64,000 bases of DNA, from NCBI GenBank assembly GCA_017306865.1, contig JAFKHH010000012.1:248001-312000 (forward strand), in the 5' to 3' direction. The DNA comes from Filimonas sp. (GTDB lineage: Bacteria; Bacteroidota; Bacteroidia; Chitinophagales; Chitinophagaceae). This document shows, piece after piece, positions 1-64,000 of this stretch (within the stretch, counting starts at the first letter, position 1; each line of letters begins with the position of its first letter). The notes under the pieces were generated by a model. That model searched no databases, was not told the origin of the DNA, and was given only the letters and a program-made list of their open reading frames with translations. A program made the position numbers and the translations under genes.

Positions 1-1974
1 GACCATGAGCGAAAGTGCCGTTGGCAGCGTATATACCTTAGTGCCATCTTCTCTTACCGCACTCTCCATCTTTTTCCGAAGAGAGCTATCGTCACTTTCT
101 TCTACGCTGTAAATAGTTGCCATAGTACCGACAAACACCTCACGTGCTGCAAAAGAAGTAAACAAAGCAATCCCTATTTTCCAGTCGAAACCAAGCGGTG
201 CAATAGCAGGTTCTATCGTCTTACCAACAATACCAGCAAAAGAGTTTTGCAGCTTTTCAGAATTAAATTGTTTTTGCAGAACATCCTTTTCCTCTTGTGT
301 TGGCGCTTTCTCTGTCAACACAGCGTATTTTTCGTCGATCTTTTTCATCCGGTCTGCCGGTCCGTATGTACTAAGGAACCATAACAAAAGACTGATGACA
401 ATAATCACACGGCCCGCATCAACAACAAATATTTTCGCCTTTTCTATCATGGTAATACCAACGTTTTTCCAGCGTGGCGCACGATAGATAGGTAGTTCTA
501 AAATGAAAAAACTCTTCTCCTTCATTTTGATAACAAAACGCAACACATAACTTACAATGAGTGCCATTACAACACCCAATAAGTAAAGCGCCATCATTAC
601 CAAACCTTGCAGGCTTAAAAAACCTAAGTAATATTTATTGGGAACAGTTAAACTGATGAGAATGGTAAACACAGGCAGCCTTGCACTGCAGCTCATTAGC
701 GGTGTTACCAATATTGTCATTAAACGTTCCTTCTTATTCTCAATGTTACGTGCCGTCATGATTGCGGGCACAGCGCAGGCAAACCCACTGATCATAGGCA
801 TTACACTCTTTCCGTTCAGGCCAACCTTACGCATCAGTTTATCACTCAGGAAGCTGATACGCGCCATATAGCCCGTGTCTTCCAATATGGTGATCAGGCC
901 AAACAAGATCATGATCTGGGGTACGAAAACGAGAATGCCGCTTAAGCCTGCGAGCAACCCATTTGTAAGCAAATCACTCCACCATGCCTGTGGGAGAATG
1001 CCATTCAGCCAACCCTCTATTGCACTAAAGCTCCATTCTATACCATCCATTGGAAACTGCGCCAGCCAGAAAATACTTTGGAACAATAAAAACAATGTGG
1101 CCAATAAAATGAGGTATCCCCAGAAACGATGCAGTAAAATGTTATCCAGTTTCTCCGTAAAAAGTTTTTTCTGCAATGGGTCCGGCTCCACCACATTTTG
1201 CTGCATGATCTGGCGTATGCGGTTAAAGCGGTGCATAATTTCTTCCGCCTGTGTCTTAGTCGGATTGAAATTATTATCCTTCTCCAGTTGTTCTATGTTC
1301 TCCTGCTGCTGAGGTGTCAGCGGAAAGTTTTCGTGGTTAATCAGGTAATGGATAGACGCATAGTTGCTAAGCGAAGGGAACATTTGTTGTACGCCCTCAA
1401 TAGCTGCCGGTGCGGCATCCTTGTTTGGTATAAAGTCCCACTGCGAGGCTTGGTATTGTTGTTGCGCTGTTTGCGCCAGCGCTTTTTTCAGTTCACTAAT
1501 GCCCTTGTTCTTGCGCGGGTTTACAGGTATAATCGGTACACCCAGTTCCCGTTCAAGACCAGGAACATCTATTTCAATTCCCTTTTTGTTTGCCAGGTCC
1601 ATCATCGTCAGGGCAACCACAACAGGGATTTTCAGGTCAATGATCTGGCTGCAGAACAGCAGGTTTCTCTTCAGGTTGCTGGCATCAGCCACCAACAGCA
1701 CCATTTCCGGCGCTATATCTTCATCTACGCCCATCATTACACGGTAGGCAACCCACTCATCCGCCCTGCGCGGGTAGAGGCTATACGTACCGGGAAGGTC
1801 AATGATATTGGCTGAAACTGTGCTTGTTAAGCCTGTTTGCCCCGTCTTCTTATCTACCGTAACACCCGGAAAATTTCCCACCTTTTGGTTCAGGCCGGTC
1901 AGTGCGTTAAATAAAGAAGTCTTTCCACTATTGGGGTTTCCAACCAGGGCTATATGTATATTCTTTTCCGTCAA
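1..1974 (-). CDS. feoB: Ferrous iron transport protein B, partial (3' end beyond window)
   Basis: This gene encodes the inner-membrane GTP-gated Fe(II) permease. 658 codons are visible on the minus strand and the C-terminus runs off position 1. The protein opens with a G domain: the G1 loop GNPNSGKTS lies within the first 20 residues, G3 DLPGTYSL around residue 60, and there is a helical insertion domain. Gate-type membrane segments follow, including the conserved GFACAVPAI motif with its cysteine. No in-frame ATG precedes G1 and a TGA stop lies seven codons upstream of 1974, so the start must be the TTG at 1974. FeoA is not fused and is not visible here; it may lie outside the window. The family is confident; only the last part of the second gate region is missing. 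Confidence 0.97.
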   Translation of the reverse strand, partial: MTEKNIHIALVGNPNSGKTSLFNALTGLNQKVGNFPGVTVDKKTGQTGLTSTVSANIIDLPGTYSLYPRRADEWVAYRVMMGVDEDIAPEMVLLVADASNLKRNLLFCSQIIDLKIPVVVALTMMDLANKKGIEIDVPGLERELGVPIIPVNPRKNKGISELKKALAQTAQQQYQASQWDFIPNKDAAPAAIEGVQQMFPSLSNYASIHYLINHENFPLTPQQQENIEQLEKDNNFNPTKTQAEEIMHRFNRIRQIMQQNVVEPDPLQKKLFTEKLDNILLHRFWGYLILLATLFLLFQSIFWLAQFPMDGIEWSFSAIEGWLNGILPQAWWSDLLTNGLLAGLSGILVFVPQIMILFGLITILEDTGYMARISFLSDKLMRKVGLNGKSVMPMISGFACAVPAIMTARNIENKKERLMTILVTPLMSCSARLPVFTILISLTVPNKYYLGFLSLQGLVMMALYLLGVVMALIVSYVLRFVIKMKEKSFFILELPIYRAPRWKNVGITMIEKAKIFVVDAGRVIIVISLLLWFLSTYGPADRMKKIDEKYAVLTEKAPTQEEKDVLQKQFNSEKLQNSFAGIVGKTIEPAIAPLGFDWKIGIALFTSFAAREVFVGTMATIYSVEESDDSSLRKKMESAVREDGTKVYTLPTALSLMV

Positions 1975-2095
1975 TACTTTGAGTATTCTTGTTCAGGCGC
2001 AAATCTAACGGCTCCCAATGGGATAACCTTACGAGATCGGGAGATTTGGCGATTTGTTATCACATGTTTTATTTCAACTGCACCCCCGGTCTTAT

Positions 2096-2103
2096 TACCT
2101 TTG
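2096..2103 (+). promoter_or_regulatory. Bacteroidota -7 box (TACCTTTG) for the M28 peptidase gene
   Basis: TACCTTTG matches the TAnnTTTG -7 consensus and lies 25 nt upstream of the ATG at 2129. No clear -33 TTTG is visible at the usual spacing, so the call rests on one box. Confidence 0.5.
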
Positions 2104-2128
2104 CAGGGCAAAACCAATGTAGATTTGT

Positions 2129-3778
2129 ATGAAAAGATTGTTGCTCATTGTAGTAGCCGCTATACCTATTGTTGCACCTGCCCAGTCCCGTAAACAGAAG
2201 AAAGCAGAGGAGAAAACAAATAAAGAAATTACCGCCAACCTTACTACACATATTAAGTTCTTGACGGATGATAAGCTGGAAGGAAGAAGGACGGGGACAC
2301 AAGGCGAATTGCTTGCTGCACAATACATCGCAGGCCAGTTTGCACAGAACGGCCTATTGCAAACACACAATACAGAAAATTACATACAAGAGTTTACAAT
2401 AGATGAAGGTAAACAGATAGACCAGGCAAAAACCACGTTTGCTGTAAACAGTAAACCGCTGGAATTGAAAAAAGACTTTTATCCTTTATCCTTCTCCGCC
2501 AATGGTGCGGGAGGCGGTTCTGTATCTCCCGGACTGAATGAAAGAGACCTGCCGTGGTTCCTGGACCTGAAAGATATGCTGGAGGAAAATAAAGGCAACC
2601 CGCATTTTGACCTCGTTACTAAAATAAAAGAAGAGGCTACCCGCGTTACTGGTAAAGGTGCGAAAGCATTGATTGTGTATAACAGCGATGTAAAAGCGGA
2701 TGATGTATTGTTTGACAAAAAAGATGCTTCTGCACCTGTAAAAATACCTGTAGTGTACCTGACCAATGCAGGGTATAAGAAATTCTTCCCCGATGAAACA
2801 GCTACTTATCGCACAGCTTTAAATGTGCAGATAGGTCATAGCCAGCGGAAAGCCAGGAACGTAGTAGGCTTTATCAATAACAATGCGCCTACAACCGTTA
2901 TACTTGGTGCACACTTTGATCATTTAGGTTTGGGTGAAGATGGTAACAGCCTCGACGGACAGGGACAGGTCCACAATGGAGCAGATGATAATGCAAGCGG
3001 TACGGCTGCCCTGATAGAATTAGCCCGTTTAATAAAGACTGCACCAGCCGCAAAAAACAACTACCTGTTTATTGCATTTTCCGGCGAAGAATTGGGATTA
3101 TTTGGTTCTAAGTACTGGCTCGAAAATCCAACACAGCAGATCACGCCCAATTATATGATCAACATGGATATGATAGGCCGTTACGATCCTGCAAAGAAAC
3201 TGACTGTTGGCGGTTATGGAACTTCACCAGTATGGCCCGAGCTGTTTGCTTCGCACACCAGCAATAACCTGGCATTTGCATTTGACAGCAGCGGGACCGG
3301 CCCAAGTGACCACACTTCTTTTTATTTAAAAAATATACCGGTACTATTCTTTTTTACGAATAGCCATGCGGACTATCACAAAGCCACAGATGACTGGGAC
3401 AAGATCAACTATGAGGGTGAGCTGGATATTGTAAAATATATATTGACGCTGGTAACTGCAGCAGATGCAAAAGGTAAACTGGCATTTACTAAAACCGCAG
3501 AAAAGCAGATGAACGCGGTTGCATTGCCCGTAACATTGGGCGTAATGCCTGACTATGCGTTTAGTGGAAAGGGAATGCGTATAGATGGTGTAAGCAAAGG
3601 CAAACTGGCAGAACGTATAGGCTTACAGGCCGGGGATGTCTTGTTGCAGTTGGGTTCTCATCCCTTCAACGATGTACAATCTTATATGCAGGTATTAAGT
3701 AAATTTAAGAAAGGTGACAGTACGCAATTAAAAATAAAAAGAGGCGTAGAAGAGAAAACTTTTGACGTGGTGTTTTAA
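2129..3778 (+). CDS. Secreted M28 family zinc aminopeptidase with C-terminal PDZ domain
   Basis: Probable exported di-zinc aminopeptidase that trims peptides outside the cytoplasm. A signal peptide (MKRLLLIVVAAIPIVAPAQ) is followed by a PA-type insert and then the M28 catalytic core. The zinc and catalytic motifs are readable: HFDH near residue 262, GADDNASG near 285, the catalytic GEELGLFGS near 320, NMDMIGR, and a late SDHTSF and SHADYHKATDD. The last 90 residues (KGMRIDGVSKGKLAERIGLQAGDVLL, given here only as its GL-AGD core) form a PDZ-like domain that may bind substrate tails. The length of 549 residues fits PA-M28-PDZ proteins of Bacteroidota. It is transcribed alone from a TACCTTTG promoter, and a word-type inverted repeat follows the stop. 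The exact substrate cannot be inferred. Confidence 0.92.
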   Translation: MKRLLLIVVAAIPIVAPAQSRKQKKAEEKTNKEITANLTTHIKFLTDDKLEGRRTGTQGELLAAQYIAGQFAQNGLLQTHNTENYIQEFTIDEGKQIDQAKTTFAVNSKPLELKKDFYPLSFSANGAGGGSVSPGLNERDLPWFLDLKDMLEENKGNPHFDLVTKIKEEATRVTGKGAKALIVYNSDVKADDVLFDKKDASAPVKIPVVYLTNAGYKKFFPDETATYRTALNVQIGHSQRKARNVVGFINNNAPTTVILGAHFDHLGLGEDGNSLDGQGQVHNGADDNASGTAALIELARLIKTAPAAKNNYLFIAFSGEELGLFGSKYWLENPTQQITPNYMINMDMIGRYDPAKKLTVGGYGTSPVWPELFASHTSNNLAFAFDSSGTGPSDHTSFYLKNIPVLFFFTNSHADYHKATDDWDKINYEGELDIVKYILTLVTAADAKGKLAFTKTAEKQMNAVALPVTLGVMPDYAFSGKGMRIDGVSKGKLAERIGLQAGDVLLQLGSHPFNDVQSYMQVLSKFKKGDSTQLKIKRGVEEKTFDVVF

Positions 3779-3794
3779 CTAATACTGTGTTTAA

Positions 3795-3849
3795 TTGTTG
3801 AATAGTTAAATTGTTAGTATAAGCAAAAGACAATTTAACCCTTCAACAA
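3795..3849. repeat. Word-type inverted repeat (AATTGTT family)
   Basis: Two 20-nt arms (3795-3814 and 3830-3849) pair at 18 of 20 positions around a 15-nt loop. Both arms are made of AATTGTT/GTTAAATT words. It fills the gap between the M28 peptidase and the next gene. There is no clear T-tract, so it need not be an intrinsic terminator. Confidence 0.8.
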
Positions 3850-3873
3850 TGTAACAATTTTCAAATCCATTTG

Positions 3874-4308
3874 ATGAAGCTAAAGCTGAACATAGACGAA
3901 CTGACAGAAGATTTTTTTACCGACACACGTCTGCTTGGAATTACTGCATCCGTAAAAAATTACCAGTTCTGCTGGCAGCTAAATCATTTTTTGGGTTACA
4001 GCTTTCGCCTGAATCCCGATATTGAAATTCATCTGCGAAAAAAACAAAGAAGTTATTATTTCCCCGTTTACCAACATGCGGTGCGCAACAGCTTTCTGAA
4101 TCATTATTTATATCATAATCATTTTGACGGCGAATACTTGTTGCCTGAATTTAAACACATGGACTTCTTGTGGTTAATGAAAGGTGATTTTGTAGATGAA
4201 GAACAGTGCGTTACCCTCGTACAGTCTATTAAAGCCATTAGCGGCGTACAAATGGTAGCGGAATTGACCAACGAGAAAATCCGTAACAAAGGGCACCTGA
4301 TCTTTTGA
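3874..4308 (+). CDS. IPExxxVDY family protein
   Basis: A small soluble protein of 144 residues found across Bacteroidota; its biochemical role is not known to me. The family signature appears as LLPEFKHMDFLWLMKG around residue 90, corresponding to IPExxxVDY with conservative changes. There is no signal peptide or membrane segment. I chose the ATG at 3874 rather than the TTG one codon upstream. It is flanked on both sides by word-type inverted repeats, so it is probably a separate transcript or a weak read-through from the peptidase. Confidence 0.85.
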   Translation: MKLKLNIDELTEDFFTDTRLLGITASVKNYQFCWQLNHFLGYSFRLNPDIEIHLRKKQRSYYFPVYQHAVRNSFLNHYLYHNHFDGEYLLPEFKHMDFLWLMKGDFVDEEQCVTLVQSIKAISGVQMVAELTNEKIRNKGHLIF

Positions 4309-4330
4309 TTGGCATGAATAATGCAAAAAA

Positions 4331-4447
4331 TGTTACATGGTTTTTAAAGAGTGGGCCACTTTTGAAAAGACTTTCCCTGTATGAAATGCAGGCTTTAATA
4401 AAGTGGCCCACTCTGTGACCGCTTTCCGACAATTTTACCATATAACA
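4331..4447. repeat. Nested intergenic hairpin with word-type outer arms
   Basis: A perfect 15-bp stem pairs 4348-4362 (AGAGTGGGCCACTTT) with 4400-4414. Outer arms 4331-4341 and 4437-4447 pair at 10 of 11 positions (TGTTAxATGGT). It sits between the IPExxxVDY gene and the dehydratase gene and could end the former's transcript, although no T-run follows. Confidence 0.7.
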
Positions 4448-4464
4448 ATTAAACAATTACTTAT

Positions 4465-4695
4465 ATGTGGACAGAGAAAGACAACAAACTATACAAGAAA
4501 TTCACTTTTAAAGATTTTTCAGCCGCTTTTTCTTTTATGACTCGCGTAGCGTTACAGGCGGAAAAAATGGATCATCATCCTTTATGGACTAACTCGTGGA
4601 ATACGGTAGAAATATGGTTAAGTACACATGATGCCGGAAACGTTGTAACAGACAAAGACAAAAAACTGGCAGAAAAGATTGATAGTCTTGCTTAG
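4465..4695 (+). CDS. 4a-hydroxytetrahydrobiopterin dehydratase (pterin carbinolamine dehydratase)
   Basis: This protein dehydrates 4a-hydroxy-tetrahydropterin, the product formed when aromatic amino acid hydroxylases use a reduced pterin. The family motif is clear: EKMDHHPLW with H37, H38 and P39, an aromatic at 45, then [11 protein letters not shown] with H55, and a final TD-KD stretch. At 76 residues it lacks the N-terminal helix found in longer PhhB/DCoH proteins, which is common for Bacteroidota members. No hydroxylase gene is next to it, so its partner is elsewhere or it serves another pterin or moonlighting role. Confidence 0.92.
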
Positions 4696-4796
4696 TCAAT
4701 AGTGTTCTGTTTTACATAGGCATAGAACATTTTGTACCTTACCTTGTATATAAGTAAAGACGCCTGACCTTTTTTGATAAATCTAATACTTGAAGT

Positions 4797-5444
4797 ATGA
4801 ACAAGATATCTACCCTTTACATTGGCACATGTTTATTGTTTTTTGCCTCCTGTAGTTGTGGGGGAGGAAAGAATAAACCAGAAGCAACTGACGAAGCCCT
4901 GGATTCTGTTCATACAGCGCACGACATTATTACGGAAGACAGTACCATGATCTATGAAAACAACACAGGTACATGGCTGGGGCAAACACTAAATAAACCA
5001 ACAGTAGAGTGGAGCCGGTTTAAACTGGTAGAGTTTTGGGGTGAGGATAGTGCAACAGAACGTTTGCCGCTGAAATCAGCACCTGACTTTTATACGAAGT
5101 ATGCACCTGTTCTTAAATGGTCGCCCGACAGCACGCACATACTGGACATTGGTTCATACGGAAGTGTAGTAATGAGAAATAGGGCAGGAAAAGATACACT
5201 TGTACATGGGGAGCCGGATACCGAAGTGAGTATTTTATATCCGAAAGAAAGCCTAAAGAAACGTGTATTATTCGGAGGACCTTCTGTTCGCGTGTTAAAT
5301 GCTATTTGGGCCGATTCCAGCGAAGTAGCCATGCTCACTTCTGTAGAAAAACCAGATACCACAAAGAAAGTGCATATAGATACGCTGCTATGGCTGATAG
5401 ATGTAAAGAATAATTTTTACAGGAAGTATAAGTGGCAGAAGTAA
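4797..5444 (+). CDS. Putative lipoprotein, unknown function
   Basis: I do not recognise this 215-residue protein. It starts with a lipoprotein signal (hydrophobic stretch then FASC, a lipobox with Cys19) followed by a Cys-Gly-rich and acidic linker, so it is probably anchored in an envelope membrane. The rest reads as a beta-rich domain with SPDSTHILDIGSYGS and IWADSSEVAMLT segments, which recall single blades of propeller-like proteins, but this is weak. It is convergent with the S41 peptidase gene; the two 3' ends share the inverted-repeat region at 5441-5562. Confidence 0.75.
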   Translation: MNKISTLYIGTCLLFFASCSCGGGKNKPEATDEALDSVHTAHDIITEDSTMIYENNTGTWLGQTLNKPTVEWSRFKLVEFWGEDSATERLPLKSAPDFYTKYAPVLKWSPDSTHILDIGSYGSVVMRNRAGKDTLVHGEPDTEVSILYPKESLKKRVLFGGPSVRVLNAIWADSSEVAMLTSVEKPDTTKKVHIDTLLWLIDVKNNFYRKYKWQK

Positions 5445-5562
5445 TTTGAAAATGAGTGAATTTGAAAATTTGAAAATGCTTCACTCAATTGTTAGAGACA
5501 ACAATTTAGCAATATATCAATAGAACAATTTTCAAATTACAATATCTTCAAATTTTCAAATT
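5441..5562. repeat. Word-type inverted repeats in crossed order (TTTGAAAA family)
   Basis: Two perfect inverted pairs occupy the gap between convergent genes: P 5441-5453 with P' 5528-5540 (13 bp, GTAATTTGAAAAT) and Q 5459-5474 with Q' 5547-5562 (16 bp). The order is P Q P' Q', so both stems cannot form in one simple hairpin. P contains the stop codon of the upstream gene. AATTGTT-type words lie inside. Confidence 0.8.
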
Positions 5563-5566
5563 TCTT

Positions 5567-7066
5567 CTAATCCCTCTGTATCTTTTCTCTTATCGCCCTC
5601 AACTTTAGATCAAAACCTTTCCTGATCGCTTCAGAAGTTGGTTCAATTTCTATATCCGGTTTAATGCCTTGTCCATCCTTCACACGTGTATGGTCCAATA
5701 CTACACGGTACATCGGCAATACAACATTTACCTTGGTCAATGGAAGCTTGATAGAAGGAAGGTGAACGGAAGTGTTGCCATAATAGGCGCCACCTGTTTC
5801 TTCTCCAACAATCGTAACATTTTTCTGTCCCTTTATGTGAGACACAAACATCGCTGCCGCGGAAAAAGTAAAACCTCCTTGCAATACATATACATTGCCA
5901 TCAAAATGATCTTTAGTCAGCGGATCGAAACGATGGTTCTCAAAATAGTTCAAATGTATTTTATCGTCTGACCGGTGATGTGAGGATGTAAAATGCATGC
6001 TTACCCAATACACCCATGACGGATGAATGTAACGTCCGTACCTGAAGCGACGGCTGATTGCAGCAACCGTATCTGCCACTTTGAAAGAATGGTCAGCAAT
6101 ATACCGGGCAAACTTAGTGCTTACGTTTATACTACCTCCGCTATTCTCTCTCAGGTCCACTATTAAATGTTTAATATGCTGCTTCCCGATCTGCTTAAAA
6201 GACCTCCGGAAAAAATTGCGCAGATGGCCTTCGGAAAAAGTAGCTACACGCATGTAAGCGGTGCTATTGGTTGTATCAATGCTGAGGCTGCGCTTACTGT
6301 TTAAATAAGCAGTTCTTTTTTCTTTCCTGGTTGGCGGAGAAGGCTGGTCACGGATGATCGTAATATTGTTACTTCTTTTTATGACCTGAGTATCTGACTT
6401 CGGGTCGTAGTTGCGAAGAGTAGTTTCCTGTTCTGCCCCCGCAGTGTCAATATAGCGTATGGTATATTGCTGGCTTAAACCCCACGCATTTTTGTAATAA
6501 GCCGGGAAGTTGGTACTGATCAACTGGCTTTTAAAATTATCTGAATAGCCGTCTGTACTAACAAATTGGAACATAGAATCCAATATTTGCTTTCCACTAT
6601 GCCCGTTAATACTTGTGATAATAGTGCCTCTTTTGAAAATAGAATCTGTACGGAACAAACTACCTAATGCAACCAGGCTATCCTTCCACGTTTTAATAGA
6701 TAGCGGGAACTGCTGTAGTTTACGTTCAGCGGCGGCTTCTATATATTCATCAGGAAAGCGTACCGAAGTATGCCCACACCTGATCTTACTTATAACCCAA
6801 GCTATTTTATTTTTGAATTGAAATGTTGTAAGCGAGTCGTGAATGCTATTAATGGCAGAAGAAAAATAATAGTCAATACTGTCCTTGGGTGTGTACCAAT
6901 ATAAGCTGGGGTGATTGGCCTCCATTATACGTTTCAGCAACTGCAACTCCTGTTGCAGCTCTGCCGGCGCATATTTCGCATCAAGCATAGCATGGCCCCT
7001 TTTTAAGGGAGAACAGGCGGTAAAGAAGAATATAAAAATTGCAGATGCGAATAAAATGTTTCTCAC
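5567..7066 (-). CDS. S41 family (C-terminal processing) peptidase lipoprotein
   Basis: Probable envelope serine protease of the tail-specific/CtpA family. A lipoprotein signal (FFFTACS) opens the 499-residue protein. A helical N-terminal region and a PDZ-like part (GTIITSINGHSG) precede the peptidase core. The core shows HLIVDLRENSGGSI, the nucleophile region GGFTFSAAAMFVSHI and GEETGGAYYGN, ending with DGQGIKPDIEIEP. The visible start is a GTG at 7066, because the ATG two bases upstream is out of frame and hits TGA. thiL lies upstream on the same strand 67 nt away with a small hairpin between them, so this gene is probably transcribed on its own. Substrate unknown. Confidence 0.9.
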   Translation of the reverse strand: MRNILFASAIFIFFFTACSPLKRGHAMLDAKYAPAELQQELQLLKRIMEANHPSLYWYTPKDSIDYYFSSAINSIHDSLTTFQFKNKIAWVISKIRCGHTSVRFPDEYIEAAAERKLQQFPLSIKTWKDSLVALGSLFRTDSIFKRGTIITSINGHSGKQILDSMFQFVSTDGYSDNFKSQLISTNFPAYYKNAWGLSQQYTIRYIDTAGAEQETTLRNYDPKSDTQVIKRSNNITIIRDQPSPPTRKEKRTAYLNSKRSLSIDTTNSTAYMRVATFSEGHLRNFFRRSFKQIGKQHIKHLIVDLRENSGGSINVSTKFARYIADHSFKVADTVAAISRRFRYGRYIHPSWVYWVSMHFTSSHHRSDDKIHLNYFENHRFDPLTKDHFDGNVYVLQGGFTFSAAAMFVSHIKGQKNVTIVGEETGGAYYGNTSVHLPSIKLPLTKVNVVLPMYRVVLDHTRVKDGQGIKPDIEIEPTSEAIRKGFDLKLRAIREKIQRD

Positions 7067-7113
7067 ATCTGCAATTTATTTAAAATCCGTTTCCAGCGGC
7101 AAATATTCTACAA

Positions 7114-7128
7114 ACGGCTAAAAGCCGT
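7114..7128 (-). terminator. Short hairpin after thiL
   Basis: ACGGCT/AGCCGT 6-bp stem with a 3-nt loop just downstream of the thiL stop on the minus strand, followed by TTTG only. A weak terminator at best. Confidence 0.4.
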
Positions 7129-7133
7129 CGACA

Positions 7134-8165
7134 TTATTTGTAAAAAGCGTTCCAGCCCTGCGCTGTTATGTCAAATGTATTACCACCTTTGGTAATGATC
7201 TTGCGTCCCTCTTCTTCTTCCGTAATATAACCAATCACTGCAATCTCTTCATTCAGCGTCAGCTTATCGTATTCCTCTTGTTTCAGTGTGAAGACAAGTT
7301 CATAGTCCTCGCCGCCATTCAGTGCGCAAACGGTAGGATCAAGCCCAAACTTGAATGCAGCAGCTCTTGTGCGCTCATCTATCGGCAGCTTCTCCTCATA
7401 AATTCTGCAGCCTACATTGCTTTGCCTGCAAATATGCAAGATCTCACTGCTCAGTCCATCGCTTACATCCATCATAGCGGTCGGCACTATTTCATGCTGC
7501 GCAAGAAACTCAACGATGTCTTTGCGTGCTTCCGGCTTCAGGAGTTTGCCTACTATGTAATCTTCGTTTTCCAGGTCTGGCTGTACCTGCGGATTTTCCA
7601 TATAGATCTTCTTTTCCCTCTCTAACAAGGTAAGACCAAGGAATGCGCCGCCAAGATCGCCACTTACACAGATCAGGTCACCTTTTTGTGCAGTACTACG
7701 CTTGACAAATTTGCCGGGCGTTACCTCACCTATAGCTGTTACTGAAATTATAAAGCCCTTCTGTGAAGCAGATGTATCACCACCGATCAGGTCTACGCCA
7801 TATTTTTCACACGCTGCATACACTCCCTCATAAAACTCGTCCAGCGCCTCCAGGCTAAAGCGGTTGCTGATACCAATGCTCATGGTGATCTGCGTAGGCG
7901 TGGCATTCATTGCATATACATCGCTCAGGTTCACTACCACACTTTTATAGCCCAGATGCTTCAGGGGTGTGTACATCATATCGAAGTGGATGCCCTCGAT
8001 CAGCAAATCGGTTGTAATCACCGTTTGCTTACCAAAATGATCTATCACTGCCGCATCATCACCTACACTCAATACGGTAGATGAGTTTTGTATTTCAAAA
8101 TTTCTCGTTAAGTGATCGATAAGCCCGAATTCACCAAGAGATGATATTTCTGTTCTTTGCTCCAT
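7134..8165 (-). CDS. thiL: Thiamine-monophosphate kinase
   Basis: ThiL phosphorylates thiamine monophosphate to the cofactor thiamine diphosphate with ATP. The 343-residue length is normal for the family. Motifs of the AIR-synthase/ThiL fold are present in order: the N-terminal GDDAAVID, LIEGIHF, the metal-binding LSDVYAMNATP, LIGGDTSAS, the nucleotide-binding VSGDLGGAFLGL, MMDVSDGLSSE and the C-terminal NGGEDYELVFT. The fused E1 dehydrogenase elsewhere in the window would use the product. The start codon lies 12 nt from the left arm of the inverted-repeat cassette, so its promoter was either brought by that cassette or lies within it or upstream of it. Confidence 0.97.
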   Translation of the reverse strand: MEQRTEISSLGEFGLIDHLTRNFEIQNSSTVLSVGDDAAVIDHFGKQTVITTDLLIEGIHFDMMYTPLKHLGYKSVVVNLSDVYAMNATPTQITMSIGISNRFSLEALDEFYEGVYAACEKYGVDLIGGDTSASQKGFIISVTAIGEVTPGKFVKRSTAQKGDLICVSGDLGGAFLGLTLLEREKKIYMENPQVQPDLENEDYIVGKLLKPEARKDIVEFLAQHEIVPTAMMDVSDGLSSEILHICRQSNVGCRIYEEKLPIDERTRAAAFKFGLDPTVCALNGGEDYELVFTLKQEEYDKLTLNEEIAVIGYITEEEEGRKIITKGGNTFDITAQGWNAFYK

Positions 8166-8177
8166 AATTTTCTTTTT

Positions 8178-8651
8178 ATGTACGATGTCAGATGTACGAT
8201 GTAAAATCGCAAAAGCAATCCTATTCCCTCGCCTTATTTATTGTAGCAACAATTATCTTCAAAAGTTCTTCTCCGTCTTTGTGCATTTCTTGAATCTGCT
8301 TGAGGTGACGTTTATTGAACTCTTCTAATAATTCAAGGAATAACAGGCTCTCATCTAACTCTTCTTCGACAATTTTTAATTTATTTATAAAATCTGCTTT
8401 CGACTTAGCACGTCTCACAGCTCTGTAATTTGCCGCGACTGAACTACTCGAACGTATTATTTGATTGGTGTACGCCCTATTGATGCTATTAGCATCTAAA
8501 CTGAGCGTAAGGTGGCCGATATTGATGGCAAAGCGTTTAGTCCTTGCCTTCATTTCTTCAGCGTTCATAGATTAGGTATATTTTAGGGATTGAGCTGATC
8601 TATTCATCATACGATCAATGTACACTACATCGTACATCTAACATCGTACAT
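8178..8651. mobile_element. Inverted-repeat-bounded cassette carrying a four-helix-bundle (S23/IVP-type) gene
   Basis: Two 26-nt arms, 8178-8203 and 8626-8651, are inverted copies that match at 25 of 26 positions. Each is itself a near-tandem duplication of GTACGATGT. They enclose exactly one gene, the four-helix-bundle protein at 8221-8568. The right arm ends on the first base of the inositol-monophosphatase stop codon and the left arm stops 12 nt from the thiL start, so the cassette fills the whole gap. Transcribed, the arms could form a long stem closing the mRNA like the processing stem of 23S rRNA intervening sequences. No target-site duplication is obvious and there is no transposase, so mobility is inference. 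Confidence 0.45.
8221..8568 (-). CDS. Four helix bundle protein (23S rRNA intervening-sequence protein family)
   Basis: A 115-residue all-helical protein of the S23/IVP family, the fold also shared by the Avd accessory protein of diversity-generating retroelements. Family landmarks are readable: RTKRFAINIGHLTLSL near the N-terminus, then IIRSSSSVAANYRAVRRAKSKADFINKLKIVEEELDES, represented here by its SSVAANY and DFINKL cores, and a helical LLFLELLEEFN. Members often lie inside excised 23S rRNA inserts or as orphan genes; the molecular role is unclear and nucleic-acid binding is suggested by the basic surface. No rRNA or reverse transcriptase is nearby. It sits in the loop of a 26-bp inverted repeat (8178-8651). 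Confidence 0.9.
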   Translation of the reverse strand: MNAEEMKARTKRFAINIGHLTLSLDANSINRAYTNQIIRSSSSVAANYRAVRRAKSKADFINKLKIVEEELDESLLFLELLEEFNKRHLKQIQEMHKDGEELLKIIVATINKARE

Positions 8652-9427
8652 TATAACGTTCCTCCATTCACCACATCCAACAGCGCCCCATGTATTTTTC
8701 CATTCGTAGCGCAGATATGCGGCTGATATGGACTGTAATAGTCTCCTTTAAAATCTGTTACTGTTCCACCGGCTTCTTCTACGATCAGGAAGCCTGCTGC
8801 GCTATCCCATGCCTGTAACTTATGTTCATAAAAGCCATCAAAACGTCCGGCAGCTACCCAGCAAAGATCAATAGCCGCACTACCCAGGCGTCTTACAGGT
8901 ATACCCTTACGGATCAGTTTATCAAAAACCTGCAAAGGTCCGTTCGGCGCATCAAGATACGTATAAGGAAACCCGGTTACCAGGCAAGCTTTATCCAGGT
9001 CAGTCTGTTCACTTACATTTATTTTTCTATCATTCAAAGAAGCGCCAAATCCTTTTTGCGCAAAGAACAATTCGTTGATAAATGGATTGTACACCGCACC
9101 CAGGATCATTTCACCATCCTTTTCTATGCCAATACTAACGGCACAGATAGGAATATTGTTCGCGTAGTTCACTGTTCCGTCTATCGGATCGATGATCCAT
9201 TTATAGGTAGAGTCCTGCGCCAGCTCACCAGCTTCCTCACTTAAAATATAATGAGAGGGAAAATCCTGTTTAATAACATCGATAATAACCTGCTCGCTTT
9301 TATGGTCAACTTCTGTAACAAGATTATTTACGCCCTCTTTATTCGTAACGACAAACGGCTTGTCAAAATATTCTTTAAGAACTACCGCCGCGGCTTCAGT
9401 GGCTTTAAGTAAGGTTTGTTTAAGCAT
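8651..9427 (-). CDS. Inositol monophosphatase family protein
   Basis: A Mg-dependent sugar-phosphate phosphatase of the IMPase/SuhB/CysQ group. The 258-residue protein has the canonical metal motifs: SEEAGE near residue 65, WIIDPIDGTVNYANN near 82 and the C-terminal WDSAAGFLIVEEAGG near 208. Substrate (inositol-1-phosphate, 3'-phosphoadenosine phosphate or another) cannot be chosen from sequence. I start at the ATG 9427; an upstream TTG at 9433 lies inside the -7 box and is unlikely. The promoter sits directly against this ATG, suggesting a leaderless transcript. The stop codon overlaps the inverted-repeat arm at 8651. Confidence 0.93.
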   Translation of the reverse strand: MLKQTLLKATEAAAVVLKEYFDKPFVVTNKEGVNNLVTEVDHKSEQVIIDVIKQDFPSHYILSEEAGELAQDSTYKWIIDPIDGTVNYANNIPICAVSIGIEKDGEMILGAVYNPFINELFFAQKGFGASLNDRKINVSEQTDLDKACLVTGFPYTYLDAPNGPLQVFDKLIRKGIPVRRLGSAAIDLCWVAAGRFDGFYEHKLQAWDSAAGFLIVEEAGGTVTDFKGDYYSPYQPHICATNGKIHGALLDVVNGGTL

Positions 9428-9430
9428 GCG

Positions 9431-9459
9431 CAAAGATAATAAGTTTCAAAAGTTTGCAA
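9431..9459 (-). promoter_or_regulatory. Consensus promoter abutting the inositol monophosphatase ATG
   Basis: On the minus strand TATCTTTG occupies 9438-9431, with TTG at 9459-9457 18 nt further upstream. Only CGC separates the -7 box from the ATG at 9427. Transcription starting 4-7 nt after the box would begin at the start codon. Confidence 0.65.
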
Positions 9460-9507
9460 GTTTCAATGTTTCATTATGAAACGCGCAAATCTTTAAGCTC
9501 TATAAAC

Positions 9508-9540
9508 AAAAAAGCATTCGCTTTATACGAATGCTTTTTA
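9508..9540. terminator. Bidirectional terminator after doxX-type gene
   Basis: A-rich flank, 12-bp stem AAAAAGCATTCG (9509-9520) with 9528-9539, T-rich flank. It lies about 70 nt past the DoxX-family stop on the minus strand. Confidence 0.8.
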
Positions 9541-9609
9541 CAATCACGCAACATTTCCTATCTATCAGCAACTCCTTTCATATATTAAACAAACATGGGA
9601 AAACATCTC

Positions 9610-10011
9610 CTACTTGCGTTTAAACAACGGCGCATAAGCGCTTCTGTATGGCCACGCAAGAAATAAGTTAAGTGCAAATATTACGACTGCCAGTGTTACT
9701 GCAAACGGAATGGGTGCCAGTATTGCATGGAACAACAGGATGTGAATGCTGATCGGCATCAATATCACCAGGGATAAAGGAACGAACCAGCCAAGGATTA
9801 GCAACAGGCCAAGGATCACTTCAGTTGTTTTCAGGAACGGGAAAAAATAGCCGGATTGAAACAAGCCGCCTGCAAAAGCAGCCGCTGCGCCTTGTGGCTG
9901 TGGGCCGTTCTGCGGTATAAAGTGAAAAAAGAAATTAAGGCCGAAAACAAAATAAATAAGGCCTAGCAAAATACGGGGTGCTGCTACTGATAATTTTTGT
10001 TGCATGGTCAT
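9610..10011 (-). CDS. DoxX family membrane protein
   Basis: A small integral membrane protein of 133 residues with four predicted hydrophobic helices, for example LLGLIYFVFGLNFFFHF at the N-terminus and SLVILMPISIHILLFH centrally. The GLIYFVFGLNFF segment and the FxxFLKxxE start of helix two are typical of DoxX/DoxD-like proteins, several of which are linked to thiol or quinone redox processes. It lies 7 nt behind the ene-reductase stop, so it is probably translated from the same mRNA. I use the ATG at 10011; the longer frame would need a TTG inside the upstream gene. The precise role is not known. Confidence 0.85.
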   Translation of the reverse strand: MTMQQKLSVAAPRILLGLIYFVFGLNFFFHFIPQNGPQPQGAAAAFAGGLFQSGYFFPFLKTTEVILGLLLILGWFVPLSLVILMPISIHILLFHAILAPIPFAVTLAVVIFALNLFLAWPYRSAYAPLFKRK

Positions 10012-10018
10012 CGATTTT

Positions 10019-11134
10019 TTAAGCGTTTGCAAATGAATGTTGAGGTTTCGGCTGATAAAAAGGATAATCTGTTAAGCCCTTTTTGTCAGCACTATAAAAA
10101 GTGGTTGTATCTATTTCTGTATTCAGCGCCCATTTGTTGCTATATCTTTCCTTCAGGTCCGGGTTATTGATAAAAGGACGGCCAAACGCAATCAGGTTAG
10201 CCAGGCCATCGTTCAGGTCCTCTTCTGCACTCTGAATATCATAACCACCAGCAAGGATCAGGGTGTTTCTGAATTTTTTGCGGATCGTCTTTTTAAGGGA
10301 AAGCGGTATAGCCGGAGCGCCCATAGAAGAGTGGTCAGCTAAATGTATGTAGACGATATCCAGCTTTTGCAATTCCTCCGCCAGGTAGCTATATGTTTCT
10401 TCAATACCATCGTAAGCCTTCATTTCATTTGCTACACCGTATGGAGAAAGGCGGATACCGGTTTTTTCTTTACCAATTGCATCACTCACAGCCTTTACTA
10501 CTGCCAGTACAAAGCGTGTTCTGTTTTCAATGCTGCCACCATATTCATCTGTACGCTGGTTAGTTACAGGAGAAATAAATTGCTCCAGTAAATAGCCGTT
10601 TGCTGCATGCAGTTCTATTCCGTCAAAACCAGCTTCTATTGCGTTTTTGGAAGCAAGTACAAATTCATTCAGTGTTAACTGCAGCTCTTCTGCCGTTAAT
10701 GCTTCTGGCACGGCCTGTGTTTGCATACCCTCTTTATCTGTCCAGATCTGGGCACCGGTAGCTATAGCTGACGGAGCCAGCACTTTTGCGCCTTCAGGCA
10801 TATTGGCTGGATGGGCAACACGGCCGCAGTGCATCATCTGCATAAATATCTTTCCATTCTTCGCGTGCACAGCCTGCGTTACTTTTTTCCAGCCCTCTAC
10901 CTGATCTTTAGAAAATATGCCAGGGATTCTTGCATAGCCCAAACCGTTAGGGCTTGGGGAAGATCCCTCTGTTATGATGAGGCCAGTACTTGCGCGCTGG
11001 CTATAATATTCAGCAATCAAATCATTCGGCACATTGTCAATAGCACGGCAGCGTGTCATAGGAGCCATTACCATGCGGTTGCTCAGAACGATATTTCCTA
11101 GTTTATAAGAAGTAAATGGGAGACTCGCGCTCAT
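10019..11134 (-). CDS. Alkene reductase, Old Yellow Enzyme family (NemA-like)
   Basis: An FMN flavoprotein that reduces activated C=C bonds or nitro compounds with NAD(P)H. The 371-residue protein shows the whole OYE signature set: NRMVMAPMTRCRA at the N-terminus, QMMHCGRVAHP with the active-site His region, the substrate-binding HAANGYLLEQFISP (H-x-x-N pair near residue 180), TDEYGGSIENRTRF, and the C-terminal flavin-phosphate loop FGRPFINNPDL. It follows a CxxC-containing ArsR regulator by 77 nt and precedes a DoxX protein, which suggests an electrophile or thiol-stress induced operon. The natural substrate is unknown. Confidence 0.95.
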   Translation of the reverse strand: MSASLPFTSYKLGNIVLSNRMVMAPMTRCRAIDNVPNDLIAEYYSQRASTGLIITEGSSPSPNGLGYARIPGIFSKDQVEGWKKVTQAVHAKNGKIFMQMMHCGRVAHPANMPEGAKVLAPSAIATGAQIWTDKEGMQTQAVPEALTAEELQLTLNEFVLASKNAIEAGFDGIELHAANGYLLEQFISPVTNQRTDEYGGSIENRTRFVLAVVKAVSDAIGKEKTGIRLSPYGVANEMKAYDGIEETYSYLAEELQKLDIVYIHLADHSSMGAPAIPLSLKKTIRKKFRNTLILAGGYDIQSAEEDLNDGLANLIAFGRPFINNPDLKERYSNKWALNTEIDTTTFYSADKKGLTDYPFYQPKPQHSFANA

Positions 11135-11211
11135 AAAAGTTGATTTTATTGATTGGTTTATATATTTAAATATTTAAAAACTTCGATGTATTTGAGCAAA
11201 AAAATAGAAAG

Positions 11212-11502
11212 TTATTGTTCGCAACCTTTCAAGCCACCTATAATGCCCAAATACTCATCCAGTACACCGTCATTGATTGTGTACTTATGGTTTCTGCCTT
11301 CTTTTTCCTGCTCTATCAGTCCTGCTTCTATCAATATTTTGATGTGGTGACTGATGGAGGGCTGCGCCAGGTCTATTACATCCTGTATTTCCGAACACTG
11401 TCCGCAACCGCCTTTCTTTGAAATATGGCGCAGGATCTTCAGCCTATTGGCATCGCCAAGGGCTTTAGATATTTTCTCCACCTGTTTCATTGAAATTGTC
11501 AT
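11212..11502 (-). CDS. ArsR family winged-helix regulator with CxxC motif
   Basis: A 96-residue dimeric DNA-binding repressor. The helix-turn-helix is clear (residues 39-62, DLAQPSISHHIKILIEAGLI) followed by a wing (EKEGRNHKYTI). Residues C33 and C36 (GGCGQCSEI) sit where ArsR places its CVC metalloid ligands just before the recognition helices, and a third cysteine, C94, is near the C-terminus. This arrangement could bind As(III)/metal or act as a thiol switch; the sequence does not decide. Its own promoter carries a dyad (11509-11536), suggesting autorepression, and the downstream ene-reductase and DoxX genes are its likely targets. No arsenate or arsenite transport gene is present. Confidence 0.93.
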   Translation of the reverse strand: MTISMKQVEKISKALGDANRLKILRHISKKGGCGQCSEIQDVIDLAQPSISHHIKILIEAGLIEQEKEGRNHKYTINDGVLDEYLGIIGGLKGCEQ

Positions 11503-11508
11503 TTAAAA

Positions 11509-11536
11509 ATACATTGATGAATGCAAATGTATCAAT
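11509..11536 (-). promoter_or_regulatory. arsR promoter with overlapping operator-like dyads
   Basis: On the minus strand TACATTTG (11531-11524) is a perfect -7 box with TTTG (11552-11549) 17 nt upstream. Two overlapping dyads cover it: ATACATT (11509-11515) with AATGTAT (11526-11532), and ATTGAT (11513-11518) with ATCAAT (11531-11536). A repressor bound here would block initiation. Confidence 0.55.
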
Positions 11537-11618
11537 TATTTTGGAATCCAAACAGAACTATTGCACTTTTTGAATGTTTTAACAAATTGGCGGAAGTCGT
11601 CACACGCTCGTCAACGAA

Positions 11619-11680
11619 AGATATTCCATATCTCAGATGAGGGCTAAACATCCTTATGGTGCTTCAGATATGGAATATCT
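11619..11680. promoter_or_regulatory. Pair of 15-bp palindromes in inverted orientation, intergenic
   Basis: AGATATTCCATATCT at 11619-11633 and its exact reverse complement at 11666-11680. Each arm is also a palindrome by itself (AGATAT, 3 nt, ATATCT), so the locus holds two equivalent half-symmetric sites with centres 47 bp apart. It lies between the divergent arsR and lipoprotein genes, 64 nt before the latter's ATG. No T-tract follows, which favours a protein-binding pair over a terminator. The rest of 11537-11743 shows nothing else I can name. Confidence 0.5.
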
Positions 11681-11743
11681 AAGCGGACCACTCCAAGTCA
11701 AGGCACGTTCCTTGTACCATAAAAAACAAAACCTGATAGTTAT

Positions 11744-12217
11744 ATGAAAAAGCTTTTACCAGTCGCATCACTTGCTTTATTGTTTGCTTGTAACAACGGA
11801 GCAGAACAGAAAACTGCCAATGCGGATAGTATGCCCCAAGACCATACGGCATCCAAACCTATGGCAGATAGCAGCCAGCTTGCGAACACTCATTCCGACA
11901 CCACACAGATTGTATTGCCCTCAGACAACACACCTGTTACCCGGACCTTTATAAAAGACAGCGCCGGCATAGTATGCAAAGTAGTAGTACCTGCAGGGAA
12001 AAGGATGATCATGGGAGAACTGGCTCCCACCAATGCTAAAATGAACATCCGCTTCAACCAGGTTATTACGCCTGCGGGAAAAGCAGATGGCCCCTTTGAT
12101 AAAAAACTGGCTTACGATATTAATAAAGAAGGAACCTATACCATCCTTATCGGCAATGACCTGATGGCGGAAGGAGACTATAAAGGAAAGGTAGAGTTGA
12201 AGATTTGGGCACATTAA
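11744..12217 (+). CDS. Putative lipoprotein, unknown function
   Basis: I do not recognise this 157-residue protein. A lipoprotein signal (MKKLLPVASLALLFACNN, lipobox LLFAC, Cys16) is followed by a Ser/Thr/Gln-rich linker to about residue 60 and a compact beta-rich domain (VCKVVVPAGKRMIMGELAP to the end) that resembles small beta-sandwich domains. It is divergent from arsR; the paired palindromes at 11619-11680 are its likely control region. Confidence 0.8.
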   Translation: MKKLLPVASLALLFACNNGAEQKTANADSMPQDHTASKPMADSSQLANTHSDTTQIVLPSDNTPVTRTFIKDSAGIVCKVVVPAGKRMIMGELAPTNAKMNIRFNQVITPAGKADGPFDKKLAYDINKEGTYTILIGNDLMAEGDYKGKVELKIWAH

Positions 12218-12221
12218 TTTG

Positions 12222-12329
12222 AAATTGTTTAATTGTTACATGGTTTAATTGTTGGGCTGTTTTATTTAGTTAAAAGCTTCTTTATGGAAAAGCTCATAAC
12301 AATTTAACCATGTAACAATTAAGCAATTT
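12222..12329. repeat. Word-type inverted repeat (AATTGTT family), 32-nt arms
   Basis: Arms 12222-12253 and 12298-12329 pair at 30 of 32 positions. The words are AATTGTT, ACATGGTT and TTAATTG. A small AGCTT/AAGCT pair lies in the loop. It starts 5 nt after the lipoprotein stop and is the longest near-perfect stem of this family in the window. Confidence 0.85.
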
Positions 12330-12351
12330 ACCTCCCCACCCATCAATCACA

Positions 12352-12383
12352 TTTGCACATTTTCCTGTTCCATATTATCTTTT
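12352..12383 (+). promoter_or_regulatory. Strong promoter of the DUF1624 gene, probably leaderless
   Basis: TTTG at 12352-12355, exactly 20 nt of spacer, then TATCTTTT at 12376-12383. The ATG begins at 12388, four bases after the -7 box, so the predicted transcript starts at or next to the start codon. Confidence 0.7.
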
Positions 12384-12387
12384 CACT

Positions 12388-13563
12388 ATGGAACAAACCC
12401 TTCAGGCAAAGCCGCAGCGGATCTATTCTATTGATCTGTTGCGCGGCATTATTATGGTTATTATGGCGCTGGATCATGTGCGCGATTATTTTTCCAATGC
12501 GCATTTTGATCTTACAGACCTTACACAAACCACCCCTGCATTATTCTTCACCAGGTGGATCACCCATTTTTGTGCACCTGTATTTGTTTTCTTTGCCGGT
12601 ACCAGTGCTTATCTCTGGCAGTCTAAAGGCAAGACTAAAAAGCAAGCATCTCTTTTCTTATTGACAAGAGGTTTGTGGCTTATTTTGCTGGAAGTAACTA
12701 TTGTACGCATATGCTGGACATTCAACTTCGATTTTGGTTTCCAGATAGTACAAGTCATCTGGGCTATAGGCTTCAGTATGGTTTTCCTGGCTGCACTTGT
12801 TTATTTGAAACCGGTTTATACAGGTATTATCGGGCTTCTGCTCATCTTCATACACAACAGTTTTGATAGTGTTAGTTCTGCAAGTTTTGGCGGTCTCAAT
12901 TGGCTCTGGATGTTTTTACATGAGCAAAATCTTTATGGCAGCCCGGCGCGTGGAATCGTCTTTGGTTATCCCATCATACCTTGGATAGGTGTAATGGCAA
13001 CCGGGTATTGGTTTGGTACTTTTTTCCAGTTAGACAAAGAGGCACGCAGGAAACTTTTCTTAAAAGTGGGCCTTGCCTGCATTGCGCTCTTTATAGTTAT
13101 ACGTGCAACCAACTTATACGGTGATCGCTCGCTTTGGCACCAGCAAGATGCATTATGGAAAACCATCGCCTCATTTGTAAACTGCACAAAGTACCCGCCA
13201 TCTTTATTATACCTTTTAATGACGCTTGGGCCTGCATTTGTGCTGTTGTCCTTTCTTGAAAAAGCTGATAATAAAGGCACGGGAGCCTTCTTTATTGTAT
13301 ATGGCAGAGTGCCGATGTTTTATTATTTACTCCATATTATTCTCGCGCACACACTGGCAATTGTTGTTGCATTGCTCACTGCCTACCCCGATAAAGCGCG
13401 TTTCTTCAGCAACAATGTATTCTTCTCACAAGGCCCGTGGGGTTTTGATCTGTGGTTTGTATATGCAATATGGCTTACCGTTGTGTTACTCTTATATTAC
13501 CCATGTAAATGGTTTATGAATGTAAAAGCCAAGAACAAACACTGGGCGCTAAGCTATATATAG
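12388..13563 (+). CDS. DUF1624 / acyltransferase-like integral membrane protein
   Basis: A 391-residue polytopic inner-membrane protein with about ten hydrophobic helices. The N-terminus RIYSIDLLRGIIMVIMALDHVRDYF, represented by its DLLRG and ALDHVRDYF cores, is the hallmark of DUF1624 proteins, which are related to heparan-alpha-glucosaminide N-acetyltransferase and YeiB-type acyltransferases. The conserved Asp and His in ALDHVRDYF are candidates for acyl transfer. Other helices include PIIPWIGVMATGYWFG and the C-terminal HWALSYI tail. The acceptor is unknown. It is expressed from its own promoter and convergent with the SecD-head-like gene. Confidence 0.88.
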   Translation: MEQTLQAKPQRIYSIDLLRGIIMVIMALDHVRDYFSNAHFDLTDLTQTTPALFFTRWITHFCAPVFVFFAGTSAYLWQSKGKTKKQASLFLLTRGLWLILLEVTIVRICWTFNFDFGFQIVQVIWAIGFSMVFLAALVYLKPVYTGIIGLLLIFIHNSFDSVSSASFGGLNWLWMFLHEQNLYGSPARGIVFGYPIIPWIGVMATGYWFGTFFQLDKEARRKLFLKVGLACIALFIVIRATNLYGDRSLWHQQDALWKTIASFVNCTKYPPSLLYLLMTLGPAFVLLSFLEKADNKGTGAFFIVYGRVPMFYYLLHIILAHTLAIVVALLTAYPDKARFFSNNVFFSQGPWGFDLWFVYAIWLTVVLLLYYPCKWFMNVKAKNKHWALSYI

Positions 13564-13571
13564 TATAAATA

Positions 13572-13623
13572 AATGTTCAATGCTCAACACTCATTGATCA
13601 TTGAATGTTGAGCATTGAACATT
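13572..13623. repeat. Perfect 18-bp inverted repeat between convergent genes
   Basis: AATGTTCAATGCTCAACA at 13572-13589 pairs without mismatch with 13606-13623 around 16 nt that repeat the same TTGA/TCAA words. It begins 8 nt after one stop codon and ends 21 nt before the other. It may serve as a bidirectional terminator; the T-run on the plus strand is short (TTTTC). Confidence 0.75.
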
Positions 13624-13644
13624 TTCTTCCTTGTTCGATTTTCC

Positions 13645-14562
13645 TTACGGAACAGGGAAAATTCCGATCAGCTTCATCGGTGTGGGGTACTGATTGCTGA
13701 TCTGGTCTGCAATTTCTTTTGTTTGTGCGGTTGTGCCGAGCCCGTTCAAAGTGATTGTACCATTAACGATCGGTCCGTATATGAACGGGTCCATTACTAT
13801 TTTTCCATTGATGATCACGCCAATCACCTCACCTACATGTTTTCGTGAATAGTCGATCAATATTTTAGTAGCAGAGGCATTTAGCTGAATGTGTACAATC
13901 GGGCTTCCATTATTAAATGTTGTTGTCGCCGTTTTTACAAAATTGCCCTGGAGGATCGGCTTTGTCTTATTCAACAAATGCACGCCATGGGTAATACCAA
14001 AAGCCTCACTATCCTTTGGCCGGTTACTATAATACACTTTGCCGTCGGGTGGAATAATTCCATTCCTGCTTAGCTGTGCAAACAATTGCTCCGTTGCTGT
14101 AGTGTCCTTTACCTGGCAGATGCCTATTTGTGCATTCTTTTCTCCTGTTGGGGCGAGAATGACTCTTTTTTCTACATATTTCTCATCCAGCTTTTGTATT
14201 TCATTTTTTACCCTGTCAAGTATTGCCATTGGGTAAGGTGAAAGGAAAAGGAAAGAAGCCTCGTAAGAAAGTTTTTGTACAAGCAGGGATGTATCTGCAG
14301 CAGTACTTATGATGAGCGATACTTTGTTACCCTGGAACCGCATTCCTTGTAGTGGCACCGAATCTTTACAAATAGTGGCAAGCTTTGCATTGACAGAACG
14401 GCGAACCTCATTGGCTGATGCCGTTGTCATATTTACTGTTTTGTCTTGCGTTTCCAGTAAAATATTCCACTTTAAAGCATGTGAAGTTTGCGCATGCAGC
14501 ACTTGCATTCCCTGGAGCAACAGGAAAAATAATATAGATTGATATTTGCGAAGAATAGACAT
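13645..14562 (-). CDS. Exported protein resembling the SecD periplasmic (P1 head/base) domain, without membrane domain
   Basis: A 305-residue exported protein. A signal peptide (MSILRKYQSILFFLLLQGMQ, cut near AQT) is followed by a base-like region (NEVRRSVNAKLATICKD) and a C-terminal segment that closely follows the SecD P1 pattern: PIVHIQLNASATKILIDYSR, HVGEVIGVIINGKIVMDPFI, then IVNGTITLNGLGTT and a KEIADQISN helix. Full SecD continues with six membrane helices; this protein ends here, so it cannot be a translocase on its own. It may bind polypeptides or be a repurposed domain. I start at the ATG 14562 because the extra 27 upstream codons disrupt the signal peptide. Confidence 0.75.
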   Translation of the reverse strand: MSILRKYQSILFFLLLQGMQVLHAQTSHALKWNILLETQDKTVNMTTASANEVRRSVNAKLATICKDSVPLQGMRFQGNKVSLIISTAADTSLLVQKLSYEASFLFLSPYPMAILDRVKNEIQKLDEKYVEKRVILAPTGEKNAQIGICQVKDTTATEQLFAQLSRNGIIPPDGKVYYSNRPKDSEAFGITHGVHLLNKTKPILQGNFVKTATTTFNNGSPIVHIQLNASATKILIDYSRKHVGEVIGVIINGKIVMDPFIYGPIVNGTITLNGLGTTAQTKEIADQISNQYPTPMKLIGIFPVP

Positions 14563-14830
14563 AACTCTAATGTAACGTGTTATTACCGCAGAAATATTGT
14601 GTTGAACGATAGATATGAGAAACAAACGCACCTCATTCATCATATTTAACGGCAGGATGAAATAATTGGCATGCTCTTGTCGTTATTAGCGTTGATTTCC
14701 ATTAAAAAGTAAACAGTTGTTATTTTTTAACGTTGAATGACTTAGCTTTAACACCGACGGAGGCTCGGCCATTTTTAAAGACAATTAATTGCCTTAGCTT
14801 CGCGTCCCTAAAAACAAACTTTATTGCTGA

Positions 14831-16357
14831 ATGGCAATTTTTGATATTCAATTACCTAATAGCATTGCCAGGGCGCTGAGATTACCACAAAACAGCCCTA
14901 AAAGGCAACAGATAAGAGTGCTGAAGAAATTGCTGCGCAAAGCCAGGTTTACCGCTTTTGGGCAAAAATATCTTTTCGACGAGATTCTTATGGCGCAACA
15001 TCCCGGGAAAAAATTCCAGGAAGTAGTGCCTACCTATAATTATAACAGGATCTACCAGGAGTGGTGGAACCAGACACTGGAAGGCACGCCGGATGTGTGC
15101 TGGCCGGGTAAGATCAAATATTATGCACTGAGCAGCGGCACCAGTGAATCTGCCAGTAAGTACATTCCTATTACCAATGATTTGCTGAAAGGCAACAAAA
15201 TGGTAATGATCAAACAACTTCTTAGTTTACGTAACTACACAGATATTCCAGTAAAATCTATTGGCAAAGGATGGTTAATGCTTGGCGGCAGTACTGAGCT
15301 GCAAAAAGGAACCGGGTACTATGCCGGTGACCTGAGCGGCATTACTGCTAAGAAACAGCCATTCTGGTTTCAACCTTTCTACAAACCGGGTAAAAAAATA
15401 GCCAAAGAAAAAGACTGGAACAAGAAACTGAATGAAATAGTGGAAAGAGCGCCGGAGTGGGACATCGGTTTTATTGTAGGCGTCCCTGCATGGATCCAGA
15501 TGTGCATGGAAATGATCATTGAGCGGTACAAGCTCAATAACATACATGATCTCTGGCCAAACCTTGCCTTCTTTGTACACGGCGGCGTAAGCTTTGAACC
15601 GTATAAAAAAGGATTTGAAAAAGTATTAGGTAAGCCCATCAGTTATATAGAAACATATCTTGCAAGCGAAGGCTTTATTGCTTACCAGGACAGGCAACAT
15701 GCAAAAGGTATGCGCCTCGTAACGAATGAGCATATCTTCCTTGAGTTTGTTCCTTTTGATCACAACAACTTTGATTCAGATGGTGAAATGATCACCAACC
15801 CTGAAACATTAATGATACATGAAGTGGAAGAAGGGAGAGACTACGCTATACTACTCAGCACTGCTGCAGGCGCATGGCGTTACCTGATAGGCGATACGGT
15901 AAGGTTTACAGATAAGGAAAAGTGTGAGATTGTGATCACCGGGCGCACGAAACACTTCCTTAGCCTTGTAGGTGAACACCTGAGCGTAGATAATATGAAT
16001 AAGGCGATACAGCAGGTAAGTGAAGAACTAAACATTTGTGTACCTGAATATACAGTGGTAGGCGAGCCTTACGGCACTTTCTTTGCACACCATTGGTATG
16101 TGGCCTGTAATGATGCGGTAGACACAACGCTTTTGGGTAATAAGATAGATGAAAAACTGAAAGAGCTAAATGACGACTACGCCGTAGAAAGAAATAGTGC
16201 TCTCAAAGAAGTTTTTCTTGACGTTTTGTCCGAAGACCAGTTCATGGAGTTTATGCGAGTGAAAGGTAAAGTGGGTGGGCAGCATAAGTTTCCACGCGTA
16301 TTAAAAGGCAAAATGCTGGAAGACTGGAAGAAGTTTTTGAAAGGAGAGTTGGTCTAA
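14831..16357 (+). CDS. GH3 family acyl-adenylate-forming / acyl acid amide synthetase-like protein
   Basis: A 508-residue protein of the GH3 superfamily, enzymes that adenylate a carboxylic acid and pass it to an amine such as an amino acid. Readable parts: ALSSGTSESASKYIPIT (the ATP-binding serine-rich loop, near residue 103), FVHGGVSFEPYKKGFE, SYIETYLASEGFIAYQ, and the C-terminal YLIGDTVRF...ITGRTKHFLSLVGEHLS. There is no signal peptide. In bacteria the substrates are poorly known. A LysE-type exporter follows after 48 nt, which hints that an amino-acid-related product might be exported. A TAGCTTCG box at 14795-14802 may be the promoter. Confidence 0.92.
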   Translation: MAIFDIQLPNSIARALRLPQNSPKRQQIRVLKKLLRKARFTAFGQKYLFDEILMAQHPGKKFQEVVPTYNYNRIYQEWWNQTLEGTPDVCWPGKIKYYALSSGTSESASKYIPITNDLLKGNKMVMIKQLLSLRNYTDIPVKSIGKGWLMLGGSTELQKGTGYYAGDLSGITAKKQPFWFQPFYKPGKKIAKEKDWNKKLNEIVERAPEWDIGFIVGVPAWIQMCMEMIIERYKLNNIHDLWPNLAFFVHGGVSFEPYKKGFEKVLGKPISYIETYLASEGFIAYQDRQHAKGMRLVTNEHIFLEFVPFDHNNFDSDGEMITNPETLMIHEVEEGRDYAILLSTAAGAWRYLIGDTVRFTDKEKCEIVITGRTKHFLSLVGEHLSVDNMNKAIQQVSEELNICVPEYTVVGEPYGTFFAHHWYVACNDAVDTTLLGNKIDEKLKELNDDYAVERNSALKEVFLDVLSEDQFMEFMRVKGKVGGQHKFPRVLKGKMLEDWKKFLKGELV

Positions 16358-16405
16358 ATCATTAAACAACCCTATATTAGCCACCTGACAATATTTCGCT
16401 AAAGG

Positions 16406-17068
16406 ATGTGGTACGCAGCTATAATAAAAGGATTGGCTTTGGGCGTAATGCTAAGCATTTCGGTAGGGCCGGTTATTTTTTCCATCATCAAACAAAGTAT
16501 CAATAACGGTCATAAAGGCGGTTATGTGTTTATTGCCGGTGTATCTGCCAGCGATATAGCCCTTGTGCTTGTTTGCAATATTTTTTCCCAACTATTCCAG
16601 TCCGTGCTGCAGCACGAAAGAATAATAGGCATAGCAGGAAGTGTTTTCCTCGTTTGCCTGGGTATTTATACCTTCTTCTTTAAAAAGATCACGCTTGCAG
16701 AAGATAGTAAAGTGCAACAGAAAGTTTTCCGAAAGCGTGACATGATCGCCATCTTCTTCTCCGGCTTTTTCATGAATACATTGAACCCCGGCGCATTTCT
16801 TTTTTGGTTTGCAGCATCTGCTACTATCCTGGCCGATTCAAAAACAGAAGCACATCCAGCACAATACCGTTTCCTGGTATTTGGAACCTGTCTTGCATTC
16901 ATACTGCTGTCCGATATATTAAAAGTGTTGCTGGCAGGGCGAATTAGGTCTAAACTGAATGCGAAAAATATTCACATTATCAATCGTATCTCTGGTCTTA
17001 TTCTCATTGGTTTCGGTATTGCCCTTGTGTGGGGCATTCTTTTCCATCCGGGAAAACTCATGCATTAA
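16406..17068 (+). CDS. LysE family translocator
   Basis: A 220-residue inner-membrane exporter with six predicted helices. The N-terminal motif GLALGVMLSISVGPVIFSIIKQ (core: ISVGPVIFSI) and SINNGHKGGYVFIAGVSASD are typical of LysE/RhtB amino acid exporters, as is GFFMNTLNPGAFLFWF in the middle. Unlike many members it has a long loop with KVQQKVFRKRD between helices three and four. It lies in an apparent operon behind GH3 and before an unknown protein and mtgA. The transported compound is unknown. Confidence 0.9.
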   Translation: MWYAAIIKGLALGVMLSISVGPVIFSIIKQSINNGHKGGYVFIAGVSASDIALVLVCNIFSQLFQSVLQHERIIGIAGSVFLVCLGIYTFFFKKITLAEDSKVQQKVFRKRDMIAIFFSGFFMNTLNPGAFLFWFAASATILADSKTEAHPAQYRFLVFGTCLAFILLSDILKVLLAGRIRSKLNAKNIHIINRISGLILIGFGIALVWGILFHPGKLMH

Positions 17069-17129
17069 TAAAAGCGCTTTTAACGAAGCTTTGGCTGCAA
17101 ATTATCTCTCCCGGAATTATTTTCAGGAG

Positions 17130-17720
17130 ATGAAACCATTTCTCTTGCTGCTTATCCTCAACCTCATGGCCCTGGCTGCTTCTGCGCAGATAGATTATGT
17201 GTTGCTGCAAAAAAGAGACAGGACTATACAACGCTATTATGCCGGTTATAACATAGACGTATATACTAAACAAGATCAATACATCTCCGGTATTGTAGAC
17301 AAATGCAGGAATGATAGCATCTTCATTAAAGTAGGAAGTAAAGAAGTAATACCAACTGGTTTTGGCGGCGGCAGAGTGGAGTGGGTAACCAAAGGCTACA
17401 TCGGCATACATATAAATGATATTGCGATCATTCCTAAAAAGAGCCGTCTTACATGGGCATCTGTTGGCAATATGGCGCTTAAAGTAGTTGTACTTGCCGG
17501 GTGTATCTGGGGAGTAAATAGCATTCACACAGATTACAAAGCCGCATACGTGATCGGCTATACGGGAACGATCCTTACAAGTGTATTAATATCGCAGGTA
17601 AATATTTTTCACAATAGAAAACCCGCGGGTTATCATATAGGAAAGAAGTTCAAATTGAAATACGTAAACCTTACAAATAAAGCACCGATGCCGGCAGCCG
17701 GTTCCGCGGCTGACCAGTAA
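17130..17720 (+). CDS. Exported protein of unknown function
   Basis: I do not recognise this 196-residue protein. From the ATG at 17130 it has a clean signal peptide (MKPFLLLLILNLMALAASAQ). A short beta-rich part contains YISGIVDKCRNDSIFIKVGS, which resembles small SH3-like or LSm-like beta folds. Two hydrophobic stretches follow (MALKVVVLAGCIWGV and YVIGYTGTILTSVLISQ) and a basic tail, so it may be a membrane protein. A longer frame from 16959 overlaps lysE and is rejected. It lies between lysE and mtgA, 61 and 40 nt away, in the same likely operon. Confidence 0.75.
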   Translation: MKPFLLLLILNLMALAASAQIDYVLLQKRDRTIQRYYAGYNIDVYTKQDQYISGIVDKCRNDSIFIKVGSKEVIPTGFGGGRVEWVTKGYIGIHINDIAIIPKKSRLTWASVGNMALKVVVLAGCIWGVNSIHTDYKAAYVIGYTGTILTSVLISQVNIFHNRKPAGYHIGKKFKLKYVNLTNKAPMPAAGSAADQ

Positions 17721-17760
17721 CAAGAAAATATTATCTTGCTGCCTGAAGTAAAATTACCTT

Positions 17761-18456
17761 ATGCTCACTTTCTGGCGTTGGCTGAAGCGCATTGTCATCA
17801 TTTGTTTTGTATCGTCGCTTCTCTACATCATTATTTGCCGTTGGTTTTTTCCGCCTGTCACCATTACACAACTAGGTGCGGCTATAGGTGGTTATGGACT
17901 GAAACGCGATTACGTTTCCTGGGACGAAATATCTCCCAACCTGAAGCTGGCAGCTATGGCAAGTGAAGACCAGATGTTTCCTGACCATGGTGGTTTTGAC
18001 TGGAAAGCAATAGAAAAAAGCCTCTCTACCAATCCGAAGAAAAAGAAAAAGATCCGCGGCGCCGGAGCGAGTACCATTAGCCAGCAGACAGCAAAAAATG
18101 TTTTCCTATGGCAGGGAGAAGGTGTGATGCGCTATTTGCGTAAAGCACCGGAGTTTTATTTTACTAAAATGATTGAGTGGACGTGGAATAAGAAACGCAT
18201 CCTGGAAGTGTATCTGAATGTGATAGAAATGGGGCCAGGCATTTTTGGCGTAGAAGCCGCTTCTCAGAAGTATTTTGGCAAGCATGCCAAAGACCTGAGC
18301 CGGACAGAAGCTGCTGCTATCATAGCTTGTCTGCCCAATCCTAAAAAATATACCGTGACGCCTCCGAGCCGTTGGGTAACGTGGAAAACACAATGGATAC
18401 TTAAGCAAATGGCTGCTATACAAGACGATCCTGATATACAGGCACTCATGAAATAG
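17761..18456 (+). CDS. mtgA: Monofunctional biosynthetic peptidoglycan transglycosylase
   Basis: A GT51 glycosyltransferase that polymerises lipid II into glycan strands at the inner membrane. The 231-residue length is typical for MtgA. An N-terminal signal anchor (IVIICFVSSLLYIIICRWF) is followed by the catalytic ASEDQMFPDHGGFDW (essential Glu, near residue 70), GAGASTISQQTAKNVFLW, the RKAPEFYFTKMIEW region, KKRILEVYLNVIEMG and AAIIACLPNPKKY. The transpeptidase domain of bifunctional PBPs is absent as expected. It closes the GH3-lysE-unknown-mtgA run. Confidence 0.96.
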   Translation: MLTFWRWLKRIVIICFVSSLLYIIICRWFFPPVTITQLGAAIGGYGLKRDYVSWDEISPNLKLAAMASEDQMFPDHGGFDWKAIEKSLSTNPKKKKKIRGAGASTISQQTAKNVFLWQGEGVMRYLRKAPEFYFTKMIEWTWNKKRILEVYLNVIEMGPGIFGVEAASQKYFGKHAKDLSRTEAAAIIACLPNPKKYTVTPPSRWVTWKTQWILKQMAAIQDDPDIQALMK

Positions 18457-18479
18457 AAAAAGTTTTAAACGGTTTTTAA

Positions 18480-18510
18480 TTTGTCAGTGGATTCAGTTAA
18501 ATTAGATTTG
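18480..18510 (+). promoter_or_regulatory. Consensus -33/-7 promoter of a mini transcription unit
   Basis: TTTG at 18480-18483, 19 nt spacer, TAGATTTG at 18503-18510: a full match to both boxes. It faces only the 24-codon ORF at 18525 and a terminator at 18688-18720, so it drives a transcript of about 200 nt. Confidence 0.65.
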
Positions 18511-18524
18511 TTAAAACGATTGCC

Positions 18525-18599
18525 ATGCTTGCCCTCAACAAAAATTGGATTTTTGTTTTAGTTACTTGTCTAATGTTTTATGTAGTGCTGAGAAAATAA
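18525..18599 (+). CDS. Candidate small membrane protein, 24 residues
   Basis: Beginning 14 nt after a consensus promoter, this ORF encodes a 24-residue peptide with a Lys at position 6, a hydrophobic centre (WIFVLVTCLMFYVVL, residues 8-22) and an Arg-Lys C-terminus before TAA. That layout fits a single-span membrane peptide. I recognise no family. The alternative is a small RNA of about 200 nt in which the ORF is fortuitous; the downstream part (18600-18687) is not coding. The combination of promoter, ORF and terminator within 240 bp argues the unit is real. Confidence 0.45.
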   Translation: MLALNKNWIFVLVTCLMFYVVLRK

Positions 18600-18687
18600 G
18601 AAGATTACTCAACGTTAAAACTGCTATTCAACCTTAGATCAATGCGGCGTACCGCAACCAAAACTAAATCCTGCTAAAAGACTGTAG

Positions 18688-18720
18688 GCCTTTCCAATAA
18701 AACGGGAAGGCTTTTATTTT
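18688..18720 (+). terminator. Intrinsic terminator of the mini transcription unit
   Basis: GCCTTTCC (18688-18695) pairs with GGGAAGGC (18704-18711, one G-T wobble), followed directly by TTTTATTTT. Confidence 0.8.
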
Positions 18721-18734
18721 GCCATTTCGTCAAT

Positions 18735-18842
18735 CGTGAAACGTTAATCGTGAATAAGCTTATTCAACAATTGCTAACGTACTGCTGATACTACCGCAGC
18801 GGTTACAAAACAGAAGCGCTTATTCACGATTAACGTTTCACG
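18735..18842. repeat. Word-type inverted repeat (CGTGAA family), perfect 25-nt arms
   Basis: Arms 18735-18759 and 18818-18842 are perfect inverted copies made of CGTGAAACG and ATCGTGAATAAGC words. The 58-nt loop holds a second pair, CTGC...GCAG. The arm matches 22 of 25 bases of the arm at 51095-51119, so this is one of at least three related copies. Confidence 0.85.
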
Positions 18843-18892
18843 TCTCACGATCCATCTTCGTATTTTGTACCTCGTACTTGATCTTGCTGTTT

Positions 18893-18900
18893 TATCTTTG
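18893..18900 (+). promoter_or_regulatory. -7 box (TATCTTTG) of the aminotransferase gene
   Basis: TATCTTTG lies 16 nt upstream of the GTG start at 18917; TTG at 18878-18880 is closer than the usual -33 spacing. Confidence 0.55.
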
Positions 18901-18916
18901 GACAAAACCTCTCTGC

Positions 18917-20068
18917 GTGAATAAGATTAACTCCAAACTACCCGACGTAGGTACTACCATTTTTACTATTATGAGCCAACTGGCAACGGAGCATAATGCC
19001 GTGAACCTGGGGCAAGGGTTTCCTGACTTTCCTATGGACAGTCAACTAATAGACCTGGTAAGTAAAGCGTTGAAGAGTGGATTTAATCAATACGTTCACA
19101 TGAGCGGTTATTTGCCGCTTCGCGAAAAAATAGCAGAGAAAGTAAACAAGTTGTATGGCGCTACAGTTAACCCCGATACACAGATCACTGTAACACCCGG
19201 CGGTACGTATGCCATTTACACGGCGCTTACAACAGTATTGCAACCTGGTGATGAAGTCATCGTTTTTGAGCCCGCTTACGATAGCTATGTTCCCAATATT
19301 TTGATCAATGGCGGTATACCCGTTTACATTTCACTGAAGTATCCCGATTATTCTATTCCGTGGGATGAGGTAAAAAGCAAGATCACACCGAAGACAAAAA
19401 TGATCATGATTAACACGCCGCACAACCCTACAGGAAGTGTGTTGCAGGAAAGTGATATTCAGCAATTGCGTGAGATAGTAAAAGACACCAACATTTATAT
19501 CCTGAGCGATGAAGTGTATGAGCATCTGATCTTCGATAACATCCCACACCAAAGCATGCTGCGTTATCCCGATCTGCTGGAGCGGTCATTTGTATGTTTC
19601 TCCTTTGGTAAAACGTATCACTGCACAGGTTGGAAATTAGGGTACTGCATCAGTGCTGAAGATACTATGGTAGAGTTTAGAAAAGTACATCAGTTCAATA
19701 GTTTCTCCTGCAACTCACCTATGCAGGTTGCCATTGCAGAGTTTTTGCAATATGAAGAGGCCTATTTGTCCCTCGGGCATTTTCTTCAGCACAAGCGCGA
19801 CTATTTTCAGCAATTGATGAAGAACACGCCGTTTAAAGCATTACCATCACATGGGAGCTACTTCCAGGGCTACAGTTACGAAGGTTTGTCTGACGAATCC
19901 GACCGCGATCTGGCCATCCGCCTGACAAAAGAATATGGGGTAGCGACCATTCCATTCTCCGTTTTTTATCACGATAACACAGACAATAAAGTATTACGCT
20001 TCTGCTTTGCCAAAAAAGCTGCTACGTTGGAAAAGGCTGTAGATAAGCTGAAGACGTTTGGCAAGTAA
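18917..20068 (+). CDS. Methionine/kynurenine-type aminotransferase (PLP fold type I)
   Basis: A PLP-dependent aminotransferase similar to the MetAT/YbdL and kynurenine aminotransferase group. The 383-residue protein shows NLGQGFPDFPMD near the N-terminus, the cofactor-ring region TPGGTYAIYTAL, the conserved Asn in NTPHNPTGS, LSDEVYEHLIFD (Asp and Tyr contacting PLP), and the Schiff-base lysine in SFGKTYHCTGWKLGY. The frame opens at an ATG at 18878 but that precedes the -7 box; a GTG at 18917 gives the usual family N-terminus VNKINSKLPDVGTTIF. It stands alone between a word-repeat region and the padR leader. Confidence 0.9.
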   Translation: MNKINSKLPDVGTTIFTIMSQLATEHNAVNLGQGFPDFPMDSQLIDLVSKALKSGFNQYVHMSGYLPLREKIAEKVNKLYGATVNPDTQITVTPGGTYAIYTALTTVLQPGDEVIVFEPAYDSYVPNILINGGIPVYISLKYPDYSIPWDEVKSKITPKTKMIMINTPHNPTGSVLQESDIQQLREIVKDTNIYILSDEVYEHLIFDNIPHQSMLRYPDLLERSFVCFSFGKTYHCTGWKLGYCISAEDTMVEFRKVHQFNSFSCNSPMQVAIAEFLQYEEAYLSLGHFLQHKRDYFQQLMKNTPFKALPSHGSYFQGYSYEGLSDESDRDLAIRLTKEYGVATIPFSVFYHDNTDNKVLRFCFAKKAATLEKAVDKLKTFGK

Positions 20069-20285
20069 GGGGAATAAATTTGCGATTTGATATTTGAGAT
20101 AAGGCTGTTTTAGGGCGGTTCTGTATTTCTATGGGCTAAATCTGGATTTTACCCGATTTTCATTCATCCCTATTTTAAACCGTTCATCACAATGACAATT
20201 TAGCCATTTATCAATAAAACAATTATAATCAATTAATTATAATAAAACCCACTTCTATCCACCACCTGCTACTTTAAAAAAGATG

Positions 20286-20326
20286 GTACTATGTGTTGCA
20301 TAGTACTGAAAAACTTCCCATCTTTG
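20286..20326 (+). promoter_or_regulatory. PadR-type operator overlapping the padR-pspC promoter
   Basis: GTACTATG (20286-20293), 5 nt, CATAGTAC (20299-20306) is a perfect dyad. It overlaps the TTG at 20296-20298, which stands 20 nt before CATCTTTG (20319-20326), a one-mismatch -7 box. Binding would cover the -33 region. The rest of 20069-20285 shows only AATTGTT-type words near 20190-20240. Confidence 0.6.
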
Positions 20327-20391
20327 TGTTGTGATAGTAAAGAAGCTGACAACAGCCCGTAGAACTTAAAACACAAACATTAAAATAAAAC

Positions 20392-20433
20392 AGCCTTCCA
20401 TTGACCTACAACCGGAGTAATCAACGGAAGGCT
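20392..20433 (+). other. Leader hairpin before padR
   Basis: AGCCTTCC (20392-20399) pairs with GGAAGGCT (20426-20433) in the untranslated leader, about 24 nt before the padR ATG. No T-run follows, so it is not a terminator; it may affect mRNA stability. Confidence 0.5.
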
Positions 20434-20456
20434 TCACAAACAAAAACCCCAAGGTT

Positions 20457-20816
20457 ATGGATATTCAGAACACACAAAGTCAGATGAGGAAGGGGGTGCT
20501 GGAGTTTTGCATTTTGTCCATTATTCGCCAGGGCGAAGTTTATCCGAGTGATATTGTTGACAGGATGAAAGCAGCAAACCTCCATATTCTGGAAGGCACT
20601 CTATACCCCTTGTTAACACGCCTCAAAAATGCAGAACTATTAACTTACCGCTGGGTTGAAAGCGTATCTGGCCCGCCAAGAAAATACTTCTGCATGACAG
20701 AAAAAGGCCTCGAATTTTATGGTGAGCTGGAGCGCACCTGGCAAGAATTGGCCGACGCTGTACATGCACTAACGCAACCAACAACTGATAATAACAATTC
20801 CAACTTAAACCAATAA
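20457..20816 (+). CDS. PadR family transcriptional regulator
   Basis: A 119-residue winged-helix regulator. The PadR pattern is complete: RKGVLEFCILSIIRQGEVYPSDIVDRM for helices one and two (core: LEFCILSII), ILEGTLYPLLTRLKNAELL for the recognition helix and GPPRKYFCMTEKGLEFY for the wing, with a C-terminal dimerisation helix. It precedes the PspC protein by 14 nt. PadR-PspC pairs are common in Bacteroidota and are usually autoregulated; the GTACTATG dyad upstream is the likely operator. The inducing signal is unknown but probably envelope stress. Confidence 0.93.
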   Translation: MDIQNTQSQMRKGVLEFCILSIIRQGEVYPSDIVDRMKAANLHILEGTLYPLLTRLKNAELLTYRWVESVSGPPRKYFCMTEKGLEFYGELERTWQELADAVHALTQPTTDNNNSNLNQ

Positions 20817-20830
20817 AACCCGAACTGATC

Positions 20831-23089
20831 ATGAAAAGAGTAATAAATATAAACTTTCAGGGCAGGGTAATTCCCATTGAAGAGACCGCTTACGATATTC
20901 TTAAACAATATGTAGAAAGTCTGCGTCGCCACTTCGCAAACGAAGAAGGCCGCGACGAGATTATCAACGACATAGAAGGGCGTATTGCTGAACTGTTCAG
21001 CGAAAACCTGAAAAAAGGCGCTACTTGCATCACAGATAATGACATCAATGTTATTATAGAAAGCATTGGCCGTCCGGAAGATTTTGAAGATGATGAAGCT
21101 AAAGTAAAATCACAGTTAGGCGCAGAAAGCACACAGCAAAATGCAACAGCCGACCAGGGTTTTACCCAGGCACAACAAGAAGAACCACAACCTCGTCAAC
21201 GTTTGTACAGAGACGAGAATGATAAAATACTTGGCGGTGTTTGTTCCGGTATTGCCAACTACATAAGGCTGGACCCGGCAATAGTACGTATCCTGTTCGC
21301 CATTATCACATTAGGCGGTTTTGGATCAGGTGTATTAATCTACATCTTGCTATGGGCCATCTTACCTAGTTCAGGATTAACAAAGAGTGCAATTCGTAAG
21401 AGATTGTTTCGCAACCCGGAAGACAAAGTTATCGCAGGCGTAGCCAGCGGTATAGCGGCTTACTTTGATATAGCAGTATGGATTCCCCGATTGATATTTG
21501 CTTTCCCATTAGTAGCCAGCATCTTTGTTTCCATCTTTAGAAACGTTTTCTGGGATTTTCACATGGGGCCTACATTCCTTTTCGGTTCCTTCAGTAGCTC
21601 CTTCTTTGTAATATATGTGATACTGTGGGTGGTGATACCGGAAGCAAACTCTGCTTCAGAAAAACTGGAAATGCGTGGTGAAAAAGTAGACTTGAACTCT
21701 ATTAAAAACACGATCCAGGAAGACCTGGGCCACTTCAAATCAAAAGCAGAAAAGTGGGGCACAGAAGTAAAAGACAAAGCTGCTGAGTGGGGTAGTGAGT
21801 TTGGTAAAACAATGGGTGCAAAAGGTCAGGCATTTGGTAATGAAGTGGGCGGTGCTGCAAGAAGAGGTGGTAGCAGAGTGTTCCATGCAATAGGTGTGAT
21901 CTTCAAAGCATTCTTCCTGTTTGTAGCTGGTATGCTTGCATTCGCTTTGCTGATTGGCTTACTTACCCTGATGATGGGACGTATTAACTACTTCCCGATG
22001 AAAGAGTTTATCCTTTCCGGCTTCTGGCAAAATGCACTTGCATGGGCTACACTGGTTCTCTTCCTCGGTATCCCGGTAATTGCATTGATCACCTGGATCA
22101 TTAGAAGGTTGATGAAAGTGAAGTCTAAAAATCCATACCTCGGCTATACATTCAGTGGTCTCTGGACAATAGGTTTGATCTGTGTAATAGCACTTGCAAT
22201 AAGTGTAGCACGTGACTACAGAACAAAAGGTGCAGTGGAAGATAGCGTAACGCTTGCTAAACCTTCAAAAGATAAGCTGTTGCTTAAGTTATCTAACGAA
22301 AGTACAACAGACTACGGCAGCGATTGGTTTGGTATAAACTGGGATGAAGAAGATGTACCATTCTATGTAGTATCTGAAGATAGCCTGTTGATGACAACCG
22401 TACGAGTGAATGTTGTAAAAAGCGCAGATAGCAGCTATCATATCAGAGTCGTAAAATTTTCCCGCGGCAGCTCTCCTGCACTGGCAAGAAGCATTGCAAC
22501 CAATGTAGTGTTCAATGTAAAACAGGCAGATACATTAATCACACTGCCAAGAGGATTTGCCGTAACACAGAAAAATAAATTCCGCAATCAGCAAGTACTT
22601 GTCATTGTAGAAGTGCCGATCGGTAAAAGAATACAAATAGACAGAAGTGTGAACGATTACAGGTGGTTCAATATAGATTTCAACAATCGTCGCCGCCGCA
22701 ACTGGTCAGCAGATTGGGATGACAACTGGGATAACAGTTATAGCTGGAGAGAAAATGTAGAATACAGGATGTTTGAAACAGGGTTGAAAGCAACACAAAA
22801 GTCAAGAGACGACCAGCATAATGAAGACGAAACAAGACAACAGTTGAAAGACCTGGAAGAACAGAAAAAAGATCTGGAGGATAAACAAAAAGAATTGCAG
22901 AAAAATCTGCCTGTTGATACAACACACTACCAGTATAAACCAGAAGGTCCCAAAACGCCAAAAGAACCAAAGGCGCCAAAAGCTCCGGGAGGAGACAATA
23001 AAGTAACGGCAAGTACTTCTGTAAAAGAAGGATTGTCTGAAATGTTACCCGGCCCATCAGGATTACTGGCAATGAAAGTATTCAGATAA
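20831..23089 (+). CDS. PspC domain membrane protein with two PspC repeats
   Basis: A 752-residue inner-membrane protein. Residues 1-90 form a helical HAAS-like domain (EGRDEIINDIEGRIAELF). Two PspC units follow: RLYRDENDKILGGVCSGIANY near 125 and KRLFRNPEDKVIAGVASGIAAY near 187, each with paired hydrophobic helices ending in LWAILPSSG and LWVVIPEAN. A linker with WGTEVKDKAAEWGSEFGK repeats, three more membrane helices (around 350-470), a beta-rich periplasmic part, and a charged coiled coil (KDLEEQKKDLEDKQKELQK) complete it. PspC proteins sense or relieve membrane stress in the phage-shock response; no PspA is present here. It is cotranscribed with padR. Confidence 0.92.
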   Translation: MKRVININFQGRVIPIEETAYDILKQYVESLRRHFANEEGRDEIINDIEGRIAELFSENLKKGATCITDNDINVIIESIGRPEDFEDDEAKVKSQLGAESTQQNATADQGFTQAQQEEPQPRQRLYRDENDKILGGVCSGIANYIRLDPAIVRILFAIITLGGFGSGVLIYILLWAILPSSGLTKSAIRKRLFRNPEDKVIAGVASGIAAYFDIAVWIPRLIFAFPLVASIFVSIFRNVFWDFHMGPTFLFGSFSSSFFVIYVILWVVIPEANSASEKLEMRGEKVDLNSIKNTIQEDLGHFKSKAEKWGTEVKDKAAEWGSEFGKTMGAKGQAFGNEVGGAARRGGSRVFHAIGVIFKAFFLFVAGMLAFALLIGLLTLMMGRINYFPMKEFILSGFWQNALAWATLVLFLGIPVIALITWIIRRLMKVKSKNPYLGYTFSGLWTIGLICVIALAISVARDYRTKGAVEDSVTLAKPSKDKLLLKLSNESTTDYGSDWFGINWDEEDVPFYVVSEDSLLMTTVRVNVVKSADSSYHIRVVKFSRGSSPALARSIATNVVFNVKQADTLITLPRGFAVTQKNKFRNQQVLVIVEVPIGKRIQIDRSVNDYRWFNIDFNNRRRRNWSADWDDNWDNSYSWRENVEYRMFETGLKATQKSRDDQHNEDETRQQLKDLEEQKKDLEDKQKELQKNLPVDTTHYQYKPEGPKTPKEPKAPKAPGGDNKVTASTSVKEGLSEMLPGPSGLLAMKVFR

Positions 23090-23112
23090 ACTCGGTTAAA
23101 GTTGGGAAACAA

Positions 23113-23156
23113 AAGCCCGCCACCCTGTTCCCAGGGCAGCGGGCTTCCCTGTTTTT
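23113..23156 (+). terminator. Intrinsic terminator of the padR-pspC operon
   Basis: AAGCCCGC (23113-23120) pairs with GCGGGCTT (23139-23146), with an inner CCCTG/CAGGG extension, then CCCTGTTTTT. It lies 24 nt after the pspC stop. Confidence 0.85.
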
Positions 23157-23167
23157 AAGAGATATCC

Positions 23168-23175
23168 TATCTTTG
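23168..23175 (+). promoter_or_regulatory. -7 box (TATCTTTG) upstream of the AAA NTPase gene
   Basis: A perfect TATCTTTG just after the previous terminator, 163 nt before the NTPase ATG. If used, the leader would contain the word-type hairpin 23202-23284. Confidence 0.4.
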
Positions 23176-23201
23176 TTATTCCTCTGGACAAATACGCGTA
23201 T

Positions 23202-23284
23202 AACCACGAAGGACAATGATATTCCACAACGGACACAATGAAAACCTTTATGTTCTTTGTGAAACCTTCGTGAGCCTTGTGGTT
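23202..23284. repeat. Word-type inverted repeat (CACGAAGG family)
   Basis: AACCACGAAGG (23202-23212) faces CCTTCGTG (23265-23272) and CCTTGTGGTT (23275-23284); CACAATG and CTTTGTG words lie inside. Imperfect but clearly self-complementary. Similar wording occurs at 47779-48035 and 49662-49728. Confidence 0.65.
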
Positions 23285-23338
23285 TATTAATCGCTTAAGA
23301 ACAGCCTGCGTACAGGCAAACACAATCATCAATTATTT

Positions 23339-23872
23339 ATGGAGAAAGAACATTGCTATGTTATCACTGGCGGTCCTGGTGCTGGCAAAACAACGCTATT
23401 GCATGCGTTGAAAGAAAAATATAATTATGTAGATGAAGTAGCGCGCACCATTATACAGGAAGAAATGGCGCGAAACGGTACTGCTTTGCCCTGGGCGGAT
23501 AAAGTGTTGTATAGAGACATCATGCTGGAAAGATCGATTGCAACATTTAGTAAAGCAACAAATAATTGCGTAACCTTCTTTGATCGTGGTATTCCGGATG
23601 TGGTTGCATATACACTATTAATAGGAACGCAGGTCACACCTCAATTGCATGAAGCTGCGAGCCAAAACAGGTACAATAAACAAGTATTTATATTGCCACC
23701 ATGGAAAGAGATCTATTGCACAGATACCGAGCGTAAACAGGATTTTGATGAAGCCATCAAAACATACGAAGTGTTATGTGATGTGTATGAGCAATACGGT
23801 TATCACTTAATACAAGTGCCATTCCTTCCTGTAAAACAGCGCGCAGCATTCATTGAATTATCCATTCTCTAA
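23339..23872 (+). CDS. AAA family ATPase / P-loop NTPase (AAA_28 type)
   Basis: A 177-residue single-domain P-loop protein resembling small nucleotide or nicotinamide-riboside-kinase-like NTPases grouped as AAA_28. The Walker A GGPGAGKTTLL lies at residues 11-21, a Walker-B-like FFDRGIPDVVAY near 80 with the DRG of kinase-like members, and a lid helix with basic residues (DTERKQDFDEA). It may phosphorylate a small molecule; nothing in the neighbourhood indicates which. It is transcribed alone. Confidence 0.88.
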   Translation: MEKEHCYVITGGPGAGKTTLLHALKEKYNYVDEVARTIIQEEMARNGTALPWADKVLYRDIMLERSIATFSKATNNCVTFFDRGIPDVVAYTLLIGTQVTPQLHEAASQNRYNKQVFILPPWKEIYCTDTERKQDFDEAIKTYEVLCDVYEQYGYHLIQVPFLPVKQRAAFIELSIL

Positions 23873-23880
23873 AAATAAGA

Positions 23881-23915
23881 AGACCTATAAGGTTTTTTCG
23901 AAACCTTATAGGTCT
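23881..23915. terminator. Strong hairpin after the NTPase gene
   Basis: A perfect 15-bp stem (AGACCTATAAGGTTT, 23881-23895, with 23901-23915) and a 5-nt loop 8 nt past the stop. No T-run follows on the plus strand. An arm of ACTCACC/ACCACTGACC words follows at about 23975-24025 before the convergent hydrolase gene. Confidence 0.65.
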
Positions 23916-24024
23916 ATGTCAAGTCTTCACAATATGACTGCTTTTTTATTTTAGTCTGAATATTTTCACCATTGCCTACTCTCCATTCACATACTCACCA
24001 CTGACCACCCACAACTCACCCACC

Positions 24025-24885
24025 TCACTTATAATACTCCCACAATAGTTTCGAAACCTTCCTGATCACCACCCATGCTTCATTGCTGCTGTTCCAGCTT
24101 TGGTCTTTGTTCTCGCTCGTGCAAATGCAGAATACGTAACGCCTGCCATGGCCATTTACAAAAAGAACTTCGCCACGGCTGTCATTCACTGCACCGTTTT
24201 TGCTTGCAACAAACACATCACTTGGTATTTCAGAAATAGCCTGTTGATCCCAATAGTTGCGTCCCAGCAAGCGAAGCATTCTTTCACTTATGCTATCACT
24301 GATGATCTCATGCTTTACTATTTTTTCCATTAAGGACGCCATCGCATAAGGCGTTGTTTGCCCCCAGCCATATTTATTGCGGTTCGCTTCGCGCCCGGGC
24401 GTGCGGCTGTTTACACGGAAATCTTTTATGCCGAGACTATCCAGCAATGCATTGATACGAGTACCGCCTCCGGCGAGGCTTTGCAGCCAAAGGCTCGCAG
24501 TGTTATCACTTAAAGTAAGCATCAGCATAATCACTCTGCCCAGCTCTATCTTTTCTCCACTTTTAAACGATCCTAATACATCAGAACCTGCGTACAGTAA
24601 AGAATCTTTATACTCGATTGGTTGGTCATACTTGTATTCACCCTTATTCAGCTTATCCATCATGCCTGTCAGTATCCCCATCTTCACCATACTCGCGGTA
24701 GTAAAAATGCTGTCGGCATTAATAGCCACCACCTTGTTCTTGTTCAAATCATGTACATAAATGCCAATTCTGCCATTAAAGCCCTTGAACAATTCATCGA
24801 TCTTACCCTGTAATTTTTTGTCTGTTTTTTGTGCAAAGCAATTGAAAGAAGTTGCTGCCAGTAGAAGCAAGAATATTTTTTTCAC
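24025..24885 (-). CDS. Serine hydrolase with class A beta-lactamase fold
   Basis: A 286-residue exported protein related to class A beta-lactamases. A signal peptide (MKKIFLLLLAATSFNCFAQ) is followed by the catalytic S-x-x-K as TTASMVKMG near residue 64, the SDN loop as LTLSDNTAS near 128, a Glu in the omega-loop position (TPGREANRN) and KNG in place of the usual KTG (ASKNGAVNDSRGE). The KNG change and divergent omega loop leave true beta-lactam hydrolysis uncertain; it could be a DD-peptidase-like or esterase variant. The start is GTG at 24885. It follows the 25057-25971 lipoprotein but a terminator lies between them. Confidence 0.85.
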   Translation of the reverse strand: MKKIFLLLLAATSFNCFAQKTDKKLQGKIDELFKGFNGRIGIYVHDLNKNKVVAINADSIFTTASMVKMGILTGMMDKLNKGEYKYDQPIEYKDSLLYAGSDVLGSFKSGEKIELGRVIMLMLTLSDNTASLWLQSLAGGGTRINALLDSLGIKDFRVNSRTPGREANRNKYGWGQTTPYAMASLMEKIVKHEIISDSISERMLRLLGRNYWDQQAISEIPSDVFVASKNGAVNDSRGEVLFVNGHGRRYVFCICTSENKDQSWNSSNEAWVVIRKVSKLLWEYYK

Positions 24886-24921
24886 GTCAGTTAGGATTTT
24901 AGCGTACAGCTTAAAGCTAAC

Positions 24922-24951
24922 AAAAAACCGCGATTATAATCGCGGTTTTTT
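24922..24951. terminator. Perfect 30-bp palindromic terminator
   Basis: AAAAAACCGCGATTA and its exact reverse complement, 24922-24951, with A-run and T-run on both sides. It ends transcripts of the lipoprotein gene 25057-25971 (minus strand), and could act in either direction. Confidence 0.85.
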
Positions 24952-25056
24952 GCAGGAAAATGCAAGAGTTGAATTCATTGTCGCATTGTTATATGGTCAA
25001 ATTGTTGGGGGACGCTAAGATTATAAATAGCACTCACGATTGCCGTTTCACGATCC

Positions 25057-25971
25057 TTACTTCACATTCACCACCATTCCTCTAATACCCATATCCACCG
25101 TTCGTTCCCCCTTGCCGGGTTGCCATTTACCATCTCCGTTCAGGTCCTCCCATTCAAAACTTTTATTCGTAGATAATGACACCTCCAATGTAATATCCTT
25201 ATTCTCCTTGCCGGTAATTGTTAGTTTGCCGGGAATAGAAGCCGTTACTACGCAAGAGCCTTGCGGAATAGGCGATGTCGCAAAAATGGGATTAACAACA
25301 GTTGTACTGCCAGCCGGAGCCTGCCCTGAGGTCAGATAAGGAATATTGACATTGTTATAACTAATGTTTGTTTCAAACGCCCAGTACCCCTGCTTGCGGT
25401 TACCATTCACAGCTACGGACTGGTCTTTTACATTAAACGATTTAATGTACGTATTGAAACCAATAAAACCGGCAAGGGTTCCGATAAACTCCTGTTTGAT
25501 CGCTACACCATTAATCGTAGTATCTACCCAATATTTTACATCGCCATTCTGGTAAGCCAGCGAAATCCGCAGCCATTCGTACGTTCCCGGTTTAATAGAT
25601 GCCAGCGGAATAGAGAAAAACGTCTCACCATTCCCCACCAGTGTGGACTTTTCGAAGTCAATAGCGTTTTCACCACCAGCAGTTGTTTCTGGCGCCCTGT
25701 AAAGAACTGCACCAGCACCCAATGCCGTAGTTGCATTTGGCGTCAGCTCTACATAATGACTACTCATTTTACGCATAACAGGGCTCTGTGCCGCATGCCC
25801 GGCAGCTACACTTACAGGTTGTGCTACGTTTGACAGCCTTGTTTGTGTGGAATCAAATTTGAAGGAGAAAACTAGTTTTGCACCGCTGGTATCATCAGTG
25901 CCGTTACTTTTCTGGCAGGAACTGAGCAGCAGCAGTGTACCCGCAATACAGGATAAGCCCGATAGTTTCAT
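25057..25971 (-). CDS. Putative lipoprotein, unknown function
   Basis: A 304-residue lipoprotein (signal MKLSGLSCIAGTLLLLSSCQ, Cys19) that I do not recognise. The body is beta-rich. It has a GTYEWLRISLAYQNGD segment, a probable calcium-loop-like WEDLNGDGKWQPGKGE near the C-terminus, and a final DMGIRGM. It is likely surface- or periplasm-facing and may bind a ligand, but no catalytic residues stand out. It is divergent from the MG2/plug gene; in the 206-nt gap I see no clear promoter match. A short CGTGA-word arm (about 25030-25056) follows the stop. Confidence 0.75.
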   Translation of the reverse strand: MKLSGLSCIAGTLLLLSSCQKSNGTDDTSGAKLVFSFKFDSTQTRLSNVAQPVSVAAGHAAQSPVMRKMSSHYVELTPNATTALGAGAVLYRAPETTAGGENAIDFEKSTLVGNGETFFSIPLASIKPGTYEWLRISLAYQNGDVKYWVDTTINGVAIKQEFIGTLAGFIGFNTYIKSFNVKDQSVAVNGNRKQGYWAFETNISYNNVNIPYLTSGQAPAGSTTVVNPIFATSPIPQGSCVVTASIPGKLTITGKENKDITLEVSLSTNKSFEWEDLNGDGKWQPGKGERTVDMGIRGMVVNVK

Positions 25972-26177
25972 GGTCTCTTAGATTGTTTATAGGATAGAAA
26001 CGTTACAGTGTATTTAACTGTAGGAGGCAATATTTATTGTCGGCACTTGCCTAAAAATTGTGAAAATTTTATAAAGATGTAAAAGACTTGATGGTAGACA
26101 TCTCAAAAAAGTTACTTTTAAGGTTGTTACCCTGCGGCCAAGATATTTTGACGAATCATTATTAATTACAACCAATT

Positions 26178-28577
26178 ATGCCAAAACATGCCCGTCGCCT
26201 GGTATTTGCACTGGGATTGTTAGCAGGATTATCTTTTGAGGGAAATGCACAGAAGCAATTAGATTCATCCCTGATGAGGCTAAGCGAAGACTATCAGCAA
26301 GAAAGAGTTTATCTGCATTTTGATAAAAATGCCTATGCACCCGGAGAGACAATCTGGTTTAAAGCCTATCTGCAAGCCGGCGTTTACCCTTCAGACATTA
26401 GTAAGAATTTTTATGTAGACTGGACAGATGCCAGCGGAAACATCTTGTTCCACACCGCTGCGCCTATATTAGACGCAACGGCAAAGGGACAATTTGAAAT
26501 TCCTGCAACCTTTACAGGACAGGTAGTTCATGTAAGGGCTTATACACAATGGATGCTCAATTTCGACTCTTCATTTCTGTACAATAAAGACCTGCGCATT
26601 TTACAAAAAGACGCAAAACCGGTAAAAGATACAAAGCTGGAATCAGCTATTCAGTTCTTCCCGGAGAGCGGAGACCTGATTGCCGGCATAAAATCCAAAG
26701 TAGCATTTAAAGCAAATGACCAATGGGGTAAGCCTGTAAATGTAAAAGGAGGGGTGTATAGTGCATCAGGAGAAAAAATAGACACATTTACTTCGCAACA
26801 TGACGGGATGGGAAGCTTTACCGTAGAGGCTAAAGCCGGGGAGAAATATAATGTGAAATGGACGGACGAATTAAACACGCCACATATTTCTACATTGCCA
26901 GACGTGAAAACGACTGGCGTGATCTTAAAAATGAATGGCCTTGGACAACGCAAAGGGTTCCTGGTAGAACGTTCTGCAGATGCGCCGGCAAATCTTAAAA
27001 CATTATATGTTGTAGCTACTATTCAGCAGCAGTTGGTGTATCGTGCAAAAGTAGACCTTTCGGAAAGTGTGGCTATTGGTGGCAGCATTCCAACCGGCAC
27101 ATTGCCATCAGGCGTTATGCTGATCTCCGTGTTTGATGCAGATTGGGTTCCGGTGGCTGAGCGCATTTGTTTTATCAACAATCACAACTACGATTTTGGT
27201 CCGCAGGTAGCAATCAAAGGCAATACGGCAAGACGTGCTAAGAATACAATTGAGATAGAAGTGCCGGATTCCATAGCTGCGAATATGTCTATTTCTGTAA
27301 CGGATGGAGAAGTAGCAATAGATAAGCAAAACACCATTGTATCTCACCTGTTATTGTCAAGCGAGCTGAAAGGATATGTGAACAACCCGGCTTATTACTT
27401 TAACGGTACTGCCGATAGTTTGCAACAACACCTTGACCTGGTGATGATGACAAATGGCTGGAGAAAGATCAACTGGGAGAAAATAGTAAGGGCGCAAATG
27501 CCAAGGGTAAAATATCAGAAAGACACTTCTTTCATGTCTTTTTCAGGAAAAGTATTTGGCGCTACACCTTTACAGCTTCGCGAAGCGGGGCAGATCAACC
27601 TGATCTTTAAAGGAAAAGATTCCAGTACATCACTAACATTCCTGCCAATAAAACCGGATGGTAGCTTTAGCGACCGCAACATGCTTTTCTTCGATACGCT
27701 TACGGTTTACTACCAGTTCAACCAGAAAAGAGACCTCTCTTCAAGAGTAGCGGTTTCTTTTAACAACGGCTTATATCCTCCTCCGCAAAAAGTAACAGGC
27801 TTGTCGCCGATGCTCAACTGGGTGTCACGCGATACAAGCGGATATGCCCGCCTGAGAATGTTTGCAAGCGAGCAAGAGCGATTGAAGAAACTATTGGAGT
27901 CGACAACGCTTAGTGAGGTGACCGTAAAGACCCGCGCTAAGAAACCGATAGACGTAATGGATGAAAAATATACCAGCGGTTTATTTAGCGGAGGTAACGC
28001 CCGCCAGTTTGATGTAACGGAAGACCCGATAGCGCAGGCGTCTATGAACGTGCTGAATTACTTACAAGGCCGTGTGGCTGGTTTACAAATCTCTTCGCAG
28101 GGCGCTAACTCTACAGCAACATGGAGAGGAAGCAGTACCTCTTTTTATATAGATGAAATGTCTGCAGATGCTGACCGTGTAACCAGTTTACCAATGAGTG
28201 ATGTAGCATACATTAAAGTATTCCCGCCTCCATTCTTTGGTGGTATGGGTGGTGGTTCCGGCGGTGCGATCGCGGTTTATACACGCCGTGGCGGTGACGT
28301 AAAAAGTCAGCCGGGCGAAGGTCTTGAGCAACGCAAGATCGGCGGCTATACTAAGTTCAAAGAGTTTTACTCTCCAAACTATGCTACGGACCAATCAATG
28401 GAACAGCCGGATGTACGCTCTACCATATACTGGAACCCATATGTACTCACAGATGGTGCTAACCGTAAGGTAACAATAGAGTTTTTCAACAACGATATTA
28501 GTAAAAGCATGCAAGTGGTACTGGAAGGTGTGAATAGGGAAGGCAAGCTGACAAGAGTGGAGAAAACGATACAGTAA
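26178..28577 (+). CDS. Exported MG2-domain protein with C-terminal TonB-receptor plug domain, no barrel
   Basis: A 799-residue secreted protein. After a signal peptide the N-terminus reads as an alpha-2-macroglobulin MG2-like domain (QERVYLHFDKNAYAPGETIWFKAYL, core YAPGETIWFKAYL). Middle beta domains follow with a carboxypeptidase-regulatory-like character. Near residue 610 a TonB-dependent receptor plug begins: VLNYLQGRVAGLQIS, WRGSSTSFYIDEM, VAYIKVFPPPFFGG, GGAIAVYTRRG. The transmembrane barrel that should follow is absent; only about 90 residues remain. Such proteins occur in Bacteroidota but their function is not known to me; they may dock with TonB-type or surface complexes. Confidence 0.85.
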   Translation: MPKHARRLVFALGLLAGLSFEGNAQKQLDSSLMRLSEDYQQERVYLHFDKNAYAPGETIWFKAYLQAGVYPSDISKNFYVDWTDASGNILFHTAAPILDATAKGQFEIPATFTGQVVHVRAYTQWMLNFDSSFLYNKDLRILQKDAKPVKDTKLESAIQFFPESGDLIAGIKSKVAFKANDQWGKPVNVKGGVYSASGEKIDTFTSQHDGMGSFTVEAKAGEKYNVKWTDELNTPHISTLPDVKTTGVILKMNGLGQRKGFLVERSADAPANLKTLYVVATIQQQLVYRAKVDLSESVAIGGSIPTGTLPSGVMLISVFDADWVPVAERICFINNHNYDFGPQVAIKGNTARRAKNTIEIEVPDSIAANMSISVTDGEVAIDKQNTIVSHLLLSSELKGYVNNPAYYFNGTADSLQQHLDLVMMTNGWRKINWEKIVRAQMPRVKYQKDTSFMSFSGKVFGATPLQLREAGQINLIFKGKDSSTSLTFLPIKPDGSFSDRNMLFFDTLTVYYQFNQKRDLSSRVAVSFNNGLYPPPQKVTGLSPMLNWVSRDTSGYARLRMFASEQERLKKLLESTTLSEVTVKTRAKKPIDVMDEKYTSGLFSGGNARQFDVTEDPIAQASMNVLNYLQGRVAGLQISSQGANSTATWRGSSTSFYIDEMSADADRVTSLPMSDVAYIKVFPPPFFGGMGGGSGGAIAVYTRRGGDVKSQPGEGLEQRKIGGYTKFKEFYSPNYATDQSMEQPDVRSTIYWNPYVLTDGANRKVTIEFFNNDISKSMQVVLEGVNREGKLTRVEKTIQ

Positions 28578-28582
28578 TGGCT

Positions 28583-28697
28583 TAATTGGTCAATTGTTAT
28601 ATTGTTGATGGGGCTGACCGAAAAGGTTAGCCCCATTTTATTTTTTGCTGATACTCATTTAGCCCAACAATTAAACCATGCAACCATAAAACAATTC
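28583..28697 (+). terminator. Terminator nested in AATTGTT-word arms
   Basis: ATGGGGCTGACC (28609-28620) pairs with GGTTAGCCCCAT (28626-28637) and is followed by TTTTATTTTTT. Outer word arms lie at 28583-28608 and 28666-28697. It ends the MG2/plug transcript. Confidence 0.8.
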
Positions 28698-28812
28698 TCC
28701 TCTATTCCCTAAAGACTTGTTAACTAATTGCTACCTCGTCTTGCTCACCCGGTTTTTCTTCAGATTCACCGCAACCCCACAAAGTCGCCCCTCATCTGGT
28801 ATAAAATCTCTA

Positions 28813-28820
28813 TATCTTTA
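28813..28820 (+). promoter_or_regulatory. -7 box (TATCTTTA) of the RND efflux operon
   Basis: TATCTTTA matches TAnnTTTG except the last base and lies 36 nt before the adaptor ATG. No local repressor gene is present. Confidence 0.45.
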
Positions 28821-28856
28821 TCAGAATTATCGACTAAAGCCAATCCATTTAAAACG

Positions 28857-29945
28857 ATGCTACGTTTTCATTCTACTGCTATTCTTGCTGTGGGTGTGTG
28901 CATTATTGGTGCATCCTGCGGCAAAAAGAAGCAGCAACCTAAAGCCGGCGCGAACCAACCCCCAACTGTTGAAGTGATCGTCGCCCGTAATTCCTCCATC
29001 AAAAATGTAATAGAAGCAAACGGCACAGTAGTAGCCAATGAATCTGTAGAGCTGCATCCTGAAATAAGCGGCCGTATTACCTACCTCAATGTTGCAGAAG
29101 GCAAGCCCATTGCAGCAGGAACGGTAATAGCGCGGATCAATGATGCTGACTTGCAGGCACAGATAAACAAATCGAAAGTGCAACTGGACCTTGCTGAAAA
29201 AACAGAAGAACGCCTGCGCAAGCTACTGGCAGTAAGTGGTGTAAACCAGGCGGACTACGACGCAGCATTAAATACAGTGAATGGGTATAAGGCAGATATT
29301 GCATATACGCAGGCACTAATTGATAAAACAGTGATACGTGCACCATTCTCCGGTACACTGGGTTTAAGACAGGTGAGCCCCGGCGCCTACGTTACCCCGT
29401 CTAATGTCATTGTTACCTTACAGCAGTTAAACCGCCTCAAGATAGATTTCACTATCCCGGAAGAGTATGGGAAGCTGGCTACCGTAGGGCATACAGTGGA
29501 TGTAGAAGTAGATGCTGCAAGTACTGTTAAAAGAAAAGCCACCATTATCGCCGTAGAGCCGCAGGCGAACACTATTACACGTAATCTTAAAATAAGAGCG
29601 ATCCTGGATAACTCGTCCGGTTCTAATCCCGGTGCGTTTGTAAAAGTATATGTGGGAGAAGGGGTAGATAAAAAGGCAATCATGATCCCGACTAACTCTA
29701 TTATTCCTGACGATAAGAACAAAAGTGTTGTTGTAGTTAGAAAAGGGAATGCCGTTTTTACAAATGTACAGACAGGCTTGCGCCAGGCAACGAATGTAGA
29801 AGTCATTAAAGGAATAAACGAAGGCGACAGCGTGGTAGTAACAGGTGTATTGTTTGCATTACCAAACAAGCCGGTGAAGATAAGCCGTGTGAAAAAGCTG
29901 GAAGAAGTAGGCGCAGATAGCACTACTACGAAGAAGACTAAATAA
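28857..29945 (+). CDS. RND efflux periplasmic adaptor subunit (membrane fusion lipoprotein)
   Basis: The adaptor bridges the inner-membrane pump and the TolC channel. From the ATG at 28857 it is 362 residues long with a lipoprotein signal (CIIGASCGKK). The barrel-sandwich part reads VELHPEISGRITYLNVAEGKPIAAGTVIARIND (core: SGRITYLNVAEG), then a short alpha hairpin (KSKVQLDLAEKTEERLRKLL), the second lipoyl half PFSGTLGLRQVSPGAYV, a beta barrel and a membrane-proximal domain (PTNSIIPDDKNKSVVVVR). A longer frame from 28728 is rejected because it would bury the signal peptide. The pump gene follows after 62 nt. Confidence 0.95.
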   Translation: MLRFHSTAILAVGVCIIGASCGKKKQQPKAGANQPPTVEVIVARNSSIKNVIEANGTVVANESVELHPEISGRITYLNVAEGKPIAAGTVIARINDADLQAQINKSKVQLDLAEKTEERLRKLLAVSGVNQADYDAALNTVNGYKADIAYTQALIDKTVIRAPFSGTLGLRQVSPGAYVTPSNVIVTLQQLNRLKIDFTIPEEYGKLATVGHTVDVEVDAASTVKRKATIIAVEPQANTITRNLKIRAILDNSSGSNPGAFVKVYVGEGVDKKAIMIPTNSIIPDDKNKSVVVVRKGNAVFTNVQTGLRQATNVEVIKGINEGDSVVVTGVLFALPNKPVKISRVKKLEEVGADSTTTKKTK

Positions 29946-30007
29946 TTGTAAGATGAAAATGCCGCTCTTACGCGCATTTATATCCCATACCTAACATCCA
30001 ACAGGCA

Positions 30008-33000
30008 ATGAATATTTCCGAACTATCTCTCAAGCGGCCCGTCTTCGCTACCGTGATGAACATTTTCATCATCTTGCTGGGCGTGGTTGGATACACCTTT
30101 CTCGCTGTGAGGGATTATCCTGCGATTGACCCTCCAACCATTACCGTAAATACATCTTATACCGGCGCGAATGCGGACATCATTGAAAGCCAGATAACCG
30201 AGCCGCTGGAAAAACAGATCAATGGTATTCCGGGTATCAGAACCATTACTTCATCCAGCTCGCTGGGAAGTAGTTTTATTACAGTAGAGTTTAATTTAGG
30301 AACAGACCTGGAAGCGGCAGCCAGTGATGTACGCGATAAAGTAGGGCAGGCGCAAAGAAGCTTGCCGCAGGATATTGATGCCCCGCCGGTTGTAACAAAG
30401 TCAGATGCCAATAGCGATTTCATTTTGTTGCTGGCTGTACAAAGCCGTTCCAAAGGATTGATGGACCTGAGCGACTATGCGGAGAACGTATTGCAGCAGC
30501 AATTGCAAACGATAGATGGCGTAAGCTCTGTAAATATATTTGGTCAGAAGAGGTATGCGATGCGTTTGTGGCTGAACACAGACAAGATGAACGCATACAA
30601 CGTAGCTTTTTCTGATATAAGCAACTCTCTTAACAGTGAGAACGTGGATCTGCCTCCGGGAAAGATCTATGGTAACAATACCGAACTAACGATCCGTACA
30701 CTAGGTAGGTTAACAACAGAAGATCAGTTCAGGGACCTTATCATCAGGCAGGACAGTTCAGGTATTATCCGGCTGAAAGATGTAGCCACGGTTGAGATTG
30801 GTCCTGAAACAATGGAGCAGGGATGGAAGTACAATGGTGTAAATGCTGTAGGCCTTGCGATTATACCGCAGCCGGGTGCAAATAACATTGCTATTGCAGA
30901 TGAGTTTTACAAACGACTGGATGAAATTGAAAAAAGCAATAAGTCAGACATTCAGTTCAACCTGCTTATTGATAACACCAAGAACATCCGTCACTCACTG
31001 GCCGAAGTAAAAGAAACATTGATCATTGCGTTCGCCCTTGTAGTACTAGTGATCTTTTTGTTCTTTAGAAACTGGCTTATTGCCATACGTCCGTTGATTG
31101 ATATACCGATCTCTTTGATCGCGACCTTCTTTATTATGTATATCTGTGGCTTTACCATCAACGTATTGACATTGCTCGGCATTGTACTGGCAACAGGCCT
31201 TGTGGTGGATGATGGTATTGTAGTAACGGAAAATATCTTTAGAAAAATAGAAGAAGGATTTCCTATACGTAAAGCTGCATTGGAAGGCAGTAAAGAAATT
31301 TTCTTCGCAGTTATCTCTACATCCATCACACTTGCGATCGTGTTCCTGCCTGTAATCTTCCTTGAAGGTTTCGTAGGACGCCTCTTCCGTGAGTTTGGTG
31401 TAGTATTGGCTGCTGCTGTATTGATCTCGGCCTTTGTGTCGCTTACCATCACACCTGTATTGAACGTGTACCTTACGCGGAAAAATGCACAGCATGGATG
31501 GTTCTACGAAAAAACAGAACCTTTCTTCCAGGGAATGGAAAATGGATATAAGCGATTGCTTGCTTCATTTATGCATATACGTTGGGTTGCATGGCTGATC
31601 ATTCTCGTGTGTTTCTGCGCAATTGGTTTTACCATTAAACAATTGCAGAGTGAAATAGCTCCGCTGGAAGATAGAAGCAGTATCCGCTTTACGGTAACTG
31701 CGCCGGAAGGAACGAGCTTTAACTACATGCAAAACCTGACGGATAAGATTGCGGATTTCTTATACGACTCTGTTCCCGAAAGAGACTTTGTGTTTGCAAG
31801 GACTGGTGGTGGTTTTTCTTCTACTTCTACCAACTCTTCCCAACCACGCTTAGGCCTGGTAGACCCGGAAGAGAGAAAGCGTAATCAGAATGATATTGCA
31901 AATGAGCTGCAACGGAAATTAAGACGCTTTAGTGATGCGCGTATATTCGCGGTACAAGAGCAAACCATCTCCGTGGGTTCCAGCTCCCGCTCCGGCTTAC
32001 CTGTGCAGTTCGTATTACAGAACCAGGATTTAAATAAACTAAAAGATATCATTCCTAAGTTCCTCGATGCAGCAAGGCTGGATAAGACCTTCTCTAACGT
32101 AGACGTAAACCTGAAGTTTAATAAACCGGAAATACAGCTAACGGTAGACAGGATGAAAATAAAAGACCTTGGATTGTCTACACAGGAAGTAATTGCAGCA
32201 GCGCAAGCCGCATTCAGTGGTGGCCGTATGGCCTACTTTATTATGAATGGTTTTCAATACCAGGTAATAGCACAGGTAGACAGGAATGACCGTAACAAAC
32301 CAAATGATATAGAAAAGCTATATGTACGGAGCAAGGGCGGCCAAAATATTCCGTTAGATGCGGTCATACATCTTGAAGAAAGCAGTAATCCATCTACATT
32401 ATACCACTTCAACAGGTATAAGGCGGCTACCATTTCTGCCTCACTTTCCGAAGGGCATACGATTGGTGATGGTATTAATGCCATGCAGGGAATAGCCAAT
32501 AAGCTGCTGGATGATTCCTTCCAGACATCCTTGTCCGGCGCCTCGAGAGACTATGCAGAAAGCTCTTCCAATATTATGTTTGCTTTCGGATTGGCGCTGA
32601 TCTTTATTTACCTCGTATTAGCTGCACAGTTTGAAAGCTTCCTGGATCCGTTTACTATCATGCTGACAGTGCCGCTTGCGCTGGCAGGTGCATTATTAAG
32701 CTTATATATTTTCGGCCAAACATTAAATATCTTTTCTGAAATTGGTATGATCATGCTCATCGGTCTTGTAACCAAGAATGGTATCCTGATCGTAGAGTTT
32801 GCAAACCAAAAGCGTGAACTGGGTATAGGCAGGAGAGAGGCGGTATTGGAAGCAGCGCAACAACGTCTTCGCCCGATCCTGATGACAAGCCTTGCAACAT
32901 CGCTTGGTGCATTGCCAATTGCGATGAGCCTTGGCGCTGCATCTACCAGCCGTATTCCGTTAGGTATTGTAATTGTAGGCGGTATCTTGTTCTCCCTGAT

Positions 33001-33082
33001 ACTTACATTGTTTGTAATTCCGGCAGTGTACACATACATATCAGGAAAACATAAACCACATGTAACAGAAATAACTGAGTAA
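30008..33082 (+). CDS. RND efflux pump permease (AcrB/HAE1-like)
   Basis: A proton-driven inner-membrane multidrug exporter of 1024 residues. The N-terminus has RPVFATVMNIFIILLGVVGY; twelve hydrophobic helices occur in two repeats. The proton-relay aspartate pair is present as ATGLVVDDGIVVTENIF near residue 400, and the second half has GLVTKNGILIVEFANQKRE with its lysine. Porter-domain motifs such as PPTITVNTSYTGANADIIE and LPQDIDAPPV fit hydrophobe/amphiphile pumps rather than heavy-metal CusA types. Substrates cannot be predicted. It is in the middle of the adaptor-pump-TolC operon. Confidence 0.97.
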   Translation: MNISELSLKRPVFATVMNIFIILLGVVGYTFLAVRDYPAIDPPTITVNTSYTGANADIIESQITEPLEKQINGIPGIRTITSSSSLGSSFITVEFNLGTDLEAAASDVRDKVGQAQRSLPQDIDAPPVVTKSDANSDFILLLAVQSRSKGLMDLSDYAENVLQQQLQTIDGVSSVNIFGQKRYAMRLWLNTDKMNAYNVAFSDISNSLNSENVDLPPGKIYGNNTELTIRTLGRLTTEDQFRDLIIRQDSSGIIRLKDVATVEIGPETMEQGWKYNGVNAVGLAIIPQPGANNIAIADEFYKRLDEIEKSNKSDIQFNLLIDNTKNIRHSLAEVKETLIIAFALVVLVIFLFFRNWLIAIRPLIDIPISLIATFFIMYICGFTINVLTLLGIVLATGLVVDDGIVVTENIFRKIEEGFPIRKAALEGSKEIFFAVISTSITLAIVFLPVIFLEGFVGRLFREFGVVLAAAVLISAFVSLTITPVLNVYLTRKNAQHGWFYEKTEPFFQGMENGYKRLLASFMHIRWVAWLIILVCFCAIGFTIKQLQSEIAPLEDRSSIRFTVTAPEGTSFNYMQNLTDKIADFLYDSVPERDFVFARTGGGFSSTSTNSSQPRLGLVDPEERKRNQNDIANELQRKLRRFSDARIFAVQEQTISVGSSSRSGLPVQFVLQNQDLNKLKDIIPKFLDAARLDKTFSNVDVNLKFNKPEIQLTVDRMKIKDLGLSTQEVIAAAQAAFSGGRMAYFIMNGFQYQVIAQVDRNDRNKPNDIEKLYVRSKGGQNIPLDAVIHLEESSNPSTLYHFNRYKAATISASLSEGHTIGDGINAMQGIANKLLDDSFQTSLSGASRDYAESSSNIMFAFGLALIFIYLVLAAQFESFLDPFTIMLTVPLALAGALLSLYIFGQTLNIFSEIGMIMLIGLVTKNGILIVEFANQKRELGIGRREAVLEAAQQRLRPILMTSLATSLGALPIAMSLGAASTSRIPLGIVIVGGILFSLILTLFVIPAVYTYISGKHKPHVTEITE

Positions 33083-33111
33083 GGAAACATGCTCAGTATA
33101 AAAAAAGTAAG

Positions 33112-34407
33112 ATGAAAAGGTTTTTGATCATAATCATATTAGCTGCACCAATATTCGGTAATGCACAACAACTGTCTCTGCAAGATGCAGTGAACCTTGC
33201 ATTGAAAAACAGTTTGGATATACAGTTGGCTAAAAATAACGTAGACATTACTACCATCAACAATAGTTATGGTGTAGCTGGTGGGTTGCCGGTAGTAACA
33301 GGTGGTGTTACAGACAATGAGCAGGTAACAAGCATTAGCCAGAAATATTCTGATCCTGCGCGAAACAATAACAGTAACAATGCCTCATCCAATACCTTAA
33401 GCGCAAACGTAACAGGATCGTTTTTGCTATATAACGGTATGCGTGTGGTTGCTGCAAAAAAACGGTTGGAGCAATTGGAACAACAAAGTCAGCAACTACT
33501 GATCTCGCAGATACAAAATACGATTGCTGCAGTAATGACGAAGTATTACGACATCGTACGACAACAGAGTTATATTAAAACGATCAACCAATCTATTGTT
33601 GTTTCTCAGCAGCGGCTGGATATTTTGAAAACGCAGAAAGAAGTAGGGATGGCAAATAACGCGGACCTGTTTCAGTCGCAATTGGATTTAAACGCCTTGC
33701 TGCAGTCACAAAAATCGCAGCAATTGGTTATCGATCAGGCCAAATCTGATTTGCTCACACTATTAACGTTAAATGCTGATTCAGCCATCATGGTAAAAGA
33801 TACGATTATCGTAAGCAATAATGTTTCGCTGGATTCTGCACTGACAAGCCTTGCGAAAAACCCTGATCTTATTGCTGCCGCACAGCAAATAAGGATCAAT
33901 GAACAATTGGTAAAAGAAACGGCTGCACAACGTTACCCGTCACTGCGGTTAAATGGGGGCTATAACTACAACCGTAACCAGAACAGCGCCGGATTTAACT
34001 TGCTGAACGAAAGCTATGGTCCGCAAATAGGCGTAAGCCTGGTTGTGCCGATCTATAATGGCTCTATCTATAAAAAGCAACAACAGGTTGCAGAGATCAA
34101 TACAAAGAATGCTGCAATACAGCGCCAGACACTGGTACGCGACTATAGTGCTTCTGTGGTAAAAACTTACCAGGCTTATGCAAACGCACTAAAGCAATTA
34201 GAAACAGAACAACAGAATTATGACCTGGCCAATCAATTATTACAATTGGTGATCCAGAAATTCCAGCTTCGCCAGGCAACTATTGTAGATGTAAAACTGG
34301 CGCAGCAAAGTTTCGAAGACGCTGGGTACAGGCTGGTTAATCTTAGCTACGCAGCTAAATCTGCCGAAATAGAACTGAAACGTATTGCGAATGCGCTGAC
34401 GTTGTAG
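33112..34407 (+). CDS. TolC family outer membrane efflux protein
   Basis: The outer-membrane channel of the tripartite pump, 431 residues with a signal peptide cut near GNAQQ. Two repeated helical hairpins are visible: LSLQDAVNLALKNSLDIQLAKNNV (core: AVNLALKNSLDI) near the start and RYPSLRLNGGYNYNR before the second repeat, each followed by long heptad-rich helices (QQLLISQIQNTIAAVMTKYYDI). The gene is 29 nt from the pump stop and ends the operon. There is no lipobox, unlike some OprM relatives. Confidence 0.95.
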   Translation: MKRFLIIIILAAPIFGNAQQLSLQDAVNLALKNSLDIQLAKNNVDITTINNSYGVAGGLPVVTGGVTDNEQVTSISQKYSDPARNNNSNNASSNTLSANVTGSFLLYNGMRVVAAKKRLEQLEQQSQQLLISQIQNTIAAVMTKYYDIVRQQSYIKTINQSIVVSQQRLDILKTQKEVGMANNADLFQSQLDLNALLQSQKSQQLVIDQAKSDLLTLLTLNADSAIMVKDTIIVSNNVSLDSALTSLAKNPDLIAAAQQIRINEQLVKETAAQRYPSLRLNGGYNYNRNQNSAGFNLLNESYGPQIGVSLVVPIYNGSIYKKQQQVAEINTKNAAIQRQTLVRDYSASVVKTYQAYANALKQLETEQQNYDLANQLLQLVIQKFQLRQATIVDVKLAQQSFEDAGYRLVNLSYAAKSAEIELKRIANALTL

Positions 34408-34432
34408 TATAGTTTATAGAGTATATAGGTAT

Positions 34433-34474
34433 ATAAGGTTTATAAAGTGGAGTGCTCTTCTTTATAAACCTTAT
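34433..34474 (+). terminator. Hairpin after the efflux operon
   Basis: Perfect 15-bp stem ATAAGGTTTATAAAG (34433-34447) with 34460-34474, 12-nt loop, 25 nt past the tolC stop. It lacks a T-run; the flanks repeat TATAGAGTATATAGG words. Confidence 0.6.
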
Positions 34475-34620
34475 CTGCTTTATAAACGCTATATATTATC
34501 ATTGATGTCCCGGTAGACATGCTGTAAAAGGGTAGAAACTATTTGTGACAATGGTTTGCAGTAAAAAGCACATTGCTGAAATCGGGGATTTCCTGGCTTT
34601 AATCTTTCCGGGAAACGTGC

Positions 34621-34814
34621 GGCCTCAGAAAAGCTGCGTTAAGAAAATTGGCATGAACGCCGGAAAAATCCATTGCTGTTTGAGCCCGGCGTAACTTACT
34701 TACTCACGCTATAAGCGGCGAGTTCAATGGATTTCGGCGGACAAGACAATTTTTAGACTGCTTTTCTGGAGCCTTGACTTTTTTGGTTACTTTTTGTGTC
34801 AAGACAAAAAGTAA
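34621..34814. repeat. Long imperfect palindromic intergenic element plus adjacent 11-bp hairpin
   Basis: Three blocks pair in register around a 49-nt loop: 34621-34634 with 34760-34773 (12 of 14), 34639-34650 with 34747-34755, and 34658-34675 with 34725-34740 (CAATGGATT core). Just after it, TTACTTTTTGT (34787-34797) pairs perfectly with 34804-34814. The region 34408-34930 holds no convincing gene; a 61-codon minus-strand frame here is composition-driven. Confidence 0.65.
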
Positions 34815-34906
34815 CACCGTCGGTAGACAAATGAGCGCTTGCAATTGAAGACCCACTAAACTTAGTCGGGCAACAATGATACACCACATACCCTACATAC
34901 TTTTCT

Positions 34907-34914
34907 TATCTTCG
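34907..34914 (+). promoter_or_regulatory. -7 box (TATCTTCG) of kdsB
   Basis: TATCTTCG, a one-mismatch variant of TAnnTTTG, lies 16 nt before the kdsB ATG. The same TTCG variant precedes the rhomboid gene. Confidence 0.5.
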
Positions 34915-34930
34915 CCGCAAAGCCTCACGT

Positions 34931-35656
34931 ATGAAAAAAGTTGCATTAATACCCGCCCGCTACGCAGCTACCAGATTCCCTGCAAAATTAATGCAGCCAC
35001 TAGGTGATAAAGTTGTGATACGCCATACGTATGATAATACGATGGCTACAGGTTTGTTTGATGAAGTGATTGTAGCAACAGATAGCGAGATTATTTACAA
35101 TGAAATAGTGAATAACGGCGGTAAGGCTGTTATGAGTAAAAAGCCACATGAAAGTGGCAGCGACCGCATTGCAGAAGCTGTTGCAGATATGGCAGTGGAT
35201 ATAATTGTAAACGTACAGGGAGATGAGCCTTTCGTGAAAAAAGAGCCGCTTCAAAAATTGCTACGTGTTTTCGAAGGAGAAGAGGGAAAAAAAGTGCAGG
35301 TAGCAAGCCTGATGCAGGTGCTGAAAGAGCAGAAATTTATTGATGATCCAAACTATGTAAAAGTTGCAGTGGACAAAAATTGTAACTCCTTATTTTTTAG
35401 CCGCTCGGTGATACCTTACCCACGCAACAAAGAACTGCCTGTTACATACTATGAGCATATAGGGGTATATGCCTTTCGCAAAGAAGCCTTGATGAGTTTT
35501 ACAAGCTGGCCAATGACACCATTGGAGTCGGCTGAAAAAATAGAATGTCTGCGTTATCTTGAAAATGGTATTCCATTAAAAATGGTTATTGTAGATTATA
35601 TGGGCGTGGAGATAGATACGCCGGAAGATTTGGAGAGAGCCGCGAAATTCCTTTGA
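34931..35656 (+). CDS. kdsB: 3-deoxy-manno-octulosonate cytidylyltransferase
   Basis: KdsB activates Kdo with CTP to CMP-Kdo for lipopolysaccharide inner-core synthesis in the cytoplasm. The 241-residue length is normal. Motifs: IPARYAATRFPAKLM at the nucleotide-binding N-terminus, VIVATDS, SGSDRIAEA, VNVQGDEPFV (metal-binding), FFSRSVIPYPR, YYEHIGVYAFRKEALM and LESAEKIECLRYLENG. It indicates a Kdo-containing outer membrane. It is transcribed alone from a short leader and ends at a strong bidirectional terminator. Confidence 0.97.
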   Translation: MKKVALIPARYAATRFPAKLMQPLGDKVVIRHTYDNTMATGLFDEVIVATDSEIIYNEIVNNGGKAVMSKKPHESGSDRIAEAVADMAVDIIVNVQGDEPFVKKEPLQKLLRVFEGEEGKKVQVASLMQVLKEQKFIDDPNYVKVAVDKNCNSLFFSRSVIPYPRNKELPVTYYEHIGVYAFRKEALMSFTSWPMTPLESAEKIECLRYLENGIPLKMVIVDYMGVEIDTPEDLERAAKFL

Positions 35657-35690
35657 TTGTTGAATGATGATATTGTTTAATTGTTCTGCC

Positions 35691-35714
35691 TTGGTTCGTG
35701 TCCTCACGAACCAA
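35691..35714. repeat. 10-bp hairpin after kdsB
   Basis: TTGGTTCGTG (35691-35700), TCCT loop, CACGAACCAA (35705-35714). It stands just before the main terminator and has no T-run. Confidence 0.6.
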
Positions 35715-35750
35715 TTGCGTCCCGGTTTGTAAGAGCCCGGCAATGCAAGT

Positions 35751-35799
35751 AAAGCAGAGAAGGCCACTTTCAAAAAGTGGCCTTCTCTGCTTTATTTAG
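35751..35799. terminator. Bidirectional terminator between kdsB and rhomboid gene
   Basis: A perfect 20-bp stem: AAAGCAGAGAAGGCCACTTT (35751-35770), CAA loop, then 35774-35793, followed by ATTTAG. It serves both convergent genes. Confidence 0.88.
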
Positions 35800-35814
35800 A
35801 ATCTACTGTCCTTA

Positions 35815-37254
35815 TTATTCTGAAACGTCCAATGTTTTTTCTATATCCTTATTAATCTGTTGAAGTTCGTTATCGTAATCAAATGACTTTTCATTTTCAC
35901 GTTTAATAAGTAATTCAGTTTGTCTTAAACGCAAGCCTGCATATTTAGCTAAAATGTCCCGTCGCTTCTTGTCAGAAACAGATAAATTGTAATTGCCCGT
36001 AGAGTCCATAGATGCCTTCAGGCTACGCCAGATAGGCAGAGAGACTGTATTTAATTGTTCCGCATTTTGTATAGAGAACGTATCTGAGCGTACTCCGTCC
36101 AGTGGTTTAGTCGCTATGCCTTCCTGTTGTATAAATCTGTCTACTGTATGTTGAAATTTTGCAGAATCATCTTTTAACGTAGGTAAGACTAATGCGGTAA
36201 TTACAATAGTGGCTACAGCCGTAATGATCATAGATGCAGAAGCGTTATCTTTTTTACTTATAAAGAAATAGTAATAAACATATCCGAATACAAAACCACT
36301 CACCAGGCCTCCGATATGAGCTGCATTATCAATGCCCCCCTTCATTCCATACACCAGGTTGTACAATACGAATACACCTATGCTTTGCAACAGTGAGTTT
36401 CTTACTGATTTTTCAAGGTGATTAGTTGTAAGCAGTGCAAGAAATACACCATACAAGCCAAAGATAGCGCCGGATGCGCCTACGCTTACCCGCTCACCGC
36501 TCCACCATATACTTGTAAGGCTGGCAAGTATGCCGCAGGCTAAATATACCGTCAGGTAACGCCATTTGCCTAGTAACGGTTCCAGGAATATGCCAACACT
36601 AATTAGTGCATACATGTTGAATAGCAAATGGATAACGCCTCCGTGCTGGAAAACATTTGTGATTAACCTGAACCAATCGCCATTTGCGGTCAGGAAGCGG
36701 ATATTGCCACCCCATTTGATAAGAGAGGCTACCGTGAAGTTTACAAAACCAGCACCGGCAACCACCATCATAATAAACACAAAAACGTTAATGCCTACAA
36801 GTGTGTAAGTAACCTTTCTGCCACCAACTCCAAGGCGCATCTTTTCCGTTCCCGTCAGGTTGTTTGATTGCATGCGCTCCGCCAGGTCTTTTTCATAAGC
36901 CTCTTGCTTTGCCACTGCCGTGTTAAACTTTTCAGTTAATGTTTCCGGGGTATTCAAACCGCGCTGCTCATTAAGGGCATTAATAAACGTTTCCAGGTTT
37001 CCGGCATTCCTTTTCGAACCGCCAAGAAGTGCGTCACTGTTTTTACTAAGCAACGTAGCAAGACCATTTTCCACCGTTACAACGATGATGCCTCCAGGCT
37101 TCCATGCGGTTTTGGGTATATGAATATCAAAGCTATTGGCGCTGGTTGCTGTCATTTGCCATTGCAGTGAATGCGCTGACTCAAATAAAAGCGTCGAAAA
37201 TTGTGAGATATCAAGGCCATTTAATTCATAATAGCCGGTATGCGAGGATGCCAT
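35815..37254 (-). CDS. Rhomboid family intramembrane serine protease with extra N- and C-terminal regions
   Basis: A 479-residue intramembrane protease. The first 150 residues are a soluble alpha/beta domain (GGIIVVTVENGLATLLS). The rhomboid core spans about 155-340. It includes NVFQHGGVIHLLFNMYALI, SVGASGAIFGLYGVFLAL with the catalytic serine, and DNAAHIGGLVSGFVFGY with the catalytic histidine. The C-terminal 130 residues after the last helix form a soluble part rich in charged helices. Simple rhomboids are about 200-280 residues long, so both extensions are notable and may recruit substrates. The promoter is a TACCTTCG box. Confidence 0.93.
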   Translation of the reverse strand: MASSHTGYYELNGLDISQFSTLLFESAHSLQWQMTATSANSFDIHIPKTAWKPGGIIVVTVENGLATLLSKNSDALLGGSKRNAGNLETFINALNEQRGLNTPETLTEKFNTAVAKQEAYEKDLAERMQSNNLTGTEKMRLGVGGRKVTYTLVGINVFVFIMMVVAGAGFVNFTVASLIKWGGNIRFLTANGDWFRLITNVFQHGGVIHLLFNMYALISVGIFLEPLLGKWRYLTVYLACGILASLTSIWWSGERVSVGASGAIFGLYGVFLALLTTNHLEKSVRNSLLQSIGVFVLYNLVYGMKGGIDNAAHIGGLVSGFVFGYVYYYFFISKKDNASASMIITAVATIVITALVLPTLKDDSAKFQHTVDRFIQQEGIATKPLDGVRSDTFSIQNAEQLNTVSLPIWRSLKASMDSTGNYNLSVSDKKRRDILAKYAGLRLRQTELLIKRENEKSFDYDNELQQINKDIEKTLDVSE

Positions 37255-37277
37255 AGTAATATTGTTAGCTTAAGAAA

Positions 37278-37285
37278 CGAAGGTA
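37278..37285 (-). promoter_or_regulatory. -7 box (TACCTTCG) of the rhomboid gene
   Basis: On the minus strand TACCTTCG runs 37285-37278, 23 nt before the ATG at 37254. No -33 TTTG at standard spacing. Confidence 0.45.
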
Positions 37286-37296
37286 GGTAAAATGTA

Positions 37297-37407
37297 AGTT
37301 GTGAGTAGCCAGTTGGAGAGAAGAAAACTATTGGGTCAATAGTCAATAAGTTATAAATATGAGCGCTCTTCGGACTGGCATAACCTCACAATTGGCCACT
37401 CACAACT
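37297..37407. repeat. Word-type inverted repeat (GTGAGTGGCCA family)
   Basis: AGTTGTGAGTAGCCAGTTG (37297-37315) pairs with 37389-37407 at 17 of 19 positions across a 73-nt loop. It separates the divergent rhomboid and nitrilase genes, so here it cannot be a 3'-end structure for either of them. Single arms of this vocabulary occur near 23975-24025 and 43078-43100. Confidence 0.75.
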
Positions 37408-37454
37408 CACAGCATCGCCTTGGCTTCTTGCTGCGAAACAAGTAACTTGCAAGT

Positions 37455-38249
37455 ATGTCATCACTTACGCTCACACTTATACAAACGAACCTCTCCTGGG
37501 AAAACAAAAGCGAGAACCTCGCCATGTTTGAAAAGAAGATACAGGCGATACAGGAAAAGACAGAGATCATTATCCTACCGGAAATGTTTAGTACAGGGTT
37601 TAGCATGAAGCCAGAGCTTCTTGCTGAAGACATGAGCGGCGAGACAGTAACATGGATGAAGCGTGTTGCAAGAGAGAAACGCGTAATACTTACAGGTAGT
37701 GTTATCATTAAAGAGAACGACAATTATTACAACAGGTTAATATGGATGTTGCCTAATGGTGAATATGGTATATATGATAAACGCCATCGTTTTGCTTATG
37801 CCGGTGAAGACCAGCATTATGCAGCGGGCAACAAAAGACTGATCGCTTCTGTAAAGGGATGGAAGATCAACTTACTGGTATGCTATGATCTTCGGTTTCC
37901 TATATGGGCAAGGCAGCAGTCACAGGACCAAGGATTAGAATATGATCTGCTGGTGTATGTAGCGAACTGGCCGGAGCGAAGAAGCCTGCCATGGAAAACC
38001 TTATTGCAGGCAAGGGCAATAGAGAATCAGTCCTTTGTGGTAGGTGTGAACCGCGTGGGAGAAGATGGAAACAATATTTATCATAGTGGGGACTCTATGG
38101 TTATAAGTCCGCTGGGAGAAGTTATGTATCATAAACAACATGATGAAGACGTCTTCACCATTACCATACAAAAAGATACACTTGAAGAGGTGCGTACAAA
38201 ATTTCCTTTCTGGAAAGATGCGGATGACTTTACATTGCTAAATGATTAA
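37455..38249 (+). CDS. Nitrilase superfamily amidohydrolase, omega-amidase (YafV) type
   Basis: A cytoplasmic C-N hydrolase of 264 residues. The Glu-Lys-Cys triad is visible: IILPEMFSTGF (Glu near residue 43), DKRHRFAYAGE (Lys near 110) and LLVCYDLRFPIW (Cys near 145). The MFSTGF and HRFAYAGED features match YafV/Nit2 omega-amidases, which remove toxic omega-amides (alpha-ketoglutaramate) produced by glutamine transaminases and methionine salvage. The methionine-type aminotransferase at 18917 could supply such substrates, but they are not linked in sequence. It precedes nagA by 59 nt. Confidence 0.92.
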   Translation: MSSLTLTLIQTNLSWENKSENLAMFEKKIQAIQEKTEIIILPEMFSTGFSMKPELLAEDMSGETVTWMKRVAREKRVILTGSVIIKENDNYYNRLIWMLPNGEYGIYDKRHRFAYAGEDQHYAAGNKRLIASVKGWKINLLVCYDLRFPIWARQQSQDQGLEYDLLVYVANWPERRSLPWKTLLQARAIENQSFVVGVNRVGEDGNNIYHSGDSMVISPLGEVMYHKQHDEDVFTITIQKDTLEEVRTKFPFWKDADDFTLLND

Positions 38250-38308
38250 TCAGTAAGATTGGTACACATTGCCGGGTAGCCGGCTGATGGTAGCCAGAAA
38301 CAAGTTTT

Positions 38309-39412
38309 ATGGGCAAGATCGCATATACAGCCAAACAGGTTTTTACAGGAATAGATATGCTGCTGAATCATGCAGTAGTCGTAGAAGAAGGCATTATTGA
38401 AAATGTAGTGCCGGTGGTAACGCTGCCAAAAGACATGGACATAAAGTCTTATGGTGATGGCGTGATAGCGCCTTCCTTCATAGATCTTCAATTGTATGGT
38501 GCATACGGCAGGTTACTTTCTGTTTACCCGGATGCAGAAACGTTAGCTGCAACAGTGGACTATTGCAGAAAGGGTGGCGCTGCTTATTGCATGCCAACGG
38601 TAGCAACCAATACGTACGATGTCATTTTTAAATGCATTGATGCAATACGTGATTACTGGAAACAAGGTGATAAAGGTGTATTGGGCCTGCATGTAGAAGG
38701 GCCGTGGATCAGTAAGGCAAAGCGGGGGGCGCATATAGAAGAACTGATCTTTTCACCAACGCTGGAGCAGGCAAAAGAATTGCTGGAATACGGAAATGAC
38801 GTGATTAAGATGATCACATTGGCGCCGGAGGAATGCTCACAGGAAATAATTGATCTTATTTGCTCTTATAACATTGTTATATCAGCGGGGCATAGCAGTA
38901 CCAGTTACAAAACTGCCATGCACGCTTTTGATAGTGGCATTAATGCTGTTACACATTTGTTCAATGCGATGAGTGCCTTTCAGCATAGAGAGCCGGGGCT
39001 TGTTGGTGCTGCGTTTGATCACAAAATTGTTCGTGCAAGTATTATTCCCGACGGCCATCATGTAGACTATACAGCATTACGCATAGCAAAGAAAATAATG
39101 GGAGAGCGTTTGTTTGTAATAACAGATGCAGTAACAGAAACAGGCAAAGGGCCTTACCAGCACATGCTTGCTGGCGATAAGTATGAAGCCAACGGAGTAC
39201 TAAGCGGTTCTGCTTTGACGATGCAGAAAGCGGTGTACAACCTCGTAAATCATGCAGACATTCCATTGTCCGAAGCGTTGCGCATGTGTAGCCTGTATCC
39301 TGCGCGCATTCTCAATAGCACAGATGATCATGCATTGATCAAAGCTGGCTATGCTGCAGAGATGGTTATACTGAACGAAGACTTAGAAGTGGTAGAATTA
39401 ATAACAGAATAA
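38309..39412 (+). CDS. nagA: N-acetylglucosamine-6-phosphate deacetylase
   Basis: NagA deacetylates GlcNAc-6-phosphate to glucosamine-6-phosphate in amino-sugar catabolism and cell-wall recycling. The 367-residue protein has the amidohydrolase core with VIAPSFIDLQLYGAYG at the first metal site (family HxH region; here LQLYGAYG without the second His), GLHVEGPWI (Glu ligand), AGHSS and THLFNAMSAFQHREPG (His ligands), GHHVDYTALR, and VITDAVTETG (Asp). Loss of the HxH pair is usual for single-metal NagA proteins, which keep Glu and two His. NagB is not in the window. A word repeat of the CGTGAA family begins 4 nt past the stop. Confidence 0.93.
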   Translation: MGKIAYTAKQVFTGIDMLLNHAVVVEEGIIENVVPVVTLPKDMDIKSYGDGVIAPSFIDLQLYGAYGRLLSVYPDAETLAATVDYCRKGGAAYCMPTVATNTYDVIFKCIDAIRDYWKQGDKGVLGLHVEGPWISKAKRGAHIEELIFSPTLEQAKELLEYGNDVIKMITLAPEECSQEIIDLICSYNIVISAGHSSTSYKTAMHAFDSGINAVTHLFNAMSAFQHREPGLVGAAFDHKIVRASIIPDGHHVDYTALRIAKKIMGERLFVITDAVTETGKGPYQHMLAGDKYEANGVLSGSALTMQKAVYNLVNHADIPLSEALRMCSLYPARILNSTDDHALIKAGYAAEMVILNEDLEVVELITE

Positions 39413-39416
39413 GAGA

Positions 39417-39638
39417 CGTGAATCGTGAGTCGGCAAACGTGAATTAATGATTGATGGATTCTGGCTGGTTTTCAAGGCCTGCCAGGTTCTGTTGAACAGA
39501 GATATGCTGCTGAAGAGTGCGACGCAAGAAAAGCCGATGCTTATTTTTCAGCTTGTATCTAAATAATATCAACATAGACTTATAAGGCTCCCAAAACTTT
39601 ATAGGTTTTGATTCACGGTTTGCGTCTCACGATTCACG
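39417..39638. repeat. Word-type inverted repeat (CGTGAA family) with long loop
   Basis: Arms 39417-39444 and 39611-39638 pair at 24 of 28 positions (CGTGAATCGTGAG shared). The 166-nt loop contains TCTGTTGAACAGA, and a 16-mer at 39513-39528 that is repeated exactly at 55679-55694 (AAGAGTGCGACGCAAG). Fills the nagA-S9 gap; no gene seen inside. Confidence 0.8.
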
Positions 39639-39661
39639 ATAAACGAAACATAACACACATT

Positions 39662-42067
39662 ATGAGAACCAACTATTGCTGGCTGCTGTTGCTGCTGATT
39701 GGCGCCTCTGCTAAATCTCAACAACTTACAGTAGAGAAAATCATGCGTGATCCTAAGTGGATCGGCACCTCACCTTCGAATGTTACATGGTCTTACGACA
39801 GTAAAACAGTTTTCTTCGACTGGAATCCTGATAAAAATGAATCAGATTCTACCTATGCCTACAACCTGCAAACGAAGAAAATAGAAAAGTCTCCTTACAA
39901 AAACGTGCGCTTGCAGCAAGCCATTAGAAATGGTAGTTATAGCCGCACTTATAACCAGCTTGTATATGCATATAATGGGGACATCTTCCTGCTAGACCTG
40001 AAGACAAACAATACAACGAGATTAACACGAACAGAAGAGGCAGAAAGTAACCCCAGGTTTATCCGTAATGATGAATGGATCGTTTACCTGCGCGGACAAA
40101 ACCTTTTCGGATGGAATGTGAAAAATGGTAGCACAGAGCAGTTAACCAACTTTACCCGTACTGGTGATGCTGCACCTGCACCGGCTGCTACTGGGTTTCG
40201 CGGAGGGGGAAGAACACAAGGCACTACGACTGCAACAGGCAATCAACAGGAGCAATGGTTGCAAAAAGAACAATTACGCTTATCTGAAGTGCTGAAGAGC
40301 AGGAAGAATAAGAAAGATGCAAGAGATGCTTTCCTGAAAACACAGAAAGAAACAGATACGTTAAAGACTATTGCTATAGGAGAGAAGGTACTTACAAGTG
40401 TACAGGCAAACCCAACCGGCAGGTATATTACTTATCGTTTATTTACACCGGCAACAAGCAATAAAAATACAATTGTACCAGACTATGTAACGGAAAGCGG
40501 TTTTACTACAGATATACCGGGTAGAACAAAAGTGGGAGAGATACAGGGTAAATATGAAGCTTTTGTATTCGACACAGAAAAAGATACCGTGGTTACCATT
40601 GCAGTAGACTCTTTGCCAGGCATACTCGACCAGCCGGATTATGTAAAAGATTACCCTAAGAAAAATGAGAATAAAAAGCAGGCATCGCGTGGTGTGGTCA
40701 TTGGTGGTATATACTGGAATGAAAGCGGCGCAGCAGCTATTGTTGATATTCGCTCGCAAGACAATAAGGACAGATGGATCATGCAGCTAAACCCAGCTAC
40801 AGGTAAGCTGACGCTGGTAGACAGGCAGCGTGATGAGGCCTGGATTGGCGGCCCCGGTGTAGGTTTTGGTGCAAGAATTGGCTGGATAAATGACAATGCC
40901 ATTTATTTCCAGAGCGAAGCAACAGGGTATTCGCATCTGTACACTTATGCACTAAACACAGGTACAAAAACTGATCTGACAAAAGGTAACTACGAAGTAC
41001 AAGATGTAGTACTGAACAGGGCAAAACAATCTTTTTACCTCTTGACAAATGAAGATCATCCAGGGAAACAGAACTGGTATAAAATAAAGACGGACGGAAC
41101 TGGGAAGGAGAAAATAACTGCAATGACAGGCGGTTATGATGTGGCATTGTCTCCCGATGAAAAAACGATCGCCTATCGCTATTCCTATATTAATAAACCA
41201 TGGGAGTTGTTTGTGCAGGAAAATGCACAAGGCAAAACCGCTGTACAGGTTACAGATAAGGCAGCAAGCGACACATTCAAAATGTATCCTTGGCGAGAAA
41301 CAAACATCTTTACAATTAAAGCGCGTGATGGAAAAGATATTTATGCACGCATCTATGAGCCTGCTGCCGGTAAGAAGAATGGCGCGGCTGTGATCTTTGT
41401 ACATGGTGCTGGTTATTTGCAAAACGTTCATTACTGGTGGAGTCAATACTTCCGTGAGTATATGTTCAACAATCTACTGGCAGATAAAGGATATACCGTA
41501 TTAGATGTTGATTACCGTGCAAGCAGTGGTTATGGCCGTGATTGGAGAACGGGGATCTACCGCTTTATGGGTGGTAAAGACTTGGATGATGAAGTGGATG
41601 CAGCACAGTACCTGGTAAAAGAAAAAGGTGTGGATGCAGCACGTATAGGTATGTATGGCGGTAGCTATGGTGGCTTTATGACGCTGATGGCGCTATTTAC
41701 ACAACCGGATGTATTTAAGGCAGGTGCAGCATTGCGCCCTGTAACGGATTGGGCACACTACAACCACGGGTACACAAGTAATATTTTAAACGAACCATTT
41801 AATGATAGCATTGCCTATGCAAAATCTTCACCGATCAATTTTGCAGGCGGCCTGAAAAATCATTTGTTGATCTGTCACGGTATGGTAGACACCAACGTAA
41901 ACTTCCAGGATGCAGTGAGGCTGAACCAAAAATTGATAGAGCTGGGTAAAGACAATTGGGAAATGGCTGTATATCCTGTAGAAGACCATGGCTTTGTAGA
42001 GCCAAGCAGTTGGACAGATGAATACAAAAGAATATTGAAACTGTTTGATACGTATCTACAGAAGTAA
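39662..42067 (+). CDS. S9 family prolyl oligopeptidase / dipeptidyl-peptidase-like serine peptidase
   Basis: An exported 801-residue serine peptidase. A signal peptide from the ATG at 39662 (YCWLLLLLIGASAKSQ) precedes a beta-propeller domain with SYDSKTVFFDWNPDK and repeated DPPIV-type blades (SPDEKTIAYRYSYINKPWE). The alpha/beta-hydrolase domain starts near 590. It has the nucleophile in GMYGGSYGGFMTLMALF (Ser near 666), the acid in CHGMVDTNVNFQDAV and the histidine in PVEDHGFVEPSSW. It likely removes dipeptides or cleaves short peptides in the periplasm. A poorly conserved Gly/Thr-rich insertion lies near 180-210. Confidence 0.92.
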   Translation: MRTNYCWLLLLLIGASAKSQQLTVEKIMRDPKWIGTSPSNVTWSYDSKTVFFDWNPDKNESDSTYAYNLQTKKIEKSPYKNVRLQQAIRNGSYSRTYNQLVYAYNGDIFLLDLKTNNTTRLTRTEEAESNPRFIRNDEWIVYLRGQNLFGWNVKNGSTEQLTNFTRTGDAAPAPAATGFRGGGRTQGTTTATGNQQEQWLQKEQLRLSEVLKSRKNKKDARDAFLKTQKETDTLKTIAIGEKVLTSVQANPTGRYITYRLFTPATSNKNTIVPDYVTESGFTTDIPGRTKVGEIQGKYEAFVFDTEKDTVVTIAVDSLPGILDQPDYVKDYPKKNENKKQASRGVVIGGIYWNESGAAAIVDIRSQDNKDRWIMQLNPATGKLTLVDRQRDEAWIGGPGVGFGARIGWINDNAIYFQSEATGYSHLYTYALNTGTKTDLTKGNYEVQDVVLNRAKQSFYLLTNEDHPGKQNWYKIKTDGTGKEKITAMTGGYDVALSPDEKTIAYRYSYINKPWELFVQENAQGKTAVQVTDKAASDTFKMYPWRETNIFTIKARDGKDIYARIYEPAAGKKNGAAVIFVHGAGYLQNVHYWWSQYFREYMFNNLLADKGYTVLDVDYRASSGYGRDWRTGIYRFMGGKDLDDEVDAAQYLVKEKGVDAARIGMYGGSYGGFMTLMALFTQPDVFKAGAALRPVTDWAHYNHGYTSNILNEPFNDSIAYAKSSPINFAGGLKNHLLICHGMVDTNVNFQDAVRLNQKLIELGKDNWEMAVYPVEDHGFVEPSSWTDEYKRILKLFDTYLQK

Positions 42068-42070
42068 ATA

Positions 42071-42205
42071 GTTTCGATGTTTCATTCGTTTACACGTTTC
42101 TGTAAGAAAGCCACATCTCAGATGTGGCTTTCTTATTAGGCTAAGTATGTGATACTTATAAGAGTTAAAACATGAAACTTGTAAACATTGAAACTCCTGA
42201 AACTC
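42071..42205. terminator. Terminator within GTTTC-word arms
   Basis: TAAGAAAGCCACATC (42103-42117), TCA loop, then its perfect complement 42121-42135, followed by TTAG. The outer arms are GTTTC words (42071-42102) facing GAAAC words (42173-42205). A single arm of the same vocabulary lies at 9443-9487. Confidence 0.75.
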
Positions 42206-42303
42206 TTTCGCCGCTTGTCTGCTTCCAAAGCCATTCATCCCAATTCGAAAAATCGCTGTAACTTTTTTTTCGTCCATCCGTTTCTCAGGAAAAGCCACTT
42301 AAA

Positions 42304-43026
42304 ATGAAAAAATTATTCTTATTCCTGCTGCTGTCCCTTTCTGTTGCCGGGTCAGTAAGTGCGCAAACAACAATTAACGATGCTAATGCTGAAGTAAGAA
42401 GCGTTGGAGCTTTTACCGGGCTGAGCGTGGCAACTGGTATTAAAGTATATGTAACACAGAGTTCGAGTGAGGCTGTAGCCATAAGCGCAAGCACAAAAGA
42501 ATACCGTGACAAAATTGTTACGGAGGTAGTAAATGGCGTGTTGAAGATTTATTATAAATCTGACTGGAAGGGAAATACAAATATTAAAAACAGCATGCAG
42601 TTAAAGGCCTATGTGTCCGTAAAAACCCTGAATATTTTAAGAGCATCTTCCGGTTCAAACCTTGAAGTAAAAGATAAACTGAGCGTAGGTGATATAGATA
42701 TAGATATTTCTTCCGGAGCGAACGTACGCGTTGCGCTTTCTGCGGGTAACGTGAAGGTACGCCAGGGCAGTGGCGCTGTATCTAAATTCTCTGGCAATGC
42801 TAAAAGCCTGGACATAGCAGTAAACAGCGGAGCCAATTTTGATGGTGAAGGTTTTGCAGTAGATGTGTGCGATGCTGATGCGAGCAGCGGCGGAAGAATA
42901 GATATCAGTGTAAATAAAGAGTTGTCAGCTTCTGCATCCAGTGGCGGAGATATTCGTTACAGCGGGAGTGCAACCATTAAAAAAGTATCGAACAGTAGCG
43001 GTGGAAGTATTAAGAAGGCGAAGTAA
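42304..43026 (+). CDS. Head GIN domain-containing protein (DUF2807)
   Basis: An exported 240-residue protein of the DUF2807 family. After a signal peptide (LFLFLLLSLSVAGSVSAQ) the sequence AFTGLSVATGIKVYVTQSSS matches the family start. The rest is a run of short Ser/Gly-rich strands (GDIDIDISSGANVRVALSAG, ASSGGDIRYSGSA) that would form a right-handed beta-helix-like stack. Such proteins are abundant and uncharacterised in Bacteroidota. It is transcribed alone and convergent with the amidohydrolase gene. Confidence 0.9.
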   Translation: MKKLFLFLLLSLSVAGSVSAQTTINDANAEVRSVGAFTGLSVATGIKVYVTQSSSEAVAISASTKEYRDKIVTEVVNGVLKIYYKSDWKGNTNIKNSMQLKAYVSVKTLNILRASSGSNLEVKDKLSVGDIDIDISSGANVRVALSAGNVKVRQGSGAVSKFSGNAKSLDIAVNSGANFDGEGFAVDVCDADASSGGRIDISVNKELSASASSGGDIRYSGSATIKKVSNSSGGSIKKAK

Positions 43027-43116
43027 GGGATAAGGTGAAGGCGTGAAGCTATAAGGAAAAGTAATGGATGATTTTATGCCACTCACTACTCACAAACACA
43101 TCATCCCCCAAAATAG

Positions 43117-43150
43117 AAAAGAGCGGTTGAATTTTCAACCGCTCTTCTTT
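43117..43150. terminator. Bidirectional terminator between convergent genes
   Basis: AAGAGCGGTTGAA (43119-43131), TT loop, TTCAACCGCTCTT (43134-43146), with A-rich and T-rich flanks. After it come GTAC/TTCGTAC words at 43154-43185. Confidence 0.85.
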
Positions 43151-43183
43151 GTTCGTACTTAGTCCCTTGTACTTCGTACCTTC

Positions 43184-44488
43184 TTATAAGCCGTACTTAT
43201 ATTTATACTTTTCGTACAGTTCTTTCTGCTTATTATCAAGGCTTACATCGCGGCCCTGTATAAAAGCCTTGCTGATCAGGCTGGACTTCATATCCAGGAT
43301 ATCGCCGTCGCTGATAACGATGTTTGCATCCTTGCCGACTTCCAGCGAGCCTGTTTTATCAGATACACCTAAGATCTTAGCGCTATTCAGCGTAATTGCA
43401 GATAAAGCTTCTTCCTTAGTCAAGCCATATGTTGCAGCAGTGCCGGCATTGAAAGGCAGGTTGCGATAACGGCTTTCGTCATGTGAATCGTTGATAGCGA
43501 ATAGCACACCTGCTTTTTGTAAAACTGCAGGCGTTTTAAATGGCTGGTCTACATCATCATCTTCTGTGGAAGGCAAAGCATGTTGCTCATTTAGAATAAC
43601 TGCTATATTGTTTTGCTTCAGCAAGTCTGCGATCTGCCAGCTTTCGCTGCCGCCAACAATCACAACGTTAAAACCAAATTCCTTTACAAAATCAACAGCG
43701 ATCAGCATTTGTTTGATCTGGTCACCATGCACAAACAATTTTTGCGTACCGTTAAACAGACCTTTTACCGCTTCCAGTTTCAGGTTTGTTTCCTTATGCG
43801 TGCTCTCTGCCAAATAAGCTTTCGCCTGGCGGAAGAACGATTTAATTTCCTCTACCTTATCCAGTGCCTGCTTTGTAGCATCGGGCTGTTCTCCACGCTG
43901 GCCAAGAAATGCTGCAAAACGGCTCGGCCTGCTGATAAAACTTGGCAGGCTTATATGTATTGCATTATCCAGTTTATACGCTGCATCTTCATAGTTCCAT
44001 GCATCCAGTTGTACTACAGAAGAAGAGCCGCTGATAGAACCACCCTGTGGTGTTACACTTGCCAGCAGGATACCATTTGCACGAAGTGTACCTGTGATCT
44101 TAGAATCTGTATTGTACGCACTGATAGAGCGGACGCTTGGATTTAAGTCGCCCAGCTCAGCATAGTCATTACTGCCGCGAACACCACTACCTATTTCCTT
44201 CAGGCCAAGATCTGTGTCTGGTAAGATCAGACCAGGATATACGTGTTTGCCTTTTGCGCTAAACACCTTTACATCATCCATCGGTATAGGAAGATTCTGT
44301 CCCAGCTTAACGATCTTGCCGTTTTCTATTTCAATAGTTGTATTTGTCAGCACCTGCCCGTTACCTACGTGTACAGTGCCATCCGTTATATACAGCTTAC
44401 CCTTATACTCCTTTGCCGGGTAAACCGTCTCTTGTGCAAAAGCAGAAACGCTAAGCGCACAAGCCAATATTGCAAATGTTTTTTTCAT
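43184..44488 (-). CDS. Amidohydrolase-fold protein with degenerate metal site
   Basis: An exported 434-residue protein (signal TFAILACALSVSAFAQ). It has the composite beta-sandwich and TIM-barrel outline of imidazolonepropionase-like amidohydrolases: ENGKIVKLGQNLPIP, GKHVYPGLILPDTDLGL, ALSAITLNSAKILGVSDKTGSLEVGKDANIVI. The first metal motif, normally PGxIDxHxH, reads PGLILPDTD, so both histidines are missing, and no convincing replacement for the later His ligands is seen. It is probably a pseudo-enzyme partner of the larger paralogue encoded 70 nt upstream in the same operon. Confidence 0.85.
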   Translation of the reverse strand: MKKTFAILACALSVSAFAQETVYPAKEYKGKLYITDGTVHVGNGQVLTNTTIEIENGKIVKLGQNLPIPMDDVKVFSAKGKHVYPGLILPDTDLGLKEIGSGVRGSNDYAELGDLNPSVRSISAYNTDSKITGTLRANGILLASVTPQGGSISGSSSVVQLDAWNYEDAAYKLDNAIHISLPSFISRPSRFAAFLGQRGEQPDATKQALDKVEEIKSFFRQAKAYLAESTHKETNLKLEAVKGLFNGTQKLFVHGDQIKQMLIAVDFVKEFGFNVVIVGGSESWQIADLLKQNNIAVILNEQHALPSTEDDDVDQPFKTPAVLQKAGVLFAINDSHDESRYRNLPFNAGTAATYGLTKEEALSAITLNSAKILGVSDKTGSLEVGKDANIVISDGDILDMKSSLISKAFIQGRDVSLDNKQKELYEKYKYKYGL

Positions 44489-44557
44489 CTTTTAAATTTT
44501 AGTTTGTGTGTTTCAATACTCAATTGCAAAAAACAATTAAGCAATTAAACCATTTAA

Positions 44558-47500
44558 CTATTTTCCATTATTATCTCCATCCTGGAAGTCAATCGTGATC
44601 AAACCATCATGGTGATCATGATCGCCACAGCTTAAGATTGTCTGGAAACTTGGGCGGGCAGCTCCCATTGGTGCGCCAGCCTTCTTTTCAGATATGATCT
44701 TGTTGATCAGCCTGTTTCTTTCAGCAGTAATTTGTTTACGCATTTGTGTATCATGATCAATGTCATAGTACAGCGTACCATCTACAATTGTCTTTTCTGC
44801 TTTTGCATAAATGCTTAGTGGGTTATCACTCCACAGAACAAGATCTGCGTCTTTGCCTACTTTAATGCTACCCACTTTATTTTCTACATGCAATGCTTTT
44901 GCAGGATTCAGTGTAACCATTTTGAAAGCATCATCTTCAGACATACCGCCATACTTTACAGATTTGGCGGCTTCCTGATTCAGGCGACGAGCCATCTCTG
45001 CATCATCAGAGTTAATACAAACATTCAAGCCCATTTTAGCCATCAGCGCAGCATTGTATGGAATAGCGTCTTGTACTTCCATTTTATAAGCCCACCAATC
45101 AGAGAAAGTAGAAACATTTGCACCGTGCGCTTTCATTTTATCTGCTACCTTGTAGCCTTCCAGTATGTGCGTGAACGTATTTACACGGAAGCCATATTTC
45201 TCTGCAATACGCATAGTTGATGTGATCTCACTTTGCACATAAGAGTGGCATGTAATAAAGCGTTTGCTATTCATAATCTCTACCAGTGCATCCAGCTCCA
45301 GGTCCCTGCGTGTTGCTTTAGGGTTAGCCTTCAGTGCATTTTGATAATCTGTAGCGCGTGCAAACGCATCATTCAATATCTGCTCTACACCCATTCTTGT
45401 GTCAGGGAAACGGTTGTTGTTTTGTGAAGTCGTACGTTTTACGTTTTCACCCAAAGCAAATTTGATAAACGGATCAGCACCTTTGAATTTCAGTTCCTCA
45501 TCATCTGCACCCCAGCGCAATTTGATCAGTTGTGTTTGTCCGCCAATCGTGTTAGCCGAGCCGTGCAGTATGTGAGAAGAAGTAACGCCACCACTTAGCT
45601 GGCGATAGATATTGATGTCATCCGGATTCAGGTTATCTGCAATACGCACTTCTGCGGTAACACTTTGTGCGCCTTCATTAATAGATGCTGCTGCTATATG
45701 CGAGTGCTCATCTATAATGCCCGGAGTTAAATATTTACCAGTACCATCTATTGTTTTAGCACCAGCCTCGCTTAAGTTTTTACCAATCGCTGCAATCTTG
45801 CCATTTTTTACCAATACATCTGTATTTTCCATGCGGCCATCCTTCTCATTCGTCCATACAGTCGCATTTTTAATGATCATTGTTTCCTGCTTAGGTAATT
45901 CCTCCCAGCCATAACCATCAAACGGGAAGGTAACCTTACCTAAACGGATTGGCATTTTTCTACGTGCGCTGTCAGCCTTTACCTCTGTTGCCTTTGTATA
46001 TACTGCAGACCATTGTATCATTGCGCCACTTGTGTCAAGGCCATTACCCTGCCACAGGCTGTCTGAGTTTACACCGCTAAGGCGAAGTGAGCTACGGCTA
46101 CGTTTTGATTCACCAAAGCTTAACTTGATCAGTTTGCCATCATAGCTAAACTTAGCAGGAATCGTATCTGTACTTAAAATGTTTGCACTGCTTTCGCTCT
46201 TCACATCCAGAGTGTATGTTTTAGTACCATTTTTACCTGTAACAGATAAATTATATACACCCGCAATAGCAGACCAGTTTTCATTTTTTACATTATAGTT
46301 ATCGCCCTGTACCCAGTTTTGATAAATAATGGTTTTCTCGTTGAAGATCGGGCCGGAAGTAATCACGAAGTTGGCAAGCTTTCCCTCCTCCAGGCTGCCC
46401 ACCTTGTCATACACACCCAATAATGTTGCAGGTGTTTTAGTCAAAGCGTCTAATGCCTTATTTTCTGTCAGGCCATATTCAATTGCCTTGCGCAGGTTTG
46501 TACCAAATTGTTTTACATCGCGCAAGTCAGATGCCGTTAAGCAGAACTGGATATTTTCTTTCTCAAACATAGCAGGTTCTGCCGGCGCCATTTCCCAATG
46601 CTTCATATCTGCAAGGGAAACAAAGCGAGCATCGTTCGGATCTTCTACATCCATTGCCTGCGGAAAGTTCAGCGGCAGAATGAAAGTTGCTTTTGTCTCT
46701 TTCATTTCCTTCATGCGCTGGTATTCATTACCACCCGCTTTCAGTATATATTGTACACCAAACTCATCGCCGATCCTGTCTGCACGCAAACAATTCCATT
46801 TATCATTTGCATCAAATATCTGCGGCAGGTTTTGTTCCTCGTTCCAGTATTTCAAAGAAAGGTTCACACCTTCTGTAGCAGGATTGCTTTTGTACCATTG
46901 TGCATCAAGGTAAGTCTGGCGCAGTAAAGCGATCGTACCCATCATACTGCTTGGATAACTTTGTGTAGATGCGCCCTTGCTCAGTGAGTAGTGCGCAGAA
47001 GCTTTCTCTTTCAGTATTACCAGGTTTTCCTTTTCATTTGCCAGTGTAACTACTACACCGGTACCGCGTGCAATACCATCTTTCTGGTGAGACAGCACCG
47101 TACCAAAACCTACCTCACGCAGGCTTTTTGCCTTTGCATCATCTGTAGTAAACAATGCGGAAGCATCTATATCTGTATGGATTGCCTGGTTCCAGCCATA
47201 AGAACCTTTTTGATTAGAAGTCAACTGTGCCGGAGCGCGGAAGTCAAAGCCACGGGGATCACGCTGAGGCGCAGTAAGGCCATAATCTGTATAAATGTCA
47301 ATGAAAGAAGGGTAAATATATTTCCCCTTGCAATCGATCACTACTGCATCTTTTGGAATCGCAGCATTAGCGCCCACAGCTACAATCTTACCCTTGCGGA
47401 TAATGAGCGTTGCGTCCTGCAATGTTGTTTGTGATTCTTTTACGATGGTAGCATGAGTAAAGGCGAAGCATTTGTCCCGCTTGTCCGCCACACCATTTAC

Positions 47501-47572
47501 AGGAAAGGTTTCCTGGGCCGACAGGTGCAATGCAAATGCACAACCCGTCAGCAACATGGTCCATTTTTTCAT
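44558..47572 (-). CDS. Large two-module exported amidohydrolase family protein
   Basis: A 1004-residue exported protein; I start at the ATG 47572, which gives a clean signal peptide (TMLLTGCAFALHLSAQ). The N-terminal module (to about 460) has the amidohydrolase outline but PSFIDIYTDYG where the HxH motif should be. A middle beta domain (about 460-590) follows. The C-terminal module keeps the metal ligands: TPGIIDEHSHIAA (HxH), FITCHSYVQSE, FTHILEGYKVA and VCINSDDAEMA (Asp). One active and one decayed module are therefore fused, and the next gene encodes another decayed module. The substrate is unknown; neighbours suggest peptide- or amide-related chemistry. A longer frame from 47668 lacks a signal peptide. 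Confidence 0.87.
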   Translation of the reverse strand: MKKWTMLLTGCAFALHLSAQETFPVNGVADKRDKCFAFTHATIVKESQTTLQDATLIIRKGKIVAVGANAAIPKDAVVIDCKGKYIYPSFIDIYTDYGLTAPQRDPRGFDFRAPAQLTSNQKGSYGWNQAIHTDIDASALFTTDDAKAKSLREVGFGTVLSHQKDGIARGTGVVVTLANEKENLVILKEKASAHYSLSKGASTQSYPSSMMGTIALLRQTYLDAQWYKSNPATEGVNLSLKYWNEEQNLPQIFDANDKWNCLRADRIGDEFGVQYILKAGGNEYQRMKEMKETKATFILPLNFPQAMDVEDPNDARFVSLADMKHWEMAPAEPAMFEKENIQFCLTASDLRDVKQFGTNLRKAIEYGLTENKALDALTKTPATLLGVYDKVGSLEEGKLANFVITSGPIFNEKTIIYQNWVQGDNYNVKNENWSAIAGVYNLSVTGKNGTKTYTLDVKSESSANILSTDTIPAKFSYDGKLIKLSFGESKRSRSSLRLSGVNSDSLWQGNGLDTSGAMIQWSAVYTKATEVKADSARRKMPIRLGKVTFPFDGYGWEELPKQETMIIKNATVWTNEKDGRMENTDVLVKNGKIAAIGKNLSEAGAKTIDGTGKYLTPGIIDEHSHIAAASINEGAQSVTAEVRIADNLNPDDINIYRQLSGGVTSSHILHGSANTIGGQTQLIKLRWGADDEELKFKGADPFIKFALGENVKRTTSQNNNRFPDTRMGVEQILNDAFARATDYQNALKANPKATRRDLELDALVEIMNSKRFITCHSYVQSEITSTMRIAEKYGFRVNTFTHILEGYKVADKMKAHGANVSTFSDWWAYKMEVQDAIPYNAALMAKMGLNVCINSDDAEMARRLNQEAAKSVKYGGMSEDDAFKMVTLNPAKALHVENKVGSIKVGKDADLVLWSDNPLSIYAKAEKTIVDGTLYYDIDHDTQMRKQITAERNRLINKIISEKKAGAPMGAARPSFQTILSCGDHDHHDGLITIDFQDGDNNGK

Positions 47573-47686
47573 GAGCTTGTCAGTTTGTTTTCTCAAAATT
47601 TGTGAAAAGGAATAGCCGCCAGTCAGGAAACAGGCCACATAGCGCGCACCGCGAAATGAATATCTCACATGCTTCCATCTCCCTGG

Positions 47687-47732
47687 ATGGCAAAAAGCTA
47701 ACCCAAGCCTTAAAGCTACTTTATTTTGCCAT
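47687..47732. promoter_or_regulatory. Inverted repeat upstream of the amidohydrolase operon
   Basis: ATGGCAAAA (47687-47695) and TTTTGCCAT (47724-47732) are perfect inverted copies, with AGCT pairs inside. They sit 115-160 nt upstream of the ATG at 47572; an operator or an mRNA leader hairpin. Confidence 0.4.
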
Positions 47733-47778
47733 TCACTTGTGAACGATTACACCGATGGTTTTGAAATATTTGCCGAAG

Positions 47779-48035
47779 TTTCACGCAAAGCAGCCAAGTA
47801 TCGCAAAGTCCGCAAAGAATACGCAGAGGACACAAAGAGTCGCGAAGCGGCTTTCCTGTGTGCCCTTATGTTGTCTTGAATGAATCAAGCATTGCTATTG
47901 GGAAACTGCTTTGATCTGTTCTATGTACCTATTTACCTATGTCCCTATGTGTTTAAAAAAATCCGCTCCGATCCCTCAAATCCCACACCTTTCTCCTCCA
48001 ACCCTCCCTGCGGGTCTTTGCGGCTTTGCGTGAAA
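47779..48035. repeat. Word-type inverted repeat (CACGCAAAG family) with 217-nt loop
   Basis: TTTCACGCAAAGCAGCCAAG (47779-47798) pairs with 48016-48035 at 18 of 20 positions; AAATATTT words flank both arms. The loop contains GCAAAG/GCGAAG words and a separate run of CTATGTACC/CTATTTACC words at about 47921-47955. The region 47573-48089 holds no gene that I can support. Confidence 0.7.
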
Positions 48036-48089
48036 TATTTCGCGTGAAAACCCGTAGCTTTAAAACCGCAACCAACAAGCATATCTCTC

Positions 48090-49661
48090 ATGAAAAAACT
48101 ACTGGCGCTTTTACTCATTGGCTCCACTCATCTACATGCACAGCAAACTGCCGACGTCATTATCCGCAACGGCAGGATCATAGACGGTACCGGCAATTCC
48201 TGGTTTTATGGCGATGTTGCCGTGAAAGACGGAAAGATCAAAGCCATCGGCAAACTCACTGCATGGCATGCCACAAAAGAAATAGACGCCAGGAAAATGA
48301 TTGTTGCACCGGGCTTCATCGACGTACACACACATATAGAAGGTGATGAAGTGTTACAGCCAACTGCAGACAATTTTATTCTGGATGGTGTTACCAGTGT
48401 TATTACCGGCAACTGTGGTGCATCCAGGGTTAACCTCGGAAAGTATTTTGCATTCATTGATAGCCTGCGCGTGTCAGTGAATGTTGCCAGCTTTATCGGG
48501 CACAACGATGTGCGTCGCGCAGCAATGGGGCGTGCTAACCGCGAACCATCACAGGCAGAGCTGGACCACATGAAGCAGATTGTAGACAAAGCCATGGAAG
48601 ATGGCGCTGTAGGTTTTTCCACAGGGCTTATATACATACCGGGCACTTATTCCAAAACAGACGAAGTAGTTGCGCTGGCAAAAGAGGCAGCTAAATACAA
48701 TGGTATATATACCTCCCATATTCGCGATGAAGCAGACAGCGTAACACAAGCCATAGAAGAAGCCATTAATATCGGCAGACAAGCGAACATGCCTGTAGAA
48801 ATATCCCACTTCAAACTAAGCGGTCAGCAAAATTGGGGCAGGTGGAAAGAAACATTGCCGTTGGTAATGAAAGCAAGAGAAGAAGGCTACGATGTTACTA
48901 TAGATCAGTATCCATACACTGCCAGCAGTACATCCTTAAGTACATTATTACCAGATGCCGTATTAGCCGACAGCCAGGATTCTGTAGTGGCAAGACTTAA
49001 TAGGCCAGATGTACATGCTAAAGTTGTAAATCACATGTTGAGAAACCTGAAGCGAAGAAAGTTAAAGCATTTCAGCTATCCCGTAGTCGCCTTCTACAAA
49101 GCAGATACAACATTCAATGGGAAGAGTATAGAACAGGTAAACCTGATGATGGGTAGAAAGCATACCGTAAAACAAGAGGCGGAAACTATTATAGACATGA
49201 TGAAAAAGGGCGGCGCCTCCATGGTATTTCACGGCATGAGTGAAGATGATGTAAAAGCCATCATGAAATATCCGTTCAATATGTTTGCGTCTGATGCCAG
49301 CATCCGTGTATATAAGCAAGGCTCACCGCACCCGCGCGGCTATGGCACGAATGCACGCGTGCTGGGTAAATACGTACGCGAAGAAAAAGTGATTGGCCTG
49401 GAAGAAGCCATTCGCAGAATGACATCACTGCCTGCACAGAAATTTCAACTGCGCGATCGTGGCCTGTTACGCGAAGGCTTTGCCGCAGACATTGTCGTAT
49501 TTGATGAAAATAAAGTCGCCGACAAATCAACATACGAAAACCCACACCAGTACTCTACAGGATTTGAGTATGTATTGGTAAATGGGAAACTGACAGTAGA
49601 AGACGGCGTGCATAATAAAACAAGGAATGGGGTAATACTCTATGGGCCGGGGAAGAAATAG
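48090..49661 (+). CDS. D-aminoacylase / N-acyl-D-amino-acid deacylase family protein, exported
   Basis: An exported zinc amidohydrolase that cleaves N-acyl (mostly D-) amino acids. The 523-residue protein has a signal peptide (LLALLLIGSTHLHAQ), GRIIDGTGNSWFYGDVAVKDG at the start of the beta-sandwich, the metal motif PGFIDVHTHIEGD, GVTSVITGNCGAS with the cysteine of this family, GFSTGLIYIPGTYSKTDE, YTSHIRDEADS, PVEISHFK and MFASDASIR. All expected ligands are present. The M19 dipeptidase gene follows on the same strand, and together they could process acylated or D-residue-containing peptides such as cell-wall fragments. A TAGCTTTA box at 48055-48062 may be the promoter. Confidence 0.93.
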   Translation: MKKLLALLLIGSTHLHAQQTADVIIRNGRIIDGTGNSWFYGDVAVKDGKIKAIGKLTAWHATKEIDARKMIVAPGFIDVHTHIEGDEVLQPTADNFILDGVTSVITGNCGASRVNLGKYFAFIDSLRVSVNVASFIGHNDVRRAAMGRANREPSQAELDHMKQIVDKAMEDGAVGFSTGLIYIPGTYSKTDEVVALAKEAAKYNGIYTSHIRDEADSVTQAIEEAINIGRQANMPVEISHFKLSGQQNWGRWKETLPLVMKAREEGYDVTIDQYPYTASSTSLSTLLPDAVLADSQDSVVARLNRPDVHAKVVNHMLRNLKRRKLKHFSYPVVAFYKADTTFNGKSIEQVNLMMGRKHTVKQEAETIIDMMKKGGASMVFHGMSEDDVKAIMKYPFNMFASDASIRVYKQGSPHPRGYGTNARVLGKYVREEKVIGLEEAIRRMTSLPAQKFQLRDRGLLREGFAADIVVFDENKVADKSTYENPHQYSTGFEYVLVNGKLTVEDGVHNKTRNGVILYGPGKK

Positions 49662-49728
49662 GCCACCAAGACACTAAGGCAGGAAGAAACACCAAGTTCT
49701 CCTTTCTGTGTTTCTGTGCCTCTGTGGC
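49662..49728. repeat. Word-type inverted repeat (GGCCACCAAGACAC family)
   Basis: GCCAC...AAACACCAAG words at 49662-49696 face CTTTCTGTGTTTC...GTGGC at 49702-49728, directly at the deacylase stop codon. A second set (CGCAGAAA, GAAATCGCAGAAAG, CTTTCCGCG) follows at about 49756-49810. Imperfect pairing, clear word structure. Confidence 0.6.
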
Positions 49729-49838
49729 AAAATATATTCTTGGAAATATTTTCTCGCAGAAAACACGGAAATCGCAGAAAGTCTTCCGCGTATTCAGCGC
49801 TTTCCGCGAGCCATACTTTGCGATAAAACAAACTTGAA

Positions 49839-51011
49839 ATGAAAAAAATTCTCCTTTCTCTTTTATTGCTTACCACAATAAAAACCTTCTCTCAAAAAAA
49901 CTATCAGCAAATACATGCAGATGCCATTTTGATAGATTCGCACAACGACATCTTAAACGAATGCTTTGAGAAAGGATACAGCTTTGATCAAAACCTGCAA
50001 GGCAAAACCCACAGCGATTTAAACCGCATGCTACAAGGTGGAATAGATATACAAGTATTCTCCATCTGGTGCAACGGGAAGAAAGAACATCCTTTCGCCT
50101 ACGCAAACAAACAAATAGATTCACTCTACGCATGGATAGCGCGCAACACCGATAAAATGATGCTCGTAACAACGCCGAAGCAATTGCAACAGGCAGTAAA
50201 GCAACATAAATTAGGTGCAATGATAGGGGTGGAAGGCGGCCACATGATTGAGAATAACATAGCTTATGTAGATAGTTTGTACAATCGAGGTACAAGATAT
50301 ATGACACTTACGTGGAACAACTCTACGCCGTGGTCTACTTCCGCAATGGAAGAAACAAAAGATTCGCTGCTGCATCAGCCGAAGGGATTAAGTGCCTATG
50401 GCAAACAAATTGTACAACGAATGAACGCACTGGGCATGATGGTAGACCTCTCTCATGTAGGGGAACAAACTTTCTGGGATGCGATTCATACATCTACAAA
50501 GCCTGTATTGGTATCCCACAGTTGCGTATATAATCTTTGTCCCGTCTTTCGCAATCTGAAAGATGACCAGATAAAAGCAGTGGCAAAGAGCGGCGGCGTT
50601 ATTCAATTAAATTTCTATTCCGGCTTTATTGACAGCAACTATGAAAAACGCATGAATGCAATTATTCTTTCGCACAAGGCAGAGGCAGATTCATTGAAGC
50701 TGGCGGGTAAAAGTGAAGCTGCTGTTGCTAAGTTTATTCAAAACAAATACAAAACTGAACTCGAAGCAATTAAAGCCCCATTAAGCAAATTGCTCGATCA
50801 TCTTGACTATATCGTAAAACTAGTAGGTGTAGATTACGTTGGCCTTGGTTCGGACTTCGATGGTATAGAAGCGCCACCTGCAGAACTTACAGATGTAACT
50901 AAATACCCACTCGTTACAAAAGGATTGCTGGAAAGAGGCTATAGTAAAAAAGAGATAGAAAAAATACTCGGCGGAAATTTCATAAGAGTGTTTGAAGCGA
51001 ACAGCAGGTGA
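49839..51011 (+). CDS. Membrane dipeptidase, peptidase family M19
   Basis: A di-zinc dipeptidase of the renal dipeptidase family, exported (signal SLLLLTTIKTFSQ). The 390-residue protein has the HxD motif in LIDSHNDILNE, the bridging Glu in MIGVEGGHMIEN, two His ligands in VDLSHVGEQTFWD and PVLVSHSCVYN, and the Asp in GLGSDFDGIEAP. M19 enzymes accept dipeptides with a D-residue at the C-terminal position, so pairing with the D-aminoacylase upstream is sensible. The lead gene ends 177 nt earlier and word repeats lie between, so cotranscription is uncertain. Confidence 0.95.
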   Translation: MKKILLSLLLLTTIKTFSQKNYQQIHADAILIDSHNDILNECFEKGYSFDQNLQGKTHSDLNRMLQGGIDIQVFSIWCNGKKEHPFAYANKQIDSLYAWIARNTDKMMLVTTPKQLQQAVKQHKLGAMIGVEGGHMIENNIAYVDSLYNRGTRYMTLTWNNSTPWSTSAMEETKDSLLHQPKGLSAYGKQIVQRMNALGMMVDLSHVGEQTFWDAIHTSTKPVLVSHSCVYNLCPVFRNLKDDQIKAVAKSGGVIQLNFYSGFIDSNYEKRMNAIILSHKAEADSLKLAGKSEAAVAKFIQNKYKTELEAIKAPLSKLLDHLDYIVKLVGVDYVGLGSDFDGIEAPPAELTDVTKYPLVTKGLLERGYSKKEIEKILGGNFIRVFEANSR

Positions 51012-51018
51012 GGAAAAT

Positions 51019-51119
51019 CGTGAATCGGGAGTCGTGAATATGCGCGCTTAATTTTCAACGTCTGCGCAATAGAAATGCTAATTACACTAAGCAGGCTTAT
51101 TCACGATTGTCGATTCACG
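51019..51119. repeat. Word-type inverted repeat (CGTGAA family)
   Basis: Arms 51019-51043 and 51095-51119 pair at 21 of 25 positions. The right arm is a 22-of-25 match to the arm at 18735-18759, more than 32 kb away. It lies between the convergent M19 and DUF2314 genes, starting 8 nt past one stop and ending 7 nt before the other. Confidence 0.85.
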
Positions 51120-51126
51120 TCTCACG

Positions 51127-52017
51127 CTATTCCACCAACCCCGCCACACGCCAGCCGTCCGCAGTATTACTCACCTTCAGCTTTTGCTGAGACTTTGTAT
51201 TGTCAGGATAAAAACAGACCTCGGTAATAATGTATAGGTCATCAGTTATCTTTTGCCTGTGAGGGAATGCACGCAGAATGTCTATAAAAGATGGTAAAGG
51301 ATTTTCTTCGTAATATTTGATGAAAGACAACCTCAATGTCTCTGCTGTTTGATCCACCAGCTCATTGTCATCTGCCAATCCAGGTGTTTGCATAGACGAT
51401 AACATATCCCTTGCTTCCTGGGTAAAGTCTTTACAGGCAACAGCCATCTCCAGGTCCTGGTCATTATACGCATCTTCCAGGCACAGGATTGCACCTTCCG
51501 GCGTAGTAAAGTCATGTTCAAAAAAATCAAACCCCTCGTCTATATACAGGTTAATACTCTTGTCAAAGTTTGGTTTTTCCTCATCAGGGATTGTATCCCT
51601 GATAGCGCGGATCGTATAACCACCAACCAATCGCCCGTTTTCCACGATCATCCAGTCAGAGATCAGCGAACGGTCAATGCCGATCTTTTGATTCAGTGAA
51701 ACATTTTTTACATCCACTGGCGCATTGCCAACAACACCGAAGAGGTTACCCTCCTCATCAAATTCAGGATTCGCCAGCCAGATATGCTCTGCGGCATCGC
51801 CATCGATGATCTTTACCTTAATGGAAAAATACTGCTGGTACGGTTGTGGAGATTGCAGGCTTGTTTCAAAATAGCCCAATGTCAGGTTAGCCTTTTCTAT
51901 AGCCCAGTTCATCAGCTCGTCCGTGCCAGGCACATATACCATGTCTGGCTCACCCTCACGTTCCACCACCCTGTCCTCTTCCTTCTTGCTGCCAAACAGC
52001 TTTTTTAAAAAACTCAT
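51127..52017 (-). CDS. DUF2314 domain-containing protein
   Basis: A 296-residue cytoplasmic protein. The central segment YFSIKVKIIDGDAAEHIWLANPEFDEEGNLFGVV, represented by DGDAAEHIWL and FGVVGNAPVDVKNV, together with DWMIVENGRLVGGYTIRAIRD, fits the DUF2314 (YegJ-like) domain, whose role is unknown. The N-terminus has a charged KKLFGSKKEED stretch and the C-terminal third is a separate alpha/beta region (ILRAFPHRQKITDDLYIITEVCFYP). Transcribed towards the M19 gene; upstream lies a region of mixed word arms. Confidence 0.82.
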   Translation of the reverse strand: MSFLKKLFGSKKEEDRVVEREGEPDMVYVPGTDELMNWAIEKANLTLGYFETSLQSPQPYQQYFSIKVKIIDGDAAEHIWLANPEFDEEGNLFGVVGNAPVDVKNVSLNQKIGIDRSLISDWMIVENGRLVGGYTIRAIRDTIPDEEKPNFDKSINLYIDEGFDFFEHDFTTPEGAILCLEDAYNDQDLEMAVACKDFTQEARDMLSSMQTPGLADDNELVDQTAETLRLSFIKYYEENPLPSFIDILRAFPHRQKITDDLYIITEVCFYPDNTKSQQKLKVSNTADGWRVAGLVE

Positions 52018-52047
52018 AGGTTATGTTTAAGTACAAATTACAAGTAT

Positions 52048-52212
52048 GTACGATGTAATAGGGGTTAATTGTTGCATGGTTATATGGTTGAATTGTTGTT
52101 GGATGCTATGCGACTTTCACCATTCACCACAGATGCACAGAAAAAATTCGGTGCTTCTTCCTGTCCTTGCGTCTTAATAGCCCATTCACGACTCCCGTCT
52201 CACGCCTCACGA
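52048..52212. repeat. Mixed unpaired word-repeat arms
   Basis: The gap before glk holds single arms of three vocabularies side by side: GTACGATGT (52048-52056), AATTGTT/ATATGGTTG words (52065-52100), and ATTCACGACTCCCGTCTCACG (first and last 20 nt within 52184-52212). None finds its full partner locally. Confidence 0.55.
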
Positions 52213-53241
52213 TGCTATCACATACGCCCCATACAATCCTGCACCCAGCAATGCCGTGTTATCATTCAGCACTACGTACACCGGCACCTCTTTTATCAGG
52301 TCCTGCATACGGTCACAATCCAGGAACGTTTTAAAGAACAGATCTGTTTGTAGCAGGTTGATAATTTTTGGAGGAATACCACCGCCGATAAACAGACCAC
52401 CAACAGACTTCAATTTCAGTACCAAACTTGCAGATTCGCGGGCAAGATATTCTACAAATAAGTGCATGGTGTGCTGGCAGATCTCCGCCTTTTTTTCAAT
52501 AGCCATTTTACTTACCACCGCAGACGCATTGCTCTCCTCCTGTAACATCTCTGTAAGCCATGCCGGCTCATCCATTTGTTCTACATCGCGCAGAAACTCA
52601 TAAATGCGGTAAATGCCCGGACCGGAGATAACATGCTCCCAGCTTACAACACCTTCCGTTGACTGCAGGTGCTGCAATAGTTTAATGTCCTGTTGCGTAC
52701 GAGGCGCAAACTCTGAGTGTCCGCCCTCTGTTGCAAACGGGTGATAAGCCGAGCGGCTCTTAAACATGCCCGCTTCGCCCAGGCCGGTGCCCGGCGCTAT
52801 GATAGCAATATTGCCCTCTGTTTGTTTAACGCCATCGCTGATCGTGTATATGTCCTCATCCTTCAGGCAGGCCAGTCCATAAGCTGTTGCCTCCAGGTCA
52901 TTGATCAGCATTACCTTTTGTATGCCTGTTTTGCTAATGATCTCGTCGGTAGATACCTTCCAGTTCAGGTTAGTAAATTCAACCGTGCCTTTTATTACCG
53001 GCCCGGCTACACCCAGGCATATCTTGTCCGGCGTTTGCTTACAGTCCTTTATAAATTGTAAAACAATATCAGTAAAAGTATCATACTCGCTGGATGGATA
53101 CCTGTTGTTATACAACATCTCCATATCCTCTCCCAACACTTTAAACAATGCCAGGTTTGCTTTAGTGCCACCAACATCACCTGCTAATACTAACTGTGGT
53201 TCCCTTATCTCGTCCTTATACGGCAAAAAAACAGGTATCAT
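52207..53241 (-). CDS. glk: Glucokinase
   Basis: An ATP-dependent glucokinase of the Glk (COG0837) family, 344 residues. Motifs in order: VLAGDVGGTKANLALF (phosphate 1), VMLINDLEATAYGL, IIAPGTGLGEAGMF, FATEGGHSEFAPRTQQDIKLL (His-Glu glucose-binding motif), WEHVISGPGIYRIYEFL and GGLFIGGGIPPKI. It phosphorylates glucose in the cytoplasm at the entry to glycolysis. The E1 dehydrogenase gene lies 1.3 kb upstream on the same strand but an inverted repeat (53249-53334) separates them. The last codons overlap a CGTGA-word arm. Confidence 0.95.
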   Translation of the reverse strand: MIPVFLPYKDEIREPQLVLAGDVGGTKANLALFKVLGEDMEMLYNNRYPSSEYDTFTDIVLQFIKDCKQTPDKICLGVAGPVIKGTVEFTNLNWKVSTDEIISKTGIQKVMLINDLEATAYGLACLKDEDIYTISDGVKQTEGNIAIIAPGTGLGEAGMFKSRSAYHPFATEGGHSEFAPRTQQDIKLLQHLQSTEGVVSWEHVISGPGIYRIYEFLRDVEQMDEPAWLTEMLQEESNASAVVSKMAIEKKAEICQHTMHLFVEYLARESASLVLKLKSVGGLFIGGGIPPKIINLLQTDLFFKTFLDCDRMQDLIKEVPVYVVLNDNTALLGAGLYGAYVIAS

Positions 53242-53248
53242 ATAACTA

Positions 53249-53334
53249 AATAATTGTTTAATGGTTGCATTGTTAAATTGTTTTATTGCTGGTCAGTACA
53301 AACAATTTAACCATTGAACAATGCAGCAATTATT
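53249..53334. repeat. Word-type inverted repeat (AATTGTT family) with swapped inner words
   Basis: Outer pairs AATAATTG (53249-53256) with CAATTATT and AAATTGTTT (53275-53283) with AAACAATTT frame inner words. On the left the inner order is AATGGTT then GCATTGTT; on the right it is AACCATT then AACAATGC, i.e. not reversed. The inner words therefore cannot all pair in one nested hairpin. Confidence 0.75.
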
Positions 53335-55312
53335 AATAATTTAAAAGCTTGCTTACCGATTCTCCTAACCTCGCACTCGCCATAAAATTCTTTTCCAGTT
53401 CTATATTGAATGGTATCGGTGTATCCAGCGATGCACAGCGGATGATCGGAGCATCCAACAGTTCAAAACAGTTTTCTGTGATCCATGCGCTTATCTCGCC
53501 GCCTATACCACCAGTCAGCGTATCCTCATGTAACAACAATACCTTACCCGTACGGCGTACAGATTCTTTGATCGCATCATAGTCCAGTGGCAGCAACGTA
53601 CGCAAGTCCAGTATGTCTATTGATATATCTGTATGCTCTTTAGCAAAAGCCGTAGCCCAATGTACACCGGAGCCGTAAGTAATAATGCTGATATCCGATC
53701 CCTGCTGCACCAGCCGCGCCTTACCGATCGGTGTTTCATAATACCCCGCAGGCACCTCGCCACTTACACTTCTGTATAACGCCTTATGCTCAAAAAAGAT
53801 CACCGGGTTAGGATCATTGATAGCTGCAATGATCAGGCCCTTTGCATCAGCCGGAGTAGATGGATACACCACCTTCAAGCCCGGTGTATGCACAAACCAG
53901 GCTTCATTGCTTTGGCTATGGAATGGGCCTGCGCCTACACCACCGCCGGCAGGCATACGTATTACCACATCCGCATTTTGTCCCCAGCGGTAATAGATCT
54001 TTGCAAGGTTATTAATGATCTGGTTAAAGCCAACTGTAACGAAATCTGCAAACTGCATTTCCATTACACTTTTAAAGCCCTCCAGGCTTAGCCCCAATGC
54101 ACTGCCCACAATTGCACTCTCACACAGCGGCGTATTACGTACACGCGCTTTGCCAAACTCACTTACAAAACCCTCTGTTATCTTAAACGCACCACCGTAC
54201 TCCGCTATATCCTGTCCCATCAGTACCAGGTTGTCATGGCGCTGCATACTTTCGTGCAATCCATCCTTCAGTGCATCTATCAGTCGCTTCTCACTCACCA
54301 CGTCGCCTTCATATCCTATATATTGTTGCACATGCGGTGCATATACATCCTTCACCTCCTCCTTTGTGTCCGGCACAATTGCAGGTGCGCTGTATGCCAT
54401 TTGCAATTCCGTATCTATCTGTTTTTTCAGCTCATTCCTGATCTGGTCTATAGAGTCGCCGCCAATCACACCTATGCTCAGCAAGTAATGTTCATAATTC
54501 GTGATCGGGTCCCGCTGTTCCCATTCCTCAAACAACTCCTTCGGTACATACTTCACACCACTTGCCTCCTCATGCCCACGCATGCGAAACGTCATACACT
54601 CTACCAGGTAAGGCTTTTGATTTTCTACACAGTATTTACGTACGCCCTTTAGTGTATCAAACACCTCCAGTATATTATTACCATCTATGCGAATGCCCTC
54701 CATGCCATAGCCGATTGCCTTATCTACCAGGCGCTCGCATCGGTATTGCTCATTCACCGGCGTACTTAGGCCATAACCATTATTTTCTATCAGGAAGATC
54801 ACCGGTAAGTCCCATACAGCAGCCGTATTCAGCGCTTCGTGAAAATCTCCCTCACTCGTACCTCCGTCGCCGGAAAATGCAAGCGATGCTTTATTGTCTT
54901 GTCTTAATTTGTATGCGAGTGCGGCGCCATCTGCCAGCGCCAGTTGCGGGCCAAGGTGTGAGATCATCCCGCACACATAATGTTCTTTGCTGCCAAAGTG
55001 AAAACTTCTTTCGCGTCCCTTGCTATAACCATCCTTATTGCCCTGCCATTGCATAAACAGTTTGTGCAGCGGCATCTTGCGCGAGGTAAAAACACCCAGG
55101 TTACGGTGCAGCGGCATAATCCATTCATCCTGCTGCATAGCCAGCGTAGCACCTACGGCAATGGCTTCCTGCCCGATACCACTAAACCATTTGCTTATTT
55201 TTCCCTGGCGCAGCAGTACCAGCATTTTTTCTTCTATCAATCGTGGATATAACAGCTCCTTGTAGATCGAAACAAGCTCTTCGTCAGTCAGATTTTTTCT
55301 GTCAAAATTCAT
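53333..55312 (-). CDS. Thiamine-diphosphate-dependent 2-oxoacid dehydrogenase E1, alpha-beta fusion
   Basis: A 659-residue fusion of the alpha and beta E1 subunits of a branched-chain (2-oxoisovalerate) or pyruvate dehydrogenase complex. The alpha part (about 1-325) has the ThDP motif FSGDGGTSEGDFHEALNTAA ending in NNGYGLSTP and RGHEEASG. The beta part begins near 345 (LIDALKDGLHESMQ) and has VLMGQDIAEYGGAFKITEGF, RVRNTPLCESAIVGSALG and GKVLLLHEDTLTGGIGGEIS. The fused form is common in Bacteroidota. E2 and E3 are not in the window. I start at the ATG 55312 (MNFDRKNLTDEEL) rather than 55354. ThDP supply links it to thiL. Confidence 0.95.
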   Translation of the reverse strand: MNFDRKNLTDEELVSIYKELLYPRLIEEKMLVLLRQGKISKWFSGIGQEAIAVGATLAMQQDEWIMPLHRNLGVFTSRKMPLHKLFMQWQGNKDGYSKGRERSFHFGSKEHYVCGMISHLGPQLALADGAALAYKLRQDNKASLAFSGDGGTSEGDFHEALNTAAVWDLPVIFLIENNGYGLSTPVNEQYRCERLVDKAIGYGMEGIRIDGNNILEVFDTLKGVRKYCVENQKPYLVECMTFRMRGHEEASGVKYVPKELFEEWEQRDPITNYEHYLLSIGVIGGDSIDQIRNELKKQIDTELQMAYSAPAIVPDTKEEVKDVYAPHVQQYIGYEGDVVSEKRLIDALKDGLHESMQRHDNLVLMGQDIAEYGGAFKITEGFVSEFGKARVRNTPLCESAIVGSALGLSLEGFKSVMEMQFADFVTVGFNQIINNLAKIYYRWGQNADVVIRMPAGGGVGAGPFHSQSNEAWFVHTPGLKVVYPSTPADAKGLIIAAINDPNPVIFFEHKALYRSVSGEVPAGYYETPIGKARLVQQGSDISIITYGSGVHWATAFAKEHTDISIDILDLRTLLPLDYDAIKESVRRTGKVLLLHEDTLTGGIGGEISAWITENCFELLDAPIIRCASLDTPIPFNIELEKNFMASARLGESVSKLLNY

Positions 55313-55436
55313 AACATAGGCCCCTTGTCTTGCTAAGATAGGAATAAAGCCCAAGGAGTCGCGGTTTTCTGCTGTTTACAGTTATTTATGCGAATTTTTT
55401 TGGGGAACCCGGCAACAGTATTTCATAGCATCGTCT

Positions 55437-55694
55437 CTTGCGTCGCACATTTGTACGTTCCGTTCTTTATGCATCTCAGCATTCATCCTAGTCTCCGACT
55501 AGGATGCCCTGGCCCTTCGACTCCGTCGAAAATTTTTACTGGCGCAGGCCTCCCGGCCTGTGCTTACTTATTACTAAAGCATAATAACTAAAAGCGGACT
55601 ACCAGGGTTAAGATTAGTGACAACAAAGCACAGGCCGGGAGGCCTGCGCTAGTAAAGGCGAATGACGATATGTAGTACAAGAGTGCGACGCAAG
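55437..55694. repeat. Composite multi-stem palindromic element
   Basis: Outer arms 55437-55456 and 55675-55694 pair at 18 of 20 (CTTGCGTCGCAC). Inner arms 55535-55565 and 55626-55656 pair at 30 of 31 and contain GCAGGCCTCCCGGCCTG. Two small hairpins sit between them: CATCCTAGTC/GACTAGGATG (55484-55506) and TTCGAC/GTCGAA (55516-55530). The inner part is much richer in G and C than its surroundings. The 627-nt gap 55313-55939 shows no gene; the part after 55700 shows nothing I can name. Confidence 0.75.
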
Positions 55695-55939
55695 GATGCC
55701 GGGTATAGCGGTGCTGCTGACGCCCATCAAAAAAAATAGCCGGAGGATATTTTGTCGTTTTCACATCCCGGATGGGGCGTTATCGCTTCAGAAAAGGGAC
55801 GGGAACTGCTGAAAATTGAGGCTTGAAGTGGCAATGAAGTAGTGCCTGAAATGGCATTTAATGACATCACGCCTATTTTTACAATCTTGTTTGTCATTCA
55901 ATTTGCCATATTAATCTCTCGCATTAAATAAAACCCAAC

Positions 55940-57685
55940 ATGTCACACAACAGGTTTTTACGATTCGCTTTCTTATTAGTTGCATTAGCTGCCAGTTGTT
56001 ACCATCTTTCCGCACAAGGTTTTTTACGTGCCGATGGTCAGCGTATTGTAAATGAAAAAGGGGAAAATGTATTGCTCCGCGGCATTGGCCTTGGCGGCTG
56101 GATGTTGCAGGAAGGCTATATGCTGCACATAAATAAGGAAGGCCAGCAGCACCTGATCCGTAAAAAGATCGATTCCCTCATTGGCCCGGAAAAGACAAAA
56201 GAGTTTTATGATGCATGGCTTGCCAATAATACCCGCAAGACGGATATTGACTCCCTGAAAAAATGGGGTTTCAACTCAGTGCGCCTGCCTATGCACTTTG
56301 ACCTGTACACGTTACCTGTAGACCAGGAAAAAGACAGCACAAAAGATACCTGGCTAACGAAAGGGTTTGAAATGACCGATAAATTACTGGCATGGTGTAA
56401 AGCCAATAAAATATACCTGATTCTGGATCTGCACGCTGCACCGTCCGGTCAGGGCAACGATCTGAACATTTCTGATCGCGACGGCTCTAAACCCTCTTTA
56501 TGGCAAAGCTCGAATAGCCAGCGCAAAACGATCGCGCTTTGGAAAAAGCTGGCAGAGCGTTATGCAAACGAGCCGTGGATCGGTGGCTACGACATTATTA
56601 ACGAACCAAACTGGGGCTTTGATGACCCGGCAAATGATAGAAATGGCCTGAAGGAACAACACAATGCGCCTTTGAAAAAACTGATGGAAGACATTACAAC
56701 CGCTATCAGGCAGGTAGATAAAAAACATATAGTAATAATAGAAGGTAATGGCTGGGGTAATAATTACAATGGCATTTTACCAACATGGGATAATAATATG
56801 GTGTTGAGCTTTCACAAGTACTGGAACTACAACGATACAAACTCTATCCGCCACATCATAAACACAAGAACGAAATACAATGTGCCGGTTTGGGTAGGGG
56901 AAACGGGTGAAAACTCTAACGTATGGTACACAGAAGCTATACGCCTGATGGAAGATCATAACATTGGCTGGGCCTGGTGGCCTTTGAAAAAGCTGGGCAA
57001 CAATAACCCGCTGGAAGTAAAATCGAACCCGGACTATGATAAAGTAGCTGCTTATATAAATGGTGGCCCTAAGCCAGACGCTGCTACAGCTTATAAAGGA
57101 GTGATGACGCTGGCAAATGCACTGAAAACAGAGAACAACATTGTACACCGCGATGTGATCGATGCCATGTTCCGCCAGCCGCACAACGCTACTGCCATTC
57201 CATTTAAAAGCAATGTGATAACAAACAATACTGTTTTAAGTGCAGTAGACTATGACCTGGGTATAAATGGTGTGGCTTACTTTGATAAAGACACAGCAGA
57301 CTACCATGTGTCTAAGAACAACAGCCGCGGTGGCAATCGCGGACGTACTTACCGCAATGATGGAGTAGACATTACCAAAGATTCGCTGAATAATATATAT
57401 GTAATGAGTACGGAAGCCGGAGAGTGGTTACAATATACAGTAACGGTATCCAAAACCGGGAAGTATGCGATAGGCTTGACTACTGCAGCAAAGGCTGACG
57501 GCGGAAAAGCGGCCATCTCTCTCGATGGGGTAGCGGCAATAAATGACTTTGTCATACCGGCAGGCAATTGGGCTACACACACAGCCGGTAATATTGAGCT
57601 AAGTAAAGGCAGGCATGTGCTGCGTGTACAAATAGTAGAAGGCGGGTTTAACCTGAAGGACATTTCATTTACTGCAGCAAAGTAG
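55940..57685 (+). CDS. Secreted GH5-type glycoside hydrolase with C-terminal carbohydrate-binding domain
   Basis: A secreted 581-residue glycanase. The signal peptide (FLLVALAASCYHLSAQ) precedes a GH5 catalytic barrel (about 30-385): GENVLLRGIGLGGWMLQEGY, WGFNSVRLPMHFD, ILDLHAAPSGQGND, the acid/base Glu in GGYDIINEPNWGF (near 216) and the nucleophile Glu in PVWVGETGENSNVWY (near 322). The last 150 residues (YDLGINGVAYFDKDTADYH to the end, with GEWLQYTVTV) form a CBM6/35-like beta-sandwich. The substrate is likely a beta-glucan or mannan, not decided by sequence. The membrane regulator downstream may control it. Confidence 0.92.
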   Translation: MSHNRFLRFAFLLVALAASCYHLSAQGFLRADGQRIVNEKGENVLLRGIGLGGWMLQEGYMLHINKEGQQHLIRKKIDSLIGPEKTKEFYDAWLANNTRKTDIDSLKKWGFNSVRLPMHFDLYTLPVDQEKDSTKDTWLTKGFEMTDKLLAWCKANKIYLILDLHAAPSGQGNDLNISDRDGSKPSLWQSSNSQRKTIALWKKLAERYANEPWIGGYDIINEPNWGFDDPANDRNGLKEQHNAPLKKLMEDITTAIRQVDKKHIVIIEGNGWGNNYNGILPTWDNNMVLSFHKYWNYNDTNSIRHIINTRTKYNVPVWVGETGENSNVWYTEAIRLMEDHNIGWAWWPLKKLGNNNPLEVKSNPDYDKVAAYINGGPKPDAATAYKGVMTLANALKTENNIVHRDVIDAMFRQPHNATAIPFKSNVITNNTVLSAVDYDLGINGVAYFDKDTADYHVSKNNSRGGNRGRTYRNDGVDITKDSLNNIYVMSTEAGEWLQYTVTVSKTGKYAIGLTTAAKADGGKAAISLDGVAAINDFVIPAGNWATHTAGNIELSKGRHVLRVQIVEGGFNLKDISFTAAK

Positions 57686-57750
57686 CAGTTTGAAAATCCC
57701 GATACAACATAGGCAGTCGCAGTTTTTCGTAATACGCAATCGTCAGATTA

Positions 57751-57787
57751 TAAGTTGCCATGGGATTCATGGCAGCTTATTTTTTAT
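57751..57787 (+). terminator. Intrinsic terminator after the GH5 gene
   Basis: TAAGTTGCCATG (57751-57762) pairs with CATGGCAGCTTA (57768-57779), followed by TTTTTTATT. The remaining 57788-58074 contains only short frames in poor context; no promoter match is clear. Confidence 0.82.
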
Positions 57788-58074
57788 TACGGCTTATACG
57801 TTACCTGCTGTTATGCTCACCTGCCTTGTAAGATCAGTGGATTTTGCCGCCTTTGTAATACTTATGCATCTTTGCCTGAAAATTATGCTCAAATAACAGT
57901 GAAAATTGAAAATATAACTGAAGAAGGAATATTCACGCTATTGCTGCTGCGGATAAATGAAAAGTGATTATTGTTGTGACACGGGAAAGCAGCTTATTGA
58001 TTACTCTGTGGAACTATGTCTGACTGCCATTTTGAAAAGACAGGTTCCGGAATAAAACTTTGATTGTGTATTGC

Positions 58075-61056
58075 ATGAAGACGCGTCTCCTTATTGCTAT
58101 ATTACTCCTTACTGCCAATATTACGAACGCCCAGGAACAGACCATCGGGCTACCTTCTATTATTAATTATTCCAAGCAGGCTTATGAAGCCGGTAAACAA
58201 AACCGGTGTATCGGGCAAGATAAAAGAGGCCTTTTATATTTTGCCAACGATGATGGCCTACTCGTCTTTGACGGAACTTACTGGCGCACGTACACCCTGC
58301 CTAATAAAAGTATTGTCCGTACGCTGAAGGTGGAAGACGATCGTATATATGTAGGAGGGCAGCAAGAGTTTGGGTATTTTTCTTTTGCGAAGAACGGGCA
58401 ACTTGCTTACCAGTCGCTGAAGCCCCTGATACCACCAACGGAAAATGAGTTTACAGATGTATGGAACATAGAGCGGGCGGGTGATGATGTTTTTTTCCGT
58501 TCGAATAAGCGCGTGTTCCTGTATCACAATAACCAGGTTACTGCGTTTCAAAGCACCAACTGGTCATTCCTCGGCAAAGCAAAAAATAAAATAATCGCAC
58601 AGCAATTTGAGAATGGCCTTGTGTATTTTGAAAATGGTAAATGGATTCCCTTCCACGCCCCAGAACTTTTTAAAAGCTATGGTGTAGCAGCAAAGTCTAC
58701 AACAGATTACCAGGATGGTACCACACTTATCACCACGCTAAAAGCGGGATTCTTCCTGCTGGAAAATGACAGTATAAGAAAGTACGAAACGCCGGACATG
58801 AACATTATTGCTGCGCAAAATGTGTACTCCTCCTGTGTACTGGATGCCGGGCAAACGGTTATTGCAACCAACCTTGCAGGGTACTATATTATAAATAACG
58901 AAGGGAAAATTTTACGTCATATTACTAAACAGGACGGCCTGCAAAAGAACAACCTGTTATATGTATTTGCTGACAAAGAGAAAAACCTGTGGGTAGGCCT
59001 GGACAATGGGATAGACCTGGTACTGCACGATAATGCCATTCGCCACATACACCCCGACAATGAAAATAAAAGCCCTGGCTATACCGCAGCAGTGTATAAT
59101 GGGCAACTATACCTGGGTACATCTATAGGCGTATATAAAGCAAAACTGCAAAATGTAAACAGCCTTACCACCACTACAGAGCCCTTTAGTATAGTTGCAA
59201 ATAGTAAAGGACAGGTATGGGGCTTATCTGTTGTAAATGACAAACTCATTATATGCCATAACGAAGGTTCTTATACTATAGAAAATAATGTAGCTGTAAA
59301 GCTGGACCCCTCCACCGGCTTCTGGGCCTTTTATCCCATTGGTGATCAGAAACCGGCAAAGACTGTACTGGCAGGCACTTACAATGGTGTAAACCTATAC
59401 ACATTTGAAAATGGCAGATTCATAAATAACAGGATCCATAGCAATTTTGAATCAGCAAAGTTTATTGGGATCTCCGGCAACACCATATGGAGCGCACACC
59501 CGTATAAGGGAATCTACAGGGTTATCATTGACAAAAATGGAAACCTGCAAAACATCCCTTACAACGATAAGAATAAGATCCTTTCAGAAAATCACAACCA
59601 TGCCTTTTCTATACAAAACAAGATCATTCTTACCACAGACAAAGGCATCTTTGAATATGATGAAAGCCTGGGCGACTTTAAGCCGTCTCCATTCTTCAGG
59701 GCTGTGTTTGGTAACGGCACCGTATCTTATCTGAAAGAAGATGCTTCCGGTAATATCTGGTTTATACAAGATAAAAAACCGGGAGTAATAGACGTTTCCA
59801 ATCCTACAAAGCCCGTTATTAACTACATACCGGAGCTGAATAATATTGTAATGAGTAATGGGGATGAGTTCATTTACCCGCTCAATAACCACAACATTCT
59901 TATAGCAGCAGAAGAAGGCTTTTATAATGTGGATTATGAACGGTACAGGCAAAACCATCACGCCGTAGGCATCTTCTTCCGTACCATTACTGCCTTCAAT
60001 CAGCGGGATAGTGTATTGTTTGGAGGGTATCTTGTTGCTGGCAACAATAGCTATTCTGAAAATTATACATTAGAAAAAAATATTGGTTACAAATGGAACT
60101 CTGTGCATTTTGAGTTTTCATCCCCGCTATATGGTGGCGTTGCAGAGTATAGCACCAGGCTCAAAGGGTTTGAAAAAGAGTGGTCTGCCTGGTCCAGGAA
60201 AGCAGAAAAGGGATACACCAATTTGCCCGCAGGTAATTATGTGTTTGAAATAAAAGCGAGGGATAACCTTGGCAATGTATCACCTGTCAGCACATTCACA
60301 TTCGTTATTTTGCCACCGTGGTACAGGACATTAATCGCTTATTTTATTTATGGGTTATTGATCATAACAGTGATCTATCTCTTTTATAAACGCCAGCAGA
60401 AAAAATACTTATTGCAGCAGCAGGTAAAATTGCGCAAACAACAGGAAAAATTCCAGGAAGAACAAAAGCAATTGCAATATCAACACCAGGTTGAAATAGA
60501 GAAAAGCGAAAAAGAGATCATACAACTGAAAAACGAAAAATTATTGGCTGAGGTAGAGTATAAAAATACCGAGCTGGCCTCTAATACCATGAATCTCTTG
60601 CAGAAGCGGGAACTGTTTAGCAAGATTAAAGAAGAACTAGGCAACCTGCATTTGAAAGACATGCCGGATGCAGAAAAAGAAAATAAAAGCATTCGTAAGA
60701 TCATCAAGATGATCAATGATCAGTTAGATATAAATGACGACTGGGATAAATTTGCAGGTTACTTTGATAAGGTGAATAATGACTTCCTGAAAAACCTGAA
60801 AGATGCATACCCGGTGCTAACAGTCACTGATCTGAAACTATGTGCCTATTTGCGTATTAATCTTTCATCTAAAGAAATAGCCAGCCTGTTAAATATCTCT
60901 ATCCGCGGAGTAGAAACAAGCCGCTATCGCCTGCGTAAAAAATTGGACATTCCAAATGAGATCACCTTGTTTGACTTCCTGGTATCCATAGGTGGGGGAC
61001 AGCCGCCTGCAGCAGGAAAATCGCCTGTAGAGGGAGAAAGCGAAGAAATAATATAA
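58075..61056 (+). CDS. One-component membrane regulator: beta-propeller, Y_Y_Y domain, TM helix, LuxR-type HTH
   Basis: A 993-residue transmembrane regulator. A signal peptide (LLIAILLLTANITNAQ) and two periplasmic seven-bladed propellers (about 20-650, blades such as DKRGLLYFANDDGLLVFDG and DKEKNLWVGLDNGIDLVL) are followed by a triple-tyrosine domain (about 670-740, AEYSTRLKGFEKEWSAWSRK). A single membrane helix lies near 750-770 (LIAYFIYGLLIITVIYLFY), then a long coiled coil (about 775-850). The C-terminal LuxR-type HTH is near 915-970 (LSSKEIASLLNISIRGVETS). There is no histidine kinase or receiver, so signal passes directly from sugar-sensing propeller to DNA binding. It probably regulates the GH5 gene or a distant polysaccharide locus. 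Confidence 0.92.
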   Translation: MKTRLLIAILLLTANITNAQEQTIGLPSIINYSKQAYEAGKQNRCIGQDKRGLLYFANDDGLLVFDGTYWRTYTLPNKSIVRTLKVEDDRIYVGGQQEFGYFSFAKNGQLAYQSLKPLIPPTENEFTDVWNIERAGDDVFFRSNKRVFLYHNNQVTAFQSTNWSFLGKAKNKIIAQQFENGLVYFENGKWIPFHAPELFKSYGVAAKSTTDYQDGTTLITTLKAGFFLLENDSIRKYETPDMNIIAAQNVYSSCVLDAGQTVIATNLAGYYIINNEGKILRHITKQDGLQKNNLLYVFADKEKNLWVGLDNGIDLVLHDNAIRHIHPDNENKSPGYTAAVYNGQLYLGTSIGVYKAKLQNVNSLTTTTEPFSIVANSKGQVWGLSVVNDKLIICHNEGSYTIENNVAVKLDPSTGFWAFYPIGDQKPAKTVLAGTYNGVNLYTFENGRFINNRIHSNFESAKFIGISGNTIWSAHPYKGIYRVIIDKNGNLQNIPYNDKNKILSENHNHAFSIQNKIILTTDKGIFEYDESLGDFKPSPFFRAVFGNGTVSYLKEDASGNIWFIQDKKPGVIDVSNPTKPVINYIPELNNIVMSNGDEFIYPLNNHNILIAAEEGFYNVDYERYRQNHHAVGIFFRTITAFNQRDSVLFGGYLVAGNNSYSENYTLEKNIGYKWNSVHFEFSSPLYGGVAEYSTRLKGFEKEWSAWSRKAEKGYTNLPAGNYVFEIKARDNLGNVSPVSTFTFVILPPWYRTLIAYFIYGLLIITVIYLFYKRQQKKYLLQQQVKLRKQQEKFQEEQKQLQYQHQVEIEKSEKEIIQLKNEKLLAEVEYKNTELASNTMNLLQKRELFSKIKEELGNLHLKDMPDAEKENKSIRKIIKMINDQLDINDDWDKFAGYFDKVNNDFLKNLKDAYPVLTVTDLKLCAYLRINLSSKEIASLLNISIRGVETSRYRLRKKLDIPNEITLFDFLVSIGGGQPPAAGKSPVEGESEEII

Positions 61057-61345
61057 AATTTCCTTAAGCGTAAATTAAGATATAAGGGGACGTGTTTTTG
61101 TTTTTGGAAAGTTCTCTATATTTATGCTTTACGACCAACTGTTTTTCTATACGAAAAGGATTCACATTCTTTAGTGGAGTGGAATGCCCTGCAAAAAATG
61201 CTGCAAAGGGGTAAGCCGCCATCTATAGCGAAAGACATTGTAATAGCCCAATTATTAATCTGATAGGAAGTTTCGAATAAAAAACTGTTGAGTCTGAAAA
61301 TGAGCCACTGGTTCATAAGTTATTGCATACCACAAACGAAAGTAT
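61057..61345. other. Intergenic stretch without supported feature
   Basis: 289 nt. TATATTTA near 61118-61125 resembles a -7 box, but its spacing to the next gene (about 220 nt) is long. A 64-codon minus-strand frame has no start context or familiar composition. I see no terminator for the regulator gene. Confidence 0.4.
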
Positions 61346-61792
61346 ATGTCAAAATCTCAGATTGCGGGCAAGTGGGCTGGTCAACTGACCTACGCGAAAG
61401 ACTATCCTGAAGAATACAGGAGCAAGATATTTTCATTTTCGTTGGATCTGTCTTGTTGTGAAGATGCGGTTAAAGGGCTTTGTGAAGATGAGTTTACCAA
61501 TTCACTGGCGCTAAACCCGGCAACCATTGATGGTTTTTTCAAAAACGATAGCATCTACTTTATAAAGCGTTACCCATGCCTTATAATGATGGATGAAGAC
61601 AATCTTACCAAAGCATTTCCGACAGAGCCATCCGTAGGCATACAGTACAGAGGCCGTCTTGTACAGCGTTTGTTTTCCAAGAAAAAATATTTCAAAGGCC
61701 ATTGGGATATTTCCGGCTCCTATATGGATGAGAACGGGAATAAAAAGTATTATCGCTCCGGAGGTGACTGGGAGATGAGAAAAGTAGATTAA
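61346..61792 (+). CDS. Hypothetical protein, possibly lipocalin-like
   Basis: I do not recognise this 148-residue cytoplasmic protein. It opens with QIAGKWAGQLTYAKDYPEEY and ends with GHWDISGSYMDENGNKKYYRSGGDWEM. The GxW near the start and alternating strands through the chain recall small calycin/lipocalin-like beta barrels. A cysteine cluster (LSCCEDAVKGLCED) is in the first third. It has no signal peptide. It is convergent with the methyltransferase-like gene; nothing suggests an operon. Confidence 0.7.
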   Translation: MSKSQIAGKWAGQLTYAKDYPEEYRSKIFSFSLDLSCCEDAVKGLCEDEFTNSLALNPATIDGFFKNDSIYFIKRYPCLIMMDEDNLTKAFPTEPSVGIQYRGRLVQRLFSKKKYFKGHWDISGSYMDENGNKKYYRSGGDWEMRKVD

Positions 61793-61818
61793 GCCTTATT
61801 ATAAATACATGATAATAC

Positions 61819-61858
61819 AAAGAGCGCCTGCTTCAACTGAAGCAGGCGCTCTTTTATG
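61819..61858. terminator. Bidirectional terminator between convergent genes
   Basis: AAAGAGCGCCTGCTTC (61819-61834), AACT loop, GAAGCAGGCGCTCTTT (61839-61854) and TTATG. Serves the plus-strand hypothetical gene and the minus-strand methyltransferase-like gene. Confidence 0.88.
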
Positions 61859-61877
61859 TTAATGAAAGATAGAACTA

Positions 61878-62849
61878 TTACAACCACTTATGCTCAAACA
61901 CAGGGTCTTCTCCCCGGCGGTATTTGAATGAAAGCGAACGGCCTTCATTCCCCGGAATGTCCGTGATCCGTACCGGGAGGTTCAGGCTACTTTCATTCAT
62001 ACCTAACTGTTCCGTATCGAATGTGGTGATCTGTGTTAGAAGAGATAAATGAGTAAAGCTCCCTGCATCGGAAGGGATTGTCACAACAGTTTCTTCATGA
62101 GGCTTAAAGGAAGCCCTTCCGATAGAATAGATATTCTCCAGCAATAAACGTTCAGGTTTTTGGGATGTGGTCAGATATTCCATTTCCTGCCGGTAGCTGA
62201 GCAACTGCGCACTTATAGTAATATCCTCAGGAACAAACAACGCTTTTTCCTCCAGTTGTGGTACCAGGTTCAGCATTATGTCAACTTGCGGTTCCTTGCG
62301 AAGCGCATTCAACATCGTCTCAGATATAATAAGATGCGTTGTATGATCAGTAGGTAATTGATAAGTAGTTGCGTCGGTACAGATATACTCAGCTACATAG
62401 TCACTCAGCCCTAGCGCAGTGTACATCTGCTCAACTGCTGTTAAGGATACAGCATTTACATCCAGCAGGTGAAACCTGATCTCATTGCTCGAAAATAGCC
62501 TGGTAAAAGAGGTGAGCAAGGTTGCATAAGGGCCGCAACCTGCATATAAGATATGAAGCTGTTCACCCGGAAAATCTTTTTTTAACTGCAATATTGCCTT
62601 ATAGATACCGCGAATAAAGGTGCGTGTACGCTGATGCTCCAACAAACAATGAGCGGCCCGGATCGGAGAAACTGCTTTGCCGGAAGGCAGCATAATATTT
62701 TCGTCCGTTATGTCGCCAGCCTTTATTCCCGTGCATGTAGCATATAACACGTGCAGTTCTGCTAAAACGATCGTCAGTTCTTTAAAATCAAGCTCATTGA
62801 AAAGGAAAGCACTGTTTGCGCGGTCTAAAATGGAAGAAGGGTCTTGCAT
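61878..62849 (-). CDS. Putative class I SAM-dependent methyltransferase
   Basis: A 323-residue cytoplasmic protein. The Rossmann-fold SAM site is readable: LHILYAGCGPYATLLTSF as motif I (near residue 115), IRFHLLDVNAVSLTAVEQM with the acidic residue of motif II, then CTDATTYQLPTDH and LIISETMLNALRKEP. The SETMLNALRKEP segment is reminiscent of the double-E loop of protein-arginine-type methyltransferases, with PEDITISAQL following as in their barrel domain, but the substrate is not known. I start at the ATG 62849; the frame up to 62915 adds a hydrophobic stretch that looks non-coding. A terminator hairpin lies just upstream. Confidence 0.7.
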   Translation of the reverse strand: MQDPSSILDRANSAFLFNELDFKELTIVLAELHVLYATCTGIKAGDITDENIMLPSGKAVSPIRAAHCLLEHQRTRTFIRGIYKAILQLKKDFPGEQLHILYAGCGPYATLLTSFTRLFSSNEIRFHLLDVNAVSLTAVEQMYTALGLSDYVAEYICTDATTYQLPTDHTTHLIISETMLNALRKEPQVDIMLNLVPQLEEKALFVPEDITISAQLLSYRQEMEYLTTSQKPERLLLENIYSIGRASFKPHEETVVTIPSDAGSFTHLSLLTQITTFDTEQLGMNESSLNLPVRITDIPGNEGRSLSFKYRRGEDPVFEHKWL

Positions 62850-62917
62850 GCAATTTATTTTAAGGGTCTGTTTTAGTAATCTTAATAAAAATACAAGCTC
62901 TACAGTCCAAAACAAAA

Positions 62918-62943
62918 AAAGCCAATCAAAATTGATTGGCTTT
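62918..62943 (-). terminator. Terminator copy behind the decayed tRNA
   Basis: GCCAATCA (62921-62928), AAAT loop, TGATTGGC (62933-62940), flanked by A and T runs. Same sequence as the terminator at 63070-63095; part of a 59-nt direct repeat. Confidence 0.85.
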
Positions 62944-62946
62944 AAG

Positions 62947-63022
62947 TGGACCCACCTGGGCTTGAACGGGATTCTCCCGATTTATAAATCGGGATGCTCA
63001 AAACCTGCTGAGTTATAGGATC
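62947..63022 (-). pseudogene. Decayed tRNA copy (anticodon loop position reads UAU)
   Basis: The 3' third (T-loop to discriminator, then the terminator) is nearly identical to the intact tRNA at 63100-63173. The 5' part has decayed: the acceptor reads GATCCTA against TGGGTCC with mismatches at pairs 2 and 3, the D-stem has an A-C mismatch at pair 10-25, and the T-stem 5' strand is altered. The anticodon arm (62975-62994) has become a perfect 20-nt palindrome, TCCCGATTTA and its complement, giving UAU where the intact gene has CAU. Most likely not functional. Confidence 0.75.
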
Positions 63023-63069
63023 ATGTCATTACATTTCAAAAAAGTCATCTATAGAATTGATAAAACAAA

Positions 63070-63095
63070 AAAGCCAATCAAAATTGATTGGCTTT
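63070..63095 (-). terminator. Terminator of the tRNA gene
   Basis: GCCAATCA (63073-63080), AAAT loop, TGATTGGC (63085-63092); on the minus strand it is followed by TTTTTTG just 5 nt after the tRNA 3' end region. Confidence 0.88.
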
Positions 63096-63099
63096 AAAG

Positions 63100-63173
63100 T
63101 GGACCCACCTGGGCTTGAACCAGGGACCCCCTGATTATGAGTCAGGTGCTCTAACCAGCTGAGCTATAGGTCC
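63100..63173 (-). tRNA. tRNA with CAU anticodon, probably tRNA-Ile2 (lysidine-modified)
   Basis: The 74-nt gene folds into a full cloverleaf: acceptor GGACCTA/TGGGTCC, D-stem GCTC/GAGC, anticodon stem CCTGA/TCAGG with loop CTCATAA (anticodon CAU), T-stem CCTGG/CCAGG and discriminator A. CCA is not encoded. CAU occurs in initiator Met, elongator Met and Ile2. The acceptor has C4-G69 and C5-G68, which are known recognition pairs for TilS on tRNA-Ile2, so I favour Ile2 reading AUA after lysidine formation. Elongator Met is the alternative. It is not an initiator: G1-C72 is paired. Confidence 0.95.
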
Positions 63174-63348
63174 AATCTCATTGCTGAGATTAAGTATGTA
63201 AAAATTAGCCTGGTTGTGCTAATTCATTGATCTTGATAAGAACTTCTCCCTTTGCGGGAGCGCAAAAATATATAAATGGGCTCAAATTTTCGAAAAAAAT
63301 AAAACTATTTTCTAAAATACCCACTCCTTTCGTTTCTGCATTGCCACT

Positions 63349-63356
63349 TACATTTG
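63349..63356 (+). promoter_or_regulatory. -7 box (TACATTTG) directly before the HAD gene
   Basis: A perfect TACATTTG with only TAGT between it and the ATG at 63361, so the mRNA is predicted to be leaderless. TTTCG about 16-20 nt upstream could be a poor -33 box. Confidence 0.6.
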
Positions 63357-63360
63357 TAGT

Positions 63361-63975
63361 ATGCAGGCAATTAAAAATATCATTTTCGATCTCGGAGGCG
63401 TTTTTCTCAACATTGATTACAAAAAAACAGCAGACGCTTTTATAAAGTTAGGGGTGACCAATTTTGATCAGTTGTACACGCAGCAAACGGCAAATGAATT
63501 ATTTGAAGAACTGGAAACAGGTAAGATAGAACCTGTTCCATTTTATGAAGCAATCAGGAAAGCGACCGGGTTACCGCTTACAGATAATGATATAAAGCTT
63601 GCCTGGAGTGCTATGTTGCTGGATTTTCCGGCAGATCGCATAGAGTGGCTTACAAACATTGCAAAGAAATACCGGGTTTTTCTCTACTCCAATACCAATG
63701 CCATTCACTATGATCAATTTATGGAAGCGTTTTCCAGGCAAAATGGAGAAAGATCATTCAATGACTATTTCATAAAAGCGTATTACTCTCATGAATTCGG
63801 TTTGCGAAAGCCTTACCCGGAATCCTATAAAGCACTGTTGGATGCGGAAGGATTAAAGGCAGCGGAAACACTCTTTATTGATGATACATTAAAGAATATA
63901 GAGGGTGCTAAAGCTGCGGGGTTACGCACTATTCATTTGGTACCGCCTGCTACAGTATTAGGCCTTAATCTCTAA
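63361..63975 (+). CDS. HAD family hydrolase (YihX-like sugar-phosphate phosphatase type)
   Basis: A 204-residue cytoplasmic HAD phosphatase. Motif I appears as IIFDLGGVFLNIDY with the nucleophile Asp; the second residue pair reads LG instead of the usual DxD, as in YihX/HAD-IA members. A helical cap (ELFEELETGKIEPVPFYEAI) follows, then motif II FLYSNTNAIHY, the motif III lysine in EFGLRKPYPESYKALL and motif IV in TLFIDDTLKNIEGAKAAGL. The likely substrate is a sugar phosphate; not decided by sequence. AATTGTT-like words (AACAATGTAGC) begin right after the stop at the window edge. Confidence 0.92.
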   Translation: MQAIKNIIFDLGGVFLNIDYKKTADAFIKLGVTNFDQLYTQQTANELFEELETGKIEPVPFYEAIRKATGLPLTDNDIKLAWSAMLLDFPADRIEWLTNIAKKYRVFLYSNTNAIHYDQFMEAFSRQNGERSFNDYFIKAYYSHEFGLRKPYPESYKALLDAEGLKAAETLFIDDTLKNIEGAKAAGLRTIHLVPPATVLGLNL

Positions 63976-64000
63976 CGGTCTCAACAATGTAGCAGTAAAA

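Follow-up and report, generated by a model that had tools for sequence, protein, structure and literature searches.

Why does a small gene of the IVP/S23 family lie between suhB and thiL, enclosed by a pair of inverted repeats, and do gene and repeats belong together? ORFs related to IVP lie in 23S rRNA intervening sequences (IVSs), the complementary ends of which are cut by RNase III (excerpts of PMC4990558). A reading made from the letters alone had proposed that, in the whole stretch of 64,000 nucleotides analyzed here (the window), a free-standing cassette of the same lineage may occupy a protein operon and possibly be removed from its transcript. Minus-strand order at the locus is suhB, IVP gene, thiL:

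8651–9433, minus strand: suhB-like inositol monophosphatase family gene (PF00459, 2.5e-70); upstream neighbour, co-directional.
8626–8651, minus strand: upstream arm, a heptamer array reading ATGTACGATGTTAGATGTACGATGTA in gene sense; abuts the suhB stop codon.
8221–8568, minus strand: four-helix-bundle gene (IVP/S23 family), 115 aa (PF05635/TIGR02436, AF2 model, Foldseek).
8178–8203, plus strand: downstream arm, inverted copy ATGTACGATGTCAGATGTACGATGTA (repeat search).
7134–8165, minus strand: thiL, thiamine-phosphate kinase (TIGR01379, 1.6e-97); downstream neighbour, co-directional.

The two 26-nt arms are complementary at 25 of 26 positions, as had been read from the sequence, and extend to 31 nt at 90% match in a repeat search. 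The unit (8178–8651, 474 bp) takes up nearly all of the 485-nt suhB–thiL gap. The claim that the arms fill this gap exactly holds on the suhB side, where the right arm does reach the stop codon and has one base in common with it, and nearly holds on the thiL side, where the unit ends 12 nt short of the ATG. In gene direction the arm is made of heptamers of the GATGTAC type (TGTACGA, TGTTAGA, TGTACGA, then TGT), and the left arm lies within two near-copies of a 14-mer, that is, an array of period 7/14. The 26-mer arm pattern occurs at two places in the 64-kb window, both of them the arms, against 0 expected from shuffles. Because the arms are complementary, they close the predicted fold of a 488-nt segment as its terminal stem, in the MFE and centroid structures alike (z −7.1).

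The encoded protein passes the cut-offs of PF05635 (23S rRNA IVP; 6.6e-11, 42.8 bits, cut-off 33.8) and TIGR02436 (four helix bundle protein; 3.7e-19, 69 bits, cut-off 24). No nuclease domain was found in it with Pfam and NCBIfam, the matches being IVP/four-helix families and two hypothetical-protein models. An AF2 monomer model predicts four helices (mean pLDDT 97.7), for which Foldseek gave as closest structures 2rld (BT_0352; TM on query 0.80–0.86) and 2gsc (XCC0516; 0.80–0.85); 2rld was the sole significant match when a sequence profile was compared with structures. Weaker Foldseek matches to Avd in the ribonucleoprotein of a diversity-generating retroelement (8ub7, chains C and E) and to free Avd (4dwl) reached TM 0.74–0.77 on the query, with E-values of 0.09 or worse and 11–12% identity, a likeness to Avd in the fold of the predicted model; no reverse transcriptase was found among the direct neighbours identified of IVP genes. 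The 2rld structure holds five chains, and the Xanthomonas protein XCC0516 is described as a ring-shaped homopentamer, or torus, in excerpts of PMC4990558, according to which the IVP/S23 family has structures and no known function. Codon divergence indicates purifying selection on the IVP ORF in the pairs compared: dN was 0.007–0.142 in 16 close pairs, and dS was 0.115–3.19 in 15 of them (some saturated) and undefined in one. A core of DFINKLKI plus EEE.DE is invariant across 30 aligned IVP proteins, inside which lies one of the scan peptides that retrieved these 30.

The arms of the window have many relatives in its 6.15-Mb genome (G000). Their pattern, class 1, has 159 copies (87 + 72) at up to 3 mismatches, the window's two included, against 0 matches for a reversed-pattern control. 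The median distance to an ORF end is 6.5 bp for thirty mismatch-free arms, taken as the first thirty of the match list with no random draw; these arms are directed towards the spacer, and 21 of them lie at gene 3′ ends. A non-coding inward pair of class-1 arms enclosing 16–202 nt was present in 19 of 21 regions read; the contents of these pairs are unrelated, except for five pairs with common repeat fragments, and several enclose what look by eye like terminator hairpins. Among 100 of the 159 copies inspected by eye, inward pairs within 700 bp numbered 18, one of them the window's, and outward pairs 0. Arms alone are common in this genome, and bracketing by itself is therefore no proof of a cassette there. 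Further copies of the 474-bp unit, which the sequence-only reading had suggested looking for, did not appear: the gene occurs once in the genome (protein search), and the class-1 copies read are arms around unrelated spacers. A transposon copied whole was rejected for class 1 on the single protein copy and the mostly unrelated interiors of the 19 arm pairs. Movement of class-1 arms by a RAYT was likewise set aside, class-1 arms being absent within 1.5 kb of all four Y1_Tnp genes identified there; action in trans stays a candidate.

Four PF05635 genes were found in this genome, all between co-directional genes of core operons and all bracketed by inverted arrays, each of a different family. Matches were counted with search patterns taken from the arms themselves:

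suhB–thiL IVP arms: GATGTAC; 159 pattern matches, control 0, mismatch limit 3.
hisA–hisF IVP arms: GATTTGA-type; 257 pattern matches, control 0, mismatch limit 2.
hemD–hemE IVP arms: ATTCACG-type; 175 pattern matches, control 0, mismatch limit 2.
sdhA–sdhB IVP arms: octamer; 292 pattern matches (overlapping matches in two long octamer arrays included), control 2, mismatch limit 3.

Arm complementarity at hisA–hisF, hemD–hemE and sdhA–sdhB exceeded that of all 1000 random segment pairs in each case, the upstream arm at sdhA–sdhB having been found by eye and then scored; the IVP gene at this last junction has an in-frame stop. A fifth family, GAAGTAC, has 64 matches, none perfect, and such arms enclose none of the four IVP genes, so that an array family need not come with one of these genes. 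Long octamer arrays, (AATTGTTT)n, at C1:397138–397270 and C29:127361–127429 of G000 resemble in class the arms of the sdhA–sdhB IVP gene. Spacers of this genome also look layered by eye (L002–L031, for example L005 and L006), with GATGTAC, GAAGTAC and CGCAAAGG-type repeats adjoining in one spacer.

Similar arms flank IVP genes in other genomes. Our first set was made up of the best 80 of at least 492 relatives, the window and two family members, and gave 80 loci with usable flanks; since L061 and L090 apparently represent the same locus and some of the species are closely related, these loci are not independent, and all counts given are of loci rather than of independent events. Within 300 bp of the gene, 52 of the 80 loci have an upstream and 41 a downstream heptad tract of the expected polarity, compared with 2 and 3 of opposite polarity; 33 loci had expected-polarity tracts on both sides, 60 on at least one side and 20 on neither, and a single locus had the wrong polarity on both. 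Elsewhere in the same loci, 10 heptad tracts occurred in 403 kb, or ~1 per 40 kb. Over 118 tracts, the median array length was 31 nt, equal to 4.4 heptads, with the commonest bin at 4.0–4.5; a fixed number of five per arm is unsupported. A strict TACGA motif proved too narrow as an arm definition and was complemented by a motif-free test of matches at a fixed lag (threshold 15/21 at lag 7), which led to the period-8 arms described below. Lag 7 passed in 55% of upstream and 68% of downstream flanks of the 80 loci, against 4% of 498 background segments, and lag 14 in 46% and 44%, respectively; the remaining lags from 3 to 13 passed in at most 1 of 80. The inverted-repeat score of the flanks averaged 31.7, compared with 22.6 in each of two controls, direct repeats and swapped loci; few loci (6/82) lie above the 99th percentile of the swapped-locus control because loci have motifs in common.

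A second set of 37 loci from whole genomes (E ≤ 1e-25), at least four of which (L161, L162, L164, L165) are apparently first-set loci, gave lag-7 signals upstream in 21 and downstream in 18 loci, with 0 of 222 background segments. Four of its members (L181, L183, L187, L195) have lag 8 as the best lag on both arms, with 7 of these 8 flanks over threshold. What look by eye like tRNA genes occur in the IVP flanks of L187 (both sides) and L193 (upstream); cassettes may sit among tRNA genes too. In 198 Bacteroidota genomes, strict heptamer matches were found in 17 of the 34 that have an IVP gene of the clade versus 22 of the 164 that lack one (Fisher 9e-6), an association partly due to the arms themselves. 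All four strict matches in one 4.2-Mb genome (G103) flank its IVP gene. Four other genomes (G175, G181, G189, G154) have 5–17 strict matches and no clade IVP at E ≤ 1e-25; their heptamers could be orphan families or belong to more distant partners.

The junctions occupied in 83 loci were mostly suhB–thiL (19, the double locus included), hisH–hisA (15) and hisB–hisH (12), followed by argE–argH (5), mraY–murD (5), proC–argE (3), ftsW–murG (3) and others. Representatives of HisB, HisH, HisA, MraY, ArgH, ProC and MurG pass NCBIfam cut-offs, “argE” denotes an ArgE/DapE-family protein below these cut-offs, and murD, ftsW, lepA, folD and an xdh pair were named from reading the sequences. On the IVP tree, a quick tree of 120 columns with many forks open, junction labels cluster (28 changes versus 55.4 when shuffled), which argues that IVP residents are long-lived at a junction; at suhB–thiL, at least 3 changes fall on starred branches.

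Residence is patchy. We surveyed suhB–thiL in 59 relative genomes, 57 with a thiL match, and read the best 30 loci, the window's included. suhB is not beside thiL in 7 of these, and the pair is present in 22 other genomes, of which 2 carry an IVP gene (53 and 55% identical to the window's), 15 have a gap of 0–61 nt (with a partial suhB match in L064) and 5 have a gap of 113–341 nt with no IVP match. Empty suhB–thiL sites were thus looked for, found and common. The gap in L047 holds heptamer-like repeats and no gene; that in L048 (G009), of 225 nt, holds by eye another inverted repeat, of the GTCATCCCGAGGAACGAGG type, and no IVP match. A similar survey of lepA–folD covered 59 Algoriphagus genomes, the best 30 loci of which were read: 16 carry an IVP gene of lineage A, 9 one of lineage B (33–37% identical to A) and 5 none, the IVP-less gaps measuring 14, 91, 269 and 288 nt and one having N in place. 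In three loci (L198, L199, L200) the neighbours are nearly the same (lepA, for the part within the locus, 99.4–100% identical; folD 96–100%), yet the IVP genes are 100, 35 and 72% identical: L198 carries lineage A, L199 lineage B and L200 another member of lineage A, and the arms differ from one locus to the next. At least two TACGA motifs occur in 15/16 lineage A and 2/9 lineage B loci, and at least three B-type motifs in 9/9 lineage B and 0/16 lineage A loci. In several lineage B loci, by eye, A-type heptamers persist outside the B arms, as if nested.

Loci were then classed by the variable pair of bases in GAxxT. The upstream and downstream arms have the same class in 36 of 51 loci, versus 13.8 when shuffled (maximum 24 in 10,000 shuffles). 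Classes TG, AG and TT change 6 times on the IVP tree versus 24.9 when shuffled (minimum 19 of 200), in a count of 62 loci that leaves out rarer classes and untyped loci, and 2 versus 6.4 times within suhB–thiL alone (n = 15). TT is the class of 7/8 loci at mur junctions and of 0/30 at his junctions, of which 28 were typed. Sequence comparison therefore argues strongly that heptamer class goes with protein lineage, even inside one junction. Pairing of the two arms appears selected in some lineages: permutations scored as high in 4 of 5000 cases for Algoriphagus lineage A and in 0 of 5000 for class AG, which supports selected pairing, while support is weaker for TT (128 of 5000) and TG (231 of 5000). 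Selected pairing was contradicted in Algoriphagus lineage B, for which 4755 of 5000 permutations scored as high and the two arms of a locus score no higher together than swapped arms do (30.4 versus 34.3).

IVP genes mostly follow the sense of their operons. With co-directional neighbours, the first set has 74 genes in sense and 0 in antisense, besides 4 mixed loci and 5 with one side missing, and the second set (37 loci) has 31 in sense, 3 in antisense and 3 mixed; co-direction is common anyway, applying to 156 of 183 other ORFs in these loci and to 18 of 43 in the window.

We consider it probable, at roughly 60%, that the feature is an exchangeable intercistronic “IVP cassette”, mostly inserted in sense, with a pentameric protein that recognises its own arrays and arms that base-pair in the transcript. 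Such a cassette would comprise one four-helix gene between inverted arrays of ~4–5 heptamers, or octamers in some lineages. That gene and arms form one unit is well supported by comparison of loci, since the arms recur far above background, their class follows protein lineage, and the unit differs or is absent in close relatives. The proposal of a free-standing cassette of IVP lineage in a protein operon has accordingly gained from the empty sites, from gene and arms differing jointly between close species, from an arm class that tracks the protein tree, and from a like anatomy in other genomes at ten junctions with at least two loci each. Loss of the arms at a conserved locus, which would have counted against this proposal, was looked for: the arms mostly persist as such, while their heptamer class changes, and does so on both sides.

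We infer recognition of the array by the protein, cleavage of the RNA and a route of movement as further steps. The ring protein TRAP reads triplets, with one repeat per subunit. An IVP ring would similarly recognise its own heptamer array with one subunit per repeat, as a relative is a homopentamer and the arrays have 4–5 repeats. In the polycistronic RNA, the two arms would form a long stem that closes the cassette, in the manner of 23S IVS ends, and this stem would let the cassette be cut out or insulated with its neighbours unharmed. The same recognition would let arms spread in trans as non-coding spacer copies, as REPINs do with RAYTs.

The alternative that fares best, although we regard it as unlikely, is a domesticated regulator, in which a TRAP-like IVP protein would bind arrays in many 3′-UTRs and in its own leader and the cassette would not be mobile. 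This would suit the 21 of 30 examined arms at gene 3′ ends in the window's genome, the long residence at junctions within clades and the purifying selection, and Beggiatoaceae heptamers near start codons have been proposed as regulator sites (excerpts of PMC4679880). However, cassettes differ between species with 99–100% identical lepA stretches, and patchy presence, empty junctions and unrelated operons are better suited to an exchangeable element.

Still less probable, in our view, is that the locus is an IVS of a protein operon and nothing else, a passive insert with an RNase III stem for arms and no recognition of repeats. The likeness to a 23S rRNA IVS is considerable, as it includes a PF05635 protein, a similar size (474 versus 428 nt for the Coxiella IVS), complementary ends, insertion in a presumed transcribed unit and patchy presence with empty sites; related ORFs lie in IVSs cut by RNase III (excerpts of PMC4990558), and the mostly sense, intercistronic location and the predicted terminal stem are compatible with this explanation. 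On the other hand, an RNase III stem needs neither a 7-nt period nor a link between class and lineage, and both are strong; moreover, the cassette ORF is under purifying selection, as far as divergence in the pairs measured indicates, whereas the ORF of the Coxiella IVS is reported to be decaying (excerpts of PMC4990558). The cassette also differs in its location between protein genes, suhB and thiL in the window, in its ends, which are inverted arrays of 7–8-nt repeats linked to protein lineage, and in the dispersal of related arm families. Since it lies outside rRNA, we do not file it as a 23S rRNA IVS.

Coincidence, with heptamer repeats filling spacers and the IVP gene merely lying in one of them, is very improbable: arms near ORF ends (median 6.5 bp for the first 30) and 19 non-coding pairs with mostly unrelated contents speak for it in the window's genome, but tracts number ~1 per 40 kb away from the gene, against 60 of 80 loci with an expected-polarity tract on at least one side of it, all four IVP genes found in that genome are enclosed by arms, every one by those of another family, the four strict matches of G103 are all at its IVP gene, and class follows protein.

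Several observations fit an exchangeable IVP cassette less well, namely the 20 of 80 loci without an expected-polarity motif tract on either side, the arms without a gene in the window's genome, the GAAGTAC family without an IVP gene, the arms of lineage B, which match no better than swapped ones, and antisense cases in 3 of 37 second-set and 2 of 10 plasmid loci. The cassette is akin to REPIN/RAYT systems, in which one protein goes with one dispersed inverted repeat layout (excerpts of PMC3116915), in that one protein gene accompanies a numerous family of short repeats, arranged as inverted doublets in spacers, with several families per genome, each around its own protein gene, as in G000. 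It differs from them in that its gene is PF05635 and no Y1 transposase, the four Y1_Tnp genes being apart from class-1 arms, and in that its arms are tandem heptamers and no REP palindromes. Taken strictly, the cassette belongs to neither group, rRNA IVSs or REPIN/RAYT.

The data link the IVP/S23 family, which has no known function, to heptamer repeats that were without a known binding protein, and tie repeat class to protein lineage; this gives an initial hint of the protein's role. Intergenic heptamer repeats have been described in Beggiatoaceae, Cyanobacteria and five Bacteroidetes, their binding protein being unknown at description (excerpts of PMC4679880). The TAACTGA and cyanobacterial repeats of that study share with ours their nature of intergenic tandem heptamers in Bacteroidota and Cyanobacteria; however, they are described as direct repeats, mostly near start codons, whereas the cassette has its arrays in inverted orientation, with an IVP gene between them. 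The main text of that study contains none of the terms “S23”, “intervening sequence” and “four-helix”. “Alien” genes between Bacteroidota his genes have been noted, without IVP identification in the main text (PMC8305728), a Flavobacterium columnare table has guanylate kinase, four helix bundle protein and nicotinate-nucleotide adenylyltransferase adjoining (excerpt of PMC5524665), and 23S_rRNA_IVP ORFs are reported in rRNA inserts of CPR bacteria (excerpts of PMC11270868). We found no report of IVP genes in inverted heptamer arrays in the titles and abstract beginnings of the open-licence papers listed, which are part of those matched. If the protein binds its own heptamers in preference to those of another lineage and the message is cut at the arms, an element would reside within operons of core biosynthesis (his, arg, mur, hem, sdh, thi) and leave them unbroken, with a bearing on operon evolution, mRNA processing and mobile elements. 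More tentatively, and with somewhat less than even odds, these loci may represent a cross-phylum class of elements, of which we found no earlier description in the literature searched: IVP rings would read their own 7–8-nt code, the gene would travel between operon junctions within mirrored arrays, seeding hundreds of non-coding arrays, and rRNA IVSs would be a derived branch. Such a class would provide a partner for the heptamers of Bacteroidota and cyanobacteria and a biochemical role for the S23/IVP family.

As for carriage by other replicons and hosts, 50,697 phage records yielded one weak partial match and an E. coli collection none. Eleven plasmid records have an IVP relative, and ten loci were examined, with the IVP gene in sense in 7, antisense in 2 and mixed in 1. 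Lag 7 is the best lag on both sides in 9 of the 10 (raw scores 15–21, without a background set): seven cyanobacterial, two of these nine being Planktothrix, one from Chloroflexota and one from Bernardetia. The tenth has a 40-nt inverted repeat, and arm complementarity is weak in L231 and L232 (IR 22 and 20). In six plasmid loci (L228, L230, L231, L233, L234, L237; five cyanobacterial, one Chloroflexota) the IVP gene lies beside defence genes, the neighbours including drmD with pglX or an MmeI-like gene, csx2 with cas1, and DUF1156 with a Swt1-type HEPN gene; one plasmid IVP gene lies between cas2 and cas1, antisense to both. All six defence-adjoining IVP genes have period-7 arrays on both sides.
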